Below the pieces are notes generated by a model. That model saw nothing but the letters and a program-made list of their open reading frames with translations. It was not told the DNA's origin and searched no databases. From Adineta ricciae (taxonomy: Eukaryota; Rotifera; Eurotatoria; Adinetida; Adinetidae), in assembly GCA_905250025.1 (NCBI GenBank), contig CAJNOJ010000088.1, forward strand, positions 186,001 to 250,000: a stretch of 64,000 nt of DNA, read 5' to 3'. The translations under genes were made by a program, and so were the position numbers. Below are positions 1 through 64,000 of this stretch, in pieces; positions within the stretch are counted from its first letter, which is position 1, and each line of letters begins with the position of its first letter.

Positions 1-1611
1 GAAACGAATTGCTCATCTTATTCATTAGATGTTCATCTTCAAAATTGGACGAATCCATGTCAATCGAATCCATGTCGAGCTGGAAAATGTGAACTCATTT
101 CCAAATCGGAATTCACTTGTCACTGTAGTTCTGTAAGTGTCTTTTTGCCAATAATTCATCCAATCAACATCATTTTATCTTAGTATGTTCACGGTCCATT
201 ATGTGAGAAATTGAATTATGCTCAACAAGCTTGTGAAAGTAATCCATGCTATAATCAAGGTCTATGTTCACCAGTTCTTGCGAAAGAATCTCCAACAAAT
301 AGCACTTTCATGTGTTTATGTCCACCCGAATACGCTGGGATATCTTGCGAAGAAAATCTCGGTGAATGTGCTTGTCAGAACAATGGAACTTGTTACAATA
401 CATCGAATAATGGCTACAAATGTTCGTGTCCGCCGATGTTCAACGGTTCATTTTGTGAATATGATTATCGAAACGATACATTTTGTAGTTTATTACCATG
501 CAAAAACAACGGCACGTGTATATTAATTGAACCTCCGGCTGGAATTTGTTTATGTCAACCGGGATATGTTGGAGATTTGTGTGAAAAACGTGTTCCGTTC
601 TGTGAAGAAAATCCATGTCGAAATAACGGTTAGTTTCGAAGAAAATACAAGTAAAAAAGGCGACCATTAATATCTCTGTTTAGGTACATGTGTGCCATTA
701 GATGGTGTTGATGGACAATGTCTTTGTGCACCTGGTTACTCAGGTCGGCTGTGTGAGCATACACAAAAGACGTTTTGTTCACTTGAACTTTGCCGAAATG
801 GTTCAACATGCGTGGTATTGAATCAAACAGGTGATGGATTTTGTTTATGTCCACCTGATTATGCCGGACCGTATTGTGAATATATAACACCAGCAGCATG
901 CAAGAAATATTGTCATACAAATCAAGGCAAGTGTGCATTAATTGATAACAAATACGGACGATGTGTATGTCCAAAAGATGTGACAGGACTTTATTGTGAT
1001 ATTCCATTACATCCGTGTGCATCGAATCCTTGCCGTAAGGAAGACGAATATTACTATTCTGACAGCGAAAATGTTCTTCTCATTTAGAAAACAATGGAAT
1101 ATGTGTTCATGAAGTCGTCAGCCAAACTTATAAGTGTCTATGCACATATGGCTACTCAGGTATTGACTGTTCCGAAAATTTACATCAATCCTTTTGTTCA
1201 TCGAATCCCTGTATGAACAATGGAACATGTCTTCAATCACCGACAACTGCTGATGGACTCTGTCGATGTGAAGAAGGTTTCTCTGGTAAATTTTGTCAAG
1301 AAGTTATCAAGTGTGGCGAAGAACAATGTCAATATCCGGAAGAAATTTGTCTAGCAGATAGTTGTGTGAATGTCACAGGCGAACTTTATTGTTTATTACA
1401 CGAATGTCAACACGGTGGCAAATGCGATCCAATCAAGCGGCAATGTCAATGTGAGAAGGGTTTTGCTGGTTTAAACTGTGAATTGAATAGTTTAATTTGT
1501 GATGATACGAACAATATTTGTCAAAACAATGGAACATGTTTAACGATTGAAAATCGTTGTGCTTGTATGAATGGCTTTTCAGGCGCATATTGCGAAATTT
1601 TAATAGAATAA
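1..1611 (+). CDS. EGF-like repeat secreted protein, 5' truncated by window edge
   Basis: This is the C-terminal 483 residues of a protein built almost entirely of EGF-like domains; about eleven can be counted, each with the six-cysteine pattern and typical NNGTC and GYxGxxCE motifs. Exons read 1-132, 184-628, 684-1034 and 1088-1611, all with GT-AG borders and matching phases; the splice at 1034/1088 rebuilds an NPCQNNGIC motif. The stop is at 1609-1611, with an AATAAA signal at 1621-1626. No transmembrane segment follows the last EGF, so this end looks secreted or extracellular-matrix-like, as in fibropellins, rather than Notch-like. One degenerate EGF near residue 400 (a KCGEEQCQYPEE stretch) is irregular. 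The start and any N-terminal domains lie outside the window, so orthology to Notch, crumbs or fibropellin cannot be decided. Domain identity is secure. Confidence 0.85.
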
Positions 1612-2335
1612 TATTCAATTAATAAAGCATTTACTTTACGAATAGAATCGAAAGCAGATATCTAGAAGAACTAGTTTATTTCTTCGGCATGATGTCAATT
1701 GTGTTAGCGATAGGACGTCGAAAGCAATATTGATCGATGTGATTGTCATGTAGCATAATTAATCATCATCAAAGAGATGAAGACTGATGTTCCGGGGTGT
1801 AGCTTTTACTTTGCTTAAAATTTTTATTAATGTATGGTATCAACGATTTCTGCTAATGTTGTTGACTAAAAATATGTCTAGGACTAAGCATAAATGAAGT
1901 AACTAATAGAAAAAAAGAGAGAAGAATAAAGAAAAGAAAAAAAAAACGAACGAAAGAACATCGGGTGAAAAATCAAATCAAGCATCACACTGCACACGGG
2001 GATAAAAATAAACGGATGAAACAAAACTCGACAAATTCTGTTCTTTCTGCCTTTTCTTCACTTTATCATTCGAACTATTTCTTTTCGCCTTCAGCTGTTG
2101 TTGATTTTATACCTCCTAGACAGAAACAAATGAAATGCTATGCGTACAAAGTTTCACCTTATTTTGTACCTGATGGAGCAGCGGTAGCTGGCGTGGTTTG
2201 GTCTAAATATAGGACAAGGAAAACGAATGAAAGGTAATGAACATGTCTAAATCATTACCTGAAGATTGTTTATTACTAGAAGCAGATGTTGCTCTAGAAA
2301 TCAATAATGAAAATCAATCGGATGGAACGAATCAC
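1612..2335. other. Intergenic region between convergent genes
   Basis: This holds the 3' ends of the EGF gene (+) and the glycogenin gene (-). There is an AATAAA signal at 1621-1626 and a purine-rich A/G tract around 1910-1960. Open frames here are short and unlike any family I know, so I see no gene. Confidence 0.6.
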
Positions 2336-4419
2336 CTACTGTGATGGTGGTGGTGTTATTTGTCTTGCTTGGGATGGATGATATTGTTGTGGTTGTTGAG
2401 CAATATTTCTCTCTAACTGCTCTTGAATATTCGAGAATGAATCTCTTCCGTGATAATCCACATGTCCGGCTTCCCAGGCTCGTCGATGCGCCACTGAACC
2501 AGCTTGAACACCTTGATCGCTAGTTAATGAACCATAGTTTAATACTTGACCACCGAATCCAACTTGTGAATTGTTCTGAAAAAGAAAAGAAAAGAAAATT
2601 TTCGTTTCTGTGATCCGTATGGTTTGTCTACAAATGCAGATAGGACCGCACCGAGCTACAGAATATACAGTTCGTGGTTCGCACCGATTACTCGGGAACA
2701 CTTGCTCATGCTTTTCGATGTCACAGTGAGGAATTTACTCCACGATTAAAGGAGCCCCGATTAATACTGTGCTGGTACCTTATACAGAACTATTCATCCT
2801 GTATAAAATACTCCCATCGAGTAGATTCGATCTGTTGACCTTCTGCTTACACTATTCTCAATCAACTGAATTATCTTTCGATGCAAAAGAAAAACAAATG
2901 AGCAGATGCAAAACTTAAAATTTTCGCGTTGCTTTCGTTCAAACCATCGTATGTTGCTGTTTGGCATATAATGAAAGAATCTTCTCTGATGATAAAGATT
3001 TCTCTTGGAATTGAAATGAGTCATAATGACGAATTTTCGGTTGAGTTCTATGAAAAGGTTTCATTTGACCTTGTTTTAGATGAAAGATTCCTGCACGTGG
3101 AAGAAATTTATCTGCCGAGAATTTCCGTTTTAGATTTTCTCGTATTGATATATCATTAAATAAATCATCGATTATCGATGGAAAAGATAAACTTCGCTTT
3201 TCAAATGCACTTTGTTTTTCTTTTTCCGAAGGGAAATTCATCCACAAGAAAGATGAACTTTTCAGCACTGAAATATCAGACTAAACAGATTTTAGTTAAT
3301 TATTCACTCGAGTTAGGATAAGCAGGAAAAATCGAATAACATGCCTTACCTCGGTAATGATGGATTGAGATGGATTCAATTGCTGCATAAAAAACAAGGA
3401 GAACACAACATGCTGGATGCAAAACAAGCAATGCACTTCAAACTACTGACCTGATTTTGTTTAGATAATCGTGGCCAAACGCGTTCGTACATCACTTTCC
3501 ACCAAGCGAGAAGAAATTCTCTTTGAACTGTATGTTGTCCGCCCAAGTTACCAGATAACTGTTCGTTTTGTGGATTATATGTCAATTGCCACGGTTTCAA
3601 TGCACCAGCAAAGTGGACAACACGAATATCGTTACGAAATCTATCAGAAAAATACCTATCGGACGACAAAGAACAAACGAAAGAATATTTACTGTGTTAC
3701 AGCTGGAACATATGAATAGAATGTGTTCGATGTGACATTGTAAGTAAATGGTAAATGTCGAGCAATATCTGCTGAACGCCAGTTTGAAAAAAATGCATTC
3801 AAAAGACCTTGATCTCCACCTGGAATATAGTTTTACGAATGTTGATTAAGTCCGTAGAAGGAAAAAAACGTCTTACCATCGAACGATGCGCCTTGTTGAT
3901 TCGCAAATGCCACCAATTTTCTGAATGTTTCTTTGGATGGTTTGTAGACGAAAACACCCGAGTTGAAACAATCAGGCCAACCAGCATCCGGAGCTGCTGA
4001 CAGTTCTTCGCGATCGAATAAATCATCTATATTTTGCAAAACAACAATATCAGCATCGAGAAACACGCATTTCGAATATTTCTCTAATTGCCAACAATTG
4101 ATCTTCGTAAATGTAACACCGAGTTCGGGACGAGCTAATAATCGTAAATGTTGTTCATCGTTGGAATTTAATTCATCAACAATAACAACTTCGTCAAAAC
4201 TATTCTGTAATGTTTGTCTGGAAAAGCAAGTATGTCGAGAGATTGAGCAAGCAACAAAAAACATCGTCAAACTAACCTTATTAAATCAGATAATGTTCTG
4301 GAAACCATGACTACTAAATTTCGTTGTGTTCCAACTTTTCGTAGTGATTCTGCCACCACCAGAGCTCCAAGCGCACAGCCATCATTGGTCGCTAATGTAA
4401 CAAATGCTTCAGACGACAT
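2336..4419 (-). CDS. GYG1: Glycogenin (self-glucosylating glycogen primer)
   Basis: Glycogenin attaches the first glucose units from UDP-glucose to its own tyrosine and primes glycogen synthesis in the cytosol. The coding exons on the minus strand are 4419-4277, 4217-3877, 3819-3693, 3655-3451, 3382-3350 and 2575-2336, giving 362 residues. The GT8 domain starts at the N terminus ([14 protein letters not shown]) and holds the metal-binding DAD in FLDADIVVL. The acceptor tyrosine is kept in FYSYVPA near residue 196, equivalent to Tyr195 of the rabbit enzyme. The [11 protein letters not shown] block and the C-terminal glycogen-synthase-binding motif ([14 protein letters not shown]) are also present. 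The linker is much shorter than in mammalian glycogenin-2. One intron (3692-3656) is only 37 nt, while the last is about 775 nt. All phases close, so the model is good. Confidence 0.93.
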
Positions 4420-5274
4420 TATCTATAACTAAATAGGGCAAATTTTGACTGCTGAAGAGAAATCGAGTAGAAATATTCGTGGCGATAATAACAAAAAAAC
4501 GAATCTTTGCCCTACGCTGTATCATCTATTGAATGTAAAAATAACCACCGATCCGTACGCTGTTTAGTACAAAATCTTTAATAACCTTGTCGCAGTCACG
4601 CACTGGCTGCATGATTTCATTATCTTCGCGAAAATCCTGACGCACAGCGCATGATTCTAACTTACGAGATAGAATTTTGTAAATAAGGGATTTAAGTACA
4701 TTTACCTTGTCTTTCGAATGAAGATCGAAAAAGAAATCTTTTACACTCTAAAACGAAACTTACGGTTTCTTCATGATCTCTCCAGAAGAAAAACAATGCA
4801 GAAAACGTTAGGAGGAGAAGAAAAAACGATACTGATTCTATTACATGAAGTATGATAGCGAGTCATAGTACCATCCAATGATGGATGGATGGATGGATAG
4901 ATGGAAAGAAAGGAGAATGTCCGCACTGACTCGTCATATGTACGACGAGCTACAACAAGATTCTTAGGTACGAAAAAAGAAGAAGTAAACAAACAGATTT
5001 ATTTATATATATGGATATGATTGTCCTAATTAGCATAGATCAACAGACAAATAAGTCTTGAAAATACATGGATAATTTCCCTAGATTGAAAAATCAACGG
5101 TTTTTCCCGAAATGATTTTCGTTTCTATTCACATAGATGTCGCCACTGAGTGGGTAGAGATTCATTACTCTGATTCTATTTGTTTACGAAACAAGACCAA
5201 CGACAAATGATCTATATTTCTTCTCAGTCAGCGAGCGAGTTATCCTGTAACTTGTGACTTACAAACACAATATT
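4420..5274. other. Divergent promoter region with GATG microsatellite
   Basis: This is the shared upstream region of the glycogenin gene (-) and the enoyl-CoA isomerase gene (+). A short (GATG)n run lies near 4880-4905 and a TATATATA stretch near 5003-5012. I see no coding exon. Confidence 0.5.
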
Positions 5275-6145
5275 ATGAGTGTTAGTAGTCGAATGTTAAC
5301 TGAACAACTTCAGTTAGTGAAAAAAAGTCCGTCCCATTGGGAATTGATTTTGAATCGACCCGATAAATACAATGCGATCACCGGTGATATGTACGATGGT
5401 ATCACACAAGTCCTGAACGAAGCAGCTCAAGATCCAGATCTTGTCCTACTCTCCGTGACTGGCAGAGGAAAATTTTATTCATCAGGAACAGATTTATCTG
5501 ATCCAGCGAAAGCGTTTGTAAGTGAGGACCTTATCTTTCTATCTTCATTGTTTTGAAGATTTATGTGCATAGACATCCACAGGCGATGATATCGAAGGTG
5601 CAATTGAACAAGGCAAGATTCGTTTGAAAAATTTTATCGAAAGTTTCATAAATTTTCCAAAAATCCTAATTTCTTTCGTTAATGGACCTGCTGTTGGTAT
5701 TTCTGTAACAACACTGGGTCTATTTGACGGAGTTTACGCTTCATCAGCGTCGACGTTTGTTTTACCATTCACTCGAACAGCTCTATCTGCTGAAGGTTGT
5801 TCGTCATACGTTTTCCCATCGCTGATGGGTGCACTTCAAGCAAAAGAGATTCTTCTCTTTGATCGAAAATTAACCGCGCAAGAAGCTCAACAACGTGGAC
5901 TTGTGACTCAAGTCATACAGGAAAGTGCGTTCGAAGAAGAGAAGGAGAAGATTTGTCAACTGATTTTATCATTACCGAAAGGAAGTTTATTAGACGGCAA
6001 AGCGTTGATACAAAAGTGGTATATTGACAAATTAAAGGAGGTTAATGAAGAAGAACTGAATACTTTGAAGCGGCGATGGGTAACAGATGAATTCATGGAA
6101 GCAATAATGAAGTTTATGAGTACGCGAAAAAGATCGAAGTTATGA
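5275..6145 (+). CDS. ECI2: Peroxisomal delta3,delta2-enoyl-CoA isomerase (crotonase family)
   Basis: This crotonase-fold enzyme shifts double bonds of unsaturated enoyl-CoA for beta-oxidation. Exons 5275-5521 and 5583-6145 join in phase 1 and give 269 residues; the start ATG at 5275 is the first in frame. Visible marks are the oxyanion-hole regions (SSGTDLSD and NGPAVGISV) and the ECI-type AEGCSSYVFP block that carries the catalytic Glu. The C terminus is Ser-Lys-Leu, a canonical PTS1 signal, so a peroxisomal matrix location is predicted. Human ECI2 carries an N-terminal acyl-CoA-binding domain that is absent here, making this protein closer in layout to yeast Eci1. The donor used is GTGAGG at 5522; the apparent earlier GTAAGT donor breaks the frame. 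CDYL-like chromodomains are absent. Confidence in family is high, in the exact paralogue moderate. Confidence 0.88.
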
Positions 6146-6660
6146 GCGAGTCTTTCATTGTATGTGATTTGATTTGTAATTTTTTAACCTTGATGATTTC
6201 ATCCATACAGATAAACAATCTAACAAATCATTTTTCGTTCGTGATGTCTTGCATGAAGCGATTGGCTTTCGTACGAATCGTTGGACAATTATCAAGTTGT
6301 TTTTATCATTTGTGATTGATGTTTTTTGTATTAGTATATAAATATCCATTCATCGCTTTTGAATCGATCATATCGGATTAGAATGGAGAGTCAATGATAA
6401 ACGAAGTTTCTATTCGTTTCGGCAAGAGAATGAAAAACATGCCTGCCAAAAGCAAATGATTAATGATTAGAAATCGATTCATTCGAGTAATGTCATCCGT
6501 ACCTATTCATAAATTAAGAGATGCATCAAGGATGCCGACAGAAGAAAAACAATAACAAGATGCAAATATCTTGCGAGTTGATTAATTAAACAAAAATATT
6601 TATTTAACGACGAAAAAAAGCAAAGGTTTTGTACAGAAAAAGTTTCACAAATTCTTCAAA
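6146..6660. other. Intergenic region between convergent genes
   Basis: This AT-rich stretch lies between the isomerase (+) and the PPC-domain gene (-). Only 3' UTR-like sequence is visible; there is no supported gene or RNA. Confidence 0.5.
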
Positions 6661-7211
6661 CTAAGGATCAGTGAGAAGTTTCCGTCTAACGACTAGTTCA
6701 TTTCCACCAGTTCGAGGATCGAATGCGCGAGAGAACGTACAATCGAGCGGCTCGGCTAACATCAGCTCACAAGTCGAATGCACAATTAATGAATGAACTC
6801 GACCACCAATCAATGCGCCGGTTTGAGGATCGGCAAATGAGCCCATTAAATAATGAGATTCGCTATCGAATGTTCCATTTAATGAGACGATTTCGTATTC
6901 TTTCTTATTCAGTTGACGTGAATTTAACGAACATTGAGACAATGTTCCAATACAACTCAAAATAAACAACGATTGTACACCAATATCTTCCATTAATTCA
7001 TGAATAGTAGAGATCAATTCAACACCGGGACCAAGACGAAGGGGATAACATCGAAGACCTGTACTTGCAGGTGTTTCTACGAAGAAAAGAAACGATTTGT
7101 TCATAGACAAAATTTCCAACAAATCAACTTACGGCGTGGCATTCGTTTAACTGTCTTGCTCTTATTTTTCCGACTAAACATATTACTAACGGTACTCATT
7201 ACCAATGGCAT
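6661..7211 (-). CDS. PPC/DUF296-domain protein
   Basis: Two exons (7211-7133 and 7076-6661) join in phase 1 and encode 164 residues. After a short basic N terminus (SRKNKSKTVKRMPR), nearly the whole protein is one PPC domain (plants-and-prokaryotes-conserved, DUF296). Its marks are the RLGPGVELIST start, a central SCIGTLSQCSL strand, SLNGTFDSE, and a GGRVHSLIV strand. In plants this domain sits behind AT-hooks in AHL nuclear proteins and forms trimers; in bacteria it stands alone and its role is uncertain. No AT-hook (R-G-R-P) is visible here, although the basic N terminus could contact nucleic acid or act as a nuclear signal. The family is sparse in animals, so transfer is possible, but the spliceosomal intron shows it is at least domesticated. 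Function is not assignable. Confidence 0.75.
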
Positions 7212-7893
7212 GTTAACTGCAACTATCAATGATTATTAATGTTTTACTTTTCGTGTGCTTAACTGGAAGATATCTGCGCAATATATACTACTAAGTGTAA
7301 TTGCTAGGCAGGCGCCCAGTGAAAAACGATTTTGCTTAATCATGCATTTAAAGTATGGTCAATAAGAGAGAGAGAGAAAATACGCCCCGAGCAAAGGTTT
7401 ACTCCTGGCGAACAATCAGTCGACAGGCCTTTTTTTATGGTGGGCCTCGGAGCAGGTGGAAAAGATAAAAAAAATATAGGTCGTAATTATGTTTGGAATT
7501 TAGTTGAGAATGAAAAGTTTTCTTTTGAAAACTTCCATTGACTCATCAAGAAAATAAATATGTTTAACATCGACAAACGATGTTTTACAAAGGTAGAACA
7601 TTGCCTTTACTTCTTATCACTCTATTATCTATACAAATGCATATTCACAACGCTTATTATAAATGACATATTCATGATTATTCGTTTGTTTCTTTCGATT
7701 TATCTATTTTGTCATTAATATGTATGGTAAAGATAAAATAAAAGAGAGGAAAGAATCATTATGCGTAATTACGATTCAGACTCAGAGTAAAATCTTCTTT
7801 TTATTGTCATGATCACCTTACTTGAGCATTATACGATGGCAGTAAAACAGCAAATGTAGAGTATCGTACGCATTAGATTAGTCTCAAAGAGAA
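7212..7893. other. Intergenic region between divergent genes
   Basis: This is the upstream region of the PPC gene (-) and the four-TM gene (+). A short GA run at 7369-7376 and AT-rich sequence are present. I see nothing coding. Confidence 0.5.
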
Positions 7894-8436
7894 ATGGGAT
7901 ACGATCGTCAACGTTCTCCTTTTGGAACGCGAGTCTTACTGACATGTTATTTCTTATTTTTGTTAGTTAATGTTCTCCTCTATGCCAATCGAGTTTCTCG
8001 AATGCAAAAAGAAACTTTCCATACAAAATACGAATTCGAATTGATCTTCTTAGTCGTGCTGAGCATGACGATCTTCTGCATTGGGTTCTACGGCTTATGG
8101 TTCGCAAGAATTATCATTCTCTGCTTTCTTGTGTTCTTCTTTTCAATGCTATTAGGTGCGTCACTCATCTCATTTATTCTACTGGTCGCCAATCTTCTCG
8201 CCATTCAACCGAATGTATTCGTGTCACTGAGTAATTCGTTATATTTTGCACATAATTACATGATTCTGGTTACGTTAGCCAAATCGTTACGGTATGAAAT
8301 TGGTTTAACAGTCAGTTGTCTTTGGAATATTCTTGCTCTTTGGGGAACATGTCATTTATGTTCATGTATCGAACATCGACAAGATTCATGGCCATATCGA
8401 AAACGAACACATCGATTATCGCAAACGATTCTATGA
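7894..8436 (+). CDS. Putative four-transmembrane protein, unknown function
   Basis: This single-exon frame of 180 residues starts at the first ATG after an AT-rich leader. I do not recognise the family. Hydrophobicity read by eye suggests four membrane helices, near residues 13-33, 48-70, 72-104 and 115-155; the last may be two shorter ones. A short cytosol-like basic tail follows (RKRTHRLSQ). A small cysteine cluster (CHLCSCIEH) sits near residue 152. There is no signal peptide distinct from the first helix. Codon use resembles the neighbouring genes, and frame length in this AT-rich DNA makes chance unlikely. Possible alternatives are a tetraspan orphan or a lineage-specific protein; no tetraspanin CCG motif is present. 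Confidence 0.6.
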   Translation: MGYDRQRSPFGTRVLLTCYFLFLLVNVLLYANRVSRMQKETFHTKYEFELIFLVVLSMTIFCIGFYGLWFARIIILCFLVFFFSMLLGASLISFILLVANLLAIQPNVFVSLSNSLYFAHNYMILVTLAKSLRYEIGLTVSCLWNILALWGTCHLCSCIEHRQDSWPYRKRTHRLSQTIL

Positions 8437-8577
8437 AAAAAAAAATACCGAACATTTTCTGTATGTCTATTGTTGAGTAATTGTTGGTTGTGATCGTGAA
8501 CAGCAGCATTGATAAATCATAAAAATAGCAGCAAAGAGAAAAATAAGTAGTATCAACAGGATCTAAATAGTCCAAAT

Positions 8578-9846
8578 TTAATTGTAGATAGAAGAGTGTG
8601 TTTTATCTCTGGAAACCTTTGCCAGAGTACTGGAGTCGTTTGATTGTTCATCGAATGTTGAATTCGAAGAATTGAATGAATCAGGAACAGTTCGAATTGG
8701 ATCCATCGAAGTAAATCGATGTTTATCATTGAAATCAGAATTGTATAATTTGTTCGGATCGCTAATTGATGGATAATCGGAATTGTATAATCTGTTTGGA
8801 TCGCTAATCGATGGATAATCAGAATTTCTAATCGAAATCTGCTGAGCTGAATCAGCTCGAACTTCATCGTTGAAATCTAAGCTTGGTAATCTATCCGGTT
8901 GACCATTTGAATGACGCTGAACAGTGTCTACTGAACCAGATTGAGCTAGATTCATCCATCCAGGTCGAGCTGCATCATCGGAATCGAAACGAAGTCGACC
9001 GATAAAATCTGAGTTGAACACTCTATCTTGATCACCGACCGGACTATATTGAATAACTCGTGCACCCTCACCAGATTGCAATTCATAGTCAAAGTCCGAG
9101 TTATATAGGTGGCTTCTACGAACAGGCAAATGTCTCGGTCCTATGAGTTCGTCACCATTGGTTACGCGAATTTGTGTTGGACACGACGAACGCTCTTGAT
9201 AAGCGAGATATTTGGCTAAAACTAATCGTTCGATTGATTTGCGAATGTTACACGGATAGCGAACGATAATTTGTTGAAATGGTTGCCAATCAACGAGCTC
9301 GTTTTCAATTGTTTGACTCTTTGCCAGACGAGAATTATACCATTTGAAAATTTCAATTTGTAAAAGCGAGATTGTGCCTTTTTGTCCACCTAATTTATTC
9401 AACGTATCTTCAGTTAGAAAATATTTATCGTTGAACGGATAGATTTTGTCAATATGTATCTAAATTTTCTATCAATAGTCAAGATTAGCACACAAAGAAG
9501 ACGCTCATACTTCGAGCAGATTATGTACTGTTGAGTTGTCGGAAAAAAAACTATCCAGAGAAGTATTACTGGCATATTGTAGTTCGATAAAAACAAGAAA
9601 TAGATCGTAGTTTGTAAAAGATAATTGCAGATAATGAACGTAGCATGGTTGATCTTGTATGTGACTACCGATCACTCGCCATGGGTCTTTAATATGCAAG
9701 CATTGCTGATTTTGACATGTTTCGATACCTTGATCAGTTTGAAGTCGAATCGAGCATTCATTTTCTCTTCCGAATTCAGTCCCTATGATTCCGAACGATT
9801 TATTCAGAAAATGAAAGATGAAAATTAAATGGATATTAAATAACAT
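8578..9846 (-). CDS. Secreted or membrane-tethered orphan with YNSD repeats
   Basis: Exons 9846-9511 and 9459-8578 join in phase 0 and encode 405 residues. I do not recognise the family. The N terminus is a hydrophobic leader (LIFIFHFL) compatible with a signal peptide, followed by a region with paired cysteines. The second half is polar and disordered-looking, with repeated Y/F-N-S-D-F/Y units at several spacings. Two of these units form an almost perfect tandem copy (YNSDYPSISDPN twice), visible in DNA as a ~42 nt repeat near 8740-8825. Repeats spaced by Asp/Arg-rich linkers suggest a low-complexity scaffold or a set of short recognition motifs. No catalytic motif is visible. Alternative starts within the first exon cannot be excluded. 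Confidence 0.6.
8740..8825. repeat. Tandem ~42 nt coding repeat
   Basis: Two adjacent near-identical 42 nt units, followed by a partial third, lie inside the orphan gene and encode its YNSDYPSISDPN units. They differ by a few mostly silent changes. Confidence 0.7.
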
Positions 9847-9913
9847 AATCGAAAACTAAACACAAATGTCGATGATTAAATCAAGCGCCTTATTCTTCGA
9901 AGAGTTTCATTGT

Positions 9914-11160
9914 TTATTTCAATAAGATATACTTAACAATACGATTATTTCCCCAATCGGAAACGTAGATAGTCAATTGAGTATCAACAGCTATACTTAT
10001 AGGATTATTCAGTCCATTTGTGATAATCGGTATCGCAACTAATGAATTGGGGAGAAACATGAGAATTCGACCGCCACCAACGCCGTCGACAACATACATA
10101 TACTCATATTTATCAAATGTAACACATTTTGGAGAAGTCAGGAGAGTTTCATTCGTTCCAGATTGACCACAAACACCTGCAACAGTGATTCCGTACGAAC
10201 TTCCGGGTAACCATTTCGTCACACAATGTCCACCTTGATTGGGAATGTAGAGCGTACCTGTAATCGGATCAGTATAAAATGCCGTTGGAACGTTCAGTTG
10301 CGATGGAGTATTTCCTTGTGTACCATCACCGGCTACTCGTATTCCAGATGTACCATTTCGAATCCATTTGGTTACACGTGCTAGATTATACTCAGAAACA
10401 TAAACGTTGTAGTAAAGGTCCACGCCGAGACCTAGTATATTGCCAAAAGAGTTACCGATCGCATTGTATGAGCCATTTCCAGCAATAGATTGACTGATAA
10501 AAGATCCATAATCGAATCGCTGAATGCGATAATTACCAGAATCAGCGACATAAAGATTTTCATCTCTATCGAGACAAACTTCTCTTGGACTATTAAACTG
10601 CGTCGTGTTCCATCCCTTTCCTTGCCCTCCAGCTAGTAATATTCCACTTGTAGCACCTGGGAGCCATTTCAAGATTCGATCATTATCGGAATCAGCGATG
10701 TACAATGAATCACTGTTTGCAGGAATGAACAATCCATACGGATGATTGGTCTGATTTAACGCTGAACCAGCGGTTGTAACGTTGATACCCGTCGTATTCC
10801 ATATGGGAATGTACACTAAAACGAACAATGAGTTATAATATTCACGATTCAAACAAATCTTTTACTCGGTTCTGCTTTTGTGAAGAAAAAGTTGGAATTG
10901 AGATCAATCTGTAACATAGATGATAAGTCATCGGCAAAAAACACACATGTTTTATCATTTGTATAGCAATTGAAACTTCGATAATTGGATGAGTTTGACG
11001 ACGAAAATGCATAGCATACGCATTCCAGACATGTACTCTCGTACGACATGATATCAGTCGAATTTGTCGAAGGAGCTCCAGCATATTCGATGCGAGCGAT
11101 ATGCTGAGTACTTTTTGCGATGATCAATAGAATTAGCAGTGAACTAAACGGTGGTAGCAT
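9914..11160 (-). CDS. Secreted six-bladed NHL-repeat protein
   Basis: Exons 11160-10866 and 10815-9914 join in phase 1 (donor GTAAAA) and give 398 residues. A hydrophobic leader of about 20 residues (SSLLILLIIAKS) predicts secretion. Next comes a cysteine-rich domain of about 80 residues with two CxxC-like pairs (CLECVC) and a YNDKTC-like ending, reminiscent of PAN/apple modules. The C-terminal 280 residues hold six NHL repeats with the usual LYIADSDNDRI-type core: IADSDNDRI, VADSGNYRI, VSEYNLARV, IPNQGGHCV, VVDGVGGGR and VSDWGNNRI. Six repeats make a complete beta-propeller. NHL propellers bind RNA, protein or glycans; secretion argues for an extracellular protein or sugar ligand. Large NHL families are common in bdelloids. 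The specific ligand is unknown. Confidence 0.82.
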
Positions 11161-11375
11161 GCTACTTGGAGCAAAAGGGTGAACGTTTGGTGATTCTTCA
11201 AACGTTCGTCTATGAGAAATAAATTTGATAAAAATAAGTTGCTTTTGAAACGTCGTATTCCACTTCGAAGTTACTTTTTATAGATACATTTATTCATTAG
11301 AAAATGTGAGAAAGTACATTATTTCCGGTAGAAATCGAAGTAAAATATCTATAACAATCTACTCGATGAAGTCCT

Positions 11376-13334
11376 TCAACACTTAGGTTTTCTTTTTAGC
11401 ATCTTCGCATAACTTGAAAGTGTTCTATTCAATCGATGTGAATGCTTAAAAGGTGTTGATTGAACTGGAGCTGATGAAGTTGTCTGTAAATTATTTTCAG
11501 GTAGTAGCGCTAATGTGTTTTCGTAGTTAGCAATCGCGATCAACAACGACGGATGATTTTGTGGGAGCGAAAGTCGGCGGATGTTCACCGTTTTCTGAAA
11601 ATACTTTGCAGCATGATAATAGTCTTTCAAATTAATATAAACTCGTCCAATATTGGAATAGGTTATGGCCAGATCAGGATGTGTTGATGGAAGACGACTT
11701 AAATCAATCTGAAGACTTTTCTCGAGATGTTTTATAGCATCAACATATTCTCCTTGTTTTTTCAAAACCATACCAATGTTATTATAGAGTGACGCTAAGA
11801 TTCCTTCGTTGTTCGTATTTGTTTCCAATGCGTATTGGAAATATTGCAGTGCGTCATCAAGTTTACCTAGTCTATGAAAGATTGAACCAATGTTTGAGTA
11901 CGTATCAGCTAGCTGACCGGGTGAATATATTCTTTTGAGATAAAGTGACTCTTGAAAGTAGTTGAGTGCTTGTTCGAAGTTTTTCTTCTCGTTATAAACA
12001 CAACCCAATTGATGATAGAGAAAAGCTAATTGCTCATAATCGTCTTCGAAAGTCTTTTCCAGGAGATTTTCGTAGATTTGTTGTGCTTTATCATATTCAC
12101 CCATAGTTAATAACAATTTAGCTAGATTCTCCCATTGATTCGTTGTTGATTGTAAATCTTCGCGGAAATGTTTTGTCAACTGTTCAAGTTGAACATCGTC
12201 TTCGTTTGTAGTAAGTTTCAAATCAATTTGCCAGATTTTCGGCTCATCCTTCATCGGGCGAACGTCTTCCAGACGAAAAACTGTGTGCGTAGAAAAGAGA
12301 ATCTCCTTCTCCTGTCCTTTGAAGTAACTCAACTTGTTGATCGATCCATACGGATTGGAACTGTCCGAATATTTCCGATCGATCTTCATTCGAAAGAGAA
12401 TTCCACGAAGACCTGGTTTCATAATCGCACGACGAGCGAAATCCAAAGAAACTTCCTTGTCTAGACTAGTCGATAGAAAGTTTGGAAATGAAATCAAGCC
12501 ACCTTTGCATTGACATAAGCTCTCAAATTGACTGATTGACGTTCCTTGGCCTCGGTAGACAGTCATCGAATAATGATCTTGTGAAACATATAAACTCTGA
12601 ATTTGCTGATGAAGATCACGGATGAAAAACGCCATTTTGATCAGAATGTCGATATCACCCGTCCGAAGTGCTTTATTGAGCATTTCGTAAACGAAACAAT
12701 CTCTTGTGTACCACCAAATCGGTGAATGCTTTTCGTAATCTCTTTCGAAATCATCGAGAACCGGCAGTTGATTGAATTGCATTCGACAGTACTCAACAAA
12801 GTCTTTCTTCGCATTTTCATCGTATTCGATATTGATCAATGTTTCTTTCAATAGACGTGAATACATAAAACTTGGTTCTAGTTTATTATCACGTTGAATG
12901 TTATTGAGCAAATGAATTGGAGTTAAATCATTTTGACAATCACGTACGTCTTCTTTCAATTGACGGCAAAGTTCAGATATATCAGAGAAGATCTTCTCTC
13001 CGGATTTTGCATCGGAACGACCGAGGATATAGATCGAGTTAATGTAAGACAGATCACGAATATGTGGAAGGAAATCCTCGGCGAATGTGTCAGAAACAAT
13101 CAAGAAGACGATTTGATTGTTATGAACTTCATTTCGAAGGAAGACTTCGCAATGTGTCACATTGTTAAATGTTCGAATCGAAGGTAAAATTTGTTGAAGA
13201 TTCGGCAGAAGTTTAAAGGTACGATCGGAATCCTCATGAGTAAAAGTATTTAACCAGACGATATTTAAATCCTCCAATGGAGTCGTCGGATTTCCTATCG
13301 ATGATTTATTTTTCGATGTAGACCTGTTTCCCAT
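11376..13334 (-). CDS. Arginine-type mono-ADP-ribosyltransferase fused to TPR repeats
   Basis: This single exon of 652 residues belongs to the ART-TPR proteins typical of bdelloids. The R-S-E triad of NAD-dependent transferases is complete: Arg261 in VYRGQG, the Ser-Thr-Ser at 288-290 in FLSTS, and Glu342-x-Glu344 in GQEKEILF. The E-x-E form is the one linked to arginine as acceptor. Residues about 385-630 hold five or so tetratricopeptide repeats (LGCVYNEKKNFEQAL, IGSIFHRLGKLDDAL, IGMVLKKQGEYVDAI, IGRVYINLKDYYHAA), a likely partner-binding superhelix. The N terminus MGNRST fits an N-myristoylation signal (Gly2, Thr6), suggesting membrane tethering; no signal peptide is seen. Residues 20-130 resemble the small nucleotide-fold region often found ahead of this ART type. 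Target proteins are unknown. Lack of introns fits an acquired or retro-copied origin. Confidence 0.9.
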   Translation of the reverse strand: MGNRSTSKNKSSIGNPTTPLEDLNIVWLNTFTHEDSDRTFKLLPNLQQILPSIRTFNNVTHCEVFLRNEVHNNQIVFLIVSDTFAEDFLPHIRDLSYINSIYILGRSDAKSGEKIFSDISELCRQLKEDVRDCQNDLTPIHLLNNIQRDNKLEPSFMYSRLLKETLINIEYDENAKKDFVEYCRMQFNQLPVLDDFERDYEKHSPIWWYTRDCFVYEMLNKALRTGDIDILIKMAFFIRDLHQQIQSLYVSQDHYSMTVYRGQGTSISQFESLCQCKGGLISFPNFLSTSLDKEVSLDFARRAIMKPGLRGILFRMKIDRKYSDSSNPYGSINKLSYFKGQEKEILFSTHTVFRLEDVRPMKDEPKIWQIDLKLTTNEDDVQLEQLTKHFREDLQSTTNQWENLAKLLLTMGEYDKAQQIYENLLEKTFEDDYEQLAFLYHQLGCVYNEKKNFEQALNYFQESLYLKRIYSPGQLADTYSNIGSIFHRLGKLDDALQYFQYALETNTNNEGILASLYNNIGMVLKKQGEYVDAIKHLEKSLQIDLSRLPSTHPDLAITYSNIGRVYINLKDYYHAAKYFQKTVNIRRLSLPQNHPSLLIAIANYENTLALLPENNLQTTSSAPVQSTPFKHSHRLNRTLSSYAKMLKRKPKC

Positions 13335-13628
13335 TTAATTTTCGAGTACAAATGACGCGGTCGCGTATTAGAATTGTCATGAATCACTTTTTTTTTCTCT
13401 TTCCTTCTTCTTATGAAACAAATAACATTAACATCGTCAATTATACCTTTCGCAATCGCATATGTATCACTATTGAATCAAATAAAACTCGTGATTTATT
13501 GCCTGCATGAATTAACAAAGGAGAAAAAAGAAAAGCGAAAATTTGTTAGTCATACTAATACAAGGAGTTGGTAAAAAAAAATCACCCGTATGAGTTTCGA
13601 TGATGAAATAACATCAATGATATGACAG

Positions 13629-13679
13629 TCGGAATTCGAGGCGTCTCGATGATCGAGCTTTGACACACGAATTCGTCAT
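13629..13679 (-). promoter_or_regulatory. SECIS element (form II) of the TGR selenoprotein gene
   Basis: On the minus strand the element reads ATGA at 13679-13676, then 14 nt, an AAA bulge, a mini-hairpin (CTCGA-TCA-TCGAG), a returning strand, and CGA at 13631-13629. GAATTCG pairs perfectly with CGAATTC and GTGTC pairs with GACGC. An AA bulge below an extra apical stem defines form II. It sits about 86 nt after the in-frame TGA, within the usual permitted spacing, and would recruit SBP2 and the Sec elongation factor. Confidence 0.85.
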
Positions 13680-13732
13680 TAAGAAAACAAACAATATCAT
13701 TTCATGTTGATTTATATCAATCGAATGGAAAG

Positions 13733-13753
13733 CCCTGGTCTATATAGCCAGGG
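13733..13753 (-). promoter_or_regulatory. GC-rich hairpin just after the Sec/stop codons
   Basis: CCCTGG and CCAGGG pair around a 9 nt, itself partly palindromic, loop (CTATATAG). The hairpin begins about 11 nt downstream of the Sec TGA and 6 nt after the TAA stop, a place where selenocysteine redefinition elements lie in some genes. Its role is inferred only from position. Confidence 0.45.
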
Positions 13754-13758
13754 GAACT

Positions 13759-16604
<2,846 letters not shown>

Positions 16605-17602
16605 TTACATCCGTCAAGAAAATGTATAATTAAAGATTGTCAAAGACAATCGAAGTGGTAAGAAAGAAATGGATTATGCTCCGAACAGAATTTCAGTGAA
16701 ACCTATTCGTAAATCATATGAGCTCTGAGCGATAACAGAAGTGAGTTGCACATAGAGAGTAGTTATGAATAATTTTGAAAAGTAATCTACTGACGATGTG
16801 TTATTGGAGTATTTGACACATAGACGCGCTTCTTCTTTTTTTTAATTACAACAAAGCCTTGGGAATGATTAGAGTCAAAACAAGTTTCTTCCTTCTTGTT
16901 ATTGAAAAAGCAAAACACAACTGGGTGAAAATATCTTGTATTTATATCAAATTCACGTCAGCAGCAGCATACCGGATATAAACCAGGCACGAATAATTGC
17001 TTTTCAAACAAACATCCGATTCATCAGTCGTCAGATAGCAATACTTGTTGTTCTCTAAAATTTGAAATGCATGAGTCTAACCTATCTCAAGTTCTTCTTC
17101 ATAAACCAATTGAAATCGATTTGACAGTATGCATTGCCCTCTACTTGACATTTAATTTGAAAAAAAAATGTTTTTGGACTACCTGGTAAAATATGGATGT
17201 ACTAAAGTTCAAAATCTCAATTGCACTCTACCCATATGCACTCTTATTCAATGAAGTTAACTTTCTCTCTTTCTATTTCGATAAAACCTTTCATCAATTA
17301 GATTAACAGTCTTTCGTCGTTGAAGTATCATCGATCTACTCTTTCTATCTTTCCCACTGTCAAGAATTGATATGACAGATGCGAAAAAGTGACATTGCAT
17401 AATAGTTTCATCAACGCTCTTTCACTCGATCTATTGAGAAGTATTGTTGGTAAATAAACAACATGCGCAAACGACGTAGTTATTTCTTTTTTTTTTCGTT
17501 TCTCTTTCATTTTGTCAGCCAGTCGCAAAATAACGTTCTTTCGTTCCTGTTTTAGAGTTCGAAAATATCCATTCTGATTCCAAAGCCCAACCAGATACGA
17601 CG
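16605..17602. other. Intergenic region between divergent genes
   Basis: This is upstream sequence of TGR (-) and the first nuclear receptor (+), with several homopolymer A/T runs. No exon with convincing coding character was found. Confidence 0.5.
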
Positions 17603-19146
17603 ATGACGAATACGACTACAATGATCATCATTACCGCGGACGAAGACTTGATTGAAAAACTTGCGTCGAATACTACGACGAACACGAAAATTATTGATTT
17701 GGATAATGGTTATGTAACCAATAACGCGTTGCTAGAGCAGTTATGCGCACTTGTATGTATTACTTTGTCGTCCAATCACTTGAAGGTTTCTTTTTGTTAG
17801 AGTACAGATAATAACCAGACACATAAGCGTGCACTTGAATCTCCGAAAGAAAGCCGATCGAAACAACTGAAATCATTGAAAAAGTCCGAAACATTCGTCT
17901 GTGCTGTATGCGGTGATCGTGCGATTGGATACAATTATGATGTTGCGACCTGTGCATCGTGTAAAGTTTTCTTTCATCGAAATGCATTGCAATCTCGAGT
18001 TTGGTTTTGAACTTCGTATGAACATGAACGATGTTTGAAAATATTTTGTAGGACAAACTCAAATGCTTTACTAAACAAGGCCGATGTCCAGTATCTTGTG
18101 AAACACGTCGGAAATGTCCGCGATGTCGATTTGATCGTTGTTTCGCAGTTGGTATGCGGAAGGATTTCATTTTGAGTGAAGAAGAAAGACAACAACGAAA
18201 AGGGAAAGTCGAAGAAAGCCGACAGGTTACATTGAAACGTTCGTCCCCGTCAACTCCGGAACCACTCGATGAAATAGATCAGGTAAACTTATTCCATTTC
18301 ATATTCTAATAAAAGTCTATTCTGTTTCAGTTATTGGCAACTTTCCAAGACGACTTGTCTGATCAAATAGTTACTTCACAACAGATAAAAAATATTTTAT
18401 TCGATCCTTTATCTAATGAAGATTTTCAAGCAATCGAAAATGTCCGTTCGGCATTATTAGCAACATTTTTACCTGGACATAATCTTTGTTTCGGCACGGA
18501 TACGACGACTCGTGCATCGGCATTGATATCCTGGTCGAACTTCGCTCAAAAAGTCATTCTTCAGCACATTGAATTCTTCCGCAAAATTCCCGCTTTTGAA
18601 AACCTACACGACAATGATCGATTCATCTTGATCAAGTATAACTTCATGTCAATCATTCACTTATCAAAATCCTACTCTTACAATCCAGTGGGCGATTGTT
18701 GTGCATACGAAAATAACATTTTTTCCAACAAACTTCGCCAATTTTTCGATCTATGTGATGATACATGTGGTGTTCGACTTGAATGGATAAGTGTAATTCT
18801 TTCACTCGTAGAAATCACTTCCAAAGATCCGAGTATAATTGGTCTTCTTGCACTCATATTAATGTTCACTCAAGGCTTATCAATGGATGCTGATCAACCG
18901 ATGCTATCTGATTCTTTGGCGCTCAGTCGTGCTCGGACATATTATACGAAAATTCTGTGGAATTATCTCGCTCATAAATGTGGCGAAGGAGAAACTCACA
19001 AATACTTCACTCGTTTAGCACATACGATTGCTAAAATTCAAACAAGTGCAAAGAACTTTCGAAACCTTCTTCGTGTACAGTATTCCAAACCTGATGTTGT
19101 CAATCAAATGGCACCTTTGTTACAAACTGCTTTGCAAATCGCGTAG
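17603..19146 (+). CDS. Nuclear receptor, HR96/NR1J-like (tandem copy 1)
   Basis: This ligand-regulated transcription factor has exons 17603-17752, 17801-17998, 18052-18282 and 18331-19146, giving 464 residues. A short N-terminal region (MIIITADEDLIEKL) is shared with the neighbouring copy. The DNA-binding domain has two C4 fingers: CAVC...CASC, then a second finger ending CPRC. The P-box is CASCK rather than CEGCK, closest to the CESCK of HR96. The D-box loop between the fifth and sixth cysteines has six residues instead of the usual five. The text after the fingers (GMRKDFILSEEE) is the NR1J/vitamin-D-receptor-like T/A box. A helical ligand-binding domain fills residues about 200-464, with helix 3-5 sequence SWSNFAQ...HIEFFRKIPAFENL. 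HR96 members sense lipids and xenobiotics, but the ligand here is unknown. AATAAA lies at 19167-19172. Confidence 0.85.
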
Positions 19147-19533
19147 AATTGTATTATCTAAAACCCAATAAATCTTCGTTGTACATCTTATGTTTCATTT
19201 GGTATTTTTCTCCCTAACTACGAGCTGCTAAGAATAACCGGCATGTCCTGCATAGAGGTTAGCATTGCATCATTTTTCACTTGTCATGATGACGAAGAAA
19301 ATCAGACCGGCTGTAGAGGAAAGAGGAAAGAATGACGCATCGCTGTTTTTCTTCTTTTTTTCTCTTAGAGAAAATTATATTTTCATGTTTTTTTACCTTC
19401 ACAACTTTTTTTTCCTTTCCTTACTATCGTAGCTAATTTTAGTATGAAAAGAACTCAGAACTTTATGTGACACATATATATTCTTTTTAGAAAATGGAAA
19501 TATATTAAACGATAGAAAATAAAATTCGTCATT
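19147..19533. other. Spacer between the tandem nuclear receptors
   Basis: This holds the polyadenylation signal of copy 1 (19167-19172), T-rich tracts and the presumed promoter of copy 2. No gene is seen. Confidence 0.5.
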
Positions 19534-21142
19534 ATGTATCGAAAAGCAAATATGAACGGACAAACGAAAATGATCATTATTACGTCGGATGAAGATTTAA
19601 TTCGGCAATTAGCACTGCACAAACGCCCAGACACGCGTATTGTAGATCTAGATCGTCCAAATCAGCATCTCGCAGCGAATCCAAATGAGAACGATATGAT
19701 AGATTTGGCTTTTCTAGCAGAATTTTCCACACACGTTCGTATTGGATCATGTATTCCGTCAGATTTTACTATTTCGTTGCTTAGGATGCCAAGAGTGATC
19801 AAGTGTACAAACGAGCTCTGGATTCTGAACATGAAAGTCGTCCAAAGCAGGCTAGAGGTTCTCGAAAATCAGCAGATTTAATATGTGCGATTTGCGGCGA
19901 TCGAGCGGTTGGATTTAATTACGATGCTCTGTCATGCGCATCATGCAAAGCTTTCTTTCGTCGAAATGCTAATCAATCTCGAGTCAGTTGGAGAGAGCGT
20001 TCTTTCATCTTTTTGTTAATCTTTTTGGTTTACTTTTTAGGATAAATTACGTTGTTACACAAATCAAGGTCAATGTTCAGTGTCTCATGAAACTCATCGA
20101 AAGTGTCCTCGCTGTCGCTTGGATCGCTGTTTTGCAGTTGGAATGCGGAAGGATTTCATATTGAGCGAAGAAGAAAAACAACGACGTAAGAAACGTTTGG
20201 AAGAAAATCGAAGTGCTACAGAAAAACACAATTCGTCGCCGCCATCTATTCCAGCAAATGAAGAACCGCTCGATGATATCGATCGTGTAAGTCAATCGTA
20301 ATGAAAAATGAATAGTTGTAGAACAAACTTTGTCCGTTTAGTTATTGTTGAATTTAAACGAACCAAATAGTGAAGATTCAATTGGAATAGAAAGTCTTTT
20401 ATTTGATACCTTATCGATTGAAGACTGGATCGCCATCGAAAGTATCCGATCATCGTTCATAGCGACCTTTAAAAATATACATCAACCGTTTTGTACCGCC
20501 GAGGTATCTGATCGTGATTCGGCACTTGTTGCATGGTCGCATAATACTAGTCAGATGTCTCTACATTTTATCGAATTCTTCCGTCACATCGAGGAATTTG
20601 AAAATCTCTCCTGTTCCGACGATCGATTTCTCTTGATCAAATTCAATATTCTCTCAGTTTTCTCCGTATATAAATGTTATATACACGGAACAGAAGCTCT
20701 CAATTTCACCCCCGAACAAGAAGAGAAGCATCGACTATTTTTCGAATTATGTGGCGATACAGGTGATCTGATGAAGACATTCGTTGAAATAAAACTTACA
20801 CTTGTTCAATTAACAAATCAAGATCCAGCCGCCCTAGCACTTATTATGACCATTATACTTTTCACAGATCATTTAGCTGTGGACGAAAAACAACCCTCGC
20901 TAAATGATCCAATAGCTGTTGGTCGTGCACAAATCCATTACACAAAACTTCTTTGGAATTATGTCGCGAATAAACAAGGCGAAGCACAAGCGCATAAATT
21001 TTTTATTGACATGTTAGCCATTATGTTTCGTATTCAAACTTGTTCGAGAAAATTTAGAACTTTTTTCCGGAACCAATTAAGCGCATCCAATATTAGTGAC
21101 AAGATCGCACCTCTCATGCAGGCGGTCTTAAATATTTCGTAA
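19534..21142 (+). CDS. Nuclear receptor, HR96/NR1J-like (tandem copy 2)
   Basis: This is the paralogue of the preceding gene, with the same four-exon plan: 19534-19734, 19785-19982, 20041-20286 and 20342-21142 (481 residues). Introns 1 and 2 fall at equivalent residues in both copies, so the pair arose by tandem duplication. The zinc fingers read CAIC...CASC with P-box CASCKAFF, then a second finger with the same enlarged six-residue D-box loop (CYTNQGQC). The T/A-box GMRKDFILSEEEK matches copy 1. Ligand-binding domain helices are recognisable (SHNTSQMSLHFIEFFRHI), but many surface and pocket residues differ from copy 1, which suggests different ligands. The N-terminal MIIITSDEDLIRQL motif is retained and may be a conserved co-regulator contact; that is inference. 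Confidence 0.85.
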
Positions 21143-21491
21143 ATTACCTTTTAAACGAACAGACATAGCACCATATAATTTATTCTGTAGTTTTCTGTGT
21201 TGTATCTTATTTTTTCTAGTTGTTCGGTTAAAAAACTCTATTCAAGACACGCGTCATTCGAATTTCAAATCTGTAGATAGAAATTGTATCAATAGACAGA
21301 TAGTGGCGTGATCAATTTTTATTCTGTTCTGACAAAAAAGAAAAAAAAAGTACTAATCGGACATGTGTAAATAAAACAGAATACAATATTGTCCTTATCT
21401 CGTTTTTATCGTATATAAACCATGTGTCATAGACCACACGAGAAGAGAACGCAAGTCTTTGATATTTTTTTTTCGAAGTGAACTAGTGCAA
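21143..21491. other. Spacer upstream of the cyclase gene
   Basis: This holds the 3' end of nuclear receptor copy 2 and the promoter of the cyclase, including a TATA-like box at 21412-21419 and an A-rich tract at 21335-21349. There is no gene. Confidence 0.5.
21412..21419 (+). promoter_or_regulatory. TATA-like box of the cyclase gene
   Basis: TATATAAA lies 73 nt before the start ATG at 21492, a reasonable place for a core promoter with a short leader. It is a sequence match only. Confidence 0.4.
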
Positions 21492-23663
21492 ATGGCTTGG
21501 CGATTAATTTGTGATCGTGGACGGCAACTTTGGAGATATTTCCAAGACGAACCAGCAGTTTCAATTGACTACGACGAAGAGAATCCGAATTCATCGGATA
21601 AAATCTATCGTGAGTCAGCATTTAAACAAAATTACAAACCAGTCTATGCTGACGCCGATCAATATGATAAATTACGAATTCCAACATTTCAAGAAGAACT
21701 TTCAGCATCGGTCGTCAAAAGTATTCTAAATGCTGTTAACTACTATTCTGCATTACAAGTCGAAGACGGACATTGGGCTGGCGATTACGGTGGTCCCATG
21801 TTTTTATTACCCGGTGCTGTTATTACATCGTACGTAACTAACTTTCAATTTACTGAAGAACAAAAATATCAGTTGATTCGATACTTGTTTAACCATCAGT
21901 TGCCGAACGGTGGTTGGGGAACACACATTGAAAACAGATCGACTATGTTTGGAACAGTTTTGAATTATATATCGTTAAGATTATTAGGTGTGCCATTTAC
22001 TAACGAACGTTTACAGAAAGCGCATCATTTTATTCAATCGGAAGGCGGTGCAATGTATGCACCGAGCTGGGCAAAGTTTTGGCTATGTGTTCTCGGTGTA
22101 ATGCCATGGGAAGGTGTGAACTCTCTATTTCCTGAATTGTGGTTATTGCCTGAATGGCTACCCGTCCATCCATCTCGGTATTGGTGTCATTGTCGAATGG
22201 TTTATGTACCAATGAGTTATGTTTATGCCGAAAAAATCGTTGGAGAAATCACTCCGTTAGTGAGAGAATTACGAAAAGAATTGTATGTGGAAAAATACGA
22301 AAGTATCGACTTTACTAAGCATCGAAATTCGATTAGTGCATTGGATTTGTATTATCCTCAAACAGTGCTGTTAAAGATCTTGAATTTCTGTACGAATACA
22401 TATGAAACCGTGCATATTCGTCAGTTACGCGACAAGGCACGCGAATTTCTTATCAGTTACATTGAAGCCGAAGATGAACACACAAACTATGTCAATATCG
22501 GTCCAGTGAACAAATTCATTAACATGTTGTCCATCTGGTACGCAAAGGGACGAGACAGTAAACAATTTCATCAACATCTGGCTCGTGTTGACGACTATCT
22601 CTGGTTGAGTGAAGACGGAATGAAAATTCAAGGCTACAACGGCTCACAATTATGGGACACCGCCTTTTCTATCCAAGCTATCTTAGAAACGGGCTTAGGT
22701 CATTTATATAATAAATGTCTCAGTTCCGCTTATTACTATTTGGATATTAGTCAAGTGTTAGAAGATGTCAAAGATCATGTGAAATTCTATCGTCATATAT
22801 CGAAAGGTGGTTGGCCATTTTCAACTCGTGATCACGGCTGGCCTATCACAGATTGCACAGCTGAAGGTATTAAAGCGACGCTATTATTGCACGAGCAAAT
22901 GTCAATTAGTCCACATCGAATTTCATCGGATCGATTAGAAGATGCAGTGAATTTTCTTTTAAGTATACAAAATAAAGATGGTGGATGGGCAACATATGAA
23001 CTGCAACGTTCAACTGCTTGGATAGAATTATTAAATCCAGCGGAAGTTTTTCAAGGAATTATGGTGGATTATTCGTACACGGAATGTACATCTGCTTGTG
23101 TTCAAGCACTTTGGAAGTTTCGTGAACAAAGTTATTTCGCCAACCATCGACGAAAAGAAATCGATGGCGCTATTCAACGTGGAATCGAATTCATCAAAGG
23201 CAAACAACGGCCAGATGGTAGTTGGTATGGCAGTTGGGCGGTATGTTTCACTTACGGAACATGGTTTGCTATCGAAGCTTTAATTACTGTTGGAGAATCT
23301 CCAAAATCGAAATCTATTCAAAGTGCGGTGCAATTTCTACTTTCAAAGCAGAATGCCGACGGTGGTTGGGGTGAATCCTATTTAAGTTGCGTACATAAAA
23401 CATATGTCCCGCATAAACATTCGCAGGTAGTGAATACGGCATGGGCAGTTCTATCGTTAATATTGGCTAAAGCTGATGCCAGTGCTATTCGTCGCGGTGT
23501 ACAATTTCTCCTGAAAAAACAATGCGCGAATGGAGATTGGAATCAAGAAGCAATCAGCGGTGTCTTCAATGGCAACTGTATGATTAGTTATACGAACTAT
23601 CGAAATATTTTTCCAATTTGGGCATTGGGTAGATATATAAAATATGAATGTAATCATTCATAA
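21492..23663 (+). CDS. Oxidosqualene cyclase, cycloartenol-synthase type
   Basis: This is a single-exon enzyme of 723 residues that folds 2,3-oxidosqualene into a tetracyclic sterol precursor. The catalytic acid motif DCTAE (Asp454) is the eukaryotic type, not the DxDD of squalene-hopene cyclases. Other active-site residues line up with lanosterol synthase: His233 in WCHCR, Tyr502 in ATYE and Cys532 in YTECTSA. At the three positions that separate product types it has Tyr382 (GYNGSQLWD), His448 (DHGWP) and Ile452 (ITDCTAE), as in cycloartenol synthases; lanosterol synthases carry Thr, Cys/Gln and Val. Five QW repeats are visible (NGGWGTH, DGGWATY, DGSWYGSW, DGGWGES, NGDWNQE). The start ATG lies 73 nt after a TATA-like box. 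No intron interrupts it, unlike its housekeeping neighbours. It probably sits on the ER membrane. AATAAA lies at 23725-23730. A plant, protist or bacterial donor is possible. Confidence 0.93.
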   Translation: MAWRLICDRGRQLWRYFQDEPAVSIDYDEENPNSSDKIYRESAFKQNYKPVYADADQYDKLRIPTFQEELSASVVKSILNAVNYYSALQVEDGHWAGDYGGPMFLLPGAVITSYVTNFQFTEEQKYQLIRYLFNHQLPNGGWGTHIENRSTMFGTVLNYISLRLLGVPFTNERLQKAHHFIQSEGGAMYAPSWAKFWLCVLGVMPWEGVNSLFPELWLLPEWLPVHPSRYWCHCRMVYVPMSYVYAEKIVGEITPLVRELRKELYVEKYESIDFTKHRNSISALDLYYPQTVLLKILNFCTNTYETVHIRQLRDKAREFLISYIEAEDEHTNYVNIGPVNKFINMLSIWYAKGRDSKQFHQHLARVDDYLWLSEDGMKIQGYNGSQLWDTAFSIQAILETGLGHLYNKCLSSAYYYLDISQVLEDVKDHVKFYRHISKGGWPFSTRDHGWPITDCTAEGIKATLLLHEQMSISPHRISSDRLEDAVNFLLSIQNKDGGWATYELQRSTAWIELLNPAEVFQGIMVDYSYTECTSACVQALWKFREQSYFANHRRKEIDGAIQRGIEFIKGKQRPDGSWYGSWAVCFTYGTWFAIEALITVGESPKSKSIQSAVQFLLSKQNADGGWGESYLSCVHKTYVPHKHSQVVNTAWAVLSLILAKADASAIRRGVQFLLKKQCANGDWNQEAISGVFNGNCMISYTNYRNIFPIWALGRYIKYECNHS

Positions 23664-23890
23664 CTAGTTCTGTTCTTTTCTTTTGTTGATTTTCGCGTTT
23701 TGTTCTGTTTCTACTATTGAGATAAATAAAATGACTCATAGATATCACCTTTATGGTATGATCTTGTATCTAGAAAGAATGCATCCAATCAGTGCACATC
23801 GCACGTATATCATCAGATGTTTGACAAGACACATTTATCGTTTTTGTTAAATAAGAATGCAATTCCTTCTTTTCACACATCATATACATT

Positions 23891-25549
23891 ATGTTTTGGC
23901 TTATTCTTCTTCTCCTCATAGGTATTACTTACTTCGTATACAATCAACAAAAGAATCGAATACGAACAAATGTCAGTTCAGATAAGCAATATGAGCACGC
24001 GATTATCATGGGTGGAAGTATTTCCGGTATGACAACAGCTGCGTATTTATCGAAGTACTTCAAACGAATTACCATTATTGAACCGGATGATGTTCTGAAT
24101 GAAACTCTGATGAATTCCACCGCTGATGAGTTGCTGAATTATCGTTGTAACTTGACGAATTCGAATACATTAGGTCGATCGGGTACGAGTCAAAGTTATC
24201 AGATTCATGTTCTACAAGGTGAAGGCGGAAAGATTCTGTTTGATTTATTCCCGAACTTGAAAAGTCGATTGATTAACGAACACGGTGCCAAAGTTGTTTC
24301 ATTGAAGGAAAACTTTCGTTTCGTTATCGGTGATGTTTTGTTAAACAAGAACTTAACTGAAGATCTTTCATGGTTTTGTATCGATCGTTTTACATTAGAA
24401 ACGATTATGCGACGTGAGTTATGTTCATCATTCAATCAAGAAACAATTCAATGGATGTGCAATACTCGAGTCAATCGATTGATCGTTGACCGATCAACGA
24501 ATGCTGTTCAAGGTGTTCGATACCGTTCAAAAACGACTTCAGACAAAGAAGAAAGTGTGCTTTACGGCGATTTCATTGTTGATTGCACAGGAAGATTTAG
24601 CTCATCAATCAAATGGTTGAAACAAGATTTTGATCTAATCGTTCCGACTGAACAATTACATGTCGGAACAGGTTACGTTTCGTTCGTTGGTGAACGACTC
24701 AAAACAGGAAATTCAACGTTAGATTCGATTCACGTCGGTGGCAATGCTGCACATGCTCCACATCATAATAAAGGTTTTCTAACGATACCCATTCGTCAGT
24801 TGAACACGTCGGATCCGAACTCATTAGGTTTGCTATCAAATTTTGCTGTCTACTGCATCAACAATGAATATCCTCCGAATGATACTTATGAAAGTCTCTT
24901 AGAATGGGTCAAAGAACATCTGCCGAATGATTACTATCTGATGCTAAAATCGACTAAACTAATCGGCCCATTACTTCCTTATCGGCGCGCGTTCGATGAT
25001 CGAAAATACGTCGAGTCCGTTGGTCGACGATGGCCTCGAAACTATGTTCTTGTCGGCGATGCTATGTGTGTTTTCAATCCCAAAAATGGACAAGGTATGA
25101 CACACGCATGTCGACAGGCGCGACAATTGAACGAAATCTTCAGCCGAAAGTATTCATTAGAAGAAATTCCTTATGTCTACAACCGACAAGCTTCATCAAT
25201 CAGCGAGGAATGTTGGCTCGGTTCAATTACGAACGATTGGGCAGTGCCAAGTTTGAAATTAGTCAAAACAGATCAAAACGGTCAGACAAAAACATACCAA
25301 CGAACCGATGATCCGACGTTGAACTGTCTACCGCCGCAGATACCTTTATTCATGCAGTTTCTGCAATGGTATACTTATTGGTTAATTAAATGCGCAGCCT
25401 ACTCCGGAGAATTAACAACTGCGTTTATTCACGTTGTTTTTCAAGAGAAAACTCCGTATTCGTTGTTGAAACCGAGATTTTTCTTTCGAATTCTGTTCGC
25501 TTCGATTTTAGATTCTTTCAATTTAACCAAACAATTTTTAACGTCCTAG
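23891..25549 (+). CDS. Membrane-anchored FAD-dependent monooxygenase
   Basis: This single-exon protein of 552 residues lies 227 bp downstream of the cyclase on the same strand. An N-terminal hydrophobic helix (residues 2-17, FWLILLLLIGITYFV) should anchor it in a membrane. The dinucleotide-binding loop is GGSISG at 41-46 with the ribose-binding Glu at 64. The second FAD motif is VGDAMCVFNPKNGQGM, with its Asp near residue 390. A VDCTGR motif lies between them. These are features of group A flavin monooxygenases; the GGSISG and GDA.C.FNP.NGQGM forms are ones I associate with bacterial family members. The text does not match squalene epoxidase closely. The substrate is unknown; adjacency to the cyclase makes a triterpene or sterol a reasonable guess. 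The lack of introns supports recent acquisition. AATAAA lies at 25598-25603. Confidence 0.8.
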   Translation: MFWLILLLLIGITYFVYNQQKNRIRTNVSSDKQYEHAIIMGGSISGMTTAAYLSKYFKRITIIEPDDVLNETLMNSTADELLNYRCNLTNSNTLGRSGTSQSYQIHVLQGEGGKILFDLFPNLKSRLINEHGAKVVSLKENFRFVIGDVLLNKNLTEDLSWFCIDRFTLETIMRRELCSSFNQETIQWMCNTRVNRLIVDRSTNAVQGVRYRSKTTSDKEESVLYGDFIVDCTGRFSSSIKWLKQDFDLIVPTEQLHVGTGYVSFVGERLKTGNSTLDSIHVGGNAAHAPHHNKGFLTIPIRQLNTSDPNSLGLLSNFAVYCINNEYPPNDTYESLLEWVKEHLPNDYYLMLKSTKLIGPLLPYRRAFDDRKYVESVGRRWPRNYVLVGDAMCVFNPKNGQGMTHACRQARQLNEIFSRKYSLEEIPYVYNRQASSISEECWLGSITNDWAVPSLKLVKTDQNGQTKTYQRTDDPTLNCLPPQIPLFMQFLQWYTYWLIKCAAYSGELTTAFIHVVFQEKTPYSLLKPRFFFRILFASILDSFNLTKQFLTS

Positions 25550-25659
25550 ATATCTCTTTCTTTGTTTATTTGTTCTATACGACATATGTTCTTATCAAAT
25601 AAAAAATTTATCTCTGAAAAGCACTCGTCCGACGTGGCGTGATAATCAGTCGTTGAAGT

Positions 25660-26094
25660 TCAACTCGATATTTTCGGTCGAATTAAATTGTAAACTTTGA
25701 TCGTATCTTCGTCATTCATAGTAATGCCGATCTTCGGCCATTGGTTCGCATCTATTACGAGGTAATGCTTGCGCCATTGTCGGCGAATATCTAGAGGCCA
25801 CCAGATGGATGAGAGTGCCATTCCCCAAGTTTTTGTTTGGAAGAAACTTAAATCTTTGCCGTCGAGTAATTCGACTGCACGTATGCTTTTGTATTTGACC
25901 GTTTTTGAGCCGTACGGAAAGTAATAAAATGGGATAACTAAGCGATCGGAATAACAGGTGATATGATCGTTTTTGAACAGAACTGGATCATCATCTGCTT
26001 TTACTAACGAAACCATTGACTCAAGGAAAAACAAAATGGCGAGAGCGCGAAAAGGGAGCATCGATGAATAGAATGACGTTGTATTGACTTGCAT
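25660..26094 (-). CDS. Small PH-like protein with leader (copy 1)
   Basis: This single-exon frame encodes 144 residues from the ATG at 26094; an in-frame GTG upstream was not used. It is a clear paralogue of the protein encoded at 29793-30218: both share TCYSDRLVI, YYFPYGSKT, a W-G-M-x-L-x-x-I-W-W block and a terminal I-G-(I/V)-T-M segment. That order of beta strands resembles the compact PH-like domains of bacterial membrane-associated proteins. This copy has a hydrophobic leader (residues about 12-34, LPFRALAILFFLE) that could be a signal peptide or anchor; the other copy lacks it. Function is unknown. The gene runs towards the 3' end of the FAD monooxygenase gene, 110 bp away. Confidence 0.6.
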   Translation of the reverse strand: MQVNTTSFYSSMLPFRALAILFFLESMVSLVKADDDPVLFKNDHITCYSDRLVIPFYYFPYGSKTVKYKSIRAVELLDGKDLSFFQTKTWGMALSSIWWPLDIRRQWRKHYLVIDANQWPKIGITMNDEDTIKVYNLIRPKISS

Positions 26095-26244
26095 GTTGTA
26101 TATCGAGCGATCGTAATTACTCACCTATTGCGCGTTTAAATGACGTCAGTTTGAAGAGCAGAGAATCGAAAGGTCAAACGAATTTATTTTAGTTCTTATT
26201 AAAACGAAAATCGAAATACATGATAAGTATGAATTCGTTTCAGC

Positions 26245-26724
26245 TCATTGACCGCAATTTTCTAATGCTTCTTTGATTTTATCGAAATCGGGTACTTTGC
26301 TTGCGTCAGCTAACACTTCAGCATATTTAACAACACCTTGTTTGTCGATAACGAATGCACTGCGTTTGGTAACACCTTTCAAACCAAATTTCGGAAATTG
26401 TTCATAGAGTGAATCGTATTTTGTTGCAACGTCTTTGTTGAAATCGGATAAGAGATCGAACGGAAGCTTTTGTTCTTCACGAAATTTACCAAGTGCAAAT
26501 AAGGAGTCGACCGATATGCCAACGATGGTTGCATTTAACTTTTGATATTTGCTTATATCATCTCTAGCTGAGCATAATTCCTTAGTGCAAACACCGGTAA
26601 AAGCCAATGGAAAAAATAAAAGAACTACATTCGATTTGGATGTGAGATCTTTCAAAGAAATCTCTTTTTGTTCAGTATTGTAGAGAGTAAAATCAGGTGC
26701 TTGCTGACCAACTTCGACGGGCAT
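26245..26724 (-). CDS. Peroxiredoxin (AhpC/TSA family, bacterial type)
   Basis: This 159-residue, single-exon peroxidase reduces hydrogen peroxide and organic hydroperoxides. The peroxidatic cysteine is Cys46 in the PLAFTGVCTKELC motif, with the conserved Thr43 three residues before it. Cys51 and Cys157 are candidate resolving residues. A conserved Arg is expected near the KRSAFVID strand and is present. The text, including the GVCTKELC and KFGLKGVTKRSAFV stretches, is of the AhpE/BCP-like bacterial kind, reminiscent of Bacteroidetes proteins, and not of the animal Prx1-6 classes. There is no targeting signal, so a cytosolic site is expected. Electrons could come from thioredoxin kept reduced by the TGR encoded about 10 kb away; that link is inference. 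Confidence 0.88.
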   Translation of the reverse strand: MPVEVGQQAPDFTLYNTEQKEISLKDLTSKSNVVLLFFPLAFTGVCTKELCSARDDISKYQKLNATIVGISVDSLFALGKFREEQKLPFDLLSDFNKDVATKYDSLYEQFPKFGLKGVTKRSAFVIDKQGVVKYAEVLADASKVPDFDKIKEALENCGQ

Positions 26725-27196
26725 TCTTCGTTCTTGAACTTATTCGAAACCAAACTAAACCAAAATGAAAATAGATAAGCGTGCGTTTTATTAGTCGATA
26801 ACAAACACATACGACCACGTGGCAAGGGAAGAATGATAAGAAAATGAAAATTTTTTGGACGACATCTTATGACCTGATTTGTATATGGAAGAGCAGCTGA
26901 AAATCAGTTACTATCTGGTGTGCTCAACATGAATCTGACTGAAGTTAATCAAAAAAAGTGAAAAGAATAAACAAAGAAACCACTCTCTTCAAAGAGAACA
27001 TAAAAAAAGCAATCTACAGTTTTAATTAAGAATTTATACGCATAGAAAGCTTTTTGTTCTTCCTTTTTGCTTTGCCAATCGGAATAACGTTACTCTGTGC
27101 AATCACTAACGCAAATTTCTAGTCAGATTGTGTTTCACACATCAAGAAATACACTTCGACGAACAATCGAATTAATAATTTTCAATACATATTTCT
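26725..27196. other. Intergenic region between divergent genes
   Basis: This is the upstream region of the peroxiredoxin gene (-) and the glycosyltransferase-like gene (+). I see no supported coding or RNA feature. Confidence 0.5.
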
Positions 27197-28810
27197 ATGT
27201 GCGCCGCCGGGATTTCGTTCCTAATTTTAACACTATATCTTCGAATTAGTTCGATTTGTACGACGAGTACTGCCGTTTGTTTTCTTACTGTTCGACCGAT
27301 GAATGAAACTCTTGAGTTTGCTGATAGATTGGCACGAGCTGTACAACAAGATAATATCGATGTATTTGTCATGGTGGATGATAATTCGTTCAAAATTCCC
27401 TTGTCGGAAACATCCATTGTGAAACTTCTTCAGATTCCTAACAAACAATGTGTCATCCATGGATATCAACATATAATGTACGTGTATTCGAAACCGATTC
27501 AGATATCATCGTGGGATAAATCACTGCTGTACTTTTCCAAGTTGAATATAAACTATTCATTCGTGTGGCTTCTTGAAAATGATCTCTTCATTCCGAGCGT
27601 AGGTGCATTTCGTGCTATTCATGAACTTTATTCAAACACAAGTGATCTGATAGTCAAACGTGTCGATCCGAATTTTGACGGCAATCAAGAAGTTTCTTGG
27701 CCTCATTGGAAGCTAGCATATGGAAAACTTCCTCCACCATGGTTTAAATCAATGACGAATGCAGTTGGTTTTAGTCGACGTTTTCTGAAGACAGTCGATA
27801 ATTACATTCGTTGGCGAGGTATTGCTACCTTTCATGAATATTTCTTTCAAACACTAGCTTTCAATGAAAACATGACCGTTGTCTCACCGACAGAGTTCGA
27901 CACATTAGTATGGCGTCGATCTTATTCGTGGCAAGACATAGAAAGAAATCCAAGCAATTGGTGGCATCCAGTGAAAAACTTATCTCTACATGACATTTGG
28001 CGCAATAGATTATTGAAAGAAGCTCACGGCATTAATAATACCATTCATTGGCCTCAATTGAAGTCTTTGTGTAGTAAACAGGATAATACAACAAGCGTAC
28101 AAACACGTTTACAAAAACTAATTGTCGACTTCAATCAACACAAAATCCATCTCACATCCCAACAACGTCGATCTTTACGACAACATTTTCTCTGCCTTGC
28201 TCAACAATGTCAAGCAAACAAAGATCTCATATCAGCCATCAGCATCATCGAAAACCTCGCCGACAGTGCTTATAAGCTACCCGAACGTAAGTCTCATGCT
28301 CCTTTTAGACAACTATCACTAAACTGTCTTGTATTTCAGCCATGTGGACAATAATCTTTAACAAGAGCTCATTGCATTTGCAACTCAAAGAAGAACTTGT
28401 ACAGAATAAGGAATATGTGTTCCGAACAACAAACTATGCTCCTGTTGTAAAGTGGTTTCGAGAACTTGCCACAAATCTTACCATACTGTTGACAAACGAG
28501 ATTCAACGAGAAATGAAACAAGTCAAGATCGATGCTAGAACCAACAAGTTGGGTGAGTATGATGGAAATAAGTTTGACTTGATTATGTGTGTGCGTATGT
28601 GTAGATGTACTCAATGGTTCGTTACAATGGTGTGCAGAGTGGTCGAGTAAAATGGATGCTCAGGGTAAAAGGTATCGAAGAGAACATGTCGTTCGTTGGC
28701 TTTTGTATGAGAATTCTCAAGGAATACACTTATTAGTAGTAGGATTGATATTATGTGTATTTGTTGTGATGCGAGTCTATCAACTGAAAAGAAAAAAGAT
28801 TTTGTTCTGA
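27197..28810 (+). CDS. Membrane protein resembling a glycosyltransferase
   Basis: Exons 27197-28286, 28340-28552 and 28605-28810 join in phases 1 and 1 to give 502 residues. An N-terminal hydrophobic segment (GISFLILTLYLRI) and a C-terminal one (LLVVGLILCVFVVM) followed by a dibasic KRKK tail suggest a Golgi/ER membrane protein. The lumenal body looks like a GT-A fold: an alternating strand VFVMVDDNS, then WLLENDLFIP, where END could play the DxD metal-binding role, and later a WPHWKLAYGKLPPPW block. I cannot place it in a named family, so glycosyltransferase is a working label. Residues 290-450 are helical and polar. A sialyl- or fucosyl-transferase cannot be excluded. Confidence 0.55.
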
Positions 28811-29792
28811 TTGATAATCAAAACAATGAATTCGTTTCTCTTTCTGCGTGTACATCAAATGTTGACCGTTCTCGACACAAATTAATCTCCATTCATTCGA
28901 TTTATCACTTTCAGTCTAATGTTACAAAGAAAGGCGAAATGTGTGAATCTTTCATAGACAATTTTTCTTTCTCATTCATGTTGGATACGATTAGATAGTA
29001 AATGAAGCGTGATCATACGAGCATAAACAAAAGAGTCCGAGTCATAATGGATTAGAATTAAAATGCATATAAGTTCAAGGTATGACATGCACTTTCGTCA
29101 TCGTCGAAAACATTCGACAATGAACACAATTCAGCAATTGCTGTGACAAAAGTCATGGTATGTATAATGACATTTCGAAGACTACTTCATTAATAAATTA
29201 TCGATTCTGCATTAGTACTAAGGTTTAGTTGGATTTGTTGTGCTCAAATTCAACTGCAGAAAGAAGATGTTCAACGGAAATTTACGACTATTGTAAACAT
29301 ACCACACCGGGAATATCAAGTATCCAGTAACCAATCACCAAGCCTCAACGCTAGACAAGCGATCAGCGTCGTTGTGTAGCAACTTTTGTCGTCTATCGTA
29401 GCCAAGGATTATGCTAAAGAAACAACAATTCAAACAAATGTAGTATGTGAAAAGAAAATGTTGTCAAAATAACGCCAGAATATGATCAGCCAGCGCTGTT
29501 GGGGTTAATGAATACGAAAGAGTTTTTTGAGTAAAAATTTATTGCTTGTGGAATCGGCAAACAGATTCATATGCTGATAACATCCAACATTATGATTAGA
29601 ACCAACTGCGGCTACGCAATTTGATGGCCAAAGTAAACAAATATGTGATATTTGCACGCATTATCATCCCCTTAGTTTCATCAGTTGACGCTCAACTGAC
29701 CGGAGAATATACTGCCAGTAAAGCCTTCATCAAAAACTGTAACTGTTTAAATTTTCTTTTTATTTATTAATAAATACAAAGATCAACATCTT
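28811..29792. other. Intergenic region
   Basis: This separates convergent genes. AT-rich sequence with scattered stops in all frames is seen; there is no repeat, RNA or gene that I can support. Confidence 0.5.
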
Positions 29793-30218
29793 TTATTGCT
29801 CGCAACTCTCATATTCACTGAAATCTCGATATTTCATTTCCTTTCCATTCGCTGGTCCCGAAAGAAATTTACTTCGAGTTCCACCTTGGATCAGCTCAAA
29901 CACATTTACAATATCTTTATCCTCCATGGTAACTCCAATATACGGCCAATGATTCGTATCTAATAAAAGATAATAGTTCCGATAGTAACGTTGCAAATCC
30001 GAATGCCACCAGATCGGCGCTAATCCCATTCCCCATTTTTTGTATTTCAATCTATTCAATCGACGCAATGGCAACAATTGACATGATCGAATATCTTCAT
30101 ATTTGATAGTTTTACTACCATAAGGAAAATAGTACAGGTGAATAACTAGACGATCGGAGTAACACGTCACTGAATCATTTGAAATGATCGCTGGTTCGGA
30201 CTTGCTTTTCGATTTCAT
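29793..30218 (-). CDS. Small PH-like protein (copy 2)
   Basis: This single exon of 141 residues is paralogous to the gene at 25660-26094. Shared marks are TCYSDRLVI, YYFPYGSKTIKY, the W-G-M-G-L-x-x-I-W-W block, and I-G-V-T-M near the end. This copy starts directly with a basic cytosol-like sequence (MKSKSKSEP), has no leader, and carries an extra polar tail of about 30 residues. I infer a compact PH-like beta barrel; bacterial proteins of this kind are often membrane associated, but binding to lipid is not shown here. The two copies flank the peroxiredoxin and the glycosyltransferase-like gene, so they arose by duplication with insertion, or by two nearby integrations. Function is unknown. 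Confidence 0.6.
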   Translation of the reverse strand: MKSKSKSEPAIISNDSVTCYSDRLVIHLYYFPYGSKTIKYEDIRSCQLLPLRRLNRLKYKKWGMGLAPIWWHSDLQRYYRNYYLLLDTNHWPYIGVTMEDKDIVNVFELIQGGTRSKFLSGPANGKEMKYRDFSEYESCEQ

Positions 30219-30908
30219 TCTTTTGACTGAAAGGTTTTGCTCTTTACAAAACGCGCGATAGCCAACTGCCTGTTCCCGGCAAGGTAAATTTCGTTTTCTT
30301 TCTCATATAAAAAAATTTTCGATGACATTTTAAAGTTTCTTTCTCCTAAAGAAATAATGGAGGAAAGTAATTACACCTTGATGTAAGCATGACCATTATA
30401 ATTACAGTGTGTTCTATAAAAAAAAACACATAATCATAGACAATACTTTATAAGTCATATTTTCTCTCGATTAGTTTCTGATTATTCTCCTCATTTAACT
30501 TTAATTTCACACGTTGTTTGATAAATATTAGTGATACTATCGTCGACGATCGAGATGCATCGATGAAGATATATAATGGCATGTTCCACATTTCACGCTT
30601 AGATATTCCCAAATCGCATAATCGATGTGATTCCCAATACTTAATTTTATTATTCTTAAGGTTCAGAAGCCATTGAGTGTAATCATATCGATCGATTGTC
30701 GAGCATTTGTTCTACCAAAGAGAGGAAATTCAACATTCTGCTACCGAGATGTGTTCATAAAATCAAACTGAATTGAAGTATTATCACGCCATCTGTTTAG
30801 ACAATTGAAATTAGTCATCGATGTTTATGCTCGTTGGCTTTCTTTTTGATCCACGGGAATCTACTTGAATCAGTTCGGTTTTCTGTTGAAAATAATTTCC
30901 CTGACGAA
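30219..30908. other. Upstream region of the NUP88 gene
   Basis: AT-rich sequence. The reading frame of NUP88 stays open upstream of the chosen ATG to about 30834 without an ATG, so a missed 5' exon joining here remains possible. Confidence 0.45.
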
Positions 30909-32963
30909 ATGTCACAAATGAATTCAATTCGTATTCCATTTCAATGGCATCATGTCAATGTCTTTACCTTTGGTAAATCATCTCTATATGGCTACGACTC
31001 GTCAAATCATTGTTTGTTTGTTCATTCATCGATAACATTAAATAACACGACGGATTTCGGATTTGACCGTCTTCATCTTTCATCATCACCAACATGGCCG
31101 ATTCGAAAATTGATCCTTAACGAAGATGAAACCATTCTTGCGTTGATAGCTGATAAACTTGTCTATCTTGTTTTCTTATCACAGTCACATCATGAGACAC
31201 ACATTCGTTCACCTTCAAAAGGTTAGTTTACTACGAGTCGATTCTTTTTTGTTGTTGTTTCTATTCATCTTTCACCTTCAGGATCTCGTCTGTGTCCAAT
31301 ACTTCGTGTTCCACCTTCGACATCATCTGCATCTGTTAATTGTTCATTAATTGACTTCGTTTGGTTAACAGTCAATCATTTTGCCATCGTTTATTCGGTT
31401 CCATCTGCTTCTGATTGTTATCTTTATCATATTCGGTCATCGAAAGCCGATGGACTTGAACACATCCATAAATTTTCTATCGGCAAATTTTCAAACACCA
31501 AATTCAACACACCGAGTAAAAAAATATCTCTCCATCAGCCATCCGACATCATCAAACTAGATGCAACGAAGAAACAAACAAAAGAATCAACATCAATCCT
31601 TCTCTTCGCAATGAAAACCGACGGTGATATCTTTCTTTTCGAAATCGAGGAAGATCAATTGTTGAAAAATCACATCGACGAAGACTTTCACGGTCCTATT
31701 CGTATTCTCCCCTCAGCTTTTGACAACTACGGTGCTGGACAAAATCAATCGACGTTAGTCTGTTTAGCACCATCCTCTTGTCCACTAGCTATCTTTACAC
31801 CGAATCGAACTCAAATTCATCAATGTATGATCTTATCGCCATCGATCAATCAACATCATCTGTTTACGATCGATTGTTTGACTTTCCCAAACAGTGATCT
31901 CGGACTAATTATTACATCGATTCTTCCGGATCGATTTGTGCCGAATAGATACTATATTACAGACTCGAATGCGAACATCTATGCAGTAGAAATTGCCTGG
32001 GTCGATCAAGTTCAACAAGGTTCGAAGCAACTCCAACCGACACAAATTCAACAATTGATCAACGGTGCGAATTTGAACAATAAAATTACAAATGAAATCG
32101 AGCAACTTGGTTCAATATACATCGATAACTACGGCCACTATCTGGCTGCCATCGTTCGATCACAAGCCAACACAGAACAGGTGAGTTTCCACTCTCCCTA
32201 AACAACGTTTTTCTGTATCATATCTTTTAGGAATTGATTCTTATTCGTTCACAAGTATCGAGTTCGGATAGCAATAGTAATATTACCGTATCGGAAAGCA
32301 AGCCCTCACAATTTCTCACTCGTATTCGTTCGATACTTGCTCGCGACCAATCCATTCCATTTGTGACACTTCGATCTTCATCAACAAAACTCTCCGACTT
32401 TGATTTAGAGAAAAATGTTCTTCAATACATGAAAATATTCACTGAACAATATATTCAAAAACAAGACAAAGTTCGCCGAGAAATCGACGATAAACAACGT
32501 TACTTAGTCGAAGTTCATCAAACACAATCGAATGAGAGCAAACAATTAACAGATAGGTTCCAGGAGATACGAAATCAATTCGAAAACTCAATGGCACTCT
32601 ATCAACAAGTAAGGCATCGATTGTAAATTCGACTTCGTTATTTTGTTTTTCGGCCAATAGGAATGTTCGCGTCGAAAGCGATTATCGTCACGTATCGACG
32701 ATCTCTTATCTACGATTGAACAGTCCATACCAGTTCTATCGGATGAAGAAATACGAATGCAACAACAGTTAGAAACTTATCAAATACAAATCGATTGTTT
32801 AACTCAACAGATCCAACAGATTCAAGAATTCATTTCATTGAATCAGAGTCAAAGTCAGCCAGACAATCTATCCATGGAAAATATACAAGATATGGTTCAA
32901 AATCATCGAATTCAAATTAATCAAATGAAACAGCAATTAGATAATATCCAAACTCATCAATAA
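30909..32963 (+). CDS. NUP88: Nucleoporin 88
   Basis: This is a component of the cytoplasmic face of the nuclear pore, partner of NUP214 and NUP98. Exons are 30909-31221, 31282-32180, 32231-32608 and 32661-32963, giving 630 residues. The N-terminal two thirds are a beta-propeller; the stretch SAFDNYGAGQNQSTLVCL corresponds to the DNYGYDACAVLCL part of the human protein. The C-terminal 200 residues are a coiled coil (FTEQYIQKQDKVRREID...) with the conserved IPVLSDEE motif seen in vertebrate NUP88. It is somewhat shorter than human NUP88 (741 residues) because propeller loops are reduced. The start ATG at 30909 is the first in frame, but earlier in-frame codons exist and a short upstream exon may be missing. 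AATAAA lies at 32987-32992. Confidence 0.85.
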
Positions 32964-33232
32964 ACATTCTTTCTCTTTCCCTTTACAATAAAAATCTGTC
33001 ATTTTGATCAATGAGCTCATTTATTTTCTGCAAAGTTCGATAAAATGGTGCGTCTTTTCCGCATTTCTCTTTGAAATTCTAAAATCCGCCAGCGAGTGAC
33101 ATCTGCAACGTGCATTCTCTACAGCCAAGCATACCATTGATTGGTTATGTGGATGAGTTTCATCAGGTGATTGATATTTTAACTCGTAAACATCGCCATT
33201 CAATTCAGTTCAACTGAAAATATAGTTAAAAC

Positions 33233-35166
<1,934 letters not shown>

Positions 35167-36611
35167 TTGTACACAAACAAAATGATAATCAAACATTCTC
35201 TTTTTGAATCTAATACACTTTTTTTTCTATCTGAACTGTTTCTCTTTTCTGTCTACAAAATCTCGCTTCGTATCTTTATCGTTATTCTCTATACTAATCG
35301 TCTTGTATTTTACATATGAAATAAATGAAATTGATAAAATTTATAATCACTCGACGTCCGAATTCGGTAGGATGTATTTTGATGCGGACGATATCTCTCT
35401 CGAATGACGTTATCACTTCTGTTGCAGAAAGTACGGTCAGTTTAAGCAAAAAACGAATTTACTCAAAAATACGAAAAGATTAATTTCAATAAAAAGAAAT
35501 CGTTTTCATTGTGAACAACCAACACCAACTCCGACAACGATATTTGTAACCGAAAGTGTCACAGTGATCGTTGTATTTATGAGTGTAAAGGGACGTTCGA
35601 ATGTCCATGTGTGAAAGTCATTGAATTGTTTTATGCGGCTGAAGAATTCTTGAAGATTTGAAGGCTCTGCCATTTCGTGATTGGCCTTCTAAATCCGTCA
35701 TCGTTAATCGTTTGAAATGATGAATAGATTTCTAGTTAATTTGCTTTTCTTTCTTGTACACGTTTTATAGTATCACCAGCCTACGCCCATCGGTGTAAAT
35801 TTTTTTAATCCAGGGATTCACTTTGAAGAATAAAAAAAGTCAGTCTCTTCGTGAAGTATTATTGACGGGTAAATACAATGACTACTTCCGTTTTTCTTCG
35901 ATCAAATCTCCACATTCACACTTGTTTTCATTCATTCATAATCATGGATTATAGTGATTTTTCGTTCGATCAAAAAGCTTGTCGCATTTTTGTACAAAGA
36001 AAGTAAACTTTTTAAAATACACATTTCAAAATATATTCTCTGTCGATAACCGATTAACTAAAAGCTTTCATCTAATGAATGCTCAATCATAGACATACAA
36101 AGAAAGATCCCAGCCAAAAGAACAACATGATTTCCGAACGTGAAAACGGCATTCTCTCTTCTGTTTTTATTAGCACTTATCTAGAGAACAGCAAAGCATC
36201 GTTGGAGACTTAAACGAGTTGTGTGACCTAGTTTCTTCCGTTATGCTGTCTACAACAGCGCATTTAATCGCGTTTAGCACGTTCATGCAAAGACTAACTG
36301 CAATTAAACACCTCATATCTAGTAAAGACTAGTCAGGCCGCAGACATTTTCTTTTATTACTGCTTACGGATGCATATTTTAATTAAAAGAGCAATATTTA
36401 GCTCCTAAGACATTCTGCAATCGATTCTGCTATCTTTCACTTTTAGGCACACAAGAGAACGCCATCCGGAAAAATGGATGAACAACAGATATTCATCAAT
36501 GACTCCAGAACTGAAAATAGTTTCAGTTGATATAACTAATTAATAGAATTTATTTACCATTCTTTAGCAGTAAATAAGAAATGACATTAGTTTTGTTGAA
36601 TAAGCATATAT
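35167..36611. other. Intergenic region
   Basis: 1.4 kb between convergent genes. No frame with family resemblance, tRNA or repeat was found. Confidence 0.5.
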
Positions 36612-38060
36612 TCAAGAGGATGATCGTTGTTTGCCATTAGTATGCGAATGTCTTCTTTCGTTGGTATAAACTCTGTCATTCGCGCGAAGATTGGATGATT
36701 GAATTTGCTGTAATGAGACAGCTCGGTGGTTTGAACGGTAATCGAACTCTTTGCGGCAGAAACAGAATATCTTTCGCAGAAGTTTGGCGAAACTCTGTCG
36801 AAACTTCGAACAAAAGATTGCGTAAACTATTGGATTCGATGCCGAACTGAGCGTGACGAGAAGCATGGTAAATGCAATGAAATAAGGTGTTTGGATGAAT
36901 TGCGGCACATGACGGATGAGAGTCGTTTCGAACAAGATGAAAACGAGCACTTGTGGACTGAAGGAAATGAAATAAATGAGTACAACGACAAAGAGCATCT
37001 TGATAACATTCCGACGAGATTTCAATGCATCGTAGGTGACAGTTGTTCGATGTATTGGGTAAGACGTTTTGAACGGTTGTCGTTGAAGAACGTAAGTCAC
37101 ACAAGGCTGCGGTGATTGTTTGGAGCGACGAATCGGTGAGTGAGAAATGGAATCGACGCGAGTGTATTTGGTACCCGAGTTCTCGTCATTGTCAGTATAA
37201 TCATCTTCATCATCAATATCGACCTGAAAAGAGAAAAGTAGAGTGTTGCGTTGGTACTCTCGCATTTCGAAAGACGAACTTGTGTTCGCTGAGTGGATGT
37301 TTTCATAACTGCACGAAAAGATGCTTGTAGTGCATCGTCAACATGGCACAACTGTCGAGCAATTCTTGCATAACAAAAGACTTGCAAGAGCAGCGGAAGA
37401 AAATAGAATAAAACTGATTCGAGAGCTTTATGAATTATATAACTACGTCGGTTTTCCACGAAATTCATTTTGGAATATTGAAGCACACATGCGCGACGTG
37501 AGGACAATGGATCAGTTAATACCCGTAAGTAGATCAAATTTGGCGAGGCACAAACAAATGAGACTATCCATACAACAAATGTGATCGCAGTCACATGTTC
37601 TTTTTCACGTAATAACTTCGAACGGAGTGGATAAACAATTCCGATGAATCTACGACGAAGAAGAAATACATTTGAAGGGAAAACAAAGTTGATTAGACAA
37701 ATACCTTTCGATTGTTAGTGCACACATAGTTAACACCGACGCATATTGTGCTAAAACAAGTGTTGTTCGAATAAGTTTGCACGCCAATTGATTAAGAACC
37801 CAATTTCCATCTGGTGATGAGACAAATTGTACTAAATCAGGAATATTGAAAACAAGAATGAGAAAATCACAAGATGCCACGCGAACGATCAGTTGGTTCG
37901 TTAATGATCTTCTCATTCGAGCATCGAATTCGACCGAGATAATCACGAGAAGGTTTCCCAATATGCCAACAATTGCAATTATAACAAATAAGAATGTTAA
38001 TATATGATTAACATTGATATGCATCGAAAACATCAAGTCGTTGTCTGTCTTATTCATCAT
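36612..38060 (-). CDS. Class A (rhodopsin-like) GPCR, peptide-receptor type
   Basis: Exons 38060-37705, 37649-37280 and 37223-36612 give 445 residues with seven membrane helices. Helix 1 starts near residue 17 with the GNLLVI motif. Helix 2 and the first loop (FVSSPDGNWVLNQLACK) carry the conserved Trp and Cys. The DRY motif is Glu-Arg-Phe, rebuilt across intron 1 (ERFIGIVYPL). The disulphide partner lies in SSRRACVLQY. A long third intracellular loop is rich in Asp and Ser. Helix 7 has NPIVY as in NPxxY. The tail has cysteines (IFCFC) suitable for palmitoylation. The sequence resembles neuropeptide receptors (galanin, cholecystokinin, trissin group), but I cannot name the ligand. An in-frame GTG upstream of the ATG was not used; a second ATG follows directly at 38057. 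Confidence 0.85.
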
Positions 38061-40025
38061 TTTAATCGTTAAAATGTTATCTGAAGACGAAAAAAATGAT
38101 TTCACTTTGACCGGCCGGCATAATCACAAACAGATTTTCTCCTTTTTCATTCAATTAACCTCTCTGGTGACATTCTTCATATCTCTCTTCCGACATACTA
38201 TACATAGAAGATCTATATTTCTCTTTTTTTTGCTCTCTCTCATCAATTCTCCTAGCGCATCTCATTTCGTGCATTCATATATTCTAAGCTGAATAATTCA
38301 GAACAGAAATTCTCGATATTAACATATCTATTTGATATGTTTCAAAAAAAGCTTTCTCATAAATAAATAATATTTCCTTTGAACCTACCTGTACCCGCTT
38401 ATATAACAGATATGTGGGGGAAAAATAGGTCTCGGGAATGTTGTCTACTGATAAAACTGTATGTCTAGTAACTTGTATGTGTTGGATTCATTAATGAGAA
38501 ACAGGTTAAGATTATTATGATATCTTACCACCTACGGTAGCCTGATGCATTCCATTCTTCTTGTTTTTCTGCTTTTCTTTCATTGTAGTTTGTCAATGAG
38601 CTAAGTAGAAAAACTGGTGCATCGAGTTCATGATAGCGACAATAGATGTTTGATAATTCACATACAGTTTATAGTCATCTCACGCACGTTTAAAGAGTAT
38701 TTCTACCTGAAATACAAGAAAAACAATCGCCGGTTTGTTTCTTTTCATGTGTAATGTCGTGGCCTGCTCTCAAGAGATTGATATCAAATGATAACATTGA
38801 CCTTTAGATTCTCTGCTGAATCTCTCAATAACATCGATTATCCAGATACTTCGCTTCCTGCTCATCAATTACTAACATTCTTTAGGGAATATTCATCCTA
38901 CGGACCGTAAAGTTCCTAGCTGCACTGTGTTCACGAGTGAAGTCAACCTCTTGTTCGACTATGTAATAAATATTGATTCTTCATTCGGAAAACATTTGCC
39001 AGTATGCTCACCATATGTCTATCAAATAAAACATGAAGATGACTTGATTTTTACCTGCTACGTGAAGGTGAGAAAGAAACTCGGAAGTGCCGGATTAGGT
39101 TTCTACCGAGAAAACTCGCTCTCGATATAACTAATGAGATTACACGCGGAGTCTGTAATCCTATCGAATATATGTCGAGTATTTTTAGAAAGAAAAAAAA
39201 GAAGAAGAAATCCGCTTTCGAAACGTAGCATTTAGTTATAAAAACTCAATGTCTAATTTTCTCGCTTCTAAAGAATAGCAAATGAATGAGTTCGCTACAT
39301 AAGAATGAGTTCTAATTACCTTTTATTGCTTCCTGATTTTTCAATAACGATGACAGAAGAAAAACAATAAACAACGTAGTTCTTAGATTTGATGTTAAAA
39401 AGCGTCAATAAAAAGCGATCGCGTCGAACAAAAGAAATGAATATTCGCAAAGCTGTTTGAATGACACGCAACCAATCGATGAAAACAGGTGCAACTTGTA
39501 ATCACGCAGACAAATAGAAAAAAAAAGGCCATTTCTTGCCAAAAGACAAATGATTCTGTTTTCATCTCCATTCATTTAAGCACATTATTATCTTCAGGAA
39601 ATAGAGTAAACCTTTGGCGATGATGATTGTGCAAGAAAAACGAAGGAAGTTCATTACGATTTGTTATTGAAGCGAAATCTTCTACGTCATCAAATCATCA
39701 ACTAACTCGGCATGGAAATAATCGAATTAAACCTGTCATTGATTAACAGCTGAATGAAACCTGATGCTTAGTTTTATTCGGTATTAAATTCTTCTGTATA
39801 AACAAAGAGAAGACGGCGGATTCAGAGAAAAGGGTGGTTGGATCCGATTTGCTGAGCTTTGACTGAAAACAGACTTTCTATTTTAGCCACAATGAAATAG
39901 ACAAAGCTAGACTTATGATGACGTAGAAAACCATGGTAGACAATAATCTAGGATGATTAAATGGAAAAGTTTGTTCGTCAACAGCCAACATGGATTTATT
40001 TTATTCGAGAAAAACAAAACAAAAA
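38061..40025. other. Intergenic region
   Basis: Nearly 2 kb, largely AT-rich. The only coding-like stretch is the possible cystatin exon at 38886-39067, described separately. Nothing else is supported. Confidence 0.5.
38886..39067 (+). pseudogene. Possible cystatin/stefin-like exon or remnant
   Basis: This is an open stretch bounded by a plausible acceptor (TTTAG) and donor (GTGAGA). Its translation ends in a strand pattern like that of stefins: FGKHLPVCSPYVYQ followed by LIFTCYVK. The inhibitory QxVxG loop is not kept (QIKHED instead). No partner exons were found on either side, so it is either a remnant, an exon of a gene I cannot assemble, or chance. The resemblance is weak. Confidence 0.25.
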
Positions 40026-42858
40026 TTATCGGAGACGTTTGTCTTTCAATAATGAATCCCGCAGAGAGATCTAGAATAAATAGGATATGTCAGTTGGTTT
40101 GCTAGAGTGCTGTATGTCAAATCGAACCTGTTTATCACGAAATGATCGTTTTTGTTTCTTGCGTAATTTGGGTTTAAGCATTTGGAAGTTTTTGTTCTTC
40201 AATTTTTCTTTATTTGTTGAACCTACTCGACCTTTCTCCTTCTTCCATTTACCAAATTTCTCACGCCCTTCTCGACCAGCCTACGAGATTCGAAAATAAC
40301 ACGCGTAAACAATTAGTGCCGATGGTGTCTACTTACAAGAACAGTTTCCAAGCGAGATTCTTTATCATGTGCACGCTTCTTGTGAACTCTTTCGATGTCT
40401 CTCAATGAGATCAAATCCGAGCTAAATAAATGCATCAGTGTTAATTTGAAGTTTGTCAATAAACATACTTTTGGCCGGCTTTTGCTCGATTTTCATCGTC
40501 GGAATCGGAGTCGGTATCGATGGATATAGTTTTACGTTTTTTGCTTGCCGACATCGACTGTTCAAGGCGATTTCGTCGTCGATCTTGGAGTCGTTTTTTC
40601 ACTTCAAGAACTTTCAGCTGTTCAAAATCACGTTGAGTCAATATACGTTGTGTACTGATCGATATCGCACGTTCACGACGTTCTTCTTCTGTCATCGGCA
40701 CTTCCATCTAGAGAAAATTCTTTGTACATTCACTGAAATTCTTTGTTTTCATACCTTATTTTCTTCTTGATCACCTTCCTGCTCTTGCTCTTCCTCGACT
40801 TCCTCCTCATCTTCTGAGTTTGATACTTCCACCCAGCCTTCTTCATCACTTTGGTCTTCATTTTCACCATCGGATTGTTCATCATTTTCTTGAGTTCCAT
40901 CTTCAAGTGTTTCAGCACCTTCCAGATAAGATTTCGGGTTGGCTTGTCCGTATGCTAATGGAACAAGATCGCGTTGAAATTCCGTCGGCTTGCCTCGATC
41001 TTTTCGTTCGAGAAGGTGCGGATTTTTCTCGCGAAAAACTTGAATCAAGGATCGAGCAGATGCCGAAACCGACTTGTCTCGATAGGATTTGTATTTCGAA
41101 AGATCATGTAGTAGATCTTCATCCATTGCTAAATAGCACTTGGCACAAACTTCACGAATGGTATTCAAACTAAAGACAAACGAATTGAATTTCACTCAAA
41201 TTTTGCTTTCTACGAACCCGACAGCCATGACTTCACCGGAGTTTCGTTCGGTAATGAAATTATTTGCGATAGTTCTGCAGATACTCTGTAAAATATCTGG
41301 TGGGACAAGTTCGTGTGATGCTTGTGCGACATAGAGGAGAATTTTTGTCACTTGACGTTGATGCGGTTGAAGATATCGCTGTAAGTATGGATAGAAGTTC
41401 AAGAGAAGTAGTTGGTGGAGGCCGATGAGACGAGAAATCAAATCTTGATGAAGTAATTTCACTTCGAAACGTTCATTCGAGGCTTCTAATTGACGGAACA
41501 GACGTTCAGCGAAATCTAAATTGATCCATGGTTGAATAAAACGCCTGTTCGCTAAGATTTCGTTTACCTTGCGGATCGTAAAAGAGATGAAGTGCAGAGA
41601 AATCATACACTTCAACCTTCTTTTTCTTCTTTTGTTTCTAATACGAAAGGAAATGGATATATTTCGATTCACTCATTCGAAAACGTACTTCAAGTGTTTT
41701 CAACGCTCGTTCAGTTTTCTTCTGTCGCTTAGCGGACTTCTTTCCAACACGATGACCAAGTAAAATATCTTTTCTTGTTACATTATCCTAAAAATCAACA
41801 ATTTCTATGACCCAAAACATGACCCATCAACTTACATCATCGGAGTCCGAATCTTTACCATCATCTTTACTCTGATTGTTGCCGAGAAAAAAGTTCAACG
41901 CTGCTACTTGAACCTATACGAAATTGAACTTCCATTCGACCAGTATTCAATGCGAACAAACCTTAGTTATTTTCGAGAAACATGTCGAAGCGATGATATT
42001 AACTGTTTTCGTGTCATTCCAAATATTCTTGCGATACAAATCAACCATAATATCCTGAATAAAACATATCAAATCCAATCTCGCCTGTCGGGCTATTCAC
42101 AAACTTACGAGAGCCATTTTCACAGCAGTCGCATTGCTTTCTTTAATGATGGTACACATAAAGTTTTGTAATGTCTAAAATGAGATCGAATGTAAAGGAA
42201 AGACGAAGCGGAGAGAAAATCAAACTTACACTGTTTAATTTGTGATTTTTGTGTTTTTCATTTTGTTTTTTTATATCGTTGATAATATGTGATTGAATTG
42301 TAACACGTAGAAGACGATCTTGGCATTGTAACAAACGGAGAAAGAACAATTCACATAATTGAAGACATTCAATTAAACCACGGTTACGCATCAAGATCAA
42401 TGCGCGAACGATTACCTTCAAATGACCAGAAAAACATAACAGAGATCATCTCTAGACAACGCTGATACATACGAGTCGAATATCGTTGTTAAGGACAGTC
42501 GAATAAAGCCGGAGAGTATCCATAAACATTTGTGGTAATCCTTTGCATTCTTCTCGATAACAATGAGCGACCTAAATTTGAATTGCAAGCTGTGCAATTT
42601 TGTCAAAGATGAAAATACTTGTGAAACAAAGGAGATGTTGTCTGCTAAAGATTTGTTCCATGCATCGGGTTTAGCCGCTAATTCCAGAAATTGACTTTCG
42701 AAATGGAGATATTGAAGTTTGAACTAAACGATTGAAATCAGTATGAGAAAAAAAAATTTTCGATGCTATCTTACGTCTTCTCGATAAGCATCTGGATCCC
42801 GTTTGATTAAGTTTTGCAAATGAGGTAAACTCCGAGTTAATCGATCGTTCGCTGACAT
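40026..42858 (-). CDS. SDAD1: SDA1 homologue (60S ribosome biogenesis)
   Basis: SDA1 is a nucleolar factor needed for 60S subunit maturation and export. Fifteen exons run 42858-42775, 42723-42619, 42571-42473, 42415-42230, 42174-42109, 42054-41962, 41913-41836, 41787-41689, 41637-41568, 41515-41218, 41169-40755, 40707-40469, 40421-40337, 40280-40128 and 40070-40026. They total 704 residues; human SDAD1 has 687. Near-identical blocks are [28 protein letters not shown], the [21 protein letters not shown] helix, [13 protein letters not shown], and the C-terminal [22 protein letters not shown]. An acidic stretch ([14 protein letters not shown]) and basic C-terminal segments fit a nucleolar protein. 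All introns are under about 60 nt apart from that between exons 13 and 14. The last exon ([14 protein letters not shown]) matches the human terminus, supporting the final splice over readthrough. Confidence 0.95.
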
Positions 42859-43836
42859 AGTTTTCTAGAAATGTATGAACAAATTATTCAGACAACAATC
42901 AGATTTCGAAATAAGAAAACGATAGAAGATCTGCGAATAGAATTTAGAACTACCAATGATTCATGGTTGAATACTAGCGGCGAACACTTCGACCAATTGT
43001 CAACGTCAGATCAATTTTTATACGATCGAATTTTCAGTTTAACTTATTCAACAATAAAAAGCATACAGTTACTTTCGATTCATTGTATTATTATTAAAAA
43101 CGATAATTAGTCAGTGGCGCCCTCTAGTTCATGCTTGAGATATGTATATATTTATAGTGTTATATATATAGGGAACTCTATTAGACACGTATCCTGGCAG
43201 AAATTATGACCCAATTGAAATATATGATCATTGTACTCTCATTGAGACACGCGAATCAAACAGACAAGTATTGAATTTTCAAATAGATATACAAGTTCTT
43301 GAACATTTTCCGCTCAAAATTATATATGCGTCGTTGTTAACATAAAAAAGAACAATATGTCGAATAGAATCTCGAACCAACTGAACTTAGAAACGTTTGT
43401 CAAGCATATGGAAATTACATAAATATGCTATTACGAGAGAATATTTTTTTTTGAAAGAATAGTACTATATCGAAGAATGATCGATTACTCGCTCAAGAGT
43501 AATTGCAATCTTTTGATATGATAAATAAGGCAAACGTCGTCACGAAAGTCATAGAGGATAAGAAATAAACCTCAAGGACAAGTACGCTTCACAACGTTCT
43601 CATTGATCAGGATTTTCGAGTACGAGTGTATGAAAACCTTTCCCCACGTAACTTTTATCATAATTTGTATAATTGAATTAATCGTTTGAATAGGTAGATG
43701 AAAAAATAGAGCGTCATTCTCAATCATAATACTGACGTCATACAATGGTATTTGTGATATAAATACGGGGATTCTAGAACGAGGACAATCAGTGCACATA
43801 TCGAGTTTACATTTTGATTTTCGAAGATATTCGTTC
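42859..43836. other. Intergenic region between divergent genes
   Basis: This holds promoters of SDA1 (-) and the VWA7-like gene (+), with a (TA)n-like stretch near 43141-43171 and a TATA box at 43758-43765. I see no gene. Confidence 0.5.
43758..43765 (+). promoter_or_regulatory. TATA box of the VWA7-like gene
   Basis: TATAAATA lies 72 nt before the first ATG, in a good position for a core promoter. It is a sequence match only. Confidence 0.45.
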
Positions 43837-45463
43837 ATGATGTTGAATTCCAGCGTCTACTGGTTATTGTATCTGACCATTTGTATATCGTTTGTCAATG
43901 CATTCGTTCCGCAACCGGTAATCGCCGATGGTGCTCTTAGTGGCGATAGTTAGTACACATCATGATATTACGATCTGCTTTTCAGTATTTGGTTTTTTGT
44001 TTCTATTAACTATAGGTATCACACATACAGAAATCACCGAAATCGCTTTCATTCGCAGTCTTGCTCGTTTCTTCTATGAAACACGCATTGCTCCCAATAA
44101 TAACAACAATGGTACCGTCAATCAACAAGATTACTTCACTAAGCAGCATACTATTGATGACCTCTACAAACTTGCATATCCTGAGTATAGCGATGCGCAA
44201 ATCGAGTTCTATTCACTTCCTTTGAAATTCACACTGGATTTGGTGATGACATACAATGCTTTGGTGGACCTTGATCCAGATACGAAAAAATTATCACCTG
44301 CACATTTTGATAGTGAAACTTTCAACAACGGTAGTCGCCGTATCATCCTACTCAGACAAAAAGGTAACAATCAGTCTTTTGCATGATTTTCATTTGCAGA
44401 TTTCTTTTAGTTGTAAGTGATTCACGCACTGCTGATAATGATCTAACTGATGCGCGGCAAAAGACAGGACAGTTACTTCACACCCTGCAAGATTTCTATT
44501 CACATTCGAATTGGGTGGAAATGGGTAATACTGATGTGAACACTTTGATCGGACGAAACGAAACTGTTGGACAAGTTGCTGCACCAAATCAAGCAACATG
44601 CTCTGATACGGGTTGCACTAAGAAAACACAAAAATGTGTAAGTATAGTGGAAATACTTGATCTTGGTCATGCACTGTCATCTTCTATTCTCAGTCTCTTT
44701 GGCAACAAATTACGATAAGAAAATGTCCACTGGTGTATTATGATTGCACTGATAACATACTAGCTGCTATCAATAGTCAACGAATACTCACGAGTGGCTA
44801 CTTGTTCAATCAGACAGGTGAAAATGGTCAGCCACTGAATAAACCAGCGAATGTTGGTAAATGTTCACATGGTTCTGTTTTGGATGATTCAGCAAATGTG
44901 CCAGCCATCGGTGGAATCAACAAAGATTCCAATAGTTTACTCTTTTCACCACATGCAAGTCTTCAGTAAGAGAGAGTTTTTGAGTGAAGATGATGCAATG
45001 TGGTGTTTTGTATTTCAGTTATCAAGCGGTTGAATTTGCAATCAATGCAAGTGAACATTTTTTCAATGAGCTTCGTCAAGAGATTGGTAATGATAATTTT
45101 GATCGTCTTTTCGTGATTAATCCAGCGGACGCTGTCGCACAAGCAATCTCAAATGAAGTCGCACAAGGAAAACGATTTCGACTCTTCACCTCAACTCTGA
45201 CAGCCAGCTTGGAGAAATCTGACAGTTTTCTAACAGATTTAAAGAATAGCGTCAAATCGGCCTATGACAAAGTGAAATCCTTCTTTACCAACTTATTCTC
45301 GAAGACGAGCATAAATGTTCCAACATATGATCTAAGCGATTTGATAGCGAATATTAAAGATGCAAGCAATGTTCATGCAGCACCACTCGTTATGAATGGT
45401 AAAAATATTCGACGTAAAAAGCGTTTCATTGATGCGCTCAAAAAGCGTCAATTGGGAGATTAA
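43837..45463 (+). CDS. Secreted protein with VWA7/Het-C-like N-terminal domain
   Basis: Exons 43837-43948, 44016-44363, 44411-44637, 44694-44965 and 45019-45463 give 467 residues. The leader (WLLYLTICISFVNA) predicts secretion. The next 280 residues match the N-terminal part of VWA7 (G7c): an early THTEIT, and the hallmark LLHTLQDFYSHSNWVEMG, where the His/Asp residues recall the metal site of Het-C and P1-nuclease/phospholipase C-like folds. Cysteines (CSDTGCTKKTQKC) and SPHASL follow. In VWA7 a von Willebrand A domain comes after this; here the protein instead ends in a helical segment and a basic tail (RRKKRFIDALKKRQ), with no MIDAS motif. The exon 4 acceptor at 44693 was chosen because it alone keeps the frame. 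Activity is unknown. Confidence 0.8.
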
Positions 45464-45635
45464 GAACTCTAGACTTGCTCTAACTAAGCTGTTTTATCAA
45501 TTTTTATTTGTAAACGAAACGAGGGAGAATAATCGATGTTTATTAATCAATTTAAAGAATAAATTGAAAATATGTTTTATGAAGATACTAATTATATTCT
45601 AATGTCCAAAACAACAATCAATAAAGTGTCAGCCA

Positions 45636-47372
45636 TCAATGAGACGATGATGTGATTCGTTTTTCCACTTTGATACAAACACTATCAGGCGTCATTGAGA
45701 GTTGCTCGGTTATATTTAACTTGTAGTCTTCAAATGACGATGGCAGAATACGATAGGTGCTGATCAGTTGAGCCAAACATAATTTGACTTCCACTATTTT
45801 AGACATGTCATAGAGTACAAACTTTCTATATTAACATCGAACTTACTCAATGCAAATCGCATTCCAATGCATGTTCTTGGTCCAGCACCGAATGGAAGAA
45901 AAGCAAGTGGATGCCGTTTTTGTAAATGTCGTTCGGGATGAAATTCATTTACCGGTTCGGGACCCCAGAGTTCTTGATCATAATGTACAGAAAGTACATC
46001 AATTTGTATCAGAGTTCCTGAAAAAGAAAATTCTCTTGCTTTGATTTCTTTGGTGTTATCAAATACAAACCTTTTCGAATGTCATGTCCAGCAACATGTG
46101 TATTTTCTGTACATTGACGGTGGACAACTTGAGGAACGGGCGGATACATTCGTAGAACTTCTCGTACGAATAAATCCATAAACGTCAATTTAGACGAAAT
46201 GATATCGTAAGTATTCGTCTCATCGGGACACCAATGTTCAACGAGTTCTTGATACAATTTCTCTTGAATATCTTGATGCAAAGCAAGACAATACGTACAG
46301 TAAGCCAATGCTGTTGATGTGGTTTCAAAGCCTGCTGCGAGAACGACAAACACGTTACTTAATAATTCCGTTGGTGTTAACATATCCTACATATTCAAGT
46401 GAGTGAATGAGTAGGGAAAAATTCAGTGGCACAAACTTTATCGGAATGAACAGCATTCATCATCAGCTGAAGAAGATCGCTGGTTGGCTTATGTGTTTCG
46501 GTTTTATTGAATCTCTGCTGAACGAATTCGTTCATGTGTTCTAATAGCCAAACATTTGCTTGAAGTTTTGACTCGTTTGTTGTGATCAATCGTTTCAGTT
46601 TGAATAACAACACACATATACCTCCGAATACCGTATGCGACGTCACACGATACATTCGAGGTAATAGCGTAAGTTCATGATTTTTCGCAAACATTTCCGC
46701 CACTTTTTTCATGTAGATATTCTGATTCTCCATATCATTTTGTACATCCGTATCGATGCCAAATGCACATCGACCTAAAGAAATGGAATTAGCGCGTTAA
46801 TCAACAGAAATGCGAGACATACAAATAACGTCCATTGTCAAACGTTTGTACAATTCATAGATATTAAATATCGAACCACTGGGCACCGTGTTTAATTTAT
46901 CCATGAAAAGATTGACACAAGTATCCACTGTAGGTAATAATCGACGCATTTTTGCTCCAGTAAATGTTGGTGTTAGGATTCGGCGCTGTCTCCTCCATAT
47001 AGACAACAAACCAGCGGAAAAGACATTGGAAAGTTTGTGTCCTATTGAACGATTGAGTAACGTTAGACGTCGAATAGGAAAACGATGGAATTGTTTCACA
47101 AAGATTTCTTCGATGAACGCAACATCTGACGTGACATACATTGGTCGTATACCTTCGAAAAGACCGTAGACCGAACCGTATTGTTGTGTCCATTGACGAA
47201 GTTGTTCAGCATGTGATTTGACTGACCAGAGAATAGGTAGATGTCCGAGAAATATCGATGGTAATGGCGGACAAGGAATCGAGCGATTTTTAAAGTAACA
47301 AAACCGTTGATAAACTGCATAACACACAAGACATAAGAGAATACAGATCAGAATAATTGAAATTATGCTCAT
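45636..47372 (-). CDS. Cytochrome P450, CYP3-clan type
   Basis: This is a heme-thiolate monooxygenase of the endoplasmic reticulum. Exons 47372-46823, 46774-46437, 46386-46071, 46017-45847 and 45793-45636 give 510 residues. An N-terminal membrane anchor (IISIILICILLCLVCY) is followed by a proline-rich hinge (IPCPPLPS). The C-helix WRRQRR, the I-helix oxygen motif AAGFETTSTA, the K-helix ExxR in REVLRMYPP and the heme-binding loop FLPFGAGPRTCIGMRFAL are all intact. The overall text resembles CYP3/CYP4-like detoxification enzymes; substrate specificity cannot be read. A short 3' spacer of about 170 bp separates it from the convergent VWA7-like gene. A TATA box at 47419-47428 lies 47 nt before the ATG, implying a very short leader. 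Confidence 0.93.
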
Positions 47373-47418
47373 TGTTTTCTTCTCGTTCAGTGATAGCGTT
47401 CTTGCGTTCTTATTCTCT

Positions 47419-47428
47419 ATTTATATAC
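47419..47428 (-). promoter_or_regulatory. TATA box of the P450 gene
   Basis: On the minus strand TATATAAATA lies 47 nt upstream of the P450 start codon. Confidence 0.45.
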
Positions 47429-47577
47429 GACTGTATCGCCTTGTTTGGACCGTACGAAAAGTGCACTCGGGTCACAGCGATAAGATAATAAATGTGACAT
47501 TGAACAAAACGCGTCATGCATAAGAAGGAGAAAATATAAGGTGATTTATTTTTTCTTTATCAATACAGAGAAAAAAG

Positions 47578-48249
47578 CTATTTGAGTTTCAGTTTTTCAA
47601 TCTTATCTTCTAATTCTTGTATCCGTTTATCCTGGGTGTGAATAACTTTCTCACAACGTTTCAGTTTTGCGCGTAAGATTTCAATTTCTTCTTCCTTGTT
47701 CATTAGAATCTCTTCGTTATCATCGATATATGAATCGATTAGTTTTCCGTTTCGAACAACCGATCCGTAACTAGGCACGAGAGCAGCCTTTTGTCTTGGT
47801 GTGAGTAATATTTGCGGTAGACGATATCGTTCCGTTGACAGAGAACGCCAGGTTTCCCATGATATACGCGACTTTCTCCCCGTACGGAATGCGTGTTCTT
47901 CCAGTTTTTCTCGTAAACGTGCGAGGAACAGCTCGATGGTACGATGGTCTTCGTTGATGATATCGTGAACGATTGTGCCTGGCGTATGAAAGTCGATTTT
48001 CGGTAATACTTTCGAATTCAGCAAACGCCAATTTTTTACTCGCTCCGACATATTGCGAGCGATATGGAATATGCCGAAGTCCACATATTCAGGGTAGAAG
48101 TACGCAATGATTTCAGCAACTAATAAACCATCGGCGAAATCTGCTTCTAAATTTTGTATCGATCGGGACAGGGGAATTGTATCTAGCCACAATAATGTAT
48201 CATACGAAGATATTAACGAGTGATTGAGTGGACGATTTTGTTTGTTCAT
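47578..48249 (-). CDS. SPEF1: Sperm flagellar 1-like calponin-homology protein
   Basis: This single-exon protein of 223 residues has a CH domain of the SPEF1/CLAMP type at residues about 15-118. Its marks are LLWLDTIPLSRSIQNLEADFADGLLVAEI, the VKNWRLLNSKVLPKIDF helix and ELFLARLREKLEE. The C-terminal 40 residues form a coiled coil (KEEEIEILRAKLKRCEK). Family members bind and stabilise microtubules and act in cilia and flagella, especially the central pair. The protein fits SPEF1 in size (236 residues in human). The start ATG at 48249 is the first in frame. Clear family match; sub-paralogue is less certain. Confidence 0.85.
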   Translation of the reverse strand: MNKQNRPLNHSLISSYDTLLWLDTIPLSRSIQNLEADFADGLLVAEIIAYFYPEYVDFGIFHIARNMSERVKNWRLLNSKVLPKIDFHTPGTIVHDIINEDHRTIELFLARLREKLEEHAFRTGRKSRISWETWRSLSTERYRLPQILLTPRQKAALVPSYGSVVRNGKLIDSYIDDNEEILMNKEEEIEILRAKLKRCEKVIHTQDKRIQELEDKIEKLKLK

Positions 48250-49080
48250 GATTGTTTCCAGTGTTACCAGATTACAATGGTTTGTGCTTTGCCTGTTGTC
48301 GAGTTTTTCTCGTTTTAAACTTTTACTACATGATCATTTTATTAGTTCAAGCAACTCGTTTCTTCTTTTGTCTTGACAAACTTTATTTGATCAAATAGAA
48401 ACACCGGTTTCTAGTGTCAATACTTCGTTTTTCTCTCTCAATTTTTAACAAACGTTTATGAGCGCATGCAAAGATGTTTATGTGAGAAGTCAGGAACATC
48501 GTAATGCAATGCAATGCAAATGTGAATATTGATTTTGTCTAATGAGAACCAACAAAATAGAACATTTTTTTGTGACATTAAGTCAATCCCTAAACTGCCA
48601 GAAAGAATAATTCTACATATTTAGTTGTCTGTGGTTGTTCTCTACTTTTGTTTATCATCAGTGCTAGTACGGACTACGGGTTCGTTTCATAGAATGTTAC
48701 GTGGTCAAATCAATTGAAATGCAACCATTGATATCCTCCTCCTCCTACGTGAAAAACTGTTACGTTTCCGCTGTAGTTATTCAAAGTTGGAAACTATTTA
48801 TGACTCGCTCACAAAAGGAAGAACAAATGTGACATGTCGGTTTTTTTCAAATTTTAATATTTTTTCTTTTGTGACTAAATTTGCAAATAGAAATTTTGTC
48901 GCTCTAAACTGGGCAATAAACTTGTAACAGTGAAACTTAAGCATTCATAAGAAGTTAATAAAAAACGGCTCTTGTGTATAAAATCAGGGTGACTTTGTAC
49001 TGCTAACAAAACACTGGCAGATCGAAGGTGAAAAAGATGTATGATCCGTTCATCCACGTCTTCATGCATGCAAAAAATTG
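48250..49080. other. Intergenic region
   Basis: AT-rich sequence between two minus-strand genes. It holds the promoter of the SPEF1-like gene and the 3' end of the TRAF gene. Nothing else is visible. Confidence 0.5.
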
Positions 49081-50713
49081 TCAGTCCGCCAGCAATTGAG
49101 ATGCTATTTTATTCGGAACAGAATCGTAATTCTGCAACTTCGGCTGTTCTCTGTTTGGTATTGAATTAAGACTTCCTGCCACGAAATCCAGATGCACTCG
49201 AATGAACATTGCATCGTTTTGTGCGTAACGATTATTATTTTTCATTATTTTTTCCAAAGGATAAAACTGGTCCACTTTGCATGGAGGATTCGAATCATTC
49301 ATTGGTCTTTGAAGTGGTGGCATAGACGGATCCATATGGATCGGATATGAAATATCATTTCTTTTTCCGGATAAATCAACTATCGCCAGTGTGATTGGAT
49401 AAGGCATCGGCCAGCTGAGAATAGCATCATACTCTCCGCGAAGGATGGCAACGGCTACTGAAATATAACTCGTTTTTGTCAATGTATTCTCATAAATTTC
49501 ACATTGAAGTACTAATTTGTATCCGCTTTGGCAAGTGAGAAACACGTTAGATTGTAATGTCTGTCGATTGCTTATCAAGTCGGACAGTTTCACCTTCCAG
49601 ATGTAAGTTCCGTCTGTATCTAATAGTCTCGAGCCGCCTATCGGTTGAGATTTCATTTTGTTTAAAATTTCAGTTATACTAGTTATGATTTGATAAATAC
49701 TTTTAATTAATTTAACCGCATTTTCCGCTGATTCTTTAACAGCAACGGACTGTGTTCGTATTTCATTAATCTTTGTTTCCATGTCTTGCTTTTTCGAACT
49801 CAACTGGTGGCAATTTCTCGTGCATTGGTCCACGTATTCAATCAAAGGATTTATCTTTTCTAAATACTCCCGTAATGTTTTTTCAAACGTCTGTTCGGCA
49901 TTTTTGGAATCTTTTGATAAAATGTTGTTTAATAATGATGGCGAAAATATTGTCTGTACGAAGTTTAACAAAAGTCGTTGATGGTAATTGCTTAAAAGAT
50001 GCTTTTCAATATATTTGTGGGGCACCTAAAAAACCCAAAGACTACTTTGTCTTTCACTACACAAACGTTCGTATTCATTCTCACCATTTTGTCACATCCG
50101 AGAAAACTCAGTGGACACTCTATCACACGATGTTCGCACGTATTATACTGATGACTGTTCAATTCCTGCGGAAAAACGAACTTTTCAGCGCAGTTAGGAC
50201 AAGGTAGGTCACGGTGCTTGCCTAAATGAATCTAACATAAAGCCATGGTTTGATCTTAAAAAAGATGATGAATTTCAATAGTCGATCACGTACAATCAAT
50301 TCAGGGAAGCGGCCAGAAAATTGTTCATTGCATCTTGGACAAGATATTTGCATCCTTCTCAGCTCGCGCTCGTAGCCCCTGTCTGGTTTTATCTAAATAT
50401 TAAATGGACAATTGTAAGACGAATGAAATCGTAGATCGTGTTAATATCGTTCTTACGTCACTGGCTCCAGGTTCTGAACAGAACGGACATTGCGAACATT
50501 GTTTTAATCTGTAAAATAGAAATTCAAATCGAGCTTTATATTGAACAATCCGAAATATCAAAAGAAATAATACTTTTCTGAACAATTTCCACAAATCCGG
50601 GTTCCACAGCACATGACCTGCATGGGAGGGAAAAGTAGAGAACGACATTGTACGCACAACAGATTCTCTATCATCGTCTCATTCCAAAACAATGTGCAAA
50701 ATTCCATGTTCAT
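49081..50713 (-). CDS. TRAF-family protein (RING, TRAF zinc fingers, MATH)
   Basis: This is a signalling adaptor and likely E3 ligase. Exons 50713-50574, 50508-50457, 50392-50294, 50231-50085 and 50025-49081 give 460 residues, all phases closing. The RING domain (LLCVQCRS, CCGTRICGNC, then CSQCPFC) spans exons 1-2. TRAF-type zinc-finger sequence follows (ISCPRCNEQF, LPCPNCAEKF, HQYNTCEHRVIECPLSFLGC). The last exon carries a coiled coil (residues about 180-260) and a MATH domain ending near YAQNDAMFIRVHLDF. The MATH core is recognisable from YIWKVKLSDL and GYKLVLQCEIYEN. Length and domain order match vertebrate TRAF1-6. The exon 4 acceptor at 50232 was chosen because it keeps the frame. Which TRAF class it belongs to cannot be decided. 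Confidence 0.88.
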
Positions 50714-53700
50714 AATATCTAAAATAAGGAATACACATCAGTGAGCCACACAATGGAAAGAATCAGCTGCGCGATCTTTTATTAACTTTATCCGATTGTT
50801 AGTTTCAAATGATTCTTGTTCATTATCTGTGCAGCAGTTTTTTCCTTTGATTAAGACTCTTCCTTTATTAAAAATCACGAAAATTTGAAAAAATCACGTG
50901 GAATTTTCTATTAGACAATTTTTCTATCAAAAACAACACAAACTGAGTAGTCGACATACTCTATACTAAAATATTAATTATTGATAATCTTCTAGAATAG
51001 CATCGAATATTCCACTGAAATGCATTCGAGTATCTGCTTTTTCCTAGACACATGTCCTTGATAACGAAACTACCATACTCATGTGAGAAAAAACCGATTG
51101 GCTGTTAGATGATGACTCATGGATGAAGTATCGCGATAAAATAAGGCAAAAACCGAGTCCGAGATATTTACAAATGCTCATAATAGGATAAAAAAATACT
51201 TACCTGCATCAGAAAAATTTGAAATTTTATTTTGTGTGTCTCACACGATCTACTGTTGTTTCATCCTTTTTATATGTCAATGAGACACTTTAAATAAGAA
51301 AAGTTGGTTTTTTCCTTCTTCTTTTTCTCGTCGCTATATATGTATGAGGCAGAACGCAAAAGTTTTCAACTTTAGTATGCGACGACTTGGTTCTTTTCAA
51401 TAGGCAGCATTGATGAAAAGTGTGTGCACATAATTGACAATATTGCCGGTGAGCAGAAGTGAAAAATGCATTTACAGCTCGTTGTAAAAATTGAAAATAT
51501 GATAAATAATATGACTGAACGATATATACAGGGCTCGATTCATCTTTGCTATATGTGAAAAATAGAGAGAAGCAAGGAAACTTATCTTTATTTTGAGCGA
51601 ATTTGGAAAGAAGAGTGTGAAACACAAGAATATAATATTACCATTCTATTCAATATTCACAACCGAGTGAATACCACGCGCAAGCTTAGTAAAGAAACGA
51701 AAAGGAAATGAAGCAGAACTGTTTTCATCGATTGTAAGCGTATCATATAAGGAAGTAATGCATAACTCGAGCGACAATTTGATCAATTATCAATTTAATT
51801 GATGCCCGCGATCAATCGAAACATTTTCTTTATTGCGAGAAGCTTATTTTTCACTAGTCGAACAAAACAACAATATTTTCACAGAAAACTTTCGAACTTT
51901 CATAAGTACGCACTATCGTCTCGAGAATCATTCTTCGTTGTTCGCATTACATCATATGGTTGTACCCATCCACCTTGCTCGGAACAATCTACAGTTTCTT
52001 TCTTTCATACGACTTTCTCCAACGAGTTACCAACTTTTACTGCATAATATGCAAATTCACTTTGAAGTTGGTAGTTACTGCCGGTGAAAACAAACAATCA
52101 TGAATCGGACATGCATAAGATGTTGGAATTTTAATAAACAAAGTCAGCCCATTCCTTGGAAAAATACTTTGGATGAATCATAGTCACTTGTACGGTTTAT
52201 CTGCATAAGAAACTCATTTGAGTCTGATTATGCTAAAGTGCTTCAGCTGAATTTGTTTGGACTGGATGCTACTGTCTTTTGGTAATCGAAAAATGAAAGC
52301 TAGATTTTGATTGAAACGTTGCAGAACAAACTGAAAGTTTTTCGAATCTATTGACCTCAATATCTTTATTACGATCGGTAACATTTGCTTTCTAATATAC
52401 AACGTTTCATCATTTTAAATTCACGCTGAGATGAAAATATTATATTCAAGAGACGTAAGTGCTTATCCAAATGCTTTCCGGCGATATCGAAAGTGGACGT
52501 CATGCATGATGTTATTCTTCTCTATGGATAATCATTATTTGGTTAGCGCAAAATTCAGTCGAACATCCTGATGATGTATTGCTCGCTACTGACAAATGAT
52601 AGGCTAATTTGATCATCAGTAGTAATCGACGATGCGCAAATCGAATTGAAACGTAGATTTCGCGTGCTGAAAAAACGAGTTGTGTTTTAGAAGAAAGTGT
52701 ATATCAGGCGTTACCGGTGGCTAGTTAGTTCATCAATATTCTTCGAAGGAAACTGAGCGAGAATGTATGAAACTGATGGCGAATTAAGTTAAGAACATGT
52801 TTGGGTGAAAAACATTAATGAAGAAAAGCGCAGATGGGCATGAATAACGTTCTACGAAAGTATTTAAAAAGCAATAAAAGTAACAAGTAAAAATAGATAG
52901 TAGTGTGTAAAAAGAATCATTTCTTTGCAAACTATAAATACGAATAAATTTCTTCTTCGTCATTCGTTTTCCTCCTACATGTATGTGCAGAAGGGAAAAA
53001 ACACTGATGCAGATAAAAAAAACTTCCACCTTCAAATACTTGTTATCACAGGTGAAGCCACATAGGCATCTAATTTGTTATCATTACATGTGATCGATGA
53101 AAGTTGATTTCCATAATGCTTCAAAAGCAAATTAACACGTTCTTCGTCGATTGATTCCCTTCTCAAGCTGTCACATCATTAATATTTGCTGAAAATGAAC
53201 ATTCGTGTTCTCATATCGTCTCCAACAATCAACACGTCTTCGATTAATTATTTTTTCAAGACATTCATGAACGAATCGAGATCAGTATCATAACTTTATT
53301 TACAACAGAAAATATACGTTTCGATGGTCTTCAAATCGAATCATTACTTCAGTTGATAAGTGAAACCAATTGGATATGAACTTGACAAAGATGGCAAGCA
53401 TCTGGAAAACGTTTTTCAAGTCAATCTTCGTCAGTTTATAGATAGACTTAAATTCTTTTTCTTGAATAACAAACCCTACTGAAAACTTTCAACTAGTATA
53501 GAAATCCTTTCAAAATTTAGCCTGTACACAACAGAAGAAACGTTTTGTTGACGGCGATATGCGTTCTGTAACGGAATACGCAAAGTGTAAATCTATTTTA
53601 AAACAAGCTGTGAATGTAAGAAAAGACTTCATCAGTGTACCATCCATGTCGTTCCAGACTAAATGGAGTGATAAACATGTCAACTTCCTACTGAAACTCG

Positions 53701-53958
53701 TGTCAAAATTTTGTGCAGAAATTGTGCCTTCTCTTGATGAAATAATCCAGTGGTTTAGCAACAATACAATCGCGAAGTGACGGTATAGATTGGAGAGAGT
53801 AAAACCTGATACGGAATTTAACCCGAAACGAATGAAAATCAATTGATGAAACCACATTTAATCATGAATATACATCGTAAACTTTAAAAAACGTTTTATT
53901 TAATGGCTTTTCTATCCATTATATACGAATAACTCGTTGGTACAACAAGTAGAAACTC
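50714..53958. other. Long gene-poor region with possible gene remnants
   Basis: 3.2 kb with only short frames. Coding-looking fragments appear at about 52620-52690 (translating to DDAQIELKRRFRVLKKR) and at 53257-53780, described separately. Frames at 51290-51625 and 51799-52087 lack sequence character, and I reject them. Confidence 0.45.
53257..53780 (+). pseudogene. Unrecognised coding remnant with frameshift
   Basis: Three open stretches look like real protein but do not join cleanly. Fragment 1 (53257-53379) includes IRFDGLQIESLLQLISE. A +1 shift near 53371 gives fragment 2 (53372-53482), including DGKHLENVFQVNLRQFIDRL. Fragment 3 (53523-53780, after a TTTAG at 53516-53520) includes FISVPSMSFQTKWSDKHVN and ends at a TGA. 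No GT donor sits at the end of fragment 2. This is either a decayed gene or exons of a gene whose introns I cannot place. The family is not recognised. Confidence 0.35.
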
Positions 53959-54031
53959 GCCTTGGTGGCTCAGTCGGTAGAGCGTCAGTCTCATAATCTG
54001 AAGGTCGTGAGTTCGATCCTCACCCGGGGCA
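53959..54031 (+). tRNA. tRNA-Met (CAT), elongator
   Basis: The 73 nt gene folds as a full cloverleaf. The acceptor stem GCCTTGG/CCGGGGC has two G-U pairs, and the anticodon loop is CTCATAA. The A box (TGGCTCAGTCGG) and B box (GTTCGATCC) are present. Positions 26-73 are almost identical to animal elongator tRNA-Met. A run of five T residues near 54038-54042 would end Pol III transcription. There is no intron and no encoded CCA. Confidence 0.96.
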
Positions 54032-54431
54032 GATTCCTTTTTATTGCATTTTCCTGTAAATTTCCTTCGTTCGCAACATCTTGCACGCTAGTATTTTTTT
54101 TCTCATTCGAAGAAAACGAGTACGTTTGTGTCAGAGGTTGTCAATTGAAAATTTTTTAAAATCTCTTTGCAAAAGCAGGGTACAACGCATGGATTTGTTT
54201 TCTTTTTTTTGTAATCATCCAAACGTGAACATCACACACATGACCCAAAAAAACATGGTAGAAAAAAAAAAACAAAGATACTTCACCATCCGATATAGAA
54301 ACCTTTTTTGTAACGAGATAAACACAACAAACAAGAAAATATCATTGTGGATAAATTGTTATTTAACGGGGAGAAAGAGAGAGAGAGAAAACGTGAAAGA
54401 AAAAGAAAGAAAACGAACATTAGTAACTAAA
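54032..54431. other. 3' flank of tRNA-Met and caprin 3' UTR
   Basis: This contains the Pol III T-run and, on the minus strand, the 3' UTR of the caprin gene with A/G-rich tracts (a GA repeat at 54371-54389). No other gene. Confidence 0.5.
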
Positions 54432-56136
54432 TCATTGTTGTTGTTGATGGTGAGAATGAGTTGAGTTCGGTGGTGCTGAATGAACTTGTTGTGGTTGATT
54501 ATTGTTTGGGTGATACTGAGCAGGGTTTTGATATCCATTACCGTTATTGTTATAACCGCGATTGCCGCCACGGTAATTACCGCCACGATTACCTGTGTCA
54601 CAAAGATGAACATTTGAATTCATTAAGAATATCATTTGTTTTACCTCGATAATTTTGGTTTGAACCGCCACGGCCACGGTTATTGTTATCATAATAGGAT
54701 CGTTGGCTAGGATTACCGTATGAATTGTCATATCCACCACCACCTTCAATAGAACGAATGATGCCTGATTGAGATATTCAGTAAGTCATTCTTACGTGAT
54801 CCTCTCCATTGTTGATGATAATTATTCGATCGACCACGATGATAGGCTCGGTTTCCGCCTCCGTTAGAAAACTGTCCACCTCGCTGAGCATTTCCACGTT
54901 GTTGTTGTTGTTGCCACTGCTCGTCGCCTTGTTGATCATGTGCATCGACGAGATTTGTGACGTTATCTTGCTGCTGATTATCCAAAGACAATAGTGAAGA
55001 AGTTTGTTGATCTAAACACCCGAGTTAGCCAAGGTTCAAGAAAAGCTCGTCAAGAACTCACTTAAATCAATACCAGTCGATGGTTGCGAATATTGGTTTG
55101 AATCACGAGTTTGATCATCATCATTATCTTGACTTTGATTAGTTAAATCATTAGAAAGAAACTGACTATTTTGAATAATTTGTTCCACAGACACGTCTTG
55201 AGTTCGCGTATCAAGTTGAAATGGATATTCGTTGAAATTATTGGTTGCGATCGCATGAACATTGTCGGTCTCGGTATTGGTCTCGTTTGTTTCATCGGAT
55301 TCTTTGGTTTGAACTTGTTCCGTGGTCTTGTCAGATGACGATACTTGAGGTTCACTTGTTTGAATTAAACGTTCAAGAACTGCTCGGACGTCGTGAACAT
55401 TTCTTCCCTGAAGGTTTTTCACGGATGTTGCCGACGATCCACCCTGATAGATCGATAGAACTGTGTCGATTGAACGAGATATTGAGTTTAATGAACTATC
55501 TGCTGGATTGATTACTGTTGATAGTTCATCTAACAGCGTCGACTCTTCAGGTTTCAATGTTGTTGGCCGGTGGTCGAGAAGATATCGAAGTTGAGCATAT
55601 TCTCGTAAACGTTGAGAGACTAATGAACGTTTCTCGGCTGTGGCTTGTTTCAAAAGATTTTTTTGATATTTCACAGACTAAAAGTAGCCGAATAGCAAAT
55701 TCGAAAGAAACCTATGAATGTTTTCCTACTTCGATTTGAATCTTTTTGATTTGTTCGCTGAGTTCTTTGACACATTCCATTTGACCAAGCACTTCCGGTA
55801 ATTTGGCTAACGCATCTTTTTGGTCTTTGTGAAGTTCTTTGCCCGATTTTTCGGACTTCTCAAATGCTTCCAATTTTTCCTGAAAATAACAATAGAAATA
55901 ATCGTTTGCGCGTCACTGGGAAAAATCCGAAATGTCTCTTTGTGCTTGACATCGACTCAACTCGGTCATACCTTTCGCTTTCCAAGATTTCGTTGTTTCT
56001 TCTCTAGAACGCTGAGTACTTGAATGATGGGATCGGCATTTGTTGAATCCGTTGTAGTCGTCGGTGGTGGTGTTGATTTTCCATGAGTATTTGATGCTGT
56101 TGATGGTTGTTGTTGAATATCAGTGACGGAAGGCAT
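54432..56136 (-). CDS. CAPRIN1: Caprin-family RNA-binding protein
   Basis: Caprin is a cytoplasmic mRNA-binding regulator found in stress granules and transport granules. Exons 56136-55972, 55879-55730, 55677-55062, 55011-54796, 54764-54645 and 54592-54432 give 475 residues. The conserved helical HR1 region covers residues about 40-200: VLEKKQRNLGKRK, LPEVLGQMECVKELSEQ, LREYAQLRYLLD, then TLLDELSTVINP. The rest is low complexity: a Gln/Asn/Asp-rich middle, then an RGG-type tail (GRGGSNQNYRG, NRGGNYRGGNRGY) and a Gln run at the end. It is shorter than human CAPRIN1 (709 residues); the middle portion is reduced, and the C1q domain of CAPRIN2 is absent. The intron before exon 5 is only about 31 nt (54795-54765), near the lower limit of what can be spliced, so that junction is the weakest. 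Confidence 0.82.
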
Positions 56137-57538
56137 TCTCAGCAATTTCGATTTGAATGAATAATCAAAGTTCGGAAGTTCTTTCGGTTGATGAAAGAAA
56201 ATGAATCAATATCTGAAACAAAAGAATGATGTTCCTATATGGCAAAAATTACGTCGAACAAATGAAATAAGAGGAAAAAGACGAGAAAAAAAGTAAATAT
56301 TGTCCTTAGAGAAACTTCAAGAGAAAGCGAGGAGGCCAATCCATAAGGACGAATCTATGGTGGTATTGTGATGTAGAAAAGAAATTTTCTATTGATCATT
56401 TTCTATTGTTTTATTTCGATACAATTCTTTACAATGAACAATCACCATTAATTACTCTTAATTCGAAACTTTTTCATACAGATGTCCTCATCTATCGACA
56501 GAGTGACCATGTGTATGTGCAAAACCATTTGTTCTTTGTCTCATTGGATTGGCGAGTCTGACGTATATCAATCAATAGGGGTTTTCTACCGATTATTATA
56601 TTGTGATGATATGTATTCAAAGAGCAGTTCAATGGATTGAAGAATGTTGTCGCGCGAAGATGAAAAGGAAGAAAAGTCAGCTCGATCCTGTTTGTTTGGT
56701 TGTTAATACAGGAGAGTACGTTTTTATAGTCAAATACAATCGATCGGCTCGTGTTTTTCTATCGCTCAATTCAATACAACGAAGAATGAACGTCTGTTTT
56801 GTAAATTTTCTTTTCTAATCACCTGTCGATGTTTGTAATTGAAGCTGAAATAATTCTTTTCGCCGAAGGGCATATATCCTGTTAGTGAATATGCATTTTC
56901 CAATTAGTATGATTAGATATATTTGATATGAAAGGTATGTTTGAGATTGATGTGGAACAGTATGAAAGATTTTTAATGCGTCAAGTAAAATAGAAAAGAA
57001 GCCCTAAAGGTAAGGCCCACTACCGCAAAGAAGACATGCAAGCTGGTAATTGGTTTCGCTCCGTGTTATCATGTCAGTTGCACACGCAATAGAAAAATAA
57101 ATTGAACACTGAAGTCTACAAGTTCTTCAAGGTTGTGTGCAGTTTTCTTCTCTCGTCGAAATCATGAAATAGGAAAAGAAATACAACATCAGATTTGCTG
57201 ATTATATTTGAGAAAAGCAATGAGTAGAAAACGGATGTAATTATGCCGAAAATAAATAAGCATTTCCGTCTGATCACAGATCGAAATGAACTTGCCGTGT
57301 TTCACTTCGAGAAAAATTTCAATAGTAAAGCCATTGCAACGAACCAATCGGCAGTTGCTATACAAAAAAAAACAGTGCACTAGCCTTTCAAGTTCTTTCA
57401 ATAGTTCGACACATCATCTCGATTTCTTGTTAAGTGGAATACTCAGTAAGCATCATTGTTATTTATAATGAATATAGCTAGTAACGCTTGTCATTCTTCA
57501 TAAAGCCTTTTTTGTTGTTATGTTCATGTACTCATTGA

Positions 57539-57913
57539 CTAAATAACAACAAGCGGAAACCGACGAACGAAAAGAAATATCTTAATCGACAATGGCATAA
57601 TTCTATTGAAGAAAATAAAATTAGAAGAGAAGAAAAGTCCATCAAAGAAGATTGAATAGTCGCTAGGCGAAAAGATACTTCGGATCTCGTTCTCATTTAG
57701 GTAAGAACACGAGTACTCGATCGGTGCTGCATTGCATGATTGTGATTTGAGGAAAATATATCGTTGATGTTCAAAAATAAAATTGTAAACTTCCGAACTC
57801 GTCTCCAGAACTTGTTCTCCACAATGGTAATCGTCGGAAAAAAATAGAACTGTGTCAGGTGCAAACGCAGTCTGTTGCAATAACTTGTCTATTCTAATTT
57901 TCATGATATTCAT
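57539..57913 (-). CDS. Doubtful orphan open reading frame
   Basis: This is a 124-residue frame from an ATG with no known family resemblance. The N-terminal half (PDTVLFFSDDYHCGEQVLE) looks protein-like, whereas the C-terminal third is dominated by Phe and Ile, as chance AT-rich frames are. It has no recognised upstream exon. It is listed because it is the longest frame in a 2.5 kb gap. Confidence 0.2.
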   Translation of the reverse strand: MNIMKIRIDKLLQQTAFAPDTVLFFSDDYHCGEQVLETSSEVYNFIFEHQRYIFLKSQSCNAAPIEYSCSYLNENEIRSIFSPSDYSIFFDGLFFSSNFIFFNRIMPLSIKIFLFVRRFPLVVI

Positions 57914-57995
57914 ATGATTGATTAATAGACGTCGAAAAACAAAACCTCTAGTTGATGTTTATTGGTAGATTTTATTAATGAAAAAAAAAAGGATT

Positions 57996-58042
57996 TCAAA
58001 AGAGAGAGGGAGAAAGAAAGAGAGAGAGAGAGGGGAGAGAGG
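57996..58042. repeat. GA-rich simple sequence repeat
   Basis: Purine-only tract of GA and GAAA units on the plus strand, interrupted by short G runs. Confidence 0.8.
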
Positions 58043-58593
58043 ATTTCCTCTCATCTCTTTTTCTCTTTCTTCGCAGTTTTATCATTGAACATTGTCCATA
58101 ACGCCTTTTTTTCATTAGCTTTTCCTTCTTAGAAAATACCAGTAAATTTCAATATGAGCTTTGTTAAGTGTTAATTACAGGTAGACATGAATATATAGAA
58201 AGATTAGGATTACTGTCAGTTGTTTTCTCTTTCTAGAAACGGTGCAACTGGAAGAACTACATTATTAATATAAAGTTGCAGACGTGCACGTATAAGTCAC
58301 TTGACGAAATCAATTACTTAGAAATTCTTTTTTCCCTACGACAGAAAACGTTTTCCTCAAGCTGTGGTGAACACATTATTAAAAAAAAAAGAGAGAAGCA
58401 GAAGAAGAGGAGTGAAGAACAAGCAAGGAGAAACAAGAATGTTACTTTTCTCGTTCAGCACCATCCCAGTATTATTTGTTTAAATCCAATGGATATTGAA
58501 CGAGAATAATAACACGCACATGTATCGTCAATAGTTATGGTATTGAATACAAGTGATTGATTAGTATTTTTATTATTAAAACGACAAGTCACT

Positions 58594-61500
58594 ATGGAAT
58601 ACGTTTCTTATTTTACCAATATTGCTCGAACCACAACACAAAATGTGTTAGACAAAATCAATGGGTATGAAAGATTTTTCTTCATAGCTGCTTTTGTGTA
58701 TCGATACGAGCACGAAGTCAGGAATGTTTTCTTTCCATTAATCTCTGCTTATTCACAAACAAAAAGAGAAGATGAGTAGAAGTTGGTTTTCAATGGCAAA
58801 GACACTCTTTCCATTCAAGTCTTAGATTAGCCGTTCAGTGCATTTTGTTTGTGTCTCGATGAGAAATGGAACAAATATGTAATTAATTAAACTTTTAATA
58901 AGATCTGCTCGTACTAGTAGTAAGAATAAATTCGGCTGAATTGATAGGAAGGAAATCTATCGATAAGGAGAAAAGATTCTCTTCTCCTATTAATAATGGA
59001 TTGACAATGCAAAAGCGCTGTCGGGTTTTTTAATATTTAATGGATAACTCGTGTCCTACTCGGTAAATGATATAGCTAATAGTCGGAAGGAAACCCAAAA
59101 GGAAGGTGATTTGAGTAAGACATGCAGAAAAGCCGAAAGATTTTCAAAGGTTTTCATATTTCCGTTCATAAATGAATTACTATTGATGAAACGAACCTTC
59201 GTTGAAAAACCAACGACTATATGATGGAAATTCATGCCCTCACTCGCGGTGCAGTTTGTAGAAGTTGTTACTTAAATTTGTTAGTTCGATTTAGTTCTTC
59301 ATAATATTCCGCTTATAAGTAAGTCAAGTGTGCAATGATTCTATATCATGGCTTTTTTTTCTCTAACGCGTACTTCTCGAAGGTTATCGTGATATAAATA
59401 AAATGAACAGTACCATTATATTAATCATTTTTCTGTCCTTACTCGCTATCTCCCTGTTGATGGATAGGCAAATTAGTCGTGCTAATGAATGAAAACCGTC
59501 AGATTGCATTCTGTGTTAACAGACTAGAATAATAGACGAGAAATTTGTTCAGAGTTGAACATATGTTCTTGTTTTGAAGTTTCCTACAACGTCGTAATCC
59601 TGATGCACAATCCGACTATGCTGAATTGGTTGACGATGACGATGGAACAGGTCATCGACGTATCAAAACTATCCCGGCGACATCATCAAAATACGGCTCC
59701 TATATTCCATCGCGTTTCCGACTCATTGATTCCATTCGAAACATGCCTGTACGGTATCAAACCGCATTTCTCAGTTCCTTAGGTTTTCTCATCTCGTTCG
59801 GCATTCGTTGCAATATGGGGGTTAGTGTTGTGGCCATGACACATAATGAAACAGAAAGATTGCCTAATGGAACCCTCAAAGTTATCAAAGTAAAGGCGTT
59901 CTACATCTCGAAAAGTAAATCCGACCGAAATCTTCTCGTCCTAGCTTGCTCAATTTGATTGGACACCAGGAATTATCGGCATTGTCGATAGCTCGTTCTT
60001 TTGGGGCTATCTGATTACACAGGTGCCCGGTGGATACTTAGCAGCAAAATTTCCTGCGAATCAGTAAGAAGAAAGTTCATTCTGTTCTCTTTGTGCGTTA
60101 CATTCGCGTGTATGTAGTGTATTTGGATTTGCACTTGGTATATCTTCGTTTCTCAATCTATTCATTCCATCTGCTGCCAAAGTTCATTATGGTCTGGTGA
60201 TGATTCTTCGAATTCTCCAGGGACTTGTTGAAGTAAAAGAATATAGATTGACATTTCATTTTGTTAAAAGGGTTTTCTATTTCTATTAAGGGTGTAACAT
60301 ACCCAGCAGCACACGGCATATGGCGATGGTGGGCACCACCATTAGAACGAAGTACTTTGGCAACAATCTCGTTCACCGGTTTGTTCGATGCTCATCAATT
60401 TTCTATTTCTTCTTATTCATGTTCTTCATTCGTCAAGGTTCGTACGCAGGGGCTGTACTTGGCATTCCACTGTCTGGAATTCTAACCGAGTACTTTAATT
60501 GGCAGGTGGCATTCTATTTTTACGGTATGTCATGTAATTCAGAAAAGGACTTTCTAAAGAGAGACATGCTTATTTGTAAAGGCCTGGTTGGAATTATCTG
60601 GTCTGTGTATTGGTGGCATTCGTCTTATGAACGACCAGCTATTCATCCGAAGATCAGCGAAGAAGAACGGATTTACATTGAAGAGAGTATTGGAGAAGCG
60701 AGTTCGATTGCCAATAAGGTAATGTACGATGTCAAATTTATGATTAGAATGCACTCATTCATCATAGTTTTGTGAAAAGAAAAGAATAATGTGTTGTTGT
60801 GGAATATTCATAAATAATTAATGTTTAGAAACGTGACATAAAGAAAGTCAGATAAATTTGTTTCGTGCGAAAATAAAATCTGCTCCAACCGAAGTGTAGA
60901 GTATCGTTTTGTTCCTGAAAGACTCTCTATTAATAAACCAAGGCCATGAAAATACTTGAGGGTATTACAAAGATTTATATCGTAACATTTCTCAGTCGAT
61001 TTATCGTTCCTAGAAGTGTCATAAATAGGCTTTTGCATTCTTTTTTGCCAACAATCAAAGTTAATTAAAAGATGAGTTGCCAAGTTGTTCTTGTCAGGAC
61101 GTAATCAGATAATTTATATCAGAACAAAATGTTACAAAGCGAATCATGTTTAGACTTGGATCAAACCACCTTGGCGAGAATTTCTACATTCAAAACCAGT
61201 CTGGGCAATCATTGTAGCTAATTTCTGTCGTTCATGGTCATTCTATTTATTAATTAATTCTCAAGCGGAATATTTTCGTGAAGCACTTGATTACAAAGTT
61301 GGCAAGGTGCGTTGGCTTTCTTGTTTTCTGATTAGTTAAGTTAAATTTCGAATGAAAACTTGTGTAGGATCCATTCTCAGCAGCTCTACCCCATTTGACC
61401 ATGTCGTGCATTGTTCCATTTGCTGGAAAATTAGCCGATTATTTACGGACAAATTATTTAACAACGACAGTCGTGCGAAAAATAATGAACTGTGGTGGTT

Positions 61501-62256
61501 TTGGAATGGAAGCCGTATTTCTTCTCCTTGTTGCTTATGCAAAGACCTCGCGATTAGCTATCTTGGCTTTGACGATTGCGGTGGGATTTAGCGGTTTTGC
61601 TATATCAGGTAATGATGAGAAAAGTTAGAGATTATATTCTGTATCGACTTGACTTGCTTATCGTAGGGTTCAATGTCAATCATCTGGATATTGCTCCACG
61701 TTATGCAAGTATTCTCATGGGTATTTCGAATGGTGTTGGTACACTAGCTGGAATGTTATGTCCAGTCACAGTGGAATTTTTAACGAAAAATGGCGTAAGA
61801 TTTTCCTTTGATTCTGCTAGTGCCATGGCTGCTGCTTCGAATTTCTCTAGACTCGTGAAGAATGGGCCCATGTATTCTTAATTGCTTCGTTAATACATTT
61901 CGGTGGTGTTATATTCTATGGTCTATTTGCATCCGGTGAAAAACAACCATGGGCAGAACCACCGTCTACAGATGATGCTTACAAATGTAAAAGATAATCT
62001 TTATTTGTCAGTCTACGAACATCTTCCTTTGTTATCTAATTGAATAGATGGTAACGAACAAACCACTTCGTATGGATCGACGGTAACAGATGGTGGCGGC
62101 AGTAGTGGCGTTGGGGGTAATACTGGCTATCAATCAGCCGATCCGTTTGCTGGAATGGCGAATGGAAGTTATGCAAACTTTCCCGGTCGATACAATGAAC
62201 AAACATCAGCAGTTCCATTAACTATCGAGAACCCCATGTATCGCAATTATCGTTGA
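58594..62256 (+). CDS. SLC17A6: Vesicular glutamate transporter (SLC17 family)
   Basis: VGLUT loads glutamate into synaptic vesicles using the proton gradient. Twelve exons (58594-58664, 59580-59889, 59945-60063, 60118-60232, 60291-60378, 60438-60524, 60582-60718, 61154-61306, 61368-61608, 61667-61794, 61851-61986, 62048-62256) give 597 residues. Matches to vertebrate VGLUTs are strong: [68 protein letters not shown], and [29 protein letters not shown] read almost without change. The fold is the 12-helix MFS type; the C-terminal 70 residues are a cytosolic Gly/Ser-rich tail. The first exon ([16 protein letters not shown]) lies 915 nt upstream and was joined because its phase and the in-frame stop just before exon 2 require it; it is the least certain part. 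The intron after exon 7 is also long (435 nt). Confidence 0.93.
59403..59492 (+). other. Possible 29-residue hydrophobic smORF
   Basis: A small frame from ATG to TGA inside the long first intron of VGLUT encodes one hydrophobic helix ([16 protein letters not shown]) with polar ends. It is compatible with a single-pass micropeptide, but frames this short arise often by chance in AT-rich DNA. Confidence 0.2.
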
Positions 62257-62593
62257 AATTTCATTTCCGAGTGATAGCAATTGGTTTTATATTTTGTTGC
62301 TTTTTTCACCGACAATCATATAAACACATTCGTCTTTATTGTCATCAATCTGAATTTCTTTTCATCTCAACATAATCTCATCTAGTCATTTATACTCGTT
62401 TCGTGAGACACAAAAAAAACTGTTGTTTGATGTTGTTTGTGCATGAATCTATGTTAATTATTATTCTCATATAGATATATACATTATAGAAGAATCGCAC
62501 GTTCTCTTCAAGAATGATCATATCAGATGTATGCTGAATATTGCAAGAAAGAGGGAGTGTTATGAATATGATATGGGAAGGAGAGAGAGAGAG

Positions 62594-62806
62594 TATGAAT
62601 ATTGAATCGATCTAATGGAATAATATTTGTTCGATGTATATATGTAAAGTGTTGTTCGGTTTCTGTCTTTCTTTCTTTCTTTTACTTCTATTCGTATATT
62701 GTCAACTTTGCTGCTCGTTTATTTTGTCTCCCTTTTCTTCTTTATACCTTTTGACAACAGCGAGAAATAAATCGAATGATTGGATTTCGCTACAGAAGAG
62801 AGGAGA
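62594..62806 (+). repeat. Direct repeat, copy 1 (~210 bp)
   Basis: It begins TATGAATATTGAATCGATC and includes a TTTC microsatellite and an AATAAA-like signal (GAGAAATAAATCG). Copy 2 lies about 1,014 bp downstream in the same orientation with roughly 90 percent identity by eye. Confidence 0.85.
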
Positions 62807-63607
62807 ATAACTACTTTTTTATGCACTTGAAAGACTAGTTTGTTTACGATCAATCGAGAATTTCCGTAGAAATTGCCTTCCTTTCATCTCCGACTGGTAA
62901 ACAGACGAGAAGAGATTGTTAGCGATTACATCTACTGTGTCTCTCTGTGATGCATTGCACATGTCTGATAACTAAGCTCGATTTCAGTCTAAACAAATAC
63001 GAAGTAAAAAATTCGTTCTGTTATTTTCTTGCACTCGACGAACTGTTTGAAACGGGCCCCTCTAAAACGCAAATCGAGGGATTCGGTGTGGTGGAAGTCG
63101 TTCTACGTAGTTTGATCGCTGACAGACATATCGGAATTTTCCGCAATGTCTCGCTGATTTATCATTTATGTTATACATAATAATGTGCTATACAAGTCAA
63201 ACTTCGTATATCCAAAACTACTGTCTGCGCCTGGAGTCTCGTGGTCTTTTTCTAGCGATACACAACCTTCGATAATCATCAAAAGTTACTCTTCAGAAAA
63301 GAAAGCTCGCGATATCCGCTCCAGCGTATTTGGAAAGTGTGTCAGAACATTCTATTGAATCTTTCAAGTGGAGAAAAACAGTACAAGTCAAGAAGAAGAT
63401 ATTTTGATATTCAATAAACTTGCACATACGTAATTATCAATCTTGGTCTTGTCTAGTGATTATCTATCTCTTTCTTCAAAAACAAAAAAGCAATGCTTTG
63501 ATGACAAGTGATCTCGAAGATTAGAATCAACGTTGATGATGATCAGCATATGACAATCATAGTAGAGAAACGTAGGGATTACCGATATCGAATGAGAAGA
63601 AAAAGGG

Positions 63608-63818
63608 TATGAACATTGAATCGATCTAATAAAATAATATTTGTTCGATGTATATATGTAAAGTGTTGTTCGGGTTCTTTCTTTCTTTCTTTCACTTCTA
63701 TTCATATATTGTCAACTTTGCTGCTCGTTTATTTTGTCTCCCTTTTCTTCTTTATACCTTTTGACAACAACGAGAAATAAATTGAATGATTAGATTTCAG
63801 TACAGACGAGGGAAGAAA
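63608..63818 (+). repeat. Direct repeat, copy 2 (~210 bp)
   Basis: It matches 62594-62806 along its whole length, with scattered substitutions and small indels mainly in the TTTC microsatellite. Confidence 0.85.
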
Positions 63819-64000
63819 AATGAGGAGTTTTAAAGGCTTTTCGTCTCTGAAAAAAAGAAGAGAGAGAAAGAAAGAAAGAAAGACAGCCAGGCCCGAATGA
63901 ATAAAACTAAGTGCTTCGAATATTAAAGCGGAAGAAAGAAAACATTCTCATTGCGAATCTCGACTTATTTGTTTATTAGAGCATATGTCTACATTATTAA

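Follow-up and report, generated by a model that had tools for sequence, protein, structure and literature searches.

A cycloartenol-type oxidosqualene cyclase and a linked MonCI/Lsd18-like flavin monooxygenase in the bdelloid rotifer Adineta ricciae: a putative cycloartenol route to sterols

Animal sterols are generally held to be made via lanosterol, and cycloartenol is regarded as a mark of plants, algae and amoebae. Squalene can be epoxidised by AltSQE, a fatty-acid-hydroxylase protein with nine conserved histidines. The closest described counterparts of the locus studied here are, among oxidosqualene cyclases (OSCs), cycloartenol synthase (CAS, EC 5.4.99.8) of plants, amoebae and some bacteria and animal lanosterol synthase (LSS, EC 5.4.99.7; structure 1w6k), and, among epoxidases, canonical squalene epoxidase (SQLE or ERG1; Pfam PF08491), AltSQE, and the MonCI and Lsd18 enzymes of polyether biosynthesis. 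Among the bacteria studied in PMC4919349, product and residue at human position 453 correlate completely (Val with lanosterol, Ile with cycloartenol), and that paper is also the source of the rule that Tyr, His and Ile at human positions 381, 449 and 453 denote a cycloartenol synthase. Rotifer sterol C24-methyltransferases (SMTs) have already been published for Adineta and Rotaria; the main text of PMC10692144, as far as it is available, uses neither cycloartenol nor oxidosqualene, and these SMTs would belong to the pathway proposed below. In a table of Boschetti et al. 2012 (PMC3499245), foreign transcripts of A. ricciae cover 9 of the 15 EC numbers of steroid biosynthesis, and the cyclase described here may be among them. 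Our literature search found no paper joining bdelloids with cycloartenol synthase; for bdelloid together with oxidosqualene, a single paper was listed (PMC2837639). Neither PMC11258130 nor PMC4632278 mentions sterol, squalene, terpen or cyclase, and epoxidase and lanosterol are likewise unmentioned in PMC11258130.

Within a stretch of 64 kb of A. ricciae DNA that was analysed as a whole (the window), a cyclase gene is followed by a flavin monooxygenase gene. The cyclase shares with CAS the Tyr/His/Ile triad (Y/H/I), the acid of the DCTAE motif, a full-length match and a genome that also encodes cyclopropylsterol isomerase (CPI); it differs in belonging to an animal, and grouping with the rice, Dictyostelium or Acanthamoeba enzymes is disfavoured. 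With animal LSS it has in common the substrate class, and it is about half identical to fish LSS, but it lacks the Thr/Cys/Val triad (T/C/V), and grouping with animal LSS is rejected at an uncorrected AU p of 0.029. The flavin enzyme is 18-19% identical to MonCI and Lsd18, from which it is set apart by a predicted N-terminal helix, an animal genome and an adjoining triterpene cyclase. It shares its proposed reaction and a Foldseek match with canonical SQLE but has no PF08491; AltSQE is likewise an SQLE replacement, as proposed for the flavin enzyme, but according to PMC10174431 belongs to a different protein superfamily. The locus thus combines a known enzyme type, an unexpected animal setting and an unusual partner gene.

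The cyclase and its position among oxidosqualene cyclases

The cyclase gene occupies positions 21492..23663 of the window on the forward strand, as an uninterrupted reading frame from the ATG at 21492 to the stop, and encodes 723 aa in a single exon. Upstream of it, TATATAAA at 21412..21419 on the same strand, read by eye, is a possible core promoter. Pfam finds the N- and C-terminal SQHop_cyclase domains (PF13249 and PF13243). The match to TIGR01787 (squalene/oxidosqualene cyclases) is full-length, with 729.7 bits against a cut-off of 322.7; the narrower TIGR03463 (2,3-oxidosqualene cyclase) scores 721.7 bits, under its cut-off of 851. Human lanosterol synthase 1w6k is matched at E 1.4e-228. 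All of the residues checked are present, namely His233, Tyr382, His448, Ile452, Asp454, Tyr502 and Cys532. The catalytic acid Asp454 opens the DCTAE motif (22851..22865); the Tyr382 codon lies at 22635..22637, by arithmetic from the start of the frame, and corresponds to human T381, and the codons for His448-Ile452 (22833..22847) correspond to human C449-V453, all on the forward strand. The initial annotation had equated these positions with plant Y410 and H477-I481 and had read Tyr382, His448 and Ile452 as the residues of plant cycloartenol synthase, in agreement with the alignment to the human enzyme. Its assignment of the protein to the OSCs, made from DCTAE and His233/Tyr502/Cys532, is borne out by the residues and by the family matches, and its description of the gene as single-exon is correct and applies equally to the downstream neighbour. 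The CYP51 and CPI genes described below (L107 on contig C39 and L115 on contig C55) likewise read as single uninterrupted frames.

At the product-determining positions the cyclase therefore carries the CAS residues, in place of the T/C/V of animal LSS. The same triad is found in 119 of 124 aligned rows (the 120 listed relatives, three methylotroph OSCs and one squalene-hopene cyclase), so among these related sequences Y/H/I is the rule and no chance pattern. The other rows are P0015 (Y/H/V), P0026 and L004 (both Y/N/V), the fish protein P0065 (T/C/V) and the squalene-hopene cyclase (V/P/D). P0015 is a cluster of the bdelloid clade that keeps Tyr and His and has Val at the position of Ile452; given the correlation of Val-453 with lanosterol in PMC4919349, its lineage may form another product. 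Judging from a matching contig size, P0015 is seemingly paired with a flavin gene on one contig.

Orthologues are present in Adineta and Rotaria: the closest relatives are from A. vaga (85% identity) and A. steineri (80%), and Rotaria has two full-length clusters at 78% and 77% and a shorter third at 68%. For a second gene of the genome, the identity to a protein of A. ricciae is 96%; these matches point to a bdelloid of the genus Adineta, probably A. ricciae. In A. ricciae itself, one assembly (130.5 Mb, 1033 contigs) was searched. With the window protein as the query, two OSC loci were found, the window's own and one on contig C57 with 97% identity, and a fish LSS query returned the same two loci and no further one. 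The initial annotation had proposed looking in the same genome for a second, intron-bearing LSS; with these two queries, neither a second OSC type nor an intron-bearing LSS was found in the assembly. The C57 copy belongs to a block of some 15.4 kb, colinear with the window and 93% identical, that takes in the downstream flavin gene, whose copy there is intact, 96% identical and beside the second OSC. A comparison of the two copies gives dN/dS ratios of 0.079 (cyclase; dS 0.18) and 0.10 (flavin gene; dS 0.17), and so both genes look to be under purifying selection. Since CPI and the strong CYP51 match are single and the OSC is double, the assembly may be incomplete.

The main OSC tree (LG+C20) comprises 50 rows, of which 47 belong to the 120 listed relatives. 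An earlier FastTree tree has 117 rows, made up of the 120 relatives less 8 (fragments and near-duplicates) plus 5 bacterial sequences. Both trees are without any named alga, and the animal LSS of the 50-row tree are those of human and fish, on a long branch. In the 50-row tree, ten bdelloid-clade rows form a group (100/100) whose nearest relatives are two unnamed environmental sequences (96/83), and the 117-row tree concurs on the group and on these relatives. A further branch (99/95) has on its bdelloid side two EukProt rows, more environmental rows and a clade of Bacteroidota and methylotroph rows (100/100) that excludes the bdelloid OSCs; the opposite side is taken by the human and fish LSS, the rice, Dictyostelium and Acanthamoeba sequences, two further transcriptome rows and a small number of environmental ones. 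When the bdelloids are constrained to group with human and fish LSS, the AU test gives p 0.029; with rice, 0.0196; with Dictyostelium, 0.0007; and with Acanthamoeba, 0.0004. The results for animal LSS and rice are modest, because these are four uncorrected tests and strict correction would remove both.

In the phylogenetic comparison with animal LSS that the initial annotation had suggested, the cyclase thus falls apart from the two sampled LSS, at the uncorrected p given above. That annotation had interpreted the gene as a cycloartenol-type OSC in an animal, acquired from a plant, amoeba or bacterium, among other possible donors. The first part stands; the donors found no support. A rice-like plant, Dictyostelium or Acanthamoeba donor is disfavoured by the respective AU tests, and a bacterial donor, among the bacteria sampled, by the bacterial clade that leaves the bdelloids out.

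The linked flavin monooxygenase and its neighbourhood

After an intergenic spacer of 227 bases (23664..23890, forward strand), a second single-exon gene follows on the same strand at 23891..25549. It encodes an FAD monooxygenase of the MonCI/Lsd18 type (552 aa; predicted N-terminal helix at residues 2-25), a candidate squalene epoxidase. This linked gene was absent from the initial annotation. Fold and sequence profile both place the protein in the MonCI/Lsd18 type, and among solved structures the polyene epoxidases Lsd18 and MonCI themselves come closest to it. The FAD motif reads GGSISG, and His106, invariant in 32 of 32 aligned rows, aligns with Lsd18 His71, which stacks on the flavin. Pfam and NCBIfam name the enzyme weakly, and there is no match to Pfam SE (PF08491) at E 0.001. 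Foldseek lists human SQLE at rank 10 (E 5.5e-17); it does not appear in the first 50 rows given by VIA, which excludes nothing, and the profile alignment with canonical SQLE covers the N-terminal FAD part only. No polyketide synthase domain was found in the eight window proteins scanned; the direct neighbour of the flavin gene is the triterpene cyclase.

The arrangement recurs outside the window. In the second copy the spacer is also 227 long, with 213 identical bases, and in A. vaga the tags of the OSC and flavin genes follow directly on one another (I4U23_003469 and I4U23_003470). Six of 20 other OSC clusters with at least 67% identity (rice and the window's own left out; longest contig of each cluster) apparently share a contig with a flavin monooxygenase (FMO) cluster, judging from identical contig sizes (18146847 and 165210, both from R. 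socialis, 70225, 60564, 11453 and 4357); the remaining 14 speak neither for nor against linkage. The contig of 4357 has room for little beyond the two genes. In both methanotroph loci checked (L001 and L004, of L001-L005), it is canonical squalene epoxidase (SQE) that adjoins the OSC. A trans-spliced two-gene operon was considered for the bdelloid pair and rejected: by eye, the spacer holds an AATAAA (23725-23730), and no obvious acceptor AG is seen just before the second ATG.

Other bdelloid members of the flavin family are about 46-58% identical to the window protein, and none was seen linked to an OSC among 92 relatives. A tree of 36 of these 92 and the window protein did not separate linked from unlinked paralogues; its resolution suffers from a lone outgroup on a very long branch and from a bootstrap that had not converged. 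The family has many more bdelloid members (P0147-P0211), some of them named F-box proteins in Rotaria.

Two nuclear-hormone-receptor-like genes lie upstream of the cyclase on the forward strand. The first (18334-19146) has a PF00104 ligand-binding match; the second, directly upstream (19803-21142), looks split over two ORFs, a zinc-finger-like one (by eye) followed by one that resembles the first gene's and has no Pfam match. A sterol-responsive receptor adjoining sterol genes would be a point of interest. Further genes of the window are, on the reverse strand, an ADP-ribosyltransferase-type domain (PF03496) fused to tetratricopeptide repeats (11376-13334) and an NHL-repeat protein (PF01436; 9914-10852), and, on the forward strand, a single-exon ORF of 385 aa (27197-28354) with no Pfam match at E 0.001.

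Sterol pathway genes elsewhere in the genome

Squalene synthase has four matches in the genome, and canonical SQLE has no match in the assembly. The C-terminal domain of SMT is found at three loci, one of which has an adjacent ORF that reads, by eye, as the SMT methyltransferase core. The search for CPI used the 279-residue Arabidopsis CPI1 and found one locus on contig C55 (E 5.4e-52 over 264 residues). The encoded protein (310 aa) has 80% identity to a protein of A. vaga and 35-41% to plant proteins that carry the name cycloeucalenol cycloisomerase. In a tree of 60 rows, all but one of which belong to the 120 listed CPI relatives, the bdelloid-like sequences fall in one group of 24 rows (100/99), and no donor is named by it. 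A chytrid (Thoreauomyces) protein, P0246, is also a CPI relative (52% identity over 71% of the query); it is named GlmU, probably a misannotation. CPI in the same organism supports cycloartenol synthase, though not exclusively: PMC4967820 reports CPI in sponges, S. rosetta and Capsaspora, and the Capsaspora OSC has T/C/V despite CPI.

One CYP51 locus stands out at 341 bits, with the next of 79 P450 matches at 114 bits. The best solved relative of the protein is entitled 'obtusifoliol 14alpha-demethylase' (466 bits); against 3jus, a human lanosterol 14-alpha demethylase, the score is 329 bits. In the YTF motif, by the column read from the alignments, it has Phe as in obtusifoliol 14alpha-demethylase, and 3jus has Leu. 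In PMC11089504, this Phe (Phe116 in the A. castellanii enzyme) is associated with obtusifoliol being preferred 100-fold; a literature search for the CYP51 residue by its number found nothing. ERG4/ERG24 reductases give 14 matches, some of them as pairs of adjacent pieces resembling split genes, which suggests that the exon-wise search does find split genes. EBP, a later step, has a single weak match (E 3.9e-5), and PF04116 (fatty-acid hydroxylase) has 21, as candidates for AltSQE and for the sterol C4 and C5 steps.

A putative cycloartenol route and its alternatives

Taken together, these data incline us, with some reserve, towards bdelloid sterol synthesis via cycloartenol in which the MonCI-type enzyme replaces squalene epoxidase. 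The cyclase, as the sole OSC detected, would be the entry point of the animal's own sterol synthesis. Squalene synthase would provide squalene, and the MonCI/Lsd18-like monooxygenase would convert it, in place of SQLE, to 2,3-oxidosqualene. In the cyclase, Asp454 would protonate the epoxide, and Tyr382, His448 and Ile452 would steer cyclopropane closure to cycloartenol. SMT would alkylate the side chain, CPI would open the cyclopropane ring, and the CYP51 with its plant-like Phe would carry out 14-demethylation of an obtusifoliol-type intermediate. The OSC-flavin pair might be kept as a unit, perhaps, to speculate, through direct hand-over of the epoxide. This route is built on the genes with their motifs and residues, the conserved linkage, purifying selection and the absence of an LSS or SQLE match from the assembly; from these we infer each reaction, the order of the steps and the substrate of the epoxidase. 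The OSC residues, CPI and CYP51 are the reasons for naming cycloartenol, which is probably the product of the cyclase. Whether the linked flavin enzyme is a squalene epoxidase is, on sequence comparison, an even call. The fuller proposal, that bdelloids have neither animal SQLE nor LSS, make sterols de novo via cycloartenol and use the MonCI-type enzyme of the cassette as a third kind of squalene epoxidase, is tentative, and we would put it slightly under an even chance. We counted against the preferred route the Val of P0015, the modest AU result obtained with two animal LSS on a long branch, the absence of SQLE from what is one assembly, the unlinked flavin paralogues, the missing PF08491 match of the flavin enzyme, AltSQE as a possible source of the epoxide, the weak EBP match and the shortfall to TIGR03463.

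The cyclase could also make cycloartenol for sterols from oxidosqualene supplied by AltSQE, or by an SQLE missing from the assembly, with the flavin enzyme serving a subsequent step, such as one at a double bond of the side chain. PMC10174431 describes AltSQE as replacing SQE in several protists and includes a choanoflagellate in its alignment; the genome offers the PF04116 matches as candidates, and the flavin paralogues were not seen linked to an OSC. Nevertheless, it is the flavin gene that is linked to the OSC in several bdelloids, with nearest solved relatives that epoxidise terpene-like polyenes, and in the two methanotroph loci that neighbour slot is filled by SQE; we consider this alternative unlikely, if still a serious contender. 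That the OSC-flavin pair makes a specialised, perhaps defensive, triterpene, with membrane sterols taken from food, is quite improbable. Two adjoining genes of non-animal appearance do resemble a small biosynthetic cluster, and bdelloids are reported to use biosynthetic genes gained by horizontal transfer against a fungal pathogen (PMC11258130), but this OSC type is the only one found in the genome, and CPI, SMT, CYP51 and ERG4/ERG24-type reductases are present, as a primary sterol pathway needs. For the same reasons, of the two roles suggested in the initial annotation, the defensive triterpene is less likely than primary sterol synthesis, and the cycloartenol-like route gains support from CPI, SMT and the obtusifoliol-type CYP51.

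A vertically inherited animal cyclase, with Y/H/I acquired by drift or retained and a product that may still be lanosterol, is improbable. The reported distribution of CPI in sponges, S. rosetta and Capsaspora suggests that a cycloartenol route may in part go far back in this lineage, according to PMC10692144 compelling support is lacking for a horizontal origin of animal SMTs, those of rotifers included, and the tree holds just two animal LSS rows. On the other side are the AU result for human and fish LSS, the environmental sequences as nearest relatives, and the T/C/V triad of the Capsaspora enzyme. Protist or bacterial contamination of the assembly is hardly credible: the nearest relatives outside bdelloids are unnamed environmental sequences, as contamination would have it, but the cyclase lies in the window alongside nuclear-receptor-like genes, and contamination is contradicted by the colinear second copy and by the orthologues in A. 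vaga, A. steineri and Rotaria.

If the preferred route via cycloartenol is true, bdelloids break the lanosterol rule for animals, with a CAS-type OSC as the sole one detected together with CPI, SMT and CYP51, and the substrates of the rotifer SMTs are suggested. A MonCI-type enzyme would then join SQLE and AltSQE in squalene epoxidation, and bdelloids are predicted to resist SQLE inhibitors such as terbinafine. The finding also bears on the reading of C28/C29 steranes as animal or algal signals, and on the takeover of a core pathway by non-animal enzymes.
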